This document shows, in pieces, positions 1 through 39,754 of a stretch of DNA of 39,754 bases. The stretch is from Burkholderiaceae bacterium. GTDB taxonomy: Bacteria > Pseudomonadota > Gammaproteobacteria > Burkholderiales > Burkholderiaceae_E. The DNA lies in the NCBI GenBank assembly GCA_021463505.1, contig JAJTYR010000032.1:1-39754 (forward strand), read 5' to 3'. How positions within the stretch are numbered: the stretch's first letter is position 1; each line of letters begins with the position of its first letter. Both the position numbers and the translations under genes were made by a program. The notes under the pieces are model-generated. The model was not told where the DNA came from, ran no database searches, and worked only from the letters and a program-made list of their open reading frames with translations.

Positions 1-80
1 GGATCTCCACCCGGCAGCTACCGCCCCCGGCTCTGAACAAGGTGCGACACTCTCGAGAATACCGCGTCGAGCATTGGTTC

Positions 81-86
81 TATAAT
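81..86 (+). promoter_or_regulatory. Candidate -10 element upstream of dacC
   Basis: A perfect TATAAT hexamer lies about 95 bases before the chosen dacC start, in a genome where such AT-only hexamers are rare. No convincing -35 hexamer is seen 16 to 18 bases upstream, so this is a -10 candidate only. It would give a leader of roughly 85 bases ahead of the dacC-dat-lipBA block. Confidence 0.45.
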
Positions 87-179
87 TCCCGCCTTCCACC
101 ACTCCCTGCGCGCCCCGTGGCGCAGGCCGCGCGCCGGCGATCGCGACGCGCCGGCGCCGCGCCCGCCACGAGTTCACCA

Positions 180-1343
180 ATGCTCCAATCCACGCTCCGC
201 AGCCTGCTCGTCCTCGCCACCCTGTTGCCGTTCGTCGCGCCGCAAGAGGCGCTGTCGCAGGTTGCCCCGCCCACGATCGCGGCGCGCTCGTGGCTGCTGC
301 TCGACGCAACTTCCGGACAGGTGCTGGCCACGTACGAACCCGACATGAAGATCGAGCCGGCCTCGCTCACCAAGGTGATGACCGCCTATCTCGCGTTCGG
401 CGCACTGAAGGAGAAGCGGCTTGCCCCCGACCAGCGCCCGGCGGTGTCGCAGGCCGCCTACAAGGCGGGGGGCTCGCGCATGTTCGTCGATCCGCGTGAA
501 CCGGCGACGGTCGAGCAGCTGCTCAACGGCATGATCGTCCAGTCGGGCAACGATGCGTCGATCGTGCTCGCCGAAGCGATCGCCGGCACCGAGGAAACCT
601 TCGCACAGCAGATGAATCGCGAGGCGCAGCGGATGGGGTTGCGCAACACGCAGTTCCGCAACGCGACCGGACTGCCCGATGCCGAGCACTACAGCACCGC
701 CCGCGACCTCGCGACGCTGGCTTCCCGGCTGATCGCGGACTACCCGGAGTACTACCCGCTCTACTCGAAGCGCGAGTACACCTTCAACAACATCCGCCAG
801 CCGAACCGCAACCGCCTGCTCGCGGTCGACCCCAGCGTCGACGGCATGAAGACCGGCCACACCGACGCAGCCGGCTACTGCCTGATCGCCTCGGCGCACC
901 GCAAGCAGCCCGGGCTCGATGGTGAACGGCGGCTGGTGTCGGTGGTGATCGGCGCGAACTCGGAGTCGTCGCGCGCGATCGAATCGCAGAAACTGCTGAA
1001 CTTCGGCTTCCAGAACTTCGACGCGGTGCGCATCTACGCCAAAGGGCAACCGGCGGGGAACTACCAGGTCTGGAAGGGCACGGTCGACGCGATTGCCGGC
1101 GGCCTCGATGCCGACCTCGTGGTGACGGTCCCGCGTGGCCAGGCCGACAAGGTGAAAGCGGAAGTCGAGCGCGTCCAGCCGCTGGTGGCGCCGATCGCGC
1201 AGGGGCAGCGGATCGGCACGCTACGGGTGAGGCTCGGCGAAAAGCTGCTGGTCGAGCAGCCGCTGCGCGCGCTCGCGGCGGTCGAACCGGCGGGCTGGTT
1301 CGGCCGCACCTGGGACGGCCTGCGGATGATGCTCTCGAAGTGA
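180..1343 (+). CDS. dacC: D-alanyl-D-alanine carboxypeptidase (PBP5/6 type)
   Basis: A 387-residue serine-type DD-carboxypeptidase that removes the terminal D-Ala from peptidoglycan pentapeptides in the periplasm. All three penicillin-binding motifs are present: SLTK (S62, K65), SGN (122-124) and KTG (224-226). An N-terminal hydrophobic stretch (about residues 6-20) fits a signal peptide, and the C-terminal part (about 290 onward) matches the PBP5 beta domain with a final amphipathic tail. The open frame extends upstream to base 42, but that part is Arg/Ala-rich and not signal-like, so the ATG at 180 was chosen. It is followed after 16 bases by a D-amino acid aminotransferase, which could use the D-Ala released. 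Family assignment is firm; dacA versus dacC naming is not. Confidence 0.93.
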   Translation: MLQSTLRSLLVLATLLPFVAPQEALSQVAPPTIAARSWLLLDATSGQVLATYEPDMKIEPASLTKVMTAYLAFGALKEKRLAPDQRPAVSQAAYKAGGSRMFVDPREPATVEQLLNGMIVQSGNDASIVLAEAIAGTEETFAQQMNREAQRMGLRNTQFRNATGLPDAEHYSTARDLATLASRLIADYPEYYPLYSKREYTFNNIRQPNRNRLLAVDPSVDGMKTGHTDAAGYCLIASAHRKQPGLDGERRLVSVVIGANSESSRAIESQKLLNFGFQNFDAVRIYAKGQPAGNYQVWKGTVDAIAGGLDADLVVTVPRGQADKVKAEVERVQPLVAPIAQGQRIGTLRVRLGEKLLVEQPLRALAAVEPAGWFGRTWDGLRMMLSK

Positions 1344-1359
1344 GCCTGCGGAGACGGCA

Positions 1360-2217
1360 ATGACGCAAGTTGCGTACCTGAATGGCGAGTACATGCCGAT
1401 CGAAGAGGCCCGCGTCCCGGTGCTCGATCGCGGCTTCATTTTCGGCGACGGCATCTACGAGGTCGTGCCGGTCTACGCAGGTCGTGCGTTCCGCTGGCCG
1501 CAGCATCTGGCGCGCCTGAAGCGCAGCCTGGCGGCCGTCGGCATCGACGATCCGCACAGCGAGGCCGGCTGGACCGGGCTGGTCAGCGACCTGGTTGCGC
1601 GCCACCCGTGGCCCGACCAGTTCGTCTACATGCAGGTCACACGCGGCGTCGCGCGCCGCGATCACGCGTTTCCGCGACCCACGGTGCGACCCACGGTATT
1701 CGCGATGTCGAGCCCGCTGGTGCTGCCTGCCGCCGAGCAGATCGAGCAGGGTGTGACCGCAGTCTCGCTGCCCGACGAACGCTGGCTGCACTGCGACATC
1801 AAGTCGATCTCGCTGCTCGGCAACGTGCTGGCGCGCGAGGCCGCGGTGCAAGCCGGCGCAGTGGAGTGCGTGATGTTCCGCGACGGCTTCCTCACCGAAG
1901 GATCGGCGAGCAACATCTGGGTCGTGCGCGACGGGCGGCTCCATGGACCGCCGGCCGACAATCTGGTGCTCGAGGGCGTGCGCTACGGGCTGATCCACGA
2001 ACTGTGCGCCGGCGCGGACATCCCGCTGCAACTGCGTCGCGTGCTGCGCGAGGAGGTGCAGGTGGCCGACGAACTGATCCTCAGTTCGGCCACGAAAGAG
2101 GTGCTGCCGATCACCAACCTCGACGGCCGCGCGGTGGGCGATGGCCGCCCGGGGCCCGTGTTCGCGAAACTGCACGCCGCCTACCAGCAGGCCAAGGCCC
2201 GACTGGCCAACCCGTGA
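1360..2217 (+). CDS. dat: D-amino acid aminotransferase (class IV PLP)
   Basis: A 285-residue fold-type IV PLP aminotransferase, most like D-alanine aminotransferase (D-Ala + 2-oxoglutarate to pyruvate + D-Glu). The N-terminal pattern [15 protein letters not shown] (21-35) is typical of the family, and K148 in [11 protein letters not shown] is the expected PLP-binding lysine. The start is supported by a GGAG ribosome site at seven bases' spacing. It lies 16 bases after dacC, and its stop overlaps the next start in a GTGA, so the genes are probably co-translated. Branched-chain aminotransferases and aminodeoxychorismate lyase share the fold. The position beside a D-Ala carboxypeptidase favours D-amino acid use, which is inference. 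Confidence 0.88.
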
Positions 2218-2510
2218 GCGATCCGGGCGAACTCGGCGCCGTCTTCGACCGACTCGGGCGCCTGCTCGATTTCCCGGTCGACTTTCCGCTCAAGGTGATG
2301 GGGCGGCGCGCCGACTCGTTCGCGCAATCGATCGCCTCGGTCGTGGGCGAGCACGCACCGCAGTTCGACCCGGCGACGATGGAGTTGCGCACCTCGAGCC
2401 AGGGCAACTGGCTCAGTATCACCGTGACGGTGCGCCTGGAGTCGCGCGAGCAGCTCGAGCGGCTGTATCGGGCACTGGTCGCACATCCGTTGGTGCGCCT
2501 CGTACTGTGA
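2214..2510 (+). CDS. DUF493 / YbeD-like protein
   Basis: A 98-residue protein of the DUF493 (YbeD) family, a small ferredoxin-like alpha/beta fold whose biochemical role is unknown. The fingerprint is FPLKVMGR near residue 24 and an [20 protein letters not shown] stretch toward the end. It starts with GTG overlapping the stop of dat (GTGA), and its own stop overlaps the GTG of lipB in the same way. The position immediately before lipB is strongly conserved in proteobacteria, and a link to lipoylation is suspected from context only. Confidence 0.88.
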
Positions 2511-3169
2511 CGGCGGCGCCCCGAAGCCTGGCGCCGCCCGCGCCCGTGCTCGAGCCATTCCGGCGCCGCCCTTACCTGCCGACGGTGCAGGACATGCAGG
2601 CGTTCACGCTCGATCGCACACCCGAAACCCGCGACGAGATCTGGCTGGTCGAACATCCACCGGTCTTCACGCTGGGCCACGCGTCGCGCCCCGGGCATCT
2701 GCACGCGCCGGGCGGGATTCCGGTCGTGCGCACCGAGCGCGGTGGCCAGGTGACCTATCATGGCCCAGGTCAAGTGGTTGCTTACTTGCTGATTGATCTG
2801 CGCCGTCGAGGGCTGTCGGTTCGCAACTTCGTCACGTTGATCGAGGAAGCGACGATTGCGCTACTGACCGCCTGCGGCGTGCGCGCCACGCGCCAGGAGG
2901 GCGCACCGGGCGTCCACGTCGCCGACAGCGCCGGCCGCGCCGGCGCCAAGATCGCCTCGCTCGGCATCCGGATCTCGCGCGGCTGCAGCTACCATGGTGT
3001 AGCGTTGAACGTGGCCATGGATCTCGAACCCTTCTCCCGAATCGACCCTTGCGGGTATCCCGGACTGGCGGTGACCGATCTTCGCAGCTGCGTCGGTGAC
3101 GTCGATCTTGCTGACGTCGCGGCGCGTTTCGGCCGCCAGCTGGCCACCTCCCTCGAAAGCAGACAATGA
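2507..3169 (+). CDS. lipB: Octanoyltransferase LipB
   Basis: A 220-residue octanoyl-[acyl carrier protein]:protein N-octanoyltransferase, which moves octanoate from ACP to the lipoyl domains of 2-oxoacid dehydrogenases and the glycine cleavage H protein in the cytoplasm. The family core is clear: [15 protein letters not shown] (43-57), [12 protein letters not shown] (78-89), the catalytic lysine K148 in [10 protein letters not shown] and the acyl-accepting cysteine C182 in [10 protein letters not shown]. The start is taken as the GTG in the GTGA overlap with the DUF493 gene. The first 25 residues are less conserved than usual. Its stop overlaps the lipA ATG (ATGA), so the two lipoate genes are translationally coupled. 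Confidence 0.95.
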
Positions 3170-4167
3170 CATCGCCCATGGATTCCCGCGCACCGGCCGA
3201 TGCCGGCCACCCCGTTCCGGTCAAGCAGCGCGGCGCCGACAAGACCTCGCGCATCCCGGTCAAGATCGTGCGCCCGGCCGAAGTCCTGAAGAAGCCTGAC
3301 TGGATCCGTGTTCGCGCCGGCCCGAACCCCGCCCGCTTCCGCGAGATCAAGCAGATCCTGCGCGCGCACCGGCTGCACACGGTCTGCGAGGAAGCGGCGT
3401 GCCCGAACATCGGCGAGTGCTTCGGCCGGGGCACCGCCACCTTCATGATCATGGGCGACACCTGCACGCGGCGTTGCCCGTTCTGTGACGTCGGCCATGG
3501 CCGGCCGGCCCCGCTCGACGCGGCCGAGCCCGAAAACCTGGCGCAGACGATCGCAGCGCTGAAGCTGTCGTACGCCGTCATCACCAGCGTGGACCGCGAC
3601 GACCTGCGCGACGGCGGCGCGCAGCACTTCGTCGACTGCATCCGCAAGGTGCGCGAACGATCGCCGGCCACGCGCATCGAGGTGCTGGTGCCCGATTTCC
3701 GCGGGCGCATGGAGCGTGCGCTGGCGATCCTCGAGCTCGCCCCGCCGGACGTGATGAACCACAACCTCGAGACCGTGCCGCGGCTGTATCGCGAAGCGCG
3801 CCCGGGGTCCGACTACGCGCATTCGCTGAAGCTGCTCGCCGAGTTCCGGCGCCGCGTGCCGGGCGTGCCGACGAAGTCGGGGTTGATGGTCGGGCTGGGC
3901 GAGACCGACGACGAGATCCTCGCGGTGATGCGCGACATGCGCGCGCACGACATCGACATGCTGACGATCGGCCAGTACCTGGCCCCGTCGGACGCGCACC
4001 TGCCGGTGCGTCGCTACGTGCATCCCGACACCTTCCGGATGTTCGGCGCGCAGGCGCGCAGGATGGGCTTCTCGCACGCCGCGGTCGGCGCGCTGGTGCG
4101 CTCGTCGTATCACGCCGACGAGCAGGCGCACGCGGCGGGGCTGGCGGCGCGCGCAGGCGCGGGCTGA
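3166..4167 (+). CDS. lipA: Lipoyl synthase LipA (radical SAM)
   Basis: A 333-residue radical SAM enzyme that inserts two sulfur atoms into protein-bound octanoyl groups, completing lipoate made from the LipB product. Both iron-sulfur sites are visible: the auxiliary cluster cysteines C74, C79 and C85 in [12 protein letters not shown], and the radical SAM triad C100, C104 and C107 in CTRRCPFC. Full family length, with an N-terminal 45-residue extension before PDWIRVR, which is usual in betaproteobacteria. It starts by ATGA overlap with lipB. It ends 25 bases from a convergent thioesterase gene. Confidence 0.97.
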
Positions 4168-4197
4168 CGCAGACCCGGGCAACCCGGGGCGCTCAGT
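4162..4197. terminator. Candidate bidirectional terminator between lipA and the thioesterase gene
   Basis: The gap between convergent stops holds CCCGGG-CAA-CCCGGG (4174-4188). It is flanked by imperfectly complementary arms that contain the two stop codons (gggctgacgc against gcgctcagtccc). No T-run follows on either strand, so termination is inferred from the structure and the convergent context only. Confidence 0.4.
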
Positions 4198-4630
4198 CCC
4201 AGCGCGACGGGTCGGCGCAGGCCAGCGCCAGCGCCCTCGCCTTGAACGCGTCGGGCAGCGGCACCGACTTGCGGGCGATCGTGTCGAGGTGCACGCCGGT
4301 CAGGAGGGTGACGGCGGCGACTTCGCCGTCCTCGTCGCGGCGCATCTCGTGCACGAAGCGGATCGCTTTCTCCCTGACCTCGAGCACCTCGGTGCGGATC
4401 GTGACGGTGTCGCCGGCGTGCAGCTCGCGCTTGTAGAGGATGCGCTGCTCGACGGCGGCCATGCCGCGGTGCGAGTCGCGCAGGAACGACGGCGTCATCC
4501 CCAGCCCGGCGAAGAACTGCCAGGTCGCCTCGTCGAACTTTCCGACGTACCACATCACGTTCATGTGGCCCATGTGGTCGCAGTGCCACGGATAGACCGT
4601 GCCGCGATAGGTGATCGGCGCTTCGCTCAT
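4193..4630 (-). CDS. Acyl-CoA thioesterase (hotdog fold)
   Basis: A 145-residue single-domain hotdog thioesterase of the 4-hydroxybenzoyl-CoA thioesterase / YbgC type. It would hydrolyse a CoA thioester in the cytoplasm. The N-terminal HCDHMGHMNVMWYVGKFDEA segment (17-36) carries the catalytic-type aspartate D18 and the active-site helix. A long antisense-rich open frame continues upstream, but the ATG at 4630 gives normal family length and forms an ATGA overlap with the preceding acetyltransferase gene. It is the last gene of the leftward operon headed by the Liv-type importer. A CoA-linked catabolic role is therefore likely, but the substrate is unknown. Confidence 0.85.
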   Translation of the reverse strand: MSEAPITYRGTVYPWHCDHMGHMNVMWYVGKFDEATWQFFAGLGMTPSFLRDSHRGMAAVEQRILYKRELHAGDTVTIRTEVLEVREKAIRFVHEMRRDEDGEVAAVTLLTGVHLDTIARKSVPLPDAFKARALALACADPSRWD

Positions 4631-5115
4631 GGCGCCTTGCCGAGGTCGAGTTCGAGATACTTCACGTCGTCGTTCGGGTTGTCGTAGTAGGGCGCAGTGT
4701 CGCGGAATCCGAGCGATGCGTACAGCGCGCGCGCCGCGGTCATGGTGCCGAGCGTGTCGAGCAGCATCCGCGAATGACCGAGTTCGCGCGCGGCAGAGAT
4801 CGCCGCGACCGCCAGCGCGCGCCCGAGCCCGCGGCCGCGCGTGCGCTCGCGCGCGTACAGGCGCTTCATCTCGCAGTCGCCGCCCGAGAGGGCACGCACG
4901 CCGACGCAGCCGACGAACCCGCCGCTCCGGCGGGCGAGCAGCAGGCGGCCCGCCGGCGGCCCGTACATCGCGGGCAGGTTCGAGAGCTCGGCCTCGAAGC
5001 CCTGGAAGCACAGGTCGATGCCGAGTTGCGCCGCATACTCCTCGAACAGCGCGCGCGCCGCCGCGAAGTCGGCGTCGCTGCGCGCAATGACGATCGTGGC
5101 GTCGCTGTCGGGCAT
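4627..5115 (-). CDS. GNAT-family N-acetyltransferase
   Basis: A 162-residue GNAT acyltransferase (acetyl-CoA donor). The acetyl-CoA-binding motif A is seen as MKRLYARERTRGRGLGRAL, with the R-x-x-G-x-G pattern in RTRGRGLG. The motif B region ARALYASLGFRD follows near residue 130, a typical end. The substrate cannot be predicted. It is 9 bases downstream of the aldehyde dehydrogenase stop and overlaps the thioesterase start by four bases, so it appears to be part of the same transcript. Confidence 0.88.
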   Translation of the reverse strand: MPDSDATIVIARSDADFAAARALFEEYAAQLGIDLCFQGFEAELSNLPAMYGPPAGRLLLARRSGGFVGCVGVRALSGGDCEMKRLYARERTRGRGLGRALAVAAISAARELGHSRMLLDTLGTMTAARALYASLGFRDTAPYYDNPNDDVKYLELDLGKAP

Positions 5116-5124
5116 CCGCCGATT

Positions 5125-6579
5125 CTAGAACGGGTAGTGCCGCGGCGTGGTCTGCACCGTGATCCAGCGCAGCTCGGTGAACTCGTGGATGCCGGCCTTG
5201 CCGCCGAAGCGGCCGATGCCGCTGCCCTTGACGCCGCCGAACGGCATCTGCGCCTCGTCGTGGACCGTCGGTCCGTTCACGTGGCAGATGCCCGACTCGA
5301 TGCGCCGCGCGACGTTCATCGCGCGCGCGACGTCGCGGCCGAACACCGACGCACTCAGCCCGTACTCGTTGTCGTTGGCGCAGGCGACGGCCTCCTCGAC
5401 GCCGTTCACGCGCACGATGCACTTCACCGGCGCGAACGTCTCCTCGTGGTAGATGCGCATCTCGCGCGTGACGCCGTCGAGCACCGTCGCCGGCATCAGC
5501 GTGTCGGTGGCCTTGCCGCCGCACAGCAGCTTCGCGCCCCTGACGAGCGCGTCGTCGATCAGCGCGTTGCAGTGCTCGACCGTGCCCATGCCGATCACCG
5601 ACCCGAGCACCACCGGTTCGGGCCTGCGCGGGTCGCCCAGCGGCAGCTTGCCGGCCTTGCCGACGAACTTCGCGACGAAGTCGTCGGCGACCTTCCGGTC
5701 GACGACGAGCCGCTCGGTACTCATGCAGATCTGGCCCGAGTTGGCGAAGCAGGCGAAGGCCGCCGCGTTCACCGCCGCGTCGATGTCCGCGTCGTCGAGC
5801 ACGACCATCGGCGCCTTGCCGCCGAGCTCGAGCAGCACCGGCTTGAGGTACTTCGCGCAGGTCATCGCGATGATCCTGCCGACCTTCGTGCTGCCGGTGA
5901 AGTTGACGCGCCGCACCGCCGGGTGCGCGACCATCGCCTCGACCACCGTGCCGGCGTCGGCCGGCGCGTTGGTGAGGTAGTTGACCACGCCTGCCGGAAA
6001 ACCCGCATCCTGCAACGACTCGATGATCAGCTGGTGCGTGCGCGGGCAGTTCTCGCTGCCCTTGAGCACCACCGTGTTGCCGCAGGCAAGCGGGGTGGCG
6101 ATCGCGCGCACGCCGAGGATGATCGGCGCGTTCCACGGCGCGATGCCCAGCACGACGCCGGCCGGCTGGCGCACGCCCATCGCGAGCGACCCCGGCACGT
6201 CGGAGGGAATCACCTCGCCGGCGACCTGCGTCGTGAGCGCCGCCGCCTCGCGCAGCATGCCGGCGGCCAGGTGCGCATTGAAGCCGACCCACATCGCGGT
6301 CGCACCGGTCTCGGCGGCCATCGCCTCGACGAACTGCGGCGTCTTCGCCTCCAGCGCGTCGGCCGCCTTCGACAGCAGCGCGCGGCGCTCGCCCGGGCCG
6401 GTCTGGCTCCACGACCCGAACGCCTCGGCAGCCGCGTCGACCGCGGACACCGCGTCGGCCGCGCTGGCTGCCGGCGCGCGCGTCGCCACGCTGCCGTCCA
6501 GCGGGTTGCGCCGCTCGAAGGTCGCACCCTTCTCGGCGCTCACGGCGAGGCCGTTGATCAGCATGGACAGGTCGGACAT
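5125..6579 (-). CDS. Aromatic-type aldehyde dehydrogenase (vanillin/salicylaldehyde dehydrogenase-like)
   Basis: A 484-residue NAD(P)-dependent aldehyde dehydrogenase. The nucleophile is the Cys in SGQICMSTER, the general base is the Glu in LLELGGKAP, and the cofactor loop FTGSTKVGR is present. The segment WVGFNAHLAAGMLREAAAL is characteristic of the vanillin/salicylaldehyde dehydrogenase branch. A GGAG six bases before the ATG at 6579 (GGAGAAAGACATG) supports independent initiation. The reading frame is nevertheless open back through the preceding livF-like gene, with no stop, so a LivF-dehydrogenase fusion is also possible. The exact aldehyde is not determined; an aromatic aldehyde fits both subfamily and operon. 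Confidence 0.88.
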   Translation of the reverse strand: MSDLSMLINGLAVSAEKGATFERRNPLDGSVATRAPAASAADAVSAVDAAAEAFGSWSQTGPGERRALLSKAADALEAKTPQFVEAMAAETGATAMWVGFNAHLAAGMLREAAALTTQVAGEVIPSDVPGSLAMGVRQPAGVVLGIAPWNAPIILGVRAIATPLACGNTVVLKGSENCPRTHQLIIESLQDAGFPAGVVNYLTNAPADAGTVVEAMVAHPAVRRVNFTGSTKVGRIIAMTCAKYLKPVLLELGGKAPMVVLDDADIDAAVNAAAFACFANSGQICMSTERLVVDRKVADDFVAKFVGKAGKLPLGDPRRPEPVVLGSVIGMGTVEHCNALIDDALVRGAKLLCGGKATDTLMPATVLDGVTREMRIYHEETFAPVKCIVRVNGVEEAVACANDNEYGLSASVFGRDVARAMNVARRIESGICHVNGPTVHDEAQMPFGGVKGSGIGRFGGKAGIHEFTELRWITVQTTPRHYPF

Positions 6580-7394
6580 GTCTTTCTCCGGTGAAGTCGA
6601 AGGGGATGAGGAGGAGCCAGGCGCCGCCCCGGTGCGAGCGCCGAGATAGGCGGAGCGGATGACCGTCGAGCGCGCCAGCAGCCCGGCCGGGCCGCCGGCC
6701 ACCAGCTTGCCGCGCTCGAGCACGTAGCCGCGGTCGGCGACGGCGAGCGATTTGCGCACGTTCTGCTCGACCATCAGCACGGTGGTGCCCTGGTCGGCGA
6801 TGCGGCGCGCAATCGCGAGCAGTTCGTCGACCATCTTCGGCGCCAGGCCGAGCGAAGGTTCGTCGAGCATCAGCAGGCGCGGCGCGCCCATCATCGCGCG
6901 CGCCACCGCCAGCATCTGCTGCTCGCCGCCGCTCATCGTTCCGGCGTACTGCCCGGCGCGCTCGCGCAGCCGCGGAAAGTCGCGAAACGCCTGCTCGATG
7001 CGCGCGGCGCGCTCGGCGGGCGACACCAGCCAGCCGCCGAGTTCGAGGTTCTCGCGCACCGTCATCTGCGCAAACAGCTGCCGGCCTTCGGCCACCAGCG
7101 CGAGGCCGCGGCGCACGACGTCGCTCGGCCTGGCGGCAGCCGGGATCGGTTCGCCGTCGAGCAGCACCTGGCCACCGCGCGACAGCAGCCCGGCGATCGC
7201 TTCGAGCAGCGTGCTCTTTCCGGCGCCGTTCGGCCCGAGGATGACGGTCACGCCGGGACGCGCCTCGAGCGCGAGGTCGCGCAGCACGAGGAACCCTCCG
7301 TAGCCTGCGCTCAGGCCGCGCACTTCCAGGTGTGCCGGCTGCGCGCGTTGCGCGGGGGCCGGGATTGCGGCGACCACGCCGCGCGCAACGTTCG

Positions 7395-7398
<4 letters not shown>
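6580..7398 (-). CDS. livF: Liv-type ABC transporter ATPase LivF (no stop codon before the dehydrogenase)
   Basis: The ATP-binding subunit of a branched-chain-amino-acid/aromatic-type importer. Walker A is LGPNGAGKST, the signature is MSGGEQQMLAVARAM, and Walker B is LLMLDEPSLGL. The family core ends near RSAYLGA (about residue 250). The frame then continues through a Ser/Pro-rich stretch (RTGAAPGSSSSPSTSPEKD) straight into the aldehyde dehydrogenase. No frame on this strand shows a stop between 6580 and 6650. The coordinates given end at the residue before the dehydrogenase ATG; if no separate initiation occurred, the product would be 757 residues (5125-7398). It starts in an ATGA overlap with livG. 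Confidence 0.85.
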
Positions 7399-8151
<753 letters not shown>

Positions 8152-8159
<8 letters not shown>

Positions 8160-9135
8160 CGCGAGCCTCGCTCGCGCGGGCGCGCCGCGCCTGCCGCCAG
8201 GCGGCGAACTCGCGGCGCCAGCCGGAGAAGGTGGATGGACGCAGCGACGCCAGGCCGTCGGGCAGGTAGAGCACCGACAGGATCAGCAGCAGGCCGAGCG
8301 CCATCATGTAGACCTGCGGCAACTGCAGGCGCAGCGCCTCCGCGAGCAGGCTGAACACGACGGCGGCGATCAGCGGCCCCCACAGCGTGGCCGCGCCGCC
8401 GATCAGCGCAATCAGCACGGTCTGGAAGCCGATGAACGGGTTGAACACCGTCATCGGGTCGATGTAGGTCCAGCGCACGCTCATCGCGGCGCCGGTGGCG
8501 CCGGCGAACGCGGCGGTGATCGCGAAGCCGATCACCTTGACCCGGCGCGTGTTCACGCCCAGCGTCTGCGCGCGCTGCTCGTCGCCGCCGATACCGGCCA
8601 GCGCGAGCCCGAGCCGGCTGCTGCGCACGACGATCGCGGTGGCCACGGCGAGCACCGCGAGCGCGAGCATCGTCAGGTAGACGGTGCCCGGCTCGGGCAC
8701 GACGACGAGCACGCGGCCGACCGTGCCCGCGTACTCCTTCTCGGCATAGGTGATCGCCAGGCGGATCAGTTCGGTCATGCCGAAGGTGAGCACCGCGAAG
8801 TAGGTGCCGCGCAGGTGCAGCACCGCGCTGCCCATCGCCGCCGCCACCAGCACGGCGATCGCCGCGCCGAGCGCGATCGCGCCCGCCCACGGCAGCTGGT
8901 CCAGCGTAAGCGCGCCCACGTAGGCGCCGACACCGAAGAACGCCGAAGTGGCCAGCGACATGTAGCGGGTCGGGCCGCAGAACAGCGCCCAGCTCGACGA
9001 CAGCGCCACGTACATCAGGCAACTGAGCGCCATCGACACCACGAAGTCGCTGGACCAGGCGGGCAGCGTGGCCGCCCCGGCGGCCAGCGCGAGCAGGATC
9101 GGCACGTCACGGCCCGCAATGCGCCCGAGACTCAT
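8152..9135 (-). CDS. livM: Liv-type ABC transporter permease LivM
   Basis: A 327-residue inner-membrane permease with about eight to ten hydrophobic segments. The LivM family pattern (LRGTYFAVLTFGMTELIRL, then an IGGDEQRAQTLGVNTRRVK cytoplasmic loop followed by AAFAGATGA) contacts the ATPases. The ATG at 9135 was preferred over the one nine codons upstream because it gives the ATGA overlap with livH. The C-terminus has a basic, Arg/Ala-rich tail of about 25 residues. Confidence 0.92.
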
Positions 9136-10007
9136 CGCTTGAACAGCCCGTTGGGCTTCCACAGCAGCACCGCGATGAAGATGCCGTACGACAGCAGCGA
9201 CTTCAGCGACGGACTGGTGAAGTGCATCCCCAGCGCCTCGATGACGCCGAGCGCCAGGCCCGCGAGCAGGCTTCCGGTCATGCTGCCGAAGCCACCGAGC
9301 GTGATGACGATCAGCGCGGTGACGGTGTAGGGCTCGCCGATCGACGGCGAGACCGCGTAGGCCATCGACAGCAGGCTGCCTGCGAGCCCTGCCAGCCCCA
9401 GGCCGATGCCGAACATCATCGGGTGCAGCCGCTCGGTGTCGATGCCCACCAGTTGCGCGCCCGTGGGCGACTGCATCAGCGCGCGCACCCCCTTGCCCAG
9501 CAGCGTGCGCCGCAGCAGCACGATCAGCGCGATGCTCGCGGCCAGTGCCACCGCGAGAAGCACCAGCTTGTTGCCGGCGAAGCGCGTACCCGCGACCGCG
9601 ACCGGATCGGTCAGGTAGTCATAGCCGCGCAGTTCGCCGCCCCATACCAGCGACGCGAAGTTCTGCACCAGGAACATCAGGCCGAAGGCCACCATCAGCC
9701 CGCGCGCCTCGAACACGTCGATGTCGGGGGAGGTCGCGGCCAACCGCCTGATGACCAGCCGGTGAATGACGAGCCCCAGCGCCGTCATGATCGCGAATGC
9801 GACCGGCGCCATCAGCAGCGGCGAGATCCCGAGCTGCGTGTACGCGAACCAGGTCGCGAACCCACCCAGCATCAGGAACTCGCCGTGGGCGATGTTCAGC
9901 ACGCGCATCAGCCCGTACTGCAGGTTCAGCCCGAGCGCGATCAGCGCATACACGCCGCCGGTGATCAGGCCGGAGGCGATCAGTTCGAGCCATGCCTGCA
10001 GCGACAT
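9132..10007 (-). CDS. livH: Liv-type ABC transporter permease LivH
   Basis: A 291-residue permease partner of LivM. The hydrophobic pattern and the motifs GGVYALIALGLNLQYGLMRV (17-36) and NIAHGEFLMLGGF are typical LivH, and AGLAGSLLSMAYAV matches the conserved loop near residue 210. It lies 30 bases after the substrate-binding protein gene and overlaps livM by four bases. Confidence 0.93.
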   Translation of the reverse strand: MSLQAWLELIASGLITGGVYALIALGLNLQYGLMRVLNIAHGEFLMLGGFATWFAYTQLGISPLLMAPVAFAIMTALGLVIHRLVIRRLAATSPDIDVFEARGLMVAFGLMFLVQNFASLVWGGELRGYDYLTDPVAVAGTRFAGNKLVLLAVALAASIALIVLLRRTLLGKGVRALMQSPTGAQLVGIDTERLHPMMFGIGLGLAGLAGSLLSMAYAVSPSIGEPYTVTALIVITLGGFGSMTGSLLAGLALGVIEALGMHFTSPSLKSLLSYGIFIAVLLWKPNGLFKR

Positions 10008-10037
10008 CGGGCGGGCGGGCCGTGCGCCCCGGCCTGC

Positions 10038-11240
10038 CTACCAGGCAGGCTTGGGCATCACCAGTTGCGCGGTGGCAACGCTGCGCGGCCAGACCACCTC
10101 GAACTCGCCCTTCTGCCACTGCGCGACGGTGCCGGGCGTCGAAACGTTCTCGCTGCCCTCGAAGCGGATTGGCCCGATGATCGTCTTGTGCTCGGTGCGC
10201 GCGACGTAGTCGCGGATCGCCTTGCGCTCGAGGCCGACCTTCGCGACCGCCTGTGCCAGGATTTCCAGGCCGGCCCAGCAATGGCCGCTGGCCCAGCGAT
10301 CGGGCTCCTTGCCGCCGAACTTCGCGGTGTGCGCATCGAAATAGGCCTTCGCTGCGGGACTGGTCTTCGCGTTCCACGAACCCATGCCCGTCACCCCCTC
10401 GGCACCGGCGCCGATCACGTTGCGATACAACTGGTACGCAGTGCCGACCGATGCGTAGAAGATCTTCGGATTGAAGCCGATCTCCTTCGCCTGCTTGCTG
10501 GCGAGAATGGTGTCGGGCGGATAGGTGATGCCGATGAACGCATCCGGGTTCTGGTCCTTGATGCCACGCAGCACCGGAGAGAGATCCTTCACGCCCAGCG
10601 GGTAGCCCTTGCGCTCGACCACCTGGATGCCGGTCTTCTTCAGTGCGCCGTTGATCGCAGCGAAGTTCTCCAGGCCGAACAGGTCATCCATGTACAGGAT
10701 GGCGATCGTCTTCACGCCGCTGGCGACCAGCATGTCGACCAGCGCGCCCATCATCCGGTCGGGCTGCTGCAACAGCGAAAAGAAGTGCGGCAGGCGCATG
10801 TCGATCAGCTTGCGCGACAGCGCCGTGGGCGCAAGCATCGGATAGCCGAAGCGGTTGGCCAGCGGCGCCAGCGCGAAGTTCGCGTTGGATCCCCACGGCG
10901 GCAGGATCAGATCGACCTTGTCGCTGCCCATCAGCTTCTCGTAGGTGCGGATGCAGGTCTCGATCTCGCTGCGATCGTCGTAGCCGATCAGCTCGATCCT
11001 GCGTCGCACGCCTTTCACGTCGAGGCCGCCAGCCGCGTTCTGCTGTTCGGCCCACATCAGGAAATTCGGCTCCTGGCTCACTTGCGCGCCGCCGGCCCAG
11101 GGGCCGGTGCGTGCAATCGCGTAGCCGATGCGCACCGGCGCCGACTGCGCCCGTACCACTGCAGGCATGGCAAGCGCAGCCGCGCCGGCGCCGAGGGCCT
11201 GCACGGTATTGCGGCGGGTGACGGACTCGGGAGTGCTCAT
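10038..11240 (-). CDS. Periplasmic substrate-binding protein of the Liv-type importer
   Basis: A 400-residue type I periplasmic binding protein (Peripla_BP_6 family) that delivers ligand to LivHM. The N-terminus has a twin-arginine-like signal (VTRRNTVQALGAGAAALAMP) with likely cleavage after VVRAQ. The mature start VRIGYAIARTGPWAGG is typical of the family. The ATG at 11240 was chosen because GAAGGAG precedes it at the right spacing; the longer frame adds only 18 non-conserved residues. It heads the operon. The ligand cannot be read from the sequence; the downstream aldehyde dehydrogenase suggests an aromatic or related acid rather than leucine. Confidence 0.9.
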   Translation of the reverse strand: MSTPESVTRRNTVQALGAGAAALAMPAVVRAQSAPVRIGYAIARTGPWAGGAQVSQEPNFLMWAEQQNAAGGLDVKGVRRRIELIGYDDRSEIETCIRTYEKLMGSDKVDLILPPWGSNANFALAPLANRFGYPMLAPTALSRKLIDMRLPHFFSLLQQPDRMMGALVDMLVASGVKTIAILYMDDLFGLENFAAINGALKKTGIQVVERKGYPLGVKDLSPVLRGIKDQNPDAFIGITYPPDTILASKQAKEIGFNPKIFYASVGTAYQLYRNVIGAGAEGVTGMGSWNAKTSPAAKAYFDAHTAKFGGKEPDRWASGHCWAGLEILAQAVAKVGLERKAIRDYVARTEHKTIIGPIRFEGSENVSTPGTVAQWQKGEFEVVWPRSVATAQLVMPKPAW

Positions 11241-11278
11241 CGTGTGTCTCCTTCGGGCTCTTGTTGGCCGGACGGGCA

Positions 11279-11299
11279 GCCGGATGGATGCCATCCGGC
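11279..11299. promoter_or_regulatory. 9-bp perfect inverted repeat in the leader of the Liv-type operon
   Basis: Arms gccggatgg (11279-11287) and ccatccggc (11291-11299) with a three-base centre, lying 39 to 59 bases before the binding-protein start. This could be an operator for a dimeric regulator or an RNA hairpin in the leader. No T-run follows, so termination is less likely. Confidence 0.4.
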
Positions 11300-11335
11300 G
11301 ATCATACGAAGGCGCGCTGCACCGCGCTTCTCCTG

Positions 11336-11366
11336 TCGTGCAGAAAGGCTTGACGATTCGTGCAGA
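11336..11366 (+). promoter_or_regulatory. Candidate AraC-type operator: two direct repeats with 22-bp period
   Basis: The nonamer TCGTGCAGA occurs at 11336-11344 and again, identical and in the same orientation, at 11358-11366. The repeats are 22 bases apart, about two helical turns. AraC-family regulators commonly bind pairs of direct half-sites at about 21-22-bp spacing. The site lies between the divergent Liv-type operon and an AraC-family gene. That it is bound by this regulator is inference. Confidence 0.5.
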
Positions 11367-11473
11367 CCGACCCCCGTACTTTCCCTAGTATGGCCCGTGC
11401 GCCGCGCCCGCACACCCCCGCAGCCGAGGGCGATCCGGATAATCGATCGATGACGCCCGGTCCGGAGAGCCGC

Positions 11474-12442
11474 ATGCCCAGTTTCACGCCGACGATGAGC
11501 ACCGACTTCGTGTCGCCAGGCGAGCGCGTGGGGTACTGGTCGGAATGGATCGACCGGCTGTTCTGCGGCCTGCAATCGGACGTCTACGGCGACACGGCGT
11601 TCGACGGCCACATGGCCACCGAGCAGGCCGGCGACGTCGTGCTCACGCGACTGGAGGCCGATCGCCACCGAGTGCTGAAGAGCGATCGCGAGGTGCGCGG
11701 TGGCGACGTCGGTTACCTGAAGATCGTCGCGCCGTATCGCGGCACCGCGGGCGTCGAGCAGCAGGGCCGGCAGGCCTGGGTGTCGCCGGGCGAATGGTGC
11801 ATCTACGACACCACCGACCGCTACCGGGTGGCCAACCCGGTGCACGTCGAGCACCTGATCGTGATGGTGCCCAGGGCGCCGCTGGTGGAGCGCGGCCTGC
11901 CGCTGGACAAGCTGATGGCGCAGCGGCTGGGCGCGCACGGCGGCATCTCGCGACTGGCACTGCAGGCGATGCGCGGCGCCTGGCAGGAACTCCCTTCGAT
12001 CACGCCGTCGGCCGCGCGCGGCGTCGGCGAATCGATCGTGCAGCTGGTGCAACTGTCACTGCTCGAGCTGGCCGGACGCGACAGTGCGCCGACGCAACGT
12101 GAGGCGCTGGGCGAACGGATCAAGCAGCTGGTGGCCCGGCGCCTGGGCGACGCGCGGCTCTCGGTCGACACGATCGCGGTCGAACTCAATTGCAGCCGGC
12201 GCCAGCTGTACAATGCGTTCAGCGACGAACCTGACGGAGTGGCCGGCTACGTGCTGGCGCAGCGGCTCGAGGCCTGCCGGCGCGACTTCGACGATCGCTG
12301 CCAGGACGCAATCTCGATCACCGACATCGCGCTGCGCCGCGGCTTCAACCACCCGGCACACTTCAGCCGCGCGTTCAAGGCGCGCTTCGGCGTCACGCCG
12401 AGCGAGTGGCGACTGCGCGCGACACTCGGCCTGCAGGCGTGA
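11474..12442 (+). CDS. AraC-family transcriptional regulator
   Basis: A 322-residue regulator. The N-terminal half is of the AraC-binding-like type found in FeaR-like activators (SPGEWCIYDTTDRYRV near residue 100). It is followed by a C-terminal double helix-turn-helix (about 225-315) with SVDTIAVELNCSRRQLYNAF and ITDIALRRGFNHPAHFSRAF, the latter the hallmark second HTH. The ATG at 11474 has a GGAGAG site ahead; a longer frame from 11360 adds a Pro/Arg-rich stretch that looks non-coding. It diverges from the Liv-type operon with candidate operator repeats between them, so it probably controls that operon. Its last 50 bases overlap the 3' end of the convergent AtuA-family gene. Confidence 0.9.
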   Translation: MPSFTPTMSTDFVSPGERVGYWSEWIDRLFCGLQSDVYGDTAFDGHMATEQAGDVVLTRLEADRHRVLKSDREVRGGDVGYLKIVAPYRGTAGVEQQGRQAWVSPGEWCIYDTTDRYRVANPVHVEHLIVMVPRAPLVERGLPLDKLMAQRLGAHGGISRLALQAMRGAWQELPSITPSAARGVGESIVQLVQLSLLELAGRDSAPTQREALGERIKQLVARRLGDARLSVDTIAVELNCSRRQLYNAFSDEPDGVAGYVLAQRLEACRRDFDDRCQDAISITDIALRRGFNHPAHFSRAFKARFGVTPSEWRLRATLGLQA

Positions 12443-14384
12443 GCAGATCGGCATCGAGCCATCGGGGAGCGACGCGCACCGGCATCGAAAGCAGGATCTG
12501 CGCCAACCCCTTGCCGAGCGGATCGTTGCGCAGCGAGGCCATCCCGCCACCGCCGAGCGCGCGCTCGCAGACGAAGTTCAGTGCCCGGATGCCCGGCACG
12601 TCGTAGCGCGTGACGGGGCCCTGCACCAGGTGCGCAAGGAAGGCGGCCACGCGCTCGGCACTCACCTGCTCGCGCAACACCGGCAGCAGTTCGGGACGGC
12701 GCGCGATCAATCCGATGTTGCAGGTGTCGCCTTTGTCGCCGCTGCGGGCGTGCGCGAGGCGCATCAGCGGCACCTCGATGCGCTCGTCATCGCAAGGCTG
12801 CCCGGGTATCGACCCGGCGCTCACGATCACCGCTGCATCAGCCGCCGTCACCGCTGCATCAGCCGCCGTCACCGCTGCATGGGTCGCCGTCACCGCCGCA
12901 TCGATCGTCGGCGCCGGCTGCATCGTCGACAATGCCCGCGCCTGTGGCCCGGGCTGTGCGTGTCCGTTTTCCCCGTGTGCGCCCGTCGGGACGGCGATCC
13001 GCCGCTCCCCGATCACGACCGCCGGCGCCAGTCGCGCCTTGTCGAGCAGGAACGCGAACTGCCGTATCGACGGCGACACCGACGGCCGGCCGCCGGCGCC
13101 GGTGGTGCCGGGCGCCCACGACGTGCCCGCCGGGGCGATCTCGCGGGCGAACAGTTCCAGCGCCTCGCGCACCGGGTGCGTGGCGCTCACGCGCAGCACC
13201 GCCTCGCGCGTGGCGCGCGCGCCATCGCGCGCGTGCGGCCCGTAGCAGCTCTCGGCGCCCAGCACCTCGACGAGCGTCGCGCTGTAGTCGGGCCAGCCCG
13301 CCCGCGCGAACATCGAACGGGTACGCGCCAGGATCGCCTCGCCGGTGCGCCGCGCCTTGGCGACCGCCTCGAAGCCGATGATCGTCAACTGCGCGCTGCA
13401 GCGGAAGCCCTCGGCGCAGGTGGCGCTGACCTTGCAGGCCGCACCCGGTGGGCGCCCGCGCGCGCCGCGCACCTGCACGCGCTCTTCTCCGTCCGCCGCC
13501 ATCGTGACCGCGGTGAAGTCGCAGGTCACGTCCGGCAGCAGGTAGGCGGCGGGATCGCCGATCTCGTAGAGCATCTGTTCGGCCACCACCGCCGGGCTCA
13601 CCTTGCCGCCGGTCCCGGCGGGTCGCGTGACGACGAACCCGCCGTCGGCCGCGCATTCGACGATCGGGTAGCCGATCCCGGGCCAGTCGGGTACCGTGTC
13701 CCAGTCGGTGTACAGACCGCCGGTGGCCTGGCAACCGCACTCGATGATGTGCCCGGCGAGGCTGCCACCCGCGAGCCGGTCGTAGTCATCGTCCGCCCAA
13801 CCGAACTCGTGCATCAGCACGCCCAGCGTCACCGCCGAATCGACGCAGCGTCCGGTGATCACCACCTGCGCACCGGCATCGAGCGCGGCGCGGATCGGCT
13901 GCGCGCCCAGGTAGGCGTTGGCGCTCAGCACGCGTTGCGGCAGCGGCGCGCCAGTGTGCATCTCGTGCACGCCCTCGCCGCGCAGCACCGGCAACAACGG
14001 CATCACGTCGTCGCCTTCGACCACCGCGATCGCGAGTTCGACGCCCTGCGTCGCGGCCATCGCAGCGAGCGCGCGCGCGCAGCCCCGCGGGTTGACGCCG
14101 CCGGCGTTGCTGACCACGCGGATGCCGCGCTCGACCACCTCGTGCAGCACCGCCTTCATCGCCACGTCGACGAAGTCACCCGCGTAGCCGGCCTCGGGAT
14201 TCCTCAGGCGCGCGCCGGCGAGGATCGACATCGTGAGTTCGGCCAGGTAATCGAACACGAGATAGTCGATCGCACCGCTCGCAACCAGTTGCGGCGCAGC
14301 CACGGCGCTGTCACCCCAGAAGCCCGACGCGCCGCCGATCCTGACCGGGCCATGCGTTCGAGGCGGTGGTTGCGGAACGTCCAT
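12393..14384 (-). CDS. AtuA-family acyclic terpene utilization protein with fused C-terminal AtuA-like domain
   Basis: A 663-residue protein. Residues about 12-460 form the AtuA (DUF1446) domain, recognised by IGGASGFWGDSAVAAPQLV and IDYLVFDYLAELTMSILA. Residues about 535-640 match the small AtuA-like ferredoxin-fold domain (LAHARSGDKGDTCNIGLIAR). They are joined by an Ala/Thr linker built from a 21-bp tandem repeat. AtuA is needed for citronellol/geraniol degradation in Pseudomonas, but its exact reaction is not settled; homologues occur in other CoA-linked catabolic clusters. The ATG at 14384 gives the normal N-terminus. No other atu genes are seen nearby, so a terpene role is not demonstrated. 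Confidence 0.82.
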   Translation of the reverse strand: MDVPQPPPRTHGPVRIGGASGFWGDSAVAAPQLVASGAIDYLVFDYLAELTMSILAGARLRNPEAGYAGDFVDVAMKAVLHEVVERGIRVVSNAGGVNPRGCARALAAMAATQGVELAIAVVEGDDVMPLLPVLRGEGVHEMHTGAPLPQRVLSANAYLGAQPIRAALDAGAQVVITGRCVDSAVTLGVLMHEFGWADDDYDRLAGGSLAGHIIECGCQATGGLYTDWDTVPDWPGIGYPIVECAADGGFVVTRPAGTGGKVSPAVVAEQMLYEIGDPAAYLLPDVTCDFTAVTMAADGEERVQVRGARGRPPGAACKVSATCAEGFRCSAQLTIIGFEAVAKARRTGEAILARTRSMFARAGWPDYSATLVEVLGAESCYGPHARDGARATREAVLRVSATHPVREALELFAREIAPAGTSWAPGTTGAGGRPSVSPSIRQFAFLLDKARLAPAVVIGERRIAVPTGAHGENGHAQPGPQARALSTMQPAPTIDAAVTATHAAVTAADAAVTAADAAVIVSAGSIPGQPCDDERIEVPLMRLAHARSGDKGDTCNIGLIARRPELLPVLREQVSAERVAAFLAHLVQGPVTRYDVPGIRALNFVCERALGGGGMASLRNDPLGKGLAQILLSMPVRVAPRWLDADLLTPAGRVSRAVATRSA
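12820..12903 (-). repeat. 21-bp tandem repeat, four copies, in-frame in the AtuA-family gene
   Basis: Four consecutive imperfect 21-base units (12820-12840, 12841-12861, 12862-12882, 12883-12903), sharing the core gtcaccgctgcatca. They encode an AAVTAAD-like heptapeptide repeat in the linker between the two domains (residues about 494-521). Copies two and three are nearly identical, pointing to recent expansion. Confidence 0.85.
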
Positions 14385-14486
14385 CTGCTCTACGGGACTC
14401 TTGTGCCGGCACCTGCGCACAAGGTACCCGATCCGCCGGCCGCCGGGGAGACTGTAGCCGTGCACGCAATCCGTCGTCGCACACGC

Positions 14487-14504
14487 ACGGGGTGTGCACC
14501 CCGT
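14487..14504 (-). terminator. Hairpin downstream of the M48 protease gene
   Basis: An inverted repeat acggggtg-tg-caccccgt lies 12 bases past the protease stop and before the AtuA-family start. As RNA it would form a six- to eight-pair G/C stem. There is no T-run, so its role as terminator is tentative. Confidence 0.35.
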
Positions 14505-14515
14505 CGTGGCGTGGC

Positions 14516-16462
14516 CTACGCGGACGCTACCGGCTCGCCGCGCCGCGCGCCGATCTGCTGGCCGGCCCCGCGCGGCACCGGGCAGTCGATCGCGGCGGCC
14601 ACGGCGCGAACGAAGGCGTCGTAGTTCGGGTCGCCTGGCGTACGCGCCAGCGTGAACAACACCTTCAGCAGGATCGGCTTGTCGAGCGGCGCCAGACCCA
14701 GCAGCGTATCGAGTGCCAGCGCGAGTTCGGTCGTGCCGACCTCGTCGGGTGTGGAGGCCGGCGGCGAGATCTCCAGCATCGCCGCCGCATCGGCCAGCGC
14801 GTCGCGCGTGGCGCGCGCCGACGCCTCGCCCACCGCGGCGGCCATCGCGAACAACGCGGCCAGCGCGCGGCTCTGCGCCTGCCGGGTGGTCGGCGCCCGG
14901 CGCTGCCGCGCGCCACCGGATGCATTCGGCGACAGGCGATGACGCGCCAGCGTGTAGTAGATCCACTCGGCCGAATGAACGTGCCCATCGGTCTCGATCG
15001 CGCGCCGGCAGCGATCGAGCAACTCGCGGCGGCGACTGCCGCTCCAGCGCCGGACGCGCGCGAGCAGCAGCTCGAGCAACGGCACGCGCAGCGACGCGCC
15101 CGCCGGCGAGACCAGCCAGTCGAGCGACGTGCGCAGTGCCGCGTCGGGCTCGCTGGCCGTGTGGCCGGCCACCAGCGCGACCAGCCAGCGGCCCGCCGTC
15201 TCGAAGCCGAGCGACGCCGAGCGGATCTGCGTGATCAGCGCAGCGGCGGCGCTCGCCGACGCACGATCGCGCCGCAGCGCTGGCTGCGGGATGGTCGTGT
15301 CGCCCGCTTGGCCGCCCGAAGCTGCTGCAGCCGGCGCCGCCGCCAGCGGCAGCGCCACCCTGACGAAAGGGATCGTGTCCGGCAGCAGCGAAGCGCCGGA
15401 CCGTTCGGGCGCGTCGGAGGATCGGAACGGTTTCGCCTGCGGCGTCGCCGCCGCCGACGCGCGTGCCTCGTCGGCAGCGGCGACGGGCGCGATGGGCGCC
15501 ATGGGCCTGCCGTAGAGCCGCGCGATGCGCTCGGCCAGCGGCGGATGCGTGTCGAACCAGTCACGCAGTCCAGCGGGTTGCGCCAGCAGGAAGTGACTGA
15601 CCAGCGCGGCATAGCCCGAACGCAGCGGCATGTCCGCCTCGCCTGCGATCCGGCGCAGTGCGCAACCCAGCCCGTCGCGGTCGCGCGTGATCTGCACCGC
15701 CAGCGCATCGGCGAGGAATTCGCGCTGCCGGCTGATGCCGGCCTTCAGCACCTGGCCGGCGAGCACGCCGAGGATACCGACCGCCGACAGCAGCAGGCCG
15801 ATGACGAATGCCGCGATGCGTGGCGCGCCGAGCCGCCCGAGCGGACCGCCCTCCCGCCGCACCGCGCTGCCGAGCAGCCGCAGGCCGGCAAGGCGCAACG
15901 AGCACAGGCCGTACAGCGCCGCGGCAAGCCGTGCGTTCAGTTCGGCGTCGCCGCCGACGATGTGCGCAGTCTCGTGGGCGACGACCCCCTGCAATTCGGC
16001 GCGCTCCAACCGCTCGAGCGCACCGCGCGTCACCACCACCGCAGCCAGGCCGGGGCGCTCGCCAGCCGCGAGTGCGTTGATCGACTCCTCGCCGAGCACG
16101 TACAGGGCGGGTACCGGGGCGCCCGCACCGATCGCGACTTCCTCGGCAACATCACGCAGGCGCCGATGCAGCGGCAGCGCCTCGTCGATGGGTCGCGCGC
16201 CCAGTCGCTCGGCCAGGGCGGCACCTCCGCCGCGAAGCCGCTGCCACTCGACCCAGGCGCCGCCGAAAACGATCAGCAACGTGACGGACGTATTGGTTGC
16301 GACGAAGTACGGCGGCCAGTACAGGCCACCTGCGAGCAGCAACCAGCCGAGCGCGGCCGCACCGTTGGCCGCTGCGACGACAACCACCAGCGAGAGCGCG
16401 AACAGGGCGCTCAGCCTGCGCGAGGCTGACCTCGCCCGGTCCTGGTGGGCGTAGAAATCCAT
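14516..16462 (-). CDS. M48-family membrane metalloprotease with long C-terminal extension
   Basis: A 648-residue zinc metalloprotease related to HtpX. Two membrane segments (about 20-46 and 55-70) precede the catalytic site HETAH (H163, E164, H167). The third zinc ligand is probably E248 in SRQREFLADA, and a further hydrophobic segment lies at about 215-238. After the usual end near THPPLAERIARLYGRP (305-320), a 325-residue Ala/Arg-rich extension follows that I do not recognise. It lies 17 bases downstream of a lemA gene; LemA-M48 pairs are common and are thought to act in membrane-protein quality control. The ATG at 16462 is followed directly by the first helix. Confidence 0.88.
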   Translation of the reverse strand: MDFYAHQDRARSASRRLSALFALSLVVVVAAANGAAALGWLLLAGGLYWPPYFVATNTSVTLLIVFGGAWVEWQRLRGGGAALAERLGARPIDEALPLHRRLRDVAEEVAIGAGAPVPALYVLGEESINALAAGERPGLAAVVVTRGALERLERAELQGVVAHETAHIVGGDAELNARLAAALYGLCSLRLAGLRLLGSAVRREGGPLGRLGAPRIAAFVIGLLLSAVGILGVLAGQVLKAGISRQREFLADALAVQITRDRDGLGCALRRIAGEADMPLRSGYAALVSHFLLAQPAGLRDWFDTHPPLAERIARLYGRPMAPIAPVAAADEARASAAATPQAKPFRSSDAPERSGASLLPDTIPFVRVALPLAAAPAAAASGGQAGDTTIPQPALRRDRASASAAAALITQIRSASLGFETAGRWLVALVAGHTASEPDAALRTSLDWLVSPAGASLRVPLLELLLARVRRWSGSRRRELLDRCRRAIETDGHVHSAEWIYYTLARHRLSPNASGGARQRRAPTTRQAQSRALAALFAMAAAVGEASARATRDALADAAAMLEISPPASTPDEVGTTELALALDTLLGLAPLDKPILLKVLFTLARTPGDPNYDAFVRAVAAAIDCPVPRGAGQQIGARRGEPVASA

Positions 16463-16479
16463 CGGCGGGACAGCCCGGG

Positions 16480-17073
16480 TCAGAGGGCGACCGGAACCGC
16501 GTGACGTTCCTGTGCGGAAGCCGTAGCGCGCAGCATGCTCGCGCGCCGGAACCCGCACAGCGTGGCGACCAGAGAGGCGGGGAAGGATTCGAGCTCGATG
16601 TTGTAGCCCATCACCTGATCGTTGAACGCCTGCCGGGCGAAGGCGATGCGGTTCTCGGTGGTTCGCAGTTCCTCGGTCAGGCGCTGCACGGTGTCGTCGG
16701 CCTGCAGCGCCGGGTACTGCTCGACGAGCGCCATCAGGCGCGCCAGCGGCGAAGCCAGCGCGGTCTCGGCGGCCTCGAGCGCCACCAGCGCGTGGCCGTC
16801 GTGCGGACGCTGCCTGGCCGCCTGGTTCGCGTCCGAGGCGCGCTGGCGCGCGGCGATCACTGCTTCGAGCGTCCCGCGCTCGTGGGCCAGGTACGCCTTC
16901 GTCGCGGCGACCAGGTTCGGAATCAGGTCGTAGCGCCGCTTCAGTTGCACGTCGATCTGCGCGTAGGCGTTCTGGTACCGGTTGCGCAGCGCGATGAAGC
17001 GGTTGAAAACCAGCACGCACCAGGCGAGGGCCGCCAGCAGCACGATCATCGACAGGAACAGTCCGCTCGACAT
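16480..17073 (-). CDS. lemA: LemA-family protein
   Basis: A 197-residue LemA protein with an N-terminal membrane anchor (about 3-23) and a helical bundle. The family signature LKRRYDLIPNLVAATKAYLA and the later ENRIAFARQAFNDQVMGYN are clear. LemA proteins are anchored in the inner membrane; function is poorly known but they are repeatedly encoded beside M48 proteases, as here. The ATG at 17073 was preferred over a GTG three codons upstream because GGTGAG then serves as the ribosome site. The 185 bases upstream, to the dolP stop, hold only a hairpin. Confidence 0.9.
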   Translation of the reverse strand: MSSGLFLSMIVLLAALAWCVLVFNRFIALRNRYQNAYAQIDVQLKRRYDLIPNLVAATKAYLAHERGTLEAVIAARQRASDANQAARQRPHDGHALVALEAAETALASPLARLMALVEQYPALQADDTVQRLTEELRTTENRIAFARQAFNDQVMGYNIELESFPASLVATLCGFRRASMLRATASAQERHAVPVAL

Positions 17074-17222
17074 GAGTCTCACCGGTGCGCGCGCGGCGCG
17101 GAGAACGATGAGAAATTGTCCGTCGAAACCGTCGATGGGAACGTCCGCCCGCGCGCCGCCTGTCGGACCGCCGGCACCCGTCCGTCGGCGCCGCCGGCGC
17201 GCGGTCGAAACACGCCGATGGA

Positions 17223-17243
17223 TTGCGGCGCGGCGCGCCGCAA
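17223..17243 (-). other. Hairpin in the dolP-lemA intergenic region
   Basis: A perfect 8-base inverted repeat, ttgcggcg-cggcg-cgccgcaa, begins 16 bases beyond the dolP-like stop. The position fits a terminator for the lpoA-yraN-diaA-dolP unit, but there is no T-run and the strands are very G/C-rich, where such repeats arise easily. Confidence 0.3.
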
Positions 17244-17258
17244 CCGCTGCGCGAGCGC

Positions 17259-17873
17259 CTACTGCCCGGGCTGCGAAGCGCGCTTCACTTCTTCTTCGGT
17301 GATGAATTCGAACACGGTGACCACGCGCTGCACGCCTGCCACGCGGCTGGCGACCTGCGCGGCCCGATCGGCTTCACGGCGCGACACCAGGCCCATCAGG
17401 TAGACCGTGCCCGATTCGGTGACCACCTTGATGACGTTGGCGTGCAGGTCCTGGGCGTCGAGCAGCGCCGCCTTCACGCGCGCCGTGATCGCAGTGTCGG
17501 CGGCGCTGGTGGCGAGCGAAGGGCGACCCAGCACCTGCAGTTCGTTGTGCACCGAGCGCACGTTCGGCAACGCGCCGACCGCGGCCTCGGCGGCGCGCTT
17601 GTCGTCTTCGCTGGCCACCTGGCCGGTGAGCAGCACCTTGCGGTTGTAGCTGGTGACGCTGACACCGCCGGGTTGCGCGAGCGCACCGCGCATCCGGTTG
17701 GCGGCACGCAACTCGATCTCCTGGTCTTCGGTCTGCGCGCCGAGCGTGCGCCGATCGAGTGCCGCGAGCGTGCCCACGGCCGCACCGGTGGCGACCAGCG
17801 GCACGCAGCCGGGAGCGGCCAGCACGGTGGCGAGCAGGGCAGCGGCGAAGGTCAGGCGCGCGTGGGTCTTCAT
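17259..17873 (-). CDS. dolP: BON-domain lipoprotein, DolP/YraP-like
   Basis: A 204-residue exported protein with two BON domains (about 60-120 and 128-195; patterns GVSVTSYNRKVLLTGQV and VVTESGTVYLMGLVSRREAD). The N-terminus is a signal sequence ending in LAAPGC, which is a weak lipobox (Ala rather than Leu at -3), so outer-membrane lipidation is likely but not certain. In E. coli DolP supports outer-membrane integrity and BAM function. The ATG at 17873 has GGGAGAA ahead of it. It is the last gene of the lpoA-yraN-diaA-dolP series, the same order as yraM-N-O-P in E. coli. Confidence 0.9.
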   Translation of the reverse strand: MKTHARLTFAAALLATVLAAPGCVPLVATGAAVGTLAALDRRTLGAQTEDQEIELRAANRMRGALAQPGGVSVTSYNRKVLLTGQVASEDDKRAAEAAVGALPNVRSVHNELQVLGRPSLATSAADTAITARVKAALLDAQDLHANVIKVVTESGTVYLMGLVSRREADRAAQVASRVAGVQRVVTVFEFITEEEVKRASQPGQ

Positions 17874-17895
17874 CGTTTCTCCCGGATGTGCAGGT

Positions 17896-18483
17896 TCAGT
17901 CGCCGAGCAACGACGCGTCGATGCCGTCGCACAGGCAGTGGATGATGAGCTGATGCAATTCCTGGATGCGGGCGGTGCGATCGTGCGGCACGCACAGGTG
18001 TATGTCCGGCCGCTGCAGTGCCGCGCCCACGCTGCCGCCGCCGCGACCGGTGAGCGCGACCACCGCGAGACCGCGTTCGTGCGCGGCATGCACCGCCGCC
18101 AGCACGTTGGCGGATTCGCCGCTGGTGGAGATCGCCACCAGCACGTCGCCTTCGCGACCCAGCGCGCGCACCTGCCGTGCGAACACCTGCTCGAAACCGT
18201 AGTCATTGGCCACGGCGGTGAGCGCCGACGTGTCGGTGGACAGCGCGATGGCCGCAAGCTCGGGGCGTTCGCGCTCGAACCGGCCGACCAGTTCGGCGGC
18301 CATGTGCTGGCTGTCGGCCGCCGACCCGCCATTGCCGCAGATGAGCACCTTGCGGTCGCCGTCGAATGCGCTGGTCAGCATCTCGACCGCCTGCGCAATC
18401 GGGCCGGCCAGCTGCGTGGCGGCGACGCGCCCGAGTTCGACACTGTCTTCGAAATGCTGGCAGATGCGATCGACGAGGCTCAT
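17896..18483 (-). CDS. diaA: SIS-domain protein, DiaA / phosphoheptose isomerase-like
   Basis: A 195-residue sugar isomerase (SIS) domain protein. ICGNGGSAADSQHMAAELVG (48-67) and AISTSGESANVLAAV are the sugar-phosphate-binding loops shared by GmhA and DiaA. GmhA makes D-glycero-D-manno-heptose 7-phosphate for LPS; DiaA binds DnaA and helps initiation of replication. The neighbourhood (yraN upstream, dolP downstream) is that of diaA in E. coli, which favours that name, but sequence alone does not separate the two. Confidence 0.87.
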   Translation of the reverse strand: MSLVDRICQHFEDSVELGRVAATQLAGPIAQAVEMLTSAFDGDRKVLICGNGGSAADSQHMAAELVGRFERERPELAAIALSTDTSALTAVANDYGFEQVFARQVRALGREGDVLVAISTSGESANVLAAVHAAHERGLAVVALTGRGGGSVGAALQRPDIHLCVPHDRTARIQELHQLIIHCLCDGIDASLLGD

Positions 18484-18546
18484 GAGCGAACCGCGGCGTC
18501 AGCGAAGCCCGCGGCGCGGGCATCCATCGCGTGACGCTGCACATCG

Positions 18547-18552
18547 ATTATA
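18547..18552 (-). promoter_or_regulatory. Candidate -10 element upstream of diaA
   Basis: A perfect TATAAT on the minus strand, 64 bases before the diaA-like start, in the 98-base gap after yraN. No clear -35 hexamer at 16-18 bases. It could give diaA and dolP transcription independent of lpoA-yraN. Confidence 0.4.
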
Positions 18553-18581
18553 CCGGCCGCCGCGGTGCATCACGGACACCG

Positions 18582-18935
18582 TCAGAATGCGTCGCGGATC
18601 CAGTCGATCGACGTGCCTTCGAGCGCGCAGACATCGAACCGGCAGGCAGGCCAGCGATCCCCGAAGCTTGCGACGAGGTAGCGCTGCGCTTCGCGACGCA
18701 GGCGGCGCTGCTTGTCCGGGCCGACCGACGCGGCGGCACCGCCGAAGTCGCGGCGCGCGCGGCTGCGCACCTCGACGAACACGAGCGTGTCGCCATCGCG
18801 CATCACCAGGTCGATTTCGCCCAGGCGGCTGGCAACGTTGCGCGCAACGAGGCGCAGGCCGCGCTCGACGAGGAACCCGAGCGCCCGCGCCTCGGCGGCG
18901 TCGCCGCTCGCCTGCGTGGGCGAGCGACGGGTCAT
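18582..18935 (-). CDS. yraN: YraN-family (UPF0102) nuclease-fold protein
   Basis: A 117-residue UPF0102 protein with a Holliday-junction-resolvase-like restriction endonuclease fold. The core E-I-D ... V-E-V-R pattern ([20 protein letters not shown]) is intact, and [20 protein letters not shown] forms the first helix. Function in cells is unknown. The ATG at 18935 overlaps the stop of the lpoA-like gene (ATGA). Gene order lpoA-yraN-diaA matches E. coli. Confidence 0.93.
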
Positions 18936-20203
18936 CGCAGCGTCAACGGCACGAGCACGCCGGCACGGTATTCCGCGAGCACGCCGGTGCGCTCGACGGC
19001 TCGGCCGCCGAGCGCCGACAGGCGCAACCGGCCGGTGACGCCGTCGAGCTCGACCTCGGGACCGCGCTCGAGCAGTTGCAGCGCGAGGCGGAATGCGTCG
19101 ATCCCCAGTGCGTACAGCTTCTGCAATTCCAGGTGCATGTCGGCGGGCTTCGGGTAGGCCATCACCACGGGATGGTCGGGCTGCACCTGCCACGGCATGT
19201 CCACCAGGCGCACGCCGTCGAGATCCGGCGAACGCACCAGTGCCGTGGCCTCCGAACCCGCCACCGCGCCGGTATTCGTCAGCGAGGTGGCGTAGATCGT
19301 GGCGCGTGCGCCCAGCGCGATGAGCAGCGCGCGCGCCACCGCGGGCGGCGCCGCGACGAAAAACACGTCGGCCTGCAACCGCGCCACTGCGGTGCGCACC
19401 CGCCCGGTGGTCACCGTGTCGATGCTCACCGGCTGGTGGACGTCACCGCCTAGCTCGCGCCAGCGCGCACCGAAGGCGGCCGCGGCACGCGCGCCCAGCG
19501 GCGAGGCGTCCTGCACGGCCGCAGCACGCGGCCGTCGGGAGGCATTCGCGATCGTCGCCTCCTCCCAGGCAATCGACGCCGCCTGACGCGCTTCGGATTC
19601 GATCGACAGTCCGAAAGTGACCATGTTGGCCGGCACTGCACCCAGGTCCGGCTGGTTCAGCGCCAGCGTGAACACCGGTGGCGGCCCGGCGGCCGCCACC
19701 AGGTCGACCGCACTGCGTGCCAACGGGCCGATGACCATCGAGAATCCGCGCTGCGCGAGTTCGTCGTACAGCGCCCGAAGCTTCGCCGCATCTTCGTCGA
19801 TCTCGATGATCTCGAGCGTCACCCTGGCGCCGTCGCGCGCGTGCGCGGCACGCACCCCGGCGATCAGCGCCTGCGCCGCGCGCCGGTAGATACCGTTGTC
19901 CGGGGGGACGAGCAGCGCGACGCCGATCGGTCCCTTGCCGAACCGTTGGCGCTCCGTGGACGCCACGCCACGGCTCTCCGGGCCGATCGCTCCCCGACTC
20001 CCCGAGTCGCTCGCGCCACGGCTCCCGGGGTCACTCGTGTGGCGGCTCGCCGGCTCGCTCGTGCTGCGGCTCGTCGAGTCGCCGCTGCCGCGGTTCCCGG
20101 CGGCGCGCCTGCTTGTCGGCGACTGGGCGAGCGCGGACAATGCCGGCACCGCAACGAGCACGGTGCCGGCCAGCGCACTCAGAACCTTGCGGCGAAGGGG
20201 CAT
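18932..20203 (-). CDS. LpoA/LppC-like penicillin-binding protein activator, without lipobox
   Basis: A 423-residue periplasmic-binding-fold protein matching the C-terminal domain of LpoA (LppC family), which in E. coli stimulates PBP1A from the outer membrane. The domain begins at about residue 90 ([20 protein letters not shown]) and includes [13 protein letters not shown]. The signal peptide (about 4-26, ALSALAQ) lacks a cysteine, so the protein appears soluble rather than lipidated. The N-terminal TPR domain of E. coli LpoA is missing. In its place residues 33-82 are a Ser/Arg/Gly repeat made from 24-bp units. The start at 20203 is 10 bases from the divergent rsmI start. Confidence 0.83.
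19962..20105 (-). repeat. 24-bp imperfect tandem repeat, about six units, in the lpoA-like gene
   Basis: Six consecutive 24-base units starting at 19962, 19986, 20010, 20034, 20058 and 20082. They share a cggct-centred core and encode octapeptides of the type S-D-P-G-S-R-G-A, just after the signal peptide. The middle four units are the most alike. This looks like minisatellite-driven growth of a flexible periplasmic linker. Confidence 0.75.
20113..20141 (+). promoter_or_regulatory. Candidate rsmI promoter inside the lpoA-like gene
   Basis: TTGTCG (20113-20118) and GACAAT (20136-20141) are separated by exactly 17 bases, each matching four of six consensus positions. Transcription would start near 20148, about 65 bases before rsmI. 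The site lies in the signal-peptide region of the opposite gene, which is required if only 10 bases separate the two starts. Confidence 0.35.
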
Positions 20204-20213
20204 CACGAACCGG

Positions 20214-21221
20214 ATGACTGAAGAACGGCCGGACATCGGCGGGGTCGGGACATTATATGTAGTGGCCACGCCGATCGGTCACCTGTCCGATCTGGGCGCC
20301 CGCGCTGCCGACGTATTGCGCGCGGTCGATGTGGTCGCAGCCGAGGACACGCGCACTTCCAGGGTGCTGCTCGGGCAGATCGGCGCGCACGCGCGCCTGA
20401 TGGCCGCGCATCGCCACAACGAGCGTGACGCCGGCACGAAGATCGTCGCCCTGCTCGCCGAGGGGCGCCGTGTCGCGCTGGTGAGCGATGCCGGCACGCC
20501 CGCGGTCAGCGACCCGGGGGCGCGCATCGTCGCCATGGCACTGCACGCGGGCTTTCGCGTGGTGCCGATACCCGGACCCAGCGCGCCGGTCGCGTTGCTG
20601 TCGGCCTGCGGACTGGTCGAGGGCCCCTTTCACTTCGAAGGGTTCCTGCCGCCGCGCGCCAGGGCGCGCACCGCGCGCCTGGCGGCGTTGGCACAGATGC
20701 CGCACGCATTCGTGCTGTTCGAGGCACCGCACCGGATCGCGCAGACGCTGCCGGCGATCGCAGCGGCATGCGGCGCTGACCGCTGGATCGCGATCGGCCG
20801 CGAACTGACCAAGCGCTTCGAGGAAATCCACGTCTGCCGCGCCGGCGAGGCACCGGGCTGGCTTGCGACCGGCCCGCACCGCGAGCGTGGCGAATACGTA
20901 ATGGTAGTGGCCGCACCCGGGCATGATCCGCTTTGGAACGGCGACCGTACCGCCAGTGCGCGCCCCTCCGGGGCGCCCCCGGTCGAAGCCGGCGAGGCGA
21001 CACCGGACGCGCCGGTCGGGTCGGCGACGCCGGGCACGCCGGGCGCGAGCGTCGACGTGCAGGCTCTGCTGGTCGCGCTGCTCGACGAGTTGCCAGTCAG
21101 TCGCGCAGTCAAGGTGGCCGTGCGTGCCACCGGCCTGCCGCATCGCACGCTCTACCGGCTCGCACTCGCGCTGAACGCCGGCCGGCGACGAGCCGTCGCC
21201 GCGCGACCCGACGTCGAATGA
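20214..21221 (+). CDS. rsmI: 16S rRNA (cytidine-1402-2'-O)-methyltransferase RsmI
   Basis: A 335-residue SAM-dependent methyltransferase of the tetrapyrrole-methylase fold, which 2'-O-methylates C1402 of 16S rRNA. Key motifs are GTLYVVATPIGHLSDLG (near residue 12), AAEDTRTSRVLL and VALVSDAGTPAVSDPG. A Pro/Gly/Ala linker at about 240-285 separates the catalytic part from a conserved C-terminal helical segment (LPVSRAVKVAVRATGLPHRTLY). The ATG at 20214 is just ahead of the conserved start. It diverges from the lpoA-like gene and is convergent with rlpA, whose stop is three bases away. Confidence 0.96.
   Translation: MTEERPDIGGVGTLYVVATPIGHLSDLGARAADVLRAVDVVAAEDTRTSRVLLGQIGAHARLMAAHRHNERDAGTKIVALLAEGRRVALVSDAGTPAVSDPGARIVAMALHAGFRVVPIPGPSAPVALLSACGLVEGPFHFEGFLPPRARARTARLAALAQMPHAFVLFEAPHRIAQTLPAIAAACGADRWIAIGRELTKRFEEIHVCRAGEAPGWLATGPHRERGEYVMVVAAPGHDPLWNGDRTASARPSGAPPVEAGEATPDAPVGSATPGTPGASVDVQALLVALLDELPVSRAVKVAVRATGLPHRTLYRLALALNAGRRRAVAARPDVE
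20252..20257 (-). promoter_or_regulatory. Candidate -10 element for the lpoA-yraN-diaA-dolP unit, inside rsmI
   Basis: A perfect TATAAT on the minus strand, 49 bases before the lpoA-like start and within codons 13-15 of rsmI. No good -35 is seen. The position fits a promoter for the leftward operon embedded in the opposite coding sequence. Confidence 0.45.
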
Positions 21222-21224
21222 CGC

Positions 21225-22349
21225 CTATCTCGGCGTCGCGAACGGCCTGAGTCCGGTGCGCGCGCGCACGCGCGCCGCTGCGGCAAGCGCTTCCTCGCGG
21301 CGCTCCCACGGCCCGGCCTGCACCTTGTACAGCGCCTCCTCCTGCCGGACGTCGAAGACAGCGCCGAGGAAGTCGAGCCGGCGCGCGAGTTGCGCCATTG
21401 CGCCGCGCGCATTCGCGAGCGAGTTGAATGCGCCGAACTGCAGCCAGAACGAGCGCGGCGGCGCCGGCGCATCGATGCGCGACGGCGACGACGCCTCGGC
21501 GCGCGATGCCTCTGGCGTGGAGGAGATCGTCTCGACGCTCGGGCGCGCCACGTCGCCGGAGGCGGCCGGCGCCGCATTGACCACCGGAAGCGGCGCCAGT
21601 GTCAGCGTCAACGGCGGCGCCGGCGACGCGGCACCCGTCGGCATCGGCGCCGGGGCCACCGTGGATGCCGCAGCCGTCGCGGTTGCGGCGCGGTTGGCGC
21701 CGGCCGACGCGGACGCAGCCGTTGTCGCCGCGCCGTCGAACTGCGTGACCAGTTCCACGTCGACCTCGGCACTGCCAGCCTCGACGTAGCCGAGTTTCGC
21801 GGCCGCGGTGTACGAGAGATCGATCACGCGGTTCTGCAGGAACGGCCCGCGATCGTTCACCCGGACCACCACGCTGCGGCCGTTGGCCACGCTCGTGACC
21901 CGCGCGTAGCTGGGGATCGGCAGGGTGGGATGCGCGGCGGTCATCGCGTACATGTCGTAGCGCTCGCCGCTGGAAGTCGGCTGGCCGTGGTAGCGCCTGC
22001 CGTACCACGAGGCGACCCCGCGCTCGCGAAACGGCTCGATCTGCGTCATCGGCGTGTATTGGCGGCCGAACACCGAGTACGGACGCATCGTCCGGGGCAG
22101 CAGCGGCTCGGGTTGCGGCACCGCGTCGGGAATCGATGCGAGGTCGACCGGCGAATCTGCGCCGGGCCCGTCGTCCAGGTAGTAGCCGCCGCGCCGCGCG
22201 GCCGGAGAGGTCGCCGGCACGCCCGCCGTGTCGCCGGACGGCGCAGTCGTGCCGCGCCCGCCCTGCGGGCCGGCGCAGGCAGCCAGCATCGGCACGATGG
22301 CCGCGACGCACGCCGCGCGGCGCGCGCTACGCATCCGGATGTCCGTCAT
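21225..22349 (-). CDS. rlpA: Septal-ring lytic transglycosylase RlpA (DPBB + SPOR)
   Basis: A 374-residue outer-membrane lipoprotein: signal peptide with lipobox LAAC (C25), a double-psi beta-barrel domain (about 108-185; RGVASWYGRRYHGQPTSSGE and VVVRVNDRGPF), an Ala/Pro/Thr-rich linker, and a C-terminal SPOR domain (about 300-374; WLQFGAFNSLANARG). RlpA cleaves denuded glycan strands at the division septum, and SPOR targets it there. A strong GGAGG precedes the ATG, which also overlaps the stop of the metal-receptor gene (ATGA). It is convergent with rsmI. Confidence 0.94.
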   Translation of the reverse strand: MTDIRMRSARRAACVAAIVPMLAACAGPQGGRGTTAPSGDTAGVPATSPAARRGGYYLDDGPGADSPVDLASIPDAVPQPEPLLPRTMRPYSVFGRQYTPMTQIEPFRERGVASWYGRRYHGQPTSSGERYDMYAMTAAHPTLPIPSYARVTSVANGRSVVVRVNDRGPFLQNRVIDLSYTAAAKLGYVEAGSAEVDVELVTQFDGAATTAASASAGANRAATATAAASTVAPAPMPTGAASPAPPLTLTLAPLPVVNAAPAASGDVARPSVETISSTPEASRAEASSPSRIDAPAPPRSFWLQFGAFNSLANARGAMAQLARRLDFLGAVFDVRQEEALYKVQAGPWERREEALAAAARVRARTGLRPFATPR

Positions 22350-23164
22350 CGTATTCCTCCGTGAGCGGCAGCCCGATCGAGCGCACGACCGAGGCGTTCG
22401 CGATAGCCAGCCAGGTAGTCGAGCCCATCGATCGCGCGGCTGCCGTACCACGACGCCATCTCGCCGTCGATCGTCGCGCAGTGCAGCACGGGAGCGTCCG
22501 AACGCCCGGCCAGCGCCTCGCGCAACGGCTCGCAGTGCCGCTGCGTGAAGTGATACGGCTCGGACGACAGCAGCACGGCGCGCGCGCCACTGTCGGCGAT
22601 CTGCGCGAGCGTGAGCACCGGATAGCGCGGCTGCGCCACGTCGATCACCGAGCGCAGTCCGGCGTGCGCCAGCATGCTCGCGATGAAGGTCTGGCTGCCG
22701 ACGCTCATCCACGGATCCTTCCAGATCATGTAGAGCACGGGCAGCGGCTCGAAGCGCCGCGCCTGCGCCCGGTCGAGCGCTGCGCGCAGACGCGACGACA
22801 ACGCTGCCGCCGCGCCGCGCACGCCGGGCACCTGCGCGAACTCGGCCCCGAACCGTTCGAACAGTTCGAGGTTGTCCTGGACGACGAGCGGGTGCGTGAC
22901 CATCACGTGAGGCACGAACGCGGCGAGCTGCTCGACCGCGTCGCGCTCGTTCTCGTCGACGTTCACCACCAGGTGGGTCGGCGCGAGCGCGCGCACACGC
23001 CCGACGTCGACGTCCCTGGTGCCGCCGACCTTCGGCACGTCGCGCAGCACCTCGCGCGGGTGGATGCAGAAGCCGGTGCGACCGACCAGGTGCTCGCGCA
23101 GGCCGAGCGCGCACAGCATCTCGGTGAGACTCGGCACCAGCGAGACGATGCGCGGCGGCGTCAT
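22346..23164 (-). CDS. Helical-backbone metal/corrinoid receptor homologue without signal peptide
   Basis: A 272-residue protein of the periplasmic-binding type III fold (BtuF/FhuD-like, COG0614). It opens directly with RIVSLVPSLTEMLCALGL, the usual first strand and helix of mature BtuF, and continues with VGGTRDVDVGRVRALAPTHL. There is no signal peptide either at the chosen ATG (23164) or in the upstream open frame, so the product looks cytoplasmic. Both ends are four-base ATGA overlaps, with the SDR gene upstream and rlpA downstream. Ligand and role are unknown; no cobalamin importer subunits are nearby. Confidence 0.82.
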   Translation of the reverse strand: MTPPRIVSLVPSLTEMLCALGLREHLVGRTGFCIHPREVLRDVPKVGGTRDVDVGRVRALAPTHLVVNVDENERDAVEQLAAFVPHVMVTHPLVVQDNLELFERFGAEFAQVPGVRGAAAALSSRLRAALDRAQARRFEPLPVLYMIWKDPWMSVGSQTFIASMLAHAGLRSVIDVAQPRYPVLTLAQIADSGARAVLLSSEPYHFTQRHCEPLREALAGRSDAPVLHCATIDGEMASWYGSRAIDGLDYLAGYRERLGRALDRAAAHGGIR

Positions 23165-23955
23165 CGGCCCGCGTCGTTCCCGCCCGCGTCGACGGCGCGC
23201 CGCTTGCGCGGTGCGCGCGCGAACAGTCGGTCGAACAGCCAGTTCGGCAGCACGCGCAGGCCCAGCGCCACCGCGTGCATCGGCCACGGAATGACGACGT
23301 ACGAATCGCCGCGCGCGATCGCGTCGAGCGCACGCCGTGCGAAGGCATCGGCGTCGGTGAGGAACGGCATCGGGTAGTGGTTGCGCTCGGTCATCGGTGT
23401 GCGGATGTAGCCGGGCGCGATCGTGACCACACGCACGCCGCTGCCGCGCAACTCCACGCGCAGGCTTTCGAGATATGCGATCGCAGCGGCCTTCGACGCG
23501 CTGTAGCCACCGGCCCCGGGCAGCCCGCGGATCCCCGCGACGCTCGCAATGCCGACGAGCCGACCCGCGCCACGCGCGCGCATCGCCGGCACGAACGGCG
23601 CAAAAGTGTCGAACATGCCGGTGACGTTCACATCGAGGATCCGGCGAAACACCGCCGCGTCGGCAGCCTCCCCGGTGACCGTGCCGGCGCTGATTCCGGC
23701 GTTGGCGATCACCGCGTCGGGCGGCGCGCCATCAACGGCCATGAAGGCGGCGGCGGCGCGTGCCAGCGCGCTGCGGTCGGTCACGTCGAGCGGATAGCAC
23801 TGCACGCTGGCCCCGGACAGCGTCGCCGCGACGCGCCCCAGTTCGTCGGCGCGCCGTGCGACCAGTCCGATCGTCGATGCAGGGTAACGCCGGTGGCACT
23901 CGCGCGCCAGCGCCTCGCCGATTCCGCTCGATGCGCCGGTGACGAACACCTTCAT
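23161..23955 (-). CDS. Short-chain dehydrogenase/reductase (SDR)
   Basis: A 264-residue classical SDR oxidoreductase. The NAD(P)-binding TGASSGIGEAL (6-16), NAGIS, a catalytic Ser in GIASVAGIRG and the YSASKAAA catalytic Tyr/Lys are all present. Substrate is unknown. The C-terminal 30 residues are basic and hydrophobic (PMHAVALGLRVLPNWLFDRL) and may associate with the membrane. It lies 13 bases after dsbA and overlaps the receptor gene, in the argS-SPOR-dsbA-SDR order common in Burkholderiales. Confidence 0.9.
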   Translation of the reverse strand: MKVFVTGASSGIGEALARECHRRYPASTIGLVARRADELGRVAATLSGASVQCYPLDVTDRSALARAAAAFMAVDGAPPDAVIANAGISAGTVTGEAADAAVFRRILDVNVTGMFDTFAPFVPAMRARGAGRLVGIASVAGIRGLPGAGGYSASKAAAIAYLESLRVELRGSGVRVVTIAPGYIRTPMTERNHYPMPFLTDADAFARRALDAIARGDSYVVIPWPMHAVALGLRVLPNWLFDRLFARAPRKRRAVDAGGNDAGR

Positions 23956-23968
23956 GCCGGCCGGCGCG

Positions 23969-24616
23969 TCACTTCGCCGCCCGGCGCTCCTGCGCGATCA
24001 GCCAGTCCATCACGCGCAGCGCGCCCTGATTCGAGCCGACCATGCTGGGCGAGGTGTAGTACCTGCCGTTGACCGCCATCGCCGGCACTCCGTCGACGCC
24101 ATAGGCCTCGGAAACCTGCGCGGCACGGCGCATCTTCGTGCGCACCGCGAACGACTCCCAGGTGTCGACGAACTGCTTGCGATCGACACCGTGACGCGAC
24201 AGCAGCGCGGTCATCCTGTCGACGGTGTCGAGCCGGTCGTTGTCGACGTGGATCGCGTGAAACACCCTGTCGCCAAGGGCGTCGGCCTTGCCCATCGCCT
24301 CGAGCGTGTAGAACAGCTGCTGGTGGCGGCGATCGCCGAAGGCGACGTGAACGCGCCGAAACACGACGTCGTCCGGCAGCTTCTTCTTCCACTCCGACAG
24401 CAGCGGCTCGAGCGAATTGCAGTGCGGGCAACCGTACCAGAAGAATTCGATCACTTCGATCCGCCCGGCGGGCGCTTCGGTGGATTGCGGCGGGCGCACC
24501 AGCCGGTAATCGCGCCCCTCGCGTGGTGCGTCCTGCGCGGCAGCCGGCAGCGCGAGCGACCAGGCCGCGGCAGCGGTCACGGTGGCGAACATCCATCGTC
24601 TGCGTGCATCGATCAT
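23969..24616 (-). CDS. dsbA: Thiol:disulfide interchange protein DsbA
   Basis: A 215-residue periplasmic disulfide oxidase. A signal peptide (to about AAAQ, residue 28) is followed by the thioredoxin fold with catalytic CPHC (C63-C66) in FFWYGCPHCNSLEP, a helical insert, and the cis-proline loop GVDGVPAMAV. Length and the CPHC dipeptide match DsbA rather than DsbC/G. It needs DsbB for reoxidation, which is not in this window. GGGAGAGAC lies just before the start. It is 30 bases downstream of the SPOR gene. Confidence 0.94.
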   Translation of the reverse strand: MIDARRRWMFATVTAAAAWSLALPAAAQDAPREGRDYRLVRPPQSTEAPAGRIEVIEFFWYGCPHCNSLEPLLSEWKKKLPDDVVFRRVHVAFGDRRHQQLFYTLEAMGKADALGDRVFHAIHVDNDRLDTVDRMTALLSRHGVDRKQFVDTWESFAVRTKMRRAAQVSEAYGVDGVPAMAVNGRYYTSPSMVGSNQGALRVMDWLIAQERRAAK

Positions 24617-24646
24617 CGTCTCTCCCGGCAGATCTGCGCGCGCAGG

Positions 24647-25213
24647 TCAGCGCTGGCGCACGACCGAGGCCTCGATGCCGTTCTCGGCCAGCCTGGCACG
24701 CGCGCGGTTCATGGTGTCCAGTTGGGCGTACGGCCCGATGCGGACACGATACATCGTCTGGCCATTGACCTCGGCGGTGAGCAACTTTGCCTCGAAACCG
24801 ATCAGCGCCAGCCTGGCCTTCATCGCTTCGGCGTCGGACGACGAGCGGAATGCACCCGCCTGCAGCAGGTAGCTGGGACGAGCCTCTCCCGCTGCCTCGG
24901 GCGCCAGGCCCGGTGGCGCAGCGGGCGGGGCCACCACGGCTGCAGGGGGAACCGGCGGCACGCCCGGCTCGGTTCCGGGGCGCAGCTTCGAATAGAGCGG
25001 CGCGTTCGGGTCGGGGGCTTCGGCCTGCGACTTCGGCTCGAGCACTTTTTCGGGGGCCCGGTTGCCCTTGTTCATGAACGGCACCGGCGCCCGGGTGACG
25101 ATGATCGCGACCACCACGGCGATCGAAAGGCCGAAGACCAGGCCGATCATGAAACCGAGCAGCGTGCCGCCGCGCATGCGCCGCGATCGCGTCGTTACGA
25201 CGGGGTGGGCCAT
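24647..25213 (-). CDS. SPOR-domain membrane protein (FtsN-like)
   Basis: A 188-residue bitopic protein: short basic cytoplasmic segment, one membrane helix (about 17-40), a Pro/Ala-rich periplasmic linker, and a C-terminal SPOR domain (about 112-188; YLLQAGAFRSSSDAEAMKAR, MYRVRIGPYAQLDTMNRAR). SPOR binds denuded septal peptidoglycan, so a cell-division role like FtsN is likely. The ATG at 25213 shares its first base with the last base of the argS stop (TGATG), with GAGAGG ahead; a GTG one codon earlier is possible. Confidence 0.9.
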   Translation of the reverse strand: MAHPVVTTRSRRMRGGTLLGFMIGLVFGLSIAVVVAIIVTRAPVPFMNKGNRAPEKVLEPKSQAEAPDPNAPLYSKLRPGTEPGVPPVPPAAVVAPPAAPPGLAPEAAGEARPSYLLQAGAFRSSSDAEAMKARLALIGFEAKLLTAEVNGQTMYRVRIGPYAQLDTMNRARARLAENGIEASVVRQR

Positions 25214-26982
25214 CACATCCTCTCGGGGGCCGACACGCCGATCAGTGCCAGCCCGTTGCGTAGCACCTGGCGGGTTGCAAGCAGCAGCGCCAGACGGGCG
25301 GTTCGCACGGCCTCGTCGTCGACGAGCACGCGCTCTGCATTATAGTAAGAGTGAAGTTCTGCCGCTAAGTCTTTGAGATAGAAAGCGATGGCATGCGGCG
25401 CCAGTTCATCGACCGCGGACTGCACGGTCTCGGGATACCTTGCCAGCCGCGCCGCCAGCGCGAACTCGCGCGTCCCCTGCAGCGCGTCGAGCGCTGCGTT
25501 GCCGGCGGCCACGGAGGCCGCCAGCGATCCGGCATCGCCGCCCCACTGCGCCAGCACCGAGCAGATGCGTGCGTGCGCGTACTGGATGTAGTAGACCGGG
25601 TTCTCGTCGGTGCGCGCCAGCGCCAGGTCGACGTCGAACACGAACTCGCTGTCGGCCTTGCGCGAGACGAGGAAGTAACGCACTGCGTCACGTCCGCGCT
25701 GCTCGTCGACGCGCACCGCGTCACCGTCGCGCACCTCGCCGGTCCAGTTGATCAGGTCGCGCAGCGTCACGTACGAGCCGGCGCGCTTGGAGATCTTCAC
25801 TTCCTCGCCGCCGCGCATCACGGTGACCATCTTGTGCAGCACGTAGTCGGGATAGCCGGCCGGGATGCCCGCATCGAGCGCCCGCAGCCCGGCGCGCACA
25901 CGCGCCACGGTGCCGTGGTGGTCCGACCCCTGCACGTTGATCGCACGCACGAAGCCACGCTGCCACTTGGTGACGTGGTAGGCGACATCGGGCACGAAGT
26001 AGGTGTAGCCGCCGTCGGACTTGCGCATCACGCGGTCCTTGTCGTCGCCGTAGCCGGTGGTGCGCAGCCACAGCGCACCCGCCTCCTCGTAGGTCTTGCC
26101 GGCGCGCACCAGCGCGTCGACGGTCGCCTGCACGCGGCCTTCGGTGTACAGCGACGATTCGAGGTAGTAGTTGTCGAAGCGCACGCCGAAAGCGCGCAGG
26201 TCGATGTCCTGCTCGTGACGCAGGTACGCCACCGCGAAGCGCCGGATCGCTTCGAGGTCGCCCGCGTCGCCCGCGCCGGTCACCGTTTCGATACGCTCGG
26301 CGGCGACGGATCTGCGCGCGAGGTAGTCGGCAGCGATGTCGCGGATGTACTCGCCGCGATAGCCATCGGCCGGAAAGCCCTCATCCTCGGGTGCGATGCC
26401 GCGCGCGCGCGCCTGTACCGAAAGCGCCAGCTTGTCGATCTGCGCACCGGCGTCGTTGTAGTAGAACTCGCGCGTCACGCGCCAGCCATCGGCCTCGAGC
26501 AGCGCCGCGAGCGCGTCGCCCAGCGCGCCCTGGCGCCCGTGCCCCACGTGCAGCGGACCGGTCGGGTTGGCCGACACGAACTCGACCATCACCGGCTGCT
26601 GCGCACCGCGCTCCCCGCGACCGAAGGCCGCGCCGTCACGCAGCACGCGGCCGATCACGGCACGCTTGGCGTCGGCGCGCAGCCGCAGGTTGACGAAGCC
26701 GGGGCCGGCGATCTCGAGTGCCTCGAGCATCGGGCCGGCGGCCGATTCGCGATCGAGCGCCTCGACCGCAGCCTTCAGCCGCTCGGCGATCTGGCGCGGA
26801 TTGCCTTTCAGCGGCCGCGCCAGTTGCAGCGCGAGGTTGCAGGCGAGGTCGCCGTGCCCGGCCTGCTTCGGCCGCTCGAGCTCGACCGCCGGCAGCGCGA
26901 CCTGTACCCCCGCCGCAGCCGCCAGCTGCGCGGCCGCAGCATCGAAGAGCGCTGCCAGCCTGGATTTCTGTTCCGCTAACAT
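25213..26982 (-). CDS. argS: Arginyl-tRNA synthetase
   Basis: A 589-residue class I aminoacyl-tRNA synthetase charging tRNA-Arg. The HIGH signature is HVGH (145-148) in [15 protein letters not shown], and the KMSKS-equivalent is KISKRAG. An N-terminal additional domain (1-105) and a C-terminal DALR anticodon-binding domain frame the catalytic core. The ATG at 26982 begins the usual MLAEQK-type N-terminus but has no ribosome site. TACAAT ends only eight bases before it. A stretch at about 25330-25390 uses A/T-ending codons unlike the rest of the gene. Confidence 0.97.
25339..25344 (-). promoter_or_regulatory. Candidate internal -10 element in argS, for the SPOR-dsbA genes
   Basis: A perfect TATAAT on the minus strand, 126 bases before the SPOR gene, inside an unusually A/T-rich 60-base patch of argS. 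The -35 region (TTAGCG or TAGCGG at 17-18 bases) is poor. It would allow expression of SPOR, dsbA and following genes apart from argS. Confidence 0.35.
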
Positions 26983-26990
26983 GGCCCGGG

Positions 26991-26996
26991 ATTGTA
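26991..26996 (-). promoter_or_regulatory. Candidate argS -10 element (leaderless layout)
   Basis: TACAAT (five of six consensus) on the minus strand ends eight bases before the argS ATG, in the 46-base gap to a divergent gene. Transcription would begin at or next to the ATG. No clear -35 hexamer. Confidence 0.35.
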
Positions 26997-27028
26997 CTTG
27001 GGGGAATCGGCTCCCCATCGGACCCGCC

Positions 27029-27709
27029 ATGCCGCTGCAGCTCCAGTGCGCGATCGAACTCGACCACCTGGTGGTGGCCTGCGCCACCCTCGTGCAGGGC
27101 GACGCGTGGCTGCGCGACCTGGCCGGCGTGCCTTCCGCGCCCGGCGGCAGCCATCCGGGCTGGGGGACGCACAATCGATTGCTACGCCTCGACGCGCGCA
27201 CTTACCTCGAATTGATCGCCCCGGACCCGACCCAGCCCGAGCCGGCGCTGCCGCGCCCCTTCGGACTGGATGACCCGGAGCTGCGCCGTCGCCTCGCGCA
27301 ACGGCCGAGGCTCGTGCACTGCGTGTGCCGGGTATCACGCCTGGACGAGGCGACGGCCCGCGAGCACGGCCACGATCCCGGGGCGATCGTGTCGATGACG
27401 CGCGGCATGCTGTCCTGGCGAATCACGATGCCGGGCGATGCGCGCAGTGCGGCGCACCGCTGGAGCCGCGCGTGCCGGCTGCAGCCGACGCTGATCGAGT
27501 GGTCGGGTGGCGAGCAGCCTGAGCGGCATCCGCTCGACGCGCTGGCACCCTCCGGCGTGACGTTGCTGCGACTGCACATGCAGGCGCCGGCGGAATCGGC
27601 CCTTTCCGCGGCGCTGGGCGCCGATTCGCGCGTCATCATCGCGCACGCTTCGTCGCCCGCGCTCGGCGCCGAGTTGTCCACGCCGCAGGGCTGGCGGCTG
27701 ATCGACTGA
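27029..27709 (+). CDS. VOC / glyoxalase-like domain protein
   Basis: A 226-residue protein with a glyoxalase-like (vicinal oxygen chelate) domain of the Glyoxalase_3 type. The first module starts at [19 protein letters not shown] (9-27), with a putative metal ligand in the H of LDH. It continues with [20 protein letters not shown]. No enzyme activity can be assigned. The ATG at 27029 was chosen by homology start and normal length. It diverges from argS and converges on an acyl-CoA ligase gene, both ending in the same codons (ATC GAC TGA). Confidence 0.8.
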
Positions 27710-27770
27710 CGCCGCCCGTCAGCGCTGCAACCCGGCGTGCTGCAGCGCTGACGGGCGCCGCTCAGTCGAT
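27701..27770. terminator. 70-bp inverted repeat / bidirectional terminator spanning two stop codons
   Basis: Perfect 17-base arms cgcccgtcagcgctgca (27713-27729) and its complement (27741-27757) surround an 11-base loop. After a three/four-base internal mismatch the pairing resumes with nine more bases, atcgactga (27701-27709) against tcagtcgat (27762-27770). Those outer arms are the last codons and stops of the two convergent genes. The structure is symmetric, so it can act on both transcripts; no long T-run is present. Confidence 0.75.
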
Positions 27771-29444
27771 CGCCGCCGCCGAGCGCGCCTGCGCGCGCAG
27801 CAGGTGCTTCTGGATCTTGCCGGTCGAGGTCTTCGGCACGACGCCGAAGCGCACCTCGCGCGGGCACTTGAAGTGCGCAAGCAACGAGCGGCAGTGCGCA
27901 ATCAGCTCATCGGCCAGCGCCTTCGCGGCCTCGGGCGAGGCCGGCTCGCGGTCGGCCTCGAGCTCGACAAACGCCAGCGGTGTCTCGCCCCACTTCGGAT
28001 CCGGACGCGCCACCACCGCACAGGCGAGCACCGCGGGATGCTTGTACAGCGCGTCCTCGACCTCGATCGAGCTGATGTTCTCGCCGCCGGAGATGATGAT
28101 GTCCTTGGCGCGATCCTTCAGCTTGACATAGCCGTCGGGGTGCACGACGCCGAGGTCGCCAGTGTGGAACCAGCCGCCGCGAAACGCCTCGACGCCTGCC
28201 TTCGGGTTCCTCAGGTAGCCCTTCATCACGATGTTGCCGCGGAACACGACTTCGCCCATCGTCTCGCCGTCGCGCGGCACCTCCTGCATCGTCTCCGGAT
28301 CGACGACAGTCAGCCCCTGCTGGACCTGGTAGCGCACACCCTGCCGCCCGTTCTTCTCGACGCGTCCGGCCAGGTCGAGCGCCTGCCACTCGTCGCGCTT
28401 CACGCACACCGACGCCGGGCCGTAGACCTCGGTCAGGCCGTAGACGTGCGTCACCTCCCAGCCCATGCGCTCCATGCCCTCGATCATCGTGGCCGGCGGC
28501 GCCGCGCCGGCCACCATCGCCCTCACCGTCCAGTCGATTCCGGTCTTCAGCGCGGCCGGCGCGCTGATCAGCGCGCCGTGCACGATCGGTGCGCCGCAAT
28601 AGTGGGTCACCCGATGCTCGCGCACGAGCCCGAGGATCAGCGCCGCGTCGATCCGGCGCAGGCACACGTTGGTGCCGGCCACCGCCGGCAGCGTCCACGG
28701 GAAGCACCAGCCGTTGCAGTGGAACAGCGGCAGCGTCCACAGGTACACCGGATGCCGCGGCAGGCTCCAGGCAAGCACGTTGCCGATCGCATTCAGGTAG
28801 GCGCCACGGTGGTGCACGACCACGCCCTTCGGATCGCCCGTGGTGCCCGAGGTGTAGTTCAGGCCGATCGCATCCCACTCGTCCTGCGGCAACCCGTAGC
28901 GATACAGCGGGTCGCCGCCGGCGATCCACGCCTCGTACTCGAAGGTGCCGATCCGCTCGCCGGGCCCGTCGTACACCGGGTCGTCGACGTCGACCACGAA
29001 CGGCGCCGCCACGCCCGCCGCATCGAGTTGCGCCAGCGCCTGCGCAACCATCGGCGAGAACTCGCGATCGGTGATCAGGACCTTCGCACCCGAGTGCCGC
29101 AGCTGGAACGCGACCGTCGCCGCGTCGAGCCGCGTGTTGATCGTGTTGAGCACCGCGCCGGTCAGCGGCACGCCGAAGTGCGCATCGAGCATCGCCGGGA
29201 TGTTGGGCAGCACGACCGAAACCGTGTCGCCGGGCCCGATGTCGTGCGCGGCGAGCACCGATGCCAGGCGGCGTGCGCGGGCGAACATCTGCGACCAGCT
29301 GTAGCGCAGCGGTCCGTGGATCACCGCACAGCGCTCCGGGAAGACGTCGGCGGCCCATTCGACCAGGCTGATCGGCGACAGCGGTACGTGGTTGGCCGCA
29401 TTGCGGTCGAGATCCTGGCGGTAGGGATTCGGGTGGGTTGGCAT
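27762..29444 (-). CDS. Acyl-CoA synthetase (AMP-forming)
   Basis: A 560-residue class I adenylate-forming ligase that activates a carboxylic acid with ATP and CoA. Signature motifs are YTSGTTGDPKGVV (A3), YGLTEVYGPASVC (A5), GWFHTGDLG (A7), KDRAKDIIISGGENISS (A8) and the catalytic C-terminal lysine in TSTGKIQKHLLR (A10). It resembles the medium/long-chain or 3-methylthiopropionyl-CoA ligase (DmdB-like) group. Exact substrate is not determinable. The ATG at 29444 was chosen at the conserved start; the frame runs a further 39 codons upstream without conserved sequence. Confidence 0.92.
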   Translation of the reverse strand: MPTHPNPYRQDLDRNAANHVPLSPISLVEWAADVFPERCAVIHGPLRYSWSQMFARARRLASVLAAHDIGPGDTVSVVLPNIPAMLDAHFGVPLTGAVLNTINTRLDAATVAFQLRHSGAKVLITDREFSPMVAQALAQLDAAGVAAPFVVDVDDPVYDGPGERIGTFEYEAWIAGGDPLYRYGLPQDEWDAIGLNYTSGTTGDPKGVVVHHRGAYLNAIGNVLAWSLPRHPVYLWTLPLFHCNGWCFPWTLPAVAGTNVCLRRIDAALILGLVREHRVTHYCGAPIVHGALISAPAALKTGIDWTVRAMVAGAAPPATMIEGMERMGWEVTHVYGLTEVYGPASVCVKRDEWQALDLAGRVEKNGRQGVRYQVQQGLTVVDPETMQEVPRDGETMGEVVFRGNIVMKGYLRNPKAGVEAFRGGWFHTGDLGVVHPDGYVKLKDRAKDIIISGGENISSIEVEDALYKHPAVLACAVVARPDPKWGETPLAFVELEADREPASPEAAKALADELIAHCRSLLAHFKCPREVRFGVVPKTSTGKIQKHLLRAQARSAAAID

Positions 29445-29516
29445 GGGCGACGACCTGCGTAATGGCCAAGGGGGGAAGGCGGGCGACACCCGCAGGCGCC
29501 GCGGCGGCCCGGCTCG

Positions 29517-29522
29517 ATTGTA
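29517..29522 (-). promoter_or_regulatory. Candidate -10 element for the acyl-CoA synthetase gene
   Basis: TACAAT on the minus strand, 73 bases before the ligase start, in the 137-base gap to the divergent thioredoxin gene. No recognisable -35. Confidence 0.25.
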
Positions 29523-29581
29523 GACCAGGGACAAACATACCTGAGGGTGTATCCTTCGCAACTCGTCTCACGGAGCGATCC

Positions 29582-29968
29582 ATGCCCGCCGAAGCCCTCA
29601 CCTCCGACCAGTTCGACAGCACCATTGCCGGCAACGACATCGTCGTCATCGACTTCTGGGCCCCGTGGTGCGGCCCGTGCCGCGGCTTCGCACCGGTGTT
29701 CGAGGAGGTGGCCGACGCCAACGCCGACGTCAAGTTCGTCAAGGTGAACACCGACGAGGAGCAGTCGCTGGCCGGCCACTTCGCGATCCGCTCGATCCCG
29801 ACCCTGATGATCTTTCGCGAGCAGGTGATCGTGTTCCAGCAGGCGGGCGCGCTGCCGAAGGGCGCGCTCGAGGACGTGCTGTCGCAGGTGCGCCAGCTCG
29901 ACATGGTCGAAGTCAAGCGCGGCGCGCGCCCGTACGATCCGGAACAGGACGCGCGCAACACGCAGTAA
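29582..29968 (+). CDS. Thioredoxin-family protein
   Basis: A 128-residue cytoplasmic thioredoxin with active site WCGPC (C30, C33) in IDFWAPWCGPCRGF and the cis-proline loop RSIPTLMIF. About 20 residues longer than TrxA at the C-terminus, with an acidic/basic tail, and without the N-terminal zinc finger of TrxC. The ATG has GGAG at six bases. It diverges from the acyl-CoA ligase and converges with the lyase gene, whose stop is 18 bases away. It is a general dithiol reductant; a specific partner is not indicated. Confidence 0.92.
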   Translation: MPAEALTSDQFDSTIAGNDIVVIDFWAPWCGPCRGFAPVFEEVADANADVKFVKVNTDEEQSLAGHFAIRSIPTLMIFREQVIVFQQAGALPKGALEDVLSQVRQLDMVEVKRGARPYDPEQDARNTQ

Positions 29969-29986
29969 CGCGCCGGGCGGTGCGGC

Positions 29987-31219
29987 TCAGCTCGTGAGCG
30001 CGTGCTGCATCGTCTCGAAACCGGCCTGAAGGTCGGCGATCAGGTCGTCGGGGTTCTCCAGGCCGACGTGCAGCCGGATCAGCGGGCCGCCGGTCCAGGG
30101 CCGCGCGCTGCGCAGGTGCTCGATGCGCCCCGGCATGATCAGGCTCTCGAAGCCGCCCCACGAGTAGCCGATCCCGAAGTGCCGCCGGTGCTCGCACAGC
30201 GCGGCGATCGCGGCGCGCCTGCGCGCATCGCCGGCGAACAGCGACGGCTCCAGCGAGAACGAGAACAGGCCGCTCGCGCCCGAGAAGTCGCGCCGCCACA
30301 GCGCGTGCTGCGGATGCGAGAACAGCGCCGGGTGCAGCACCGCCTCGACTTCCTCGCGTCGCTGCAGCCAGTGCGCAACCGCCAGCGCGTTCTCCTGGTG
30401 GCGCTGCATGCGCACGTCGGCGGTACGCAGCCCGCGCAGCACCAGGTACGCGTCGTCGCCGCTCACGCACTGGCCGAGCTGGCGCACCGCGCTCCAGAGC
30501 CCCGGCCACAGCGCCTCGCGCACCACGGCCGCACCCATCAGCAGGTCGGAGTGGCCGCTCCAGTACTTGGTGAGCGCGAGCACCGAGACGTCGACGCCCC
30601 AGTCGAACGGCCGCGCGAACACCGGCGACGCCCAGGTGTTGTCGATCATCGTGAGCACGCCGCGCTCGCGCGCGACCGCGCAGATCGCCGGCACGTCCTG
30701 CACCTCGAAGGTGTAGCTGCCCGGGCTCTCGAGCCACACCAGCTTCGTCCCGGGGCGGATCAGCGCGTCGATGCCGGCACCGATCGTGGGGTCGTAATAC
30801 GTGGTCTTCACGCCCAGGCGGGCGAGCATCCCGTCGCAGAAGATCCGCGTCGGCCCGTACGCCGAATCGGTGACGAGGATGTGGTCGCCCGGCTCCAGCA
30901 CCGCGAGCAGCACCGTGGTGATCGCCGCCAGCCCCGACGGCATCAGCGCCGCACGCACGTCATGACCGGGGCCCTCCAATTCGGCGAGCGCGTCCATCAG
31001 CGCCATCGTGGTCGGCGTGCCGGCGGTGCCGTAGGTGGTCGCATGGCGCTCGGCCTTGCCGACCGCTTCGCCGGCGGCCTCGGCCTGCGCGAGCGTGTCG
31101 AACAGCACTGTCGAAGCGCGATGGACCGGCAGGTTGGCGGTGCTCACCGCAACGTCGAGCTGCCGGCCCGCATCGACCAGCCGGGTGGTCAGGGTGGGAC
31201 GGGAATCGTGATCGGGCAT
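29987..31219 (-). CDS. metC: Cystathionine beta-lyase-like PLP enzyme (Cys/Met metabolism family)
   Basis: A 410-residue fold-type I PLP enzyme. The PLP lysine lies in LALTKYWSGHSDLLMG, the cofactor aspartate in MIDNTWASPVF, and ALMPSGLAAITTVLLAVLEP matches the phosphate-binding region. The proteobacterial MetC subgroup fits best: cystathionine to homocysteine, pyruvate and ammonia. Related gamma-synthases cannot be excluded. The start at 31219 is 74 bases downstream of the CaiB/BaiF gene, so it may be transcribed with that operon, though methionine biosynthesis has no obvious link to it. Confidence 0.87.
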   Translation of the reverse strand: MPDHDSRPTLTTRLVDAGRQLDVAVSTANLPVHRASTVLFDTLAQAEAAGEAVGKAERHATTYGTAGTPTTMALMDALAELEGPGHDVRAALMPSGLAAITTVLLAVLEPGDHILVTDSAYGPTRIFCDGMLARLGVKTTYYDPTIGAGIDALIRPGTKLVWLESPGSYTFEVQDVPAICAVARERGVLTMIDNTWASPVFARPFDWGVDVSVLALTKYWSGHSDLLMGAAVVREALWPGLWSAVRQLGQCVSGDDAYLVLRGLRTADVRMQRHQENALAVAHWLQRREEVEAVLHPALFSHPQHALWRRDFSGASGLFSFSLEPSLFAGDARRRAAIAALCEHRRHFGIGYSWGGFESLIMPGRIEHLRSARPWTGGPLIRLHVGLENPDDLIADLQAGFETMQHALTS

Positions 31220-31293
31220 GGGCGAGCAGTCTACCTGTCCGCCGGCTTTCACCGCATTCGTACGGGTCGCTGGCAGCGCGCGCCGGCCTGTCA

Positions 31294-32547
31294 TCATGGG
31301 CCCGCCCGGGCCTCCTCGACCACGCCGGCGGCGGCCAGCGCGTCGATCTGCGCATCGTCGTAGCCGTGTTCGCGCAGCACTTCGCGCGTGTGCTCGCCCA
31401 GCAGCGGCGCGGGCCGATCGATGCGCGCCGGCGTCTCCGACAGGTGCACCGGGCAGCCGAGCGCTTTCGTCGCGCCCGCCTGCGGATGCTGCAGGTCGAC
31501 CACCATGCCGCGCGCCAGCACCTGCGGATGCGACAAGGCCTCGCCAATCGAATTCACCGGTCCCACCGGCACGCCGGCGGCGTCGAACACCTCGATCCAG
31601 TGCGCGCGATCGTGGCGCGCCAGCACCGCCTCCATCGCCGCGACCAGTTCGGTCAGGTGGCGCATCCGGTCGGCATTGGTGGCGAAGCGCGGATCGGTCT
31701 TCCACTCCGGGTGCCCCAGCACGTCGGCGATGCGCTCCCAGTTCGACTGGTTGGCGCCGCCGATGTTGATGTAGCCATCGGCGGCGCGGAACGCCTGGTA
31801 CGGCGCGGTGAGCACGTGGCTCGAACCCAGCGCCTGCGGCGACACGCCGGTGGCGAAGAAGATCGCCGCGTGCCAGTAGGTCTGCTGCAGCGCCGCTTCC
31901 ATCAGCGAGGTGTCGACCATCTGCCCGCGGCCGGTCTTCAGCTTGTGCACGTAGGCGGCGAGGATGCCCACCGTGGCGAGGATGCCGCCGTTGATGTCGG
32001 CCACCGAGTTGCCGGTCTTCACCGGCGGACGGCCGGGCTCGCCGGTGATGCTCATCAGGCCCGCGAAGCCCTGCGCGATCAGGTCGAAGCCGCCCTTGTC
32101 GGCCCACGGCCCGTCGCGACCGTACCCGGACACCGCGCAGTAGATCAGGCCGGGATTGATCTTCGACAGCACGTCGTAGCCGAGACCGAGCTTCTCGAGC
32201 GTGCCGCGCCGGTAGTTCTCGGTGAGCACGTCGGCGCGCGCGACCATCCGTCGCAGCACCTCCTTGCCCTGCTCGTGCTTGAGGTTCAGCGCGATGCCGC
32301 GCTTGTTGCGGTTCAGGATCATGAATGGCGCCGACACGCCGTTCACGCGCGGCTCGCGATAACCGCGCGAGTCGTCGCCGCCGGGCAGCTTCTCGACCTT
32401 GATCACTTCGGCGCCGAGGTCGGCGAGCATCATGCCGGCGGTGGGCCCGGCCATGATCTGCGCGAGCTCGAGCACGCGCATGCCGGCGAGCGGGCCGGGC
32501 TGCAACGCGGAGCGCGCGTCGGGGCGCGGAGTCGCGGGGCCGCTCAC
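31294..32547 (-). CDS. CaiB/BaiF-family CoA-transferase
   Basis: A 417-residue class III CoA-transferase that moves CoA between carboxylates through an aspartyl intermediate, probably the Asp in KGGFDLIAQGFAGLMS. The N-terminal Rossmann part ALAGMRVLELAQIMAGPTAG-like and LGAEVIKVEKLPGGDDSRGY are typical, and the two domains interlock as a dimer in this family. The GTG at 32547 follows the crotonase-fold gene stop by one base; an internal ATG at codon 23 is the alternative. Its partners suggest activation of a dicarboxylic or hydroxy acid by CoA transfer. Confidence 0.92.
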   Translation of the reverse strand: MSGPATPRPDARSALQPGPLAGMRVLELAQIMAGPTAGMMLADLGAEVIKVEKLPGGDDSRGYREPRVNGVSAPFMILNRNKRGIALNLKHEQGKEVLRRMVARADVLTENYRRGTLEKLGLGYDVLSKINPGLIYCAVSGYGRDGPWADKGGFDLIAQGFAGLMSITGEPGRPPVKTGNSVADINGGILATVGILAAYVHKLKTGRGQMVDTSLMEAALQQTYWHAAIFFATGVSPQALGSSHVLTAPYQAFRAADGYINIGGANQSNWERIADVLGHPEWKTDPRFATNADRMRHLTELVAAMEAVLARHDRAHWIEVFDAAGVPVGPVNSIGEALSHPQVLARGMVVDLQHPQAGATKALGCPVHLSETPARIDRPAPLLGEHTREVLREHGYDDAQIDALAAAGVVEEARAGP

Positions 32548-32548
32548 G

Positions 32549-33328
32549 TCAGCGCCCCACGAATGCCGGCTTCGCCTTGGCGAGGAACGCCGAGTAGCCG
32601 ATCCGGAAGTCCTCGGTGTCGAAGCAGTCGAAGCATTCGTCGTACTCGGCCTCGGTGAGCGGCCGGCCCTCGGCCAGCCGCCGCGCGAACTTCCTGTGCC
32701 AGCGCGCGACCAGCGGTGCGCCTTCGGCGATGCGCTCGGCCGCGGCGCGCGCCTCGGCCGCCACCCGGTCGTCGGGCACCACGCGCGTGACCAGCCGCTT
32801 GTCCTTCGCCTCGTGCGCGCCGAAGATGCGGCCTTCGAGCAGGATCTCGAGCGCGACGTCGGCGCCCGCCAGCCGCACCAGCGGGCTCATCTCCGGATAC
32901 GCCATCACCAGCCCGAGGTTCTTGATCGGCGCGCCAAAGCGGCTCGACTCGCCGCAGATGCGGATGTCGCACATCGACGCGATCTCCAGCCCGCCACCGA
33001 CGCAGATGCCGTGGATCTGCGCCACCAGCGGATGACGGCACTCGATCATCGCCTGCGCAGTGGCGTGCATGATGCGGCCGTACTCGATCGCCTGCCGCTT
33101 GTTCGAGCGGTCGGTCGCGAACTCGGCGATGTCGTTGCCGGGTGAAAACGCCTTCTCGCCGGCGCCGCGCACGACGATGCAGCGCAACGACTCGTCGGTC
33201 GACAGCGCGCGCAGCGCGTCGCCGAGCCCCTGCCACATCGGCCGGGTCATCGCGTTGAGCTTGTCGGCGCGGTTCAGCACGACGGTGGCGATCGCGCCGT
33301 CGCGCGCCACCTGGATCAGGTCGGTCAT
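32549..33328 (-). CDS. Enoyl-CoA hydratase/isomerase family (crotonase fold), atypical active site
   Basis: A 259-residue crotonase-fold protein acting on acyl-CoA. The oxyanion-hole strands AFSPGNDIAEF (60-70) and HGICVGGGLEIASMCD (106-121) are intact. By alignment with rat mitochondrial hydratase, E115 corresponds to catalytic Glu144, but the position of Glu164 is I135 (FGAPIKNLG). A plain hydratase reaction is therefore doubtful; isomerase, hydrolase or decarboxylase activity is possible. It overlaps the TAXI gene by four bases (ATGA) and precedes the CoA-transferase by one base. Confidence 0.9.
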   Translation of the reverse strand: MTDLIQVARDGAIATVVLNRADKLNAMTRPMWQGLGDALRALSTDESLRCIVVRGAGEKAFSPGNDIAEFATDRSNKRQAIEYGRIMHATAQAMIECRHPLVAQIHGICVGGGLEIASMCDIRICGESSRFGAPIKNLGLVMAYPEMSPLVRLAGADVALEILLEGRIFGAHEAKDKRLVTRVVPDDRVAAEARAAAERIAEGAPLVARWHRKFARRLAEGRPLTEAEYDECFDCFDTEDFRIGYSAFLAKAKPAFVGR

Positions 33329-34740
33329 GGGATCGATGTCTCGCTGGAGGCGGGGGTCTGGGCGAAAACGGTCATCGCCGCGGAAGGCGCAGGCTGCGGC
33401 GCGACACGCGCGATCCGGTCGCGCACCATCCGGATGTGGCTGCGCAACGCGTACAGTTCGTCGGCATACGAAAGCGGCACCGTCAACCGCTCGACGCGCG
33501 CTTCGAGCTGGCCGAGCCGCTCGATCATCCGCTGCGTGGCGCCCTCGCCGTCATCGACGCTCTCCTCGATGTCGCGCAGTTGGCCGTACCAGCGGAAGAT
33601 GCGCGAACGCACCTTGAACTCGTAGAGCGGCGGCACGACCCGCGACAGCGGAATCAGCACCGCGACGATCGACAACAGCACCACCCACATCCGGTCGACC
33701 AGGTTGGCCAGCCAGAACGGCAGGTAGCGCTGCAGCCACGGCGTGCCACCGCGCAGCGTGCGCTCGGCCTCGCGTGCCAGCGGCCACTCGAGCGAACGCT
33801 CCGACGGAAACTCGGCACGGCGCTGGAACCAGCCCGCTTCGCCGTGGATCGAGCGCGCCGCCTGCACGAAGAGCTGGACCAGCGCCGGATGGATGTCGTC
33901 ACGGGCGACCAGCATCGCCGTGGGCGCAATCAGCTGGACGTCGCGCGGCGGCAGATCGCGCGCGAGATCGACGACGCCGCGCGGCAGCACCACCGGGCCG
34001 AGAAACGGATAGCGACGCGAATACGCCTCGGCCTGCGCGAAGTCGTGCAGACGGATGCCGGGCGTCTGCAGCAGCATCTGCACCAGCAACGACTCGGGCG
34101 CCGACGCGAAAGCCACCGCGTCCATCGCGCCGTCGAGCAGCGCCGCGACGGCCGGCGTTTCGCCCAGCGTGCGCAGCCGCACGCTCGCCGCATCGACGCG
34201 GTTGGCCTCGAACAACCGGTTCACCAGGTTCGGCACGCCACTGCCGGCGGCACCGACGTTCAGCCGCCAGCCGCGCAGGTCCGCCAGACCCTCGATCGCG
34301 TCGCGGCGCAACCGCCTGCGCGCGACGTCTTCGCGGTAGAACAGCCACACCGGCTCGTGGAAGAGGCTGCCGAGCGCGACCAGCCCGTCGTCCTTCGGCT
34401 GCCCGGGCAGCGTCGGCTGCGAGTCGGCGCCGCCCTGCACGAACGCCACCTGGACGCCGGACGCCCCGTCGCGCAGCAGTGCGACGTTCTCGGCCGCGCC
34501 CTGCGTCGTGCGCAAGCGCACTTCGATGCCGTAGCGGGCCAGCCAGTCGCGGTAGCGCTTGCCGAACTCGGCGTAGGCGCCCTGCTCCTGGCCGGTGGCC
34601 AGCGTCACGACTTTCGGCGGCGTGGGCTGCAGCGTCCAGTAGGCGGCCATGAGCAGCCCGCCCGCGAGCAGCGCGAACGGGCCGGCCGTGACCATCAGGT
34701 CACGCAGGTTCTGCAGGGCAACGCGCAGGAATCGGGGCAT
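33325..34740 (-). CDS. TAXI-type TRAP solute-binding protein, membrane-anchored at both ends
   Basis: A 471-residue TAXI-family protein. An uncleaved-looking N-terminal helix (about 19-36) leads to the binding domain (VVTLATGQEQGAYAEFGKRY, then LNVGAAGSGVPNLVNRLFEA and LDGAMDAVAFASAPESL). A second membrane helix lies at about 348-370 (MWVVLLSIVAVLIPLSRVV), followed by a helical, probably cytoplasmic tail of 100 residues with a coiled-coil look (MIERLGQLEARVERL). No TRAP permease genes are present. Five bases upstream is an AEC carrier gene. Ligands of TAXI proteins are usually organic acids, so this may serve the carrier or sense its substrate. Confidence 0.85.
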   Translation of the reverse strand: MPRFLRVALQNLRDLMVTAGPFALLAGGLLMAAYWTLQPTPPKVVTLATGQEQGAYAEFGKRYRDWLARYGIEVRLRTTQGAAENVALLRDGASGVQVAFVQGGADSQPTLPGQPKDDGLVALGSLFHEPVWLFYREDVARRRLRRDAIEGLADLRGWRLNVGAAGSGVPNLVNRLFEANRVDAASVRLRTLGETPAVAALLDGAMDAVAFASAPESLLVQMLLQTPGIRLHDFAQAEAYSRRYPFLGPVVLPRGVVDLARDLPPRDVQLIAPTAMLVARDDIHPALVQLFVQAARSIHGEAGWFQRRAEFPSERSLEWPLAREAERTLRGGTPWLQRYLPFWLANLVDRMWVVLLSIVAVLIPLSRVVPPLYEFKVRSRIFRWYGQLRDIEESVDDGEGATQRMIERLGQLEARVERLTVPLSYADELYALRSHIRMVRDRIARVAPQPAPSAAMTVFAQTPASSETSIP

Positions 34741-34745
34741 CGGGA

Positions 34746-35654
34746 TCAGGCGGCCAACCCCAGCCACAAGCCAAGGGGCACGAAGACGACGGCCGCGAGG
34801 TTGCCGAGCAGCACGATCGCGGCGACCTTGTCCGGCTCCTGGCCGAACTGCTCGGCGATGAGAAAACATAGCACCGCCGGCGGCAGGGCGGCAAAGAGAT
34901 AGAGTTGCCCGCGCTGATCGGCACTGAAGGCGAAGACGCTGTCGAGCAGCCAGGCGACGGCGATGCCCGACAGCGGGCAGACGGCCGCGCCCACCAACCC
35001 GATCCGCCAGCTCCTGAAGGTCGCGTCGAGCATCCGTACGCCGAGCGCAAAGAGCATCAGCGGAATGCAGGCCTCGCCCAGCATCTGCATCGACCTGAAC
35101 AGCCCGCCGGGGATCGACGTGCGCGTGGCGGCGAACACGAGGCCTGCGAGCATCGCGAGCATCATCGGGCTGGTGAGGAACTTCCACGACGTCGTGCCAC
35201 CTCCACCGCGCCTGCTCTCGATGATCTTGATGCCGACGGAAAAATAGACGAGGCTGCCGGCCATGAACAGGGCCACCGCAGCCGGCAGACCAGTCGGCCC
35301 GAAAGCGAGCGCAGCCAGCGGTAGCCCCATGTTGCCGCAGTTGTTGTACATCATCGGCGGCACGAAGCTGCGCACGTCGTAGCCCAGCAGGCGCGCAACC
35401 GGCCAGGCCAGCAGGCCGGAACCGACCGAGACCAGGATGCCGGCCACGATCAGGTTGAGGTTGGCTGCGAGATCGAAGTCCTTCGACGCGAAGGCGGTGA
35501 GCACCAGCAGCGGGCACAGCACGTCGATGCTGATGCGGTTCACGGCGGCCATCTCGATGCGTACGCTCTCGCCGCGCCAGCGGGCATAGCCGTAGCCGAG
35601 CGCGATCGTGATGAACACCGGCAGGATGATCGAGAGGATGCGTTGTACGAGCAT
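34746..35654 (-). CDS. AEC-family transporter (auxin efflux carrier / malonate permease type)
   Basis: A 302-residue inner-membrane carrier with eight to ten hydrophobic segments and the AEC pattern (PVFITIALGYGYARW near residue 12, the conserved MMYNNCGNMGLPLAALAFG around 102). Bacterial members move organic acids such as malonate. The ATG at 35654 gives the normal N-terminus; the longer frame upstream is not hydrophobic. It is the first gene of a leftward set (AEC, TAXI, crotonase fold, CoA-transferase, perhaps metC), suggesting uptake of a carboxylic acid that is then CoA-activated. Confidence 0.9.
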   Translation of the reverse strand: MLVQRILSIILPVFITIALGYGYARWRGESVRIEMAAVNRISIDVLCPLLVLTAFASKDFDLAANLNLIVAGILVSVGSGLLAWPVARLLGYDVRSFVPPMMYNNCGNMGLPLAALAFGPTGLPAAVALFMAGSLVYFSVGIKIIESRRGGGGTTSWKFLTSPMMLAMLAGLVFAATRTSIPGGLFRSMQMLGEACIPLMLFALGVRMLDATFRSWRIGLVGAAVCPLSGIAVAWLLDSVFAFSADQRGQLYLFAALPPAVLCFLIAEQFGQEPDKVAAIVLLGNLAAVVFVPLGLWLGLAA

Positions 35655-35854
35655 GGGGTGGTGGGTGTGCGGCGTGTTCGGGCCACAGGCAGCGCGATTG
35701 TCATGGAAACCCGGCTGGCGCGCGTCAGTATGCAGCGGCGCCTTGCCGACCATCTGATCCACTTCCCTGCGTCGGGGAAAACGAGCCCTTCTACTGAAGA
35801 CGATCATCCCCAGCCGCAAGGCAACCCGCGACGACCTGAAGCCCGGAGAAGCCG

Positions 35855-36184
35855 ATGAAACAGCCTGACCCTCTCGGGCTCGAGATCCTCGAAGCCTGCG
35901 CAGCGGGCAAGTTGAGGTCGGTCGCCACCAAAGCCGAACTCGATCGCCTGCGCGACGCAGCCCGCGCTACGGTCGTCAAGGATCGCCGGGTCAACATCCG
36001 CCTGACTGCCGGTGACCTTCGGGACATCAAGGTCGAAGCGATGGAAGAAGGCATGCCCTGTCAGACCCTGAGCGCGAGCGCCCTTCACCAGTACGTCACC
36101 GGGCGGCTCGAAGAGCGCAGGAACGATCCGGTCGGCCGCACTGCTGCTCCCAGGCGTCACTCGACGCGCACGGGCGGAAGCTGA
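35855..36184 (+). CDS. CopG/RHH-type antitoxin, no partner toxin seen
   Basis: A 109-residue protein like the type II antitoxins of the CopG/ribbon-helix-helix group. The core VVKDRRVNIRLTAGDL (40-55) is followed by the conserved EEGMPCQTLSASALHQYVTG (64-83), where related proteins read EEG-PYQTL-SS-LHKYV-G. An N-terminal ILEACAAGKLRSVATKAEL segment is also typical. GGAGAAG precedes the ATG. No intact toxin is found on either side. The Cys at the normal Tyr position and the divergent ASALHQ stretch hint at relaxed constraint. Confidence 0.75.
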   Translation: MKQPDPLGLEILEACAAGKLRSVATKAELDRLRDAARATVVKDRRVNIRLTAGDLRDIKVEAMEEGMPCQTLSASALHQYVTGRLEERRNDPVGRTAAPRRHSTRTGGS

Positions 36185-36238
36185 GCAGGCGCGATCGTTG
36201 CCTTGTGGTCCCATCCACCGTCCGCCCCGGACGCGAAG

Positions 36239-36889
36239 TCATTCCTTCGCCGGATAGCCCACCGTCTGCGACAGCAGCACCTGCTGGTCGTGGGCCAGGC
36301 CGAGCGCTTCGGCGATCGCCTCGCGATCGATCCACGCGCGGATCACCGCCGCCAGCCCGTTACCGGCGGCGAACAGATAGACGTTCTGGGCGATCGCGCC
36401 GGCCGCGGCCGACGCGTAGCTCTCGCGCTGCGCCGCCGGCACCATCGGCATGCGTCGGTGGTCGGCCACGTAGACCAGATCGAGCGGCGCCTCGTCGACG
36501 AAATCCTGGTAGCCGGTGATGCGCCGCAGATCGGCCTGCGCGACCAGGCGCAGCGCATGCTCCCCGGCATCGTACAGGCAGGCGCCGGCGGGCAGTGCGG
36601 CGTAGACGTCGACCTCCTGCCCGTTCAGCGCCGAAGGTGCCGTGCGTCCGCCATCCGGGCGGTTCCTGCCGTACGCGGCCCACAGCAGGTTCGACAGCAA
36701 CGGCAGTGGCAACGCGTCACGCGCGAATTTGCGCGACGAGCGGCGCAACGCGAGCGCGTCCATCAGCGGCATGCCGCCGCTCACCTCGGGCGCCGGCAGC
36801 ACGATCGTCGCGGCCGCATCGCCGGTTGCCGGGCGCGGACGCAGGCGACCCATCATGCCCAGCGCCAGTTTGGTGAGGGTGTTGCTCAT
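36239..36889 (-). CDS. Nitroreductase-family protein (SagB/ThcOx-like)
   Basis: A 216-residue FMN-dependent nitroreductase-fold protein. ALRRSSRKFARDALPLPLLS (47-66) is the FMN-phosphate-binding R-x-S-x-R-x-F pattern, LLWAAYGRNRPDGGRTAPSA fits the SagB/ThcOx-like group, and the C-terminal AIAEALGLAHDQQVLLSQTVG segment matches the family ending. Its natural electron acceptor is unknown. It starts three bases after the EamA gene stop, with AGAGGTAG as ribosome site, so the two are one operon. Confidence 0.88.
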   Translation of the reverse strand: MSNTLTKLALGMMGRLRPRPATGDAAATIVLPAPEVSGGMPLMDALALRRSSRKFARDALPLPLLSNLLWAAYGRNRPDGGRTAPSALNGQEVDVYAALPAGACLYDAGEHALRLVAQADLRRITGYQDFVDEAPLDLVYVADHRRMPMVPAAQRESYASAAAGAIAQNVYLFAAGNGLAAVIRAWIDREAIAEALGLAHDQQVLLSQTVGYPAKE

Positions 36890-36892
36890 CGG

Positions 36893-37327
36893 CTACCTCT
36901 TCAGGGCCAGGACCAGCACGCCGCCGGCCACCATCGCAATGCCGAGCCATTCGCGCCCGGTCGGCCGCTCGTCGAGAAACGCAAACGCGAAGATCGCCAC
37001 CAGGACCACGCTGAACTTGTCCACCGGCGCGACCTTCGAAGCATCGCCGATCTGCAATGCGCGGAAATAGCACACCCACGAGGCGCCGGTGGCCAGGCCG
37101 GACAGGCCGAGGAAGAGCCACGTCCTGGCCGGGAGCCCGAACGGGTTGCTCCACTTTCCGGCAAGCCAGATGAACGCCGCGAGCACGAACAGGATGACGA
37201 TCGTGCGAACGAGCGTCGCGAGATCGGAATCGACGCCCTGGATGCCGACCTTGGCGAAGATCGCGGTCAGCGCGGCGAAGACCGCCGACAGCGCTGCCCA
37301 GACGAACCAGTGGGTCGAAGTGGCCAT
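36893..37327 (-). CDS. Small EamA-family transporter
   Basis: A 144-residue single-domain member of the drug/metabolite (EamA) superfamily, with five hydrophobic helices and the conserved end FSVVLVAIFAFAFLDERPTG and REWLGIAMVAGGVLVLALKR. Half-size members work as dimers. Substrate is unknown. There is no clear ribosome site before the ATG at 37327. The 50 bases upstream lead straight into a truncated brnA remnant, suggesting that a deletion placed this operon there. Confidence 0.85.
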   Translation of the reverse strand: MATSTHWFVWAALSAVFAALTAIFAKVGIQGVDSDLATLVRTIVILFVLAAFIWLAGKWSNPFGLPARTWLFLGLSGLATGASWVCYFRALQIGDASKVAPVDKFSVVLVAIFAFAFLDERPTGREWLGIAMVAGGVLVLALKR

Positions 37328-37377
37328 GACGCGAAGAGCACGTCACGAGTCTGCAAGGCATCGAGCCATGGGGCGAT

Positions 37378-37464
37378 CTAGCCCGGTTCGCATTCGACCT
37401 GCTTCTTCAGCTGAGACACATGGGGATTCCTGCGGGACTTCGAGAAATCGTATTTCTTACGCAT
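37378..37464 (-). pseudogene. Truncated BrnA-type antitoxin remnant
   Basis: A 28-codon frame beginning MRKKYDFSKSRRNPHVSQLK, the standard N-terminus of BrnA-type antitoxins. It diverges after LKKQV, where TIRLDE-type sequence is expected, and reads ECEPG then TAG. The ribbon-helix-helix DNA-binding part is gone. The ATG overlaps the end of the frameshifted toxin frame, the normal brnT-brnA arrangement. Read as a deletion product, probably non-functional. Confidence 0.75.
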
Positions 37465-37757
37465 GTCGCACCTGCTGCGGGTAAGACCTCGGTTCGCGCA
37501 CCGTGGCCCGGCGCGCCGAAATGATGCGGATCAGGTTACCTTTGCCACGATGGCAGTGACAGACGACAAGCAACCGCAGCGCGCTGCCCGGACCCAACAG
37601 GATGAAGCGCTCCTCATCACCCGAACGACCAGGATCGTCGATCAGTCGCGCTCGTTCGTCGAAGAGGGCCGAACGCGAACTCTTCGAACATCACGCCGTG
37701 CTTCCTTGCGTTCGTCGTGGCCTTGACTTCATCCCACTCGAACCCGGGAGCACTCAT
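37457..37757 (-). pseudogene. Frameshifted BrnT-type toxin gene
   Basis: The first frame (ATG at 37757) reads MSAPGFEWDEVKATTNARKH and then GVMFEE, a normal BrnT N-terminus, and ends early with a stop near 37617. The rest of the toxin is in the +1 frame: SRSALFDERARLIDDPGRSG, DEERFILLG, LRLLVVCHCHRGKGNLIRII, SARRATVRE, ending at a TAA at 37457. Joining the frames near 37678 (one extra base, or two missing, around gagttcgcg) restores a complete BrnT of about 100 residues. BrnT is a RelE-fold ribonuclease toxin. No slippery heptamer is seen, so this is a disabling mutation rather than programmed shifting. Confidence 0.82.
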
Positions 37758-37770
37758 TGGTGGAGCATAA

Positions 37771-38250
37771 CTACGTCGTACGTGTGCCGCAAGACGCAGT
37801 CCTGGCAGACTGGCGTGCGCCTGAACGCGCCCCCGCGCGCCGAAGCAGGCACGGCATCGCAGCGAAGACGACGAGCATCGCGAGATAGACCAGACCGGAA
37901 ACCGGATCCCGCGCAGCAAGGTAGCTCGCCACGCTGCGTCCGGCGAGCGTCACGGCGAGCAGCAGTTCGGCCGCAACGAGCAGCGCCAGCGCAGCAACGC
38001 CGACGGCCACCCACTGCCATCGGGTGCGCACGCCGGCGAACCTGCGCACGACGAATCGCGCCGCCAGGGTCACCACCACGAACATGAAGGGCATCTCGGC
38101 CAGTTCGGCGTAGCGCTCGCCGATGACGGGCGCGACGAGCGCCACACGGACGAGGCCAAAGACGAACCCGATGCCGAAAACGATGCCGAAGTAGGCGCCG
38201 GCGGCCACGAGGATCCGGCCTGGTACGGGCCCGGAAGGTTTGGCGGCCAT
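37771..38250 (-). CDS. Unknown membrane protein with about four helices
   Basis: A 159-residue hydrophobic protein that I do not recognise. Four predicted membrane helices lie at about 12-35, 47-65, 78-100 and 118-140; a basic loop (RRFAGVRTRWQW) separates the second and third. The last 20 residues are Arg/Ser/Thr-rich and may be a degraded or replaced end. The ATG at 38250 was chosen because the helix follows soon after. It is 36 bases downstream of a LysE-family gene, in the same direction, and 13 bases upstream of the brnT remnant. It may be co-transcribed with the cassette genes. Confidence 0.6.
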   Translation of the reverse strand: MAAKPSGPVPGRILVAAGAYFGIVFGIGFVFGLVRVALVAPVIGERYAELAEMPFMFVVVTLAARFVVRRFAGVRTRWQWVAVGVAALALLVAAELLLAVTLAGRSVASYLAARDPVSGLVYLAMLVVFAAMPCLLRRAGARSGARQSARTASCGTRTT

Positions 38251-38286
38251 GCCTGCTGCTTCCGGCACGCGGTGCAACTCAGCGGC

Positions 38287-38913
38287 TCACGGTCGGCGCT
38301 CGAACGCCAGCTTGACGCCGAGCCCTGCCAGTACAGCCCCGCTCGTACGGAACACCCAGACCAGAAACCCGGGATGAGCCCGAAGCCATACAGAGAGAAC
38401 GCCCGCGGCGAGCCCAACCGGCCCCTTGACCAGGAACGTGAGTCCAGCAAAAGCGAGCCCGAGGCCGAACACAGACAGGGTAGGGTGCGTAGCGCCGGGC
38501 AGTACGAACTGCGGCAGGAACGCGAAGTGGAAAACAGCGATCTTTGGGTTGGAGATGTTGGACAGCGCTCCGTCAGCGAAAAGCCGCAGCAGCGACCTGG
38601 GTGCGCCCGTAGAGACGGCGAGTTCCGAGTGGCGAGTGCGCAGCAGTTGCACCCCGATGTAAACCAGATAAGCAGCGCCCACGAGCTTGAAGCCAAGGAA
38701 CAGCCACTCCGATACTCGCAACAGGGCGCCCAGGCCGAGTGTGGCCAGAGCGGTGTGGCCGACCAGGCCAACGCTAACCCCTGCGGCTGTGACGACCCCG
38801 GCAGCCGAGCCCTGGGAGATGGAGCGCGACATGACAAGCACCATGTCCTGTCCGGGTGTTGCGATCAGAAGCAGCGACGCCGCGATGAACACCGACCACG
38901 TTACCTCGACCAT
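38287..38913 (-). CDS. LysE/RhtB-family exporter (integron-associated)
   Basis: A 208-residue amino-acid exporter of the LysE/RhtB family with six hydrophobic helices. The family start WSVFIAASLLLIATPGQDMV (6-25) has PGQ where most have PGP, and ADGALSNISNPKIAVFHFAF is the conserved mid-region. AAGGAG lies eight bases before the ATG. The start is only 19 bases beyond the GTTAGCC core of an attC-like site (38933-39010), so it sits as a cassette gene would. No attC follows its stop, so it may be the end of the array or a cassette that lost its site. A/T-ending codons are more frequent than in the backbone genes. Confidence 0.9.
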   Translation of the reverse strand: MVEVTWSVFIAASLLLIATPGQDMVLVMSRSISQGSAAGVVTAAGVSVGLVGHTALATLGLGALLRVSEWLFLGFKLVGAAYLVYIGVQLLRTRHSELAVSTGAPRSLLRLFADGALSNISNPKIAVFHFAFLPQFVLPGATHPTLSVFGLGLAFAGLTFLVKGPVGLAAGVLSVWLRAHPGFLVWVFRTSGAVLAGLGVKLAFERRP

Positions 38914-38932
38914 GAACAGTGCTCCTTGGGCT

Positions 38933-39010
38933 GGCTAACGCTCGAGTTCACCCGCTGGCCGCAGACGCCGAAGGCGGCTGTGGCGCGTCGGGTGCAACGA
39001 AGGGTTGGCC
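38933..39010 (-). other. attC-like integron recombination site between two LysE-family genes
   Basis: Read on the minus strand, the site opens with GGCCAAC, ends with the core GTTAGCC, and is an imperfect palindrome. The inner arms GTTGCACCCG and CGGGTGAAC pair if one G (between GTT and CACCCG) is left unpaired, as in attC folding. The centre carries a further hairpin with a TTCG turn (cgccttcggcg). It starts one base after the stop of the upstream LysE gene, typical for cassettes. The core differs from GTTRRRY at one position. Confidence 0.75.
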
Positions 39011-39657
39011 GTCACCGTTCATTCGCCGCCAACCGGGCCCCAAGTGCAGCAAATGCAGCAGTAAATCCATAGCGCAGCGCATTCTGCACGCGCGCCGATT
39101 CGATGACGAAACGGCGAAAGGCGTGTGCGAGGAACCCGTAGGCGACGAACACCACGAAGGTCATTGCCATGAAGACTGCGCTCAAGACGAGCAGGTGGGC
39201 GAACGCTTGGCTTGACGCGGAATCGACGAACTGCGGCAAGAACGCCAGGAAGAAAATTGTCAGCTTGGGATTGAGGATGTTCAGCAGGAACGCCTTCACC
39301 ACCAGCCCGGTGGCCAATACCTTGGCCACGCTGCTATCGACCGAGAAGGCCGAGCGGTCACGCCAAGTGGCAACGGCGAGGTAGAAGAGATAGGCAACAC
39401 CGGCGTACTTGAGAACCTGAAATGCCAATGCGCTGGTGTGCATGACCGCGGCCAAGCCGAGGGCGGTGGCCAGAAGGTGAGGAACGATTCCTGCCGTGCA
39501 GCCAATGGCGGCAAAGATGCTCGCGCGGCGACCAGCCGTAAGGCCGGTAGACACTGTGTAGACGACGCCCGTGCCTGGAACAAGGACGACAACGAGCGAG
39601 GTAATGAGGAATTCGAGGGTGATCATGGCAATGACGGGTGGGGTTGGGGATGACTAA
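38939..39657 (-). mobile_element. Integron gene cassette carrying a LysE-family exporter
   Basis: The 719-base unit between the cleavage points (after the G of GTTAGTC and of GTTAGCC) of the two attC-like sites. It has the standard cassette plan: 31 bases of leader, one gene, and an attC that begins one base after the stop. The orientation (genes leftward, attC on the minus strand) implies that any integrase gene and attI lie beyond the right edge of the window. Confidence 0.7.
39012..39626 (-). CDS. LysE/RhtB-family exporter (integron cassette gene)
   Basis: A 204-residue LysE/RhtB-type exporter with six hydrophobic helices. The N-terminus FLITSLVVVLVPGTGVVYTV (6-25) carries PGTG in place of the usual PGP, and LVVKAFLLNILNPKLTIFFL is the conserved helix region. 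Bacterial relatives export amino acids or homoserine lactones; the substrate here is unknown. No ribosome site is evident; the ATG is 31 bases from the attC core, as is common for cassette genes driven by an upstream Pc promoter. Composition is visibly richer in A and T than the chromosomal genes. It is not a close copy of the neighbouring exporter. Confidence 0.9.
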   Translation of the reverse strand: MITLEFLITSLVVVLVPGTGVVYTVSTGLTAGRRASIFAAIGCTAGIVPHLLATALGLAAVMHTSALAFQVLKYAGVAYLFYLAVATWRDRSAFSVDSSVAKVLATGLVVKAFLLNILNPKLTIFFLAFLPQFVDSASSQAFAHLLVLSAVFMAMTFVVFVAYGFLAHAFRRFVIESARVQNALRYGFTAAFAALGARLAANER

Positions 39658-39723
39658 CGTTCGACATGAGCGGCCGCCGCAGGCCGCAGGCCGGAAGCGG
39701 TCCGCTCGATGGAGGGGTTAGGC
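39652..39723 (-). other. attC-like integron recombination site upstream of the LysE cassette
   Basis: Minus strand: opens GCCTAAC, closes GTTAGTC, with inner arms GAGCGGACC and GGCCGCTC that pair when one A is left unpaired, the extrahelical base expected in attC. CTCATGTCGAACGTTAG is a sequence frequently met in attC sites of environmental cassettes. The central part contains the repeated ggcctgc. It terminates the preceding cassette, of which only about 31 bases (39724-39754) are in the window. Confidence 0.85.
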
Positions 39724-39754
39724 GTCGCCGTCACAGTGGAGGCTTGCGTTCGCG

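Follow-up and report, generated by a model that had tools for sequence, protein, structure and literature searches.

Arrays of at least two attC sites with their cassettes, with no intI beside them, are known as CALINs. According to the available part of PMC12444791, those of Xanthomonas lie at conserved places away from intI, and intI pseudogenes are described as common in the accessible part of PMC2426708. The available text of PMC9892861 describes a Shewanella prophage that carries an attI-headed CALIN beside an integron; among the sources in partial text, this was the sole precedent that we found for an attI-headed array without intI. Three origins of CALINs have been proposed by Cury et al., namely loss of intI, off-target insertion and rearrangement (as summarised in the part of PMC8618304 that is available). 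Insertion at off-target attG sites is the main rival account of CALIN formation; in the accessible text it appears as a reference-list entry in PMC11023631 and as a sentence in PMC12444791. For LysE cassettes we found no description in the literature, and one may exist. The match in the available text of PMC9668308 was to the word 'lysed', and PMC12772301, which in its accessible part deals with sulfonamide resistance, was unrelated.

The stretch of DNA that we analysed (hereafter the window) is the entire contig C47 (39,754 bases, 70% G+C) of a Burkholderiales MAG of 3.58 Mb in 120 contigs. Rfam, used at its gathering score, gave no match in the window, and we therefore modelled attC afresh. 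The resulting covariance model (R1) was built from six attC sites on contigs C59 and C31 of the same genome only, with no window sequence in the training set; its alignment was arm-only, with the pairing of the R and L boxes given, and replaced a whole-site alignment that was overly gapped. A weak attC guess between the GNAT and HicA genes of C31 was excluded before R1 was built and later gave no R1 match. R1 found two sites in the window, both out of sample: attC B (39652-39723, minus strand; 45.1 bits, E = 6e-9), which belongs to the upstream cassette, and attC A (38933-39010, minus strand; 35.9 bits, E = 1.2e-6), which belongs to the cassette of an exporter gene, LysE2. The remaining window matches, among those listed, scored 15.0 bits (at 27505) and 10.1 bits (at 12011). 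In the whole genome, nine sites were found at E ≤1.1e-4 (three on C59, three on C31, two on C47 and one on C36), six of them being the training sites, and the sole listed match outside attC arrays reached 16.5 bits (150 of the 3316 first-look candidates were scored). Both window sites are real, and they lie where the original prediction had placed them, on either side of a LysE gene. The unpaired extra base of the inner arms, which had also been predicted, was seen both by direct reading and in the R1 alignment.

Folding of attC A gave -26.3 kcal/mol (z -2.98) for the cassette bottom strand and -16.9 kcal/mol (z 0.20) for the top strand; the values for attC B were -19.6 kcal/mol (z -2.19) and -16.0 kcal/mol (z -1.38), respectively. 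Two sites of C31 were folded for comparison: one favoured the bottom strand (z -3.51 versus -2.30), and the other was without such a preference (z -4.59 for the bottom and -5.25 for the top strand). Over 82 aligned sites, 91.9% of the cells were paired, versus 77.5% after shuffling, and covariation was 0.365 versus 0.115, a count that is biased toward R1 because the alignment was fitted to it. When R1 was applied to 74 loci around IntI relatives, 84 of the 87 matches at E ≤1 were on the strand opposite intI, as expected for the orientation of arrays.

The gene between the two sites, LysE2 (39012-39626, minus strand; 204 aa), is a true integron gene cassette, with one gene flanked by two attC sites. 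LysE1 (38287-38913, minus strand; 208 aa) starts 20 bases behind attC A and is the terminal gene of the array, without an attC of its own; left of 38287 R1 found none in the window, save the 15.0- and 10.1-bit matches. Both products are exporters of the LysE/RhtB family with a full-length LysE-type translocator domain (PF01810; 106.7 bits over positions 2-191 of 193 for LysE2 and 98.3 bits over positions 2-192 for LysE1), in agreement with the LysE-family cargo that had been predicted; with either protein, no NCBIfam model passed its own threshold. Their substrates are presumably amino acids or derivatives of these. The 5' end of the LysE2 cassette, GTTAGTC, is inexactly complementary to the R'' box, GGCCAAC. 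The window ends within a further cassette, truncated by the end of the contig, whose end (39724-39754, minus strand) precedes the R'' box of attC B. The original prediction had proposed tandem exporter cassettes, with a second LysE gene after the second attC site. This holds for LysE2; LysE1 does follow attC A, but it lies outside the interval that had been given and, having no attC after it, is an end gene rather than a cassette.

Beyond LysE1 the window is chromosomal. The border gene (37771-38250, minus strand; 159 aa, without Pfam family) has an orthologue (73% aa identity) at the matching place in QEVL (G009/G101) which, like JAOSJU (G005/G102), is a Burkholderiales MAG of the same genus as the host. 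It is followed by two flank markers, an EamA-family transporter gene (36893-37327, minus strand; PF00892), found at the same locus in QEVL, JAOSJU, G006 and G014, and a nitroreductase-family gene (36239-36889, minus strand; PF00881), also at the same locus in relatives. Next to these, a small ORF without Pfam family (35855-36184, plus strand) occupies a spot that is variable among relatives. This place may hold an old cassette, because a minus-strand frame that overlaps the ORF resembles (53% over 57 residues) the first stretch behind attI in the JAOSJU array.

The single intI above the curated cut-off in the host assembly is on C59 (27044-27988, minus strand); behind it, an attI, a HigBA cassette and other cassettes, with three attC sites, extend to the contig end. 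C31 reads, from its start, attC, LysE, attC, GNAT, HicA, attC, an addiction-module gene and then chromosome. A second attI (53424-53537; 53.9 bits, out of sample, with the attI profile R2 described below) heads an array on contig C36, which ends with the gene of an Mrr-type restriction endonuclease, an attC (55346-55412) and a transposase gene. The first cassette of C36 starts with GTTAGGT at the attI junction, and the R'' box of its attC, ACCTAAC, is the exact complement. No intact intI stands beside this attI: tblastn with IntI gave no match in C36:51000-55600.

We infer that the right end of the window joins C36 and not C59, C59 and C31 forming one integron and C36 and C47 another array, because of which flanks are neighbours in QEVL and JAOSJU. 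On contig C32 of QEVL, sequence like that at window position 38205 (L159:9359) is followed, after about 1.5 kb, by sequence like C36:53031-46338. On the 3.7-Mb contig of JAOSJU, attC sites lie between attI (2243.6 kb) and a C31-like flank (2207.1-2210.8 kb), and the EamA/nitroreductase block (2530.4-2531.5 kb) is about 287 kb from the attI locus. G006 carries, on one contig, the flank, attI, attC sites (28.4 and 20.0 bits), EamA and nitroreductase. The join of C36 to C47 is thus based on synteny, the two contigs being separated by an assembly gap, with IS or other repeats at their ends. Across this gap, the putative C36-C47 platform comprises the two attC sites of the window and one on C36, with no intI adjoining. 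The original prediction placed the integrase, if there is one, to the right, and otherwise took the array for a group of attC sites without an integrase. The array's head does lie to the right, but by synteny it is the C36 attI, without a working integrase. We therefore prefer the second option, since C59 carries the only intI that passes the cut-off and about 287 kb separate the two loci in JAOSJU.

Two scraps upstream of orphan attI sites resemble intI: one of 49 bp on C36 (82% identity, intI codons about 55-71) and one of 27 bp in G006 (96%, codons about 196-204), which are in collinear order and on the correct strand. A DNA profile of intI matched them with E values of 9e-4 (C36) and 2e-4 (G006), the best value in 200 two-base-block shuffles being 0.34; in a second profile run the E values were 0.0038 and 0.00093, and none of 360 shuffles gave E ≤1. 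Each scrap is weak alone, and we take them to be probable remnants of intI. Decay of intI is plain elsewhere in the genus. At the main locus of G006 (C12, L199), only the first 31 and the last 18 residues of intI are left, with attI and two strong attC sites kept, and an intI stretch of about 147 residues (46% identity) is left on C20 of G002.

To find attI sites, we used R2, a 119-position profile made from six intI-linked attI sites. The five intI-bearing sites met in the genus survey (C59 of the host, G015, G005, G009:C22 and G004:C111) are training sites, and only the remaining genus matches therefore count as out of sample; besides C36, these include G006:C19 (51.2 bits), G004:C319 (43.4 bits) and a half site in QEVL (35.5 bits). 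R2 matched 10 of the 18 genus genomes (E ≤0.01) and none of 56 genomes from elsewhere in the family (E ≤0.001, with stricter filters). Seventeen attI sites were found at E ≤0.001. An intact intI lies upstream of five, which are training sites; for the other 12, the 1.5 kb upstream contains no intact intI, although for G002:C26 only 227 bases of this stretch were available. Within 1.5 kb downstream of attI, nine of the 17 loci had attC matches above 20 bits (14 in all), every one in the direction of attI. An attI at the C36-type flank is present in five genomes, namely the host, G006, G004, G009 (the half site) and G002, and R2 found none at this flank in JAOSJU. The cassettes at this attI differ among the host, G006 and G004. 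The attI sites of C36 and C59 are about 77% alike over 86 bp. Four congeners (G003, G006, G012 and G013) have attI and attC with no intI above the cut-off, and their platforms therefore could not now be served in trans. G002 has four attI matches (L201, L205, L211 and L212), none with an attC match within 1.5 kb, and the one intI in it that passes the cut-off is broken (one TGA, with the second piece in another frame).

A cassette shared between the two kinds of platform was found in G004. A HigBA cassette begins there at the G|TT of the orphan attI and is 96.2% identical over 737 bp to the first cassette of C59, the match stopping within two bases of the end of attC. Across the crossover, G004 and C59 are 65% identical over about 100 bp to the left and 96% over 700 bp to the right. 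A cassette was thus shared between an intI-type and an orphan platform after the species split, because its 96% identity stands against a background of 80.3% for intI (948 bp aligned), 80.7% for the nitroreductase gene and 83 to 88% for the C36-type flank. The only intI of G004 above the cut-off was found elsewhere in this genome (83% complete). The G004 locus is rearranged, since its attI is on the opposite side of the nitroreductase gene. The shared cassette suggests that leftover platforms can stay in use.

The host has four PF01810 genes, LysE2, LysE1 and two on C31 (108-764, between two attC sites, and 5834-6469), three of which are in or at attC arrays. Among 17 congeners the best match to LysE2 was 36% identical; its nearest relatives (74, 70 and 68%) belong to three further genera of the same family, and attC was found near none of these three homologues. 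A LysE1 homologue lies on the same contig as the LysE2 homologue in G026, about 17 kb away, and on another contig in G021. In the genomes examined, the two LysE genes thus do not form a fixed pair devoid of attC, an arrangement that would have spoken against the original prediction. LysE1 was also considered as a constant chromosomal neighbour of the locus. Stretches of 15-20 kb around eight LysE1 homologues contained attC sites in two cases (L166 and L179), with LysE1 beyond the last attC detected, and none in the other six. In G004 (C55, L046/L166), an 82% identical LysE1 homologue is likewise the last gene of an array, beyond an attC of 32.9 bits and an apparently decayed attC, judged by eye. 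An attC match was found at one of 38 loci of LysE homologues taken with 1.5-kb flanks. The border gene of the window was sought as a partner of LysE1 among the ORFs of 21 relatives' loci, and matched only in QEVL, where LysE1 is absent. A LysE HMM was also run on the ORFs of 88 loci with an array or an attI; those next to IntI relatives (L070-L138) had no LysE gene except one, L077, where a long ORF (7596-10442) scored 182.6 bits.

In a plasmid collection, the best match to LysE2 (75.6% aa and 73.6% nt identity) was on the Aeromonas plasmid pKPC-1ac6 (NZ_CP026227.1, L242 5302-6640), where aac(6')-Ib4 and an attC (35.1 bits with R1) precede it in a class 1 integron. The same DNA is present over 510 bases in pKPC-b21f (NZ_CP026123.1, L243), up to the end of the record. 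Megablast of the pKPC-1ac6 gene against E. coli genomes found it in none.

We consider it probable that the right edge of the window is the distal array end of a second chromosomal integron platform that lost intI and kept attI, because C36 has an attI and a cassette with its attC, and of intI only weak scraps in collinear order. Hairpins are readily found in DNA of 70% G+C, and the attC matches could be chance hairpins. This is extremely improbable, since the two sites, with 45.1 and 35.9 bits out of sample, stand far apart from the next values in the window (15.0) and in the genome (16.5), and spacing and strand are correct around LysE2. CALINs have also been proposed to arise by off-target insertion (PMC8618304, in its available part), and the cassettes could have entered attG-like places where no integron ever stood. 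We hold this for quite improbable: the array is headed by an attI homologue of full length and by intI scraps, and four congeners have the same attI at this flank, one of them as a half site. It is also unlikely, although somewhat less so, that the window is the distal end of the intI-bearing integron, with C59 joined to C47 and the C31 array belonging to C36. Contig orientation fits either pairing, as C59 and C36 both leave their contigs toward the array and C31 and C47 both receive it. However, the window-like and C36-like flanks are neighbours in QEVL and enclose one attI with its array in G006, and in JAOSJU a single array lies between the C59-type attI and the C31-like flank, with the window-like flank about 287 kb away.

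A further question is whether the platform is still used. A single explanation for the genus would be that its integrons are dispersed attI platforms, most of them without integrase, which an intact IntI, where one remains, still loads in trans; G004 would then show a recent insertion of a whole cassette at an orphan attI, and the window array would be such a platform. This is a tentative proposal, which we put at somewhat less than an even chance. The platform could equally be an inert fossil in which intI and attI decayed together, so that nothing moves there in the host, a reading that we also place a little short of even. The latter agrees with the loss of intI, with the four congeners that have attI and no intI above the cut-off, and with the interruption of the array by a transposase gene. 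Against it, the C36 attI retains its GTT junction with a cassette of matching ends, a recently shared cassette is found at the orthologous attI of G004, and the host genome itself has an intact IntI.

With intI lost and the attI-headed array remaining, the order of the second platform would be, on C36, chromosomal flank, intI scraps, attI, the Mrr-type endonuclease cassette, attC and the transposase gene, and, after the assembly gap, in the window, attC, LysE2, attC, LysE1 and chromosome. LysE2 would have arrived as a mobile cassette encoding a predicted exporter of amino acids or derivatives. We infer that the IntI of C59 may recombine the C36-C47 array in trans, its substrates being attI in double-stranded form and the bottom strand of attC in folded form. 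Of the origins proposed for CALINs, a diverged attI with intI scraps at a conserved flank points here to loss of intI. Together with the shared cassette, this makes it testable whether several attI sites of a chromosome are served by a single integrase. LysE2 also links an environmental LysE cassette to a relative already carried by the class 1 integron of a KPC plasmid.

As compared with known systems, the window array is most likely a CALIN that has kept its attI. It shares with other CALINs the traits given above, but differs in that an attI homologue heads it and that the intI scraps and the conserved flank indicate its origin. A sedentary chromosomal integron, with intI, attI and an attC array, is likewise represented in the host by C59 with C31; the C36-C47 platform differs from it by having no intact intI. 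The class 1 integron of pKPC-1ac6 resembles the window in its LysE-family cargo behind an attC. Unlike the window array, it is a mobile class 1 platform with intI1, and no attC match lies behind its LysE gene. The closest likeness is to the Shewanella prophage, whose CALIN, in the available text of PMC9892861, is also attI-headed and without intI, with a complete integron in the same genome. As far as that text allows the comparison, the host differs in that its two loci are chromosomal and far apart, with attI sites about 77% alike, and in that the orphan site is at one flank in several species. CALINs, one of them attI-headed, are thus already known, and the array of this host is a well-documented new case.
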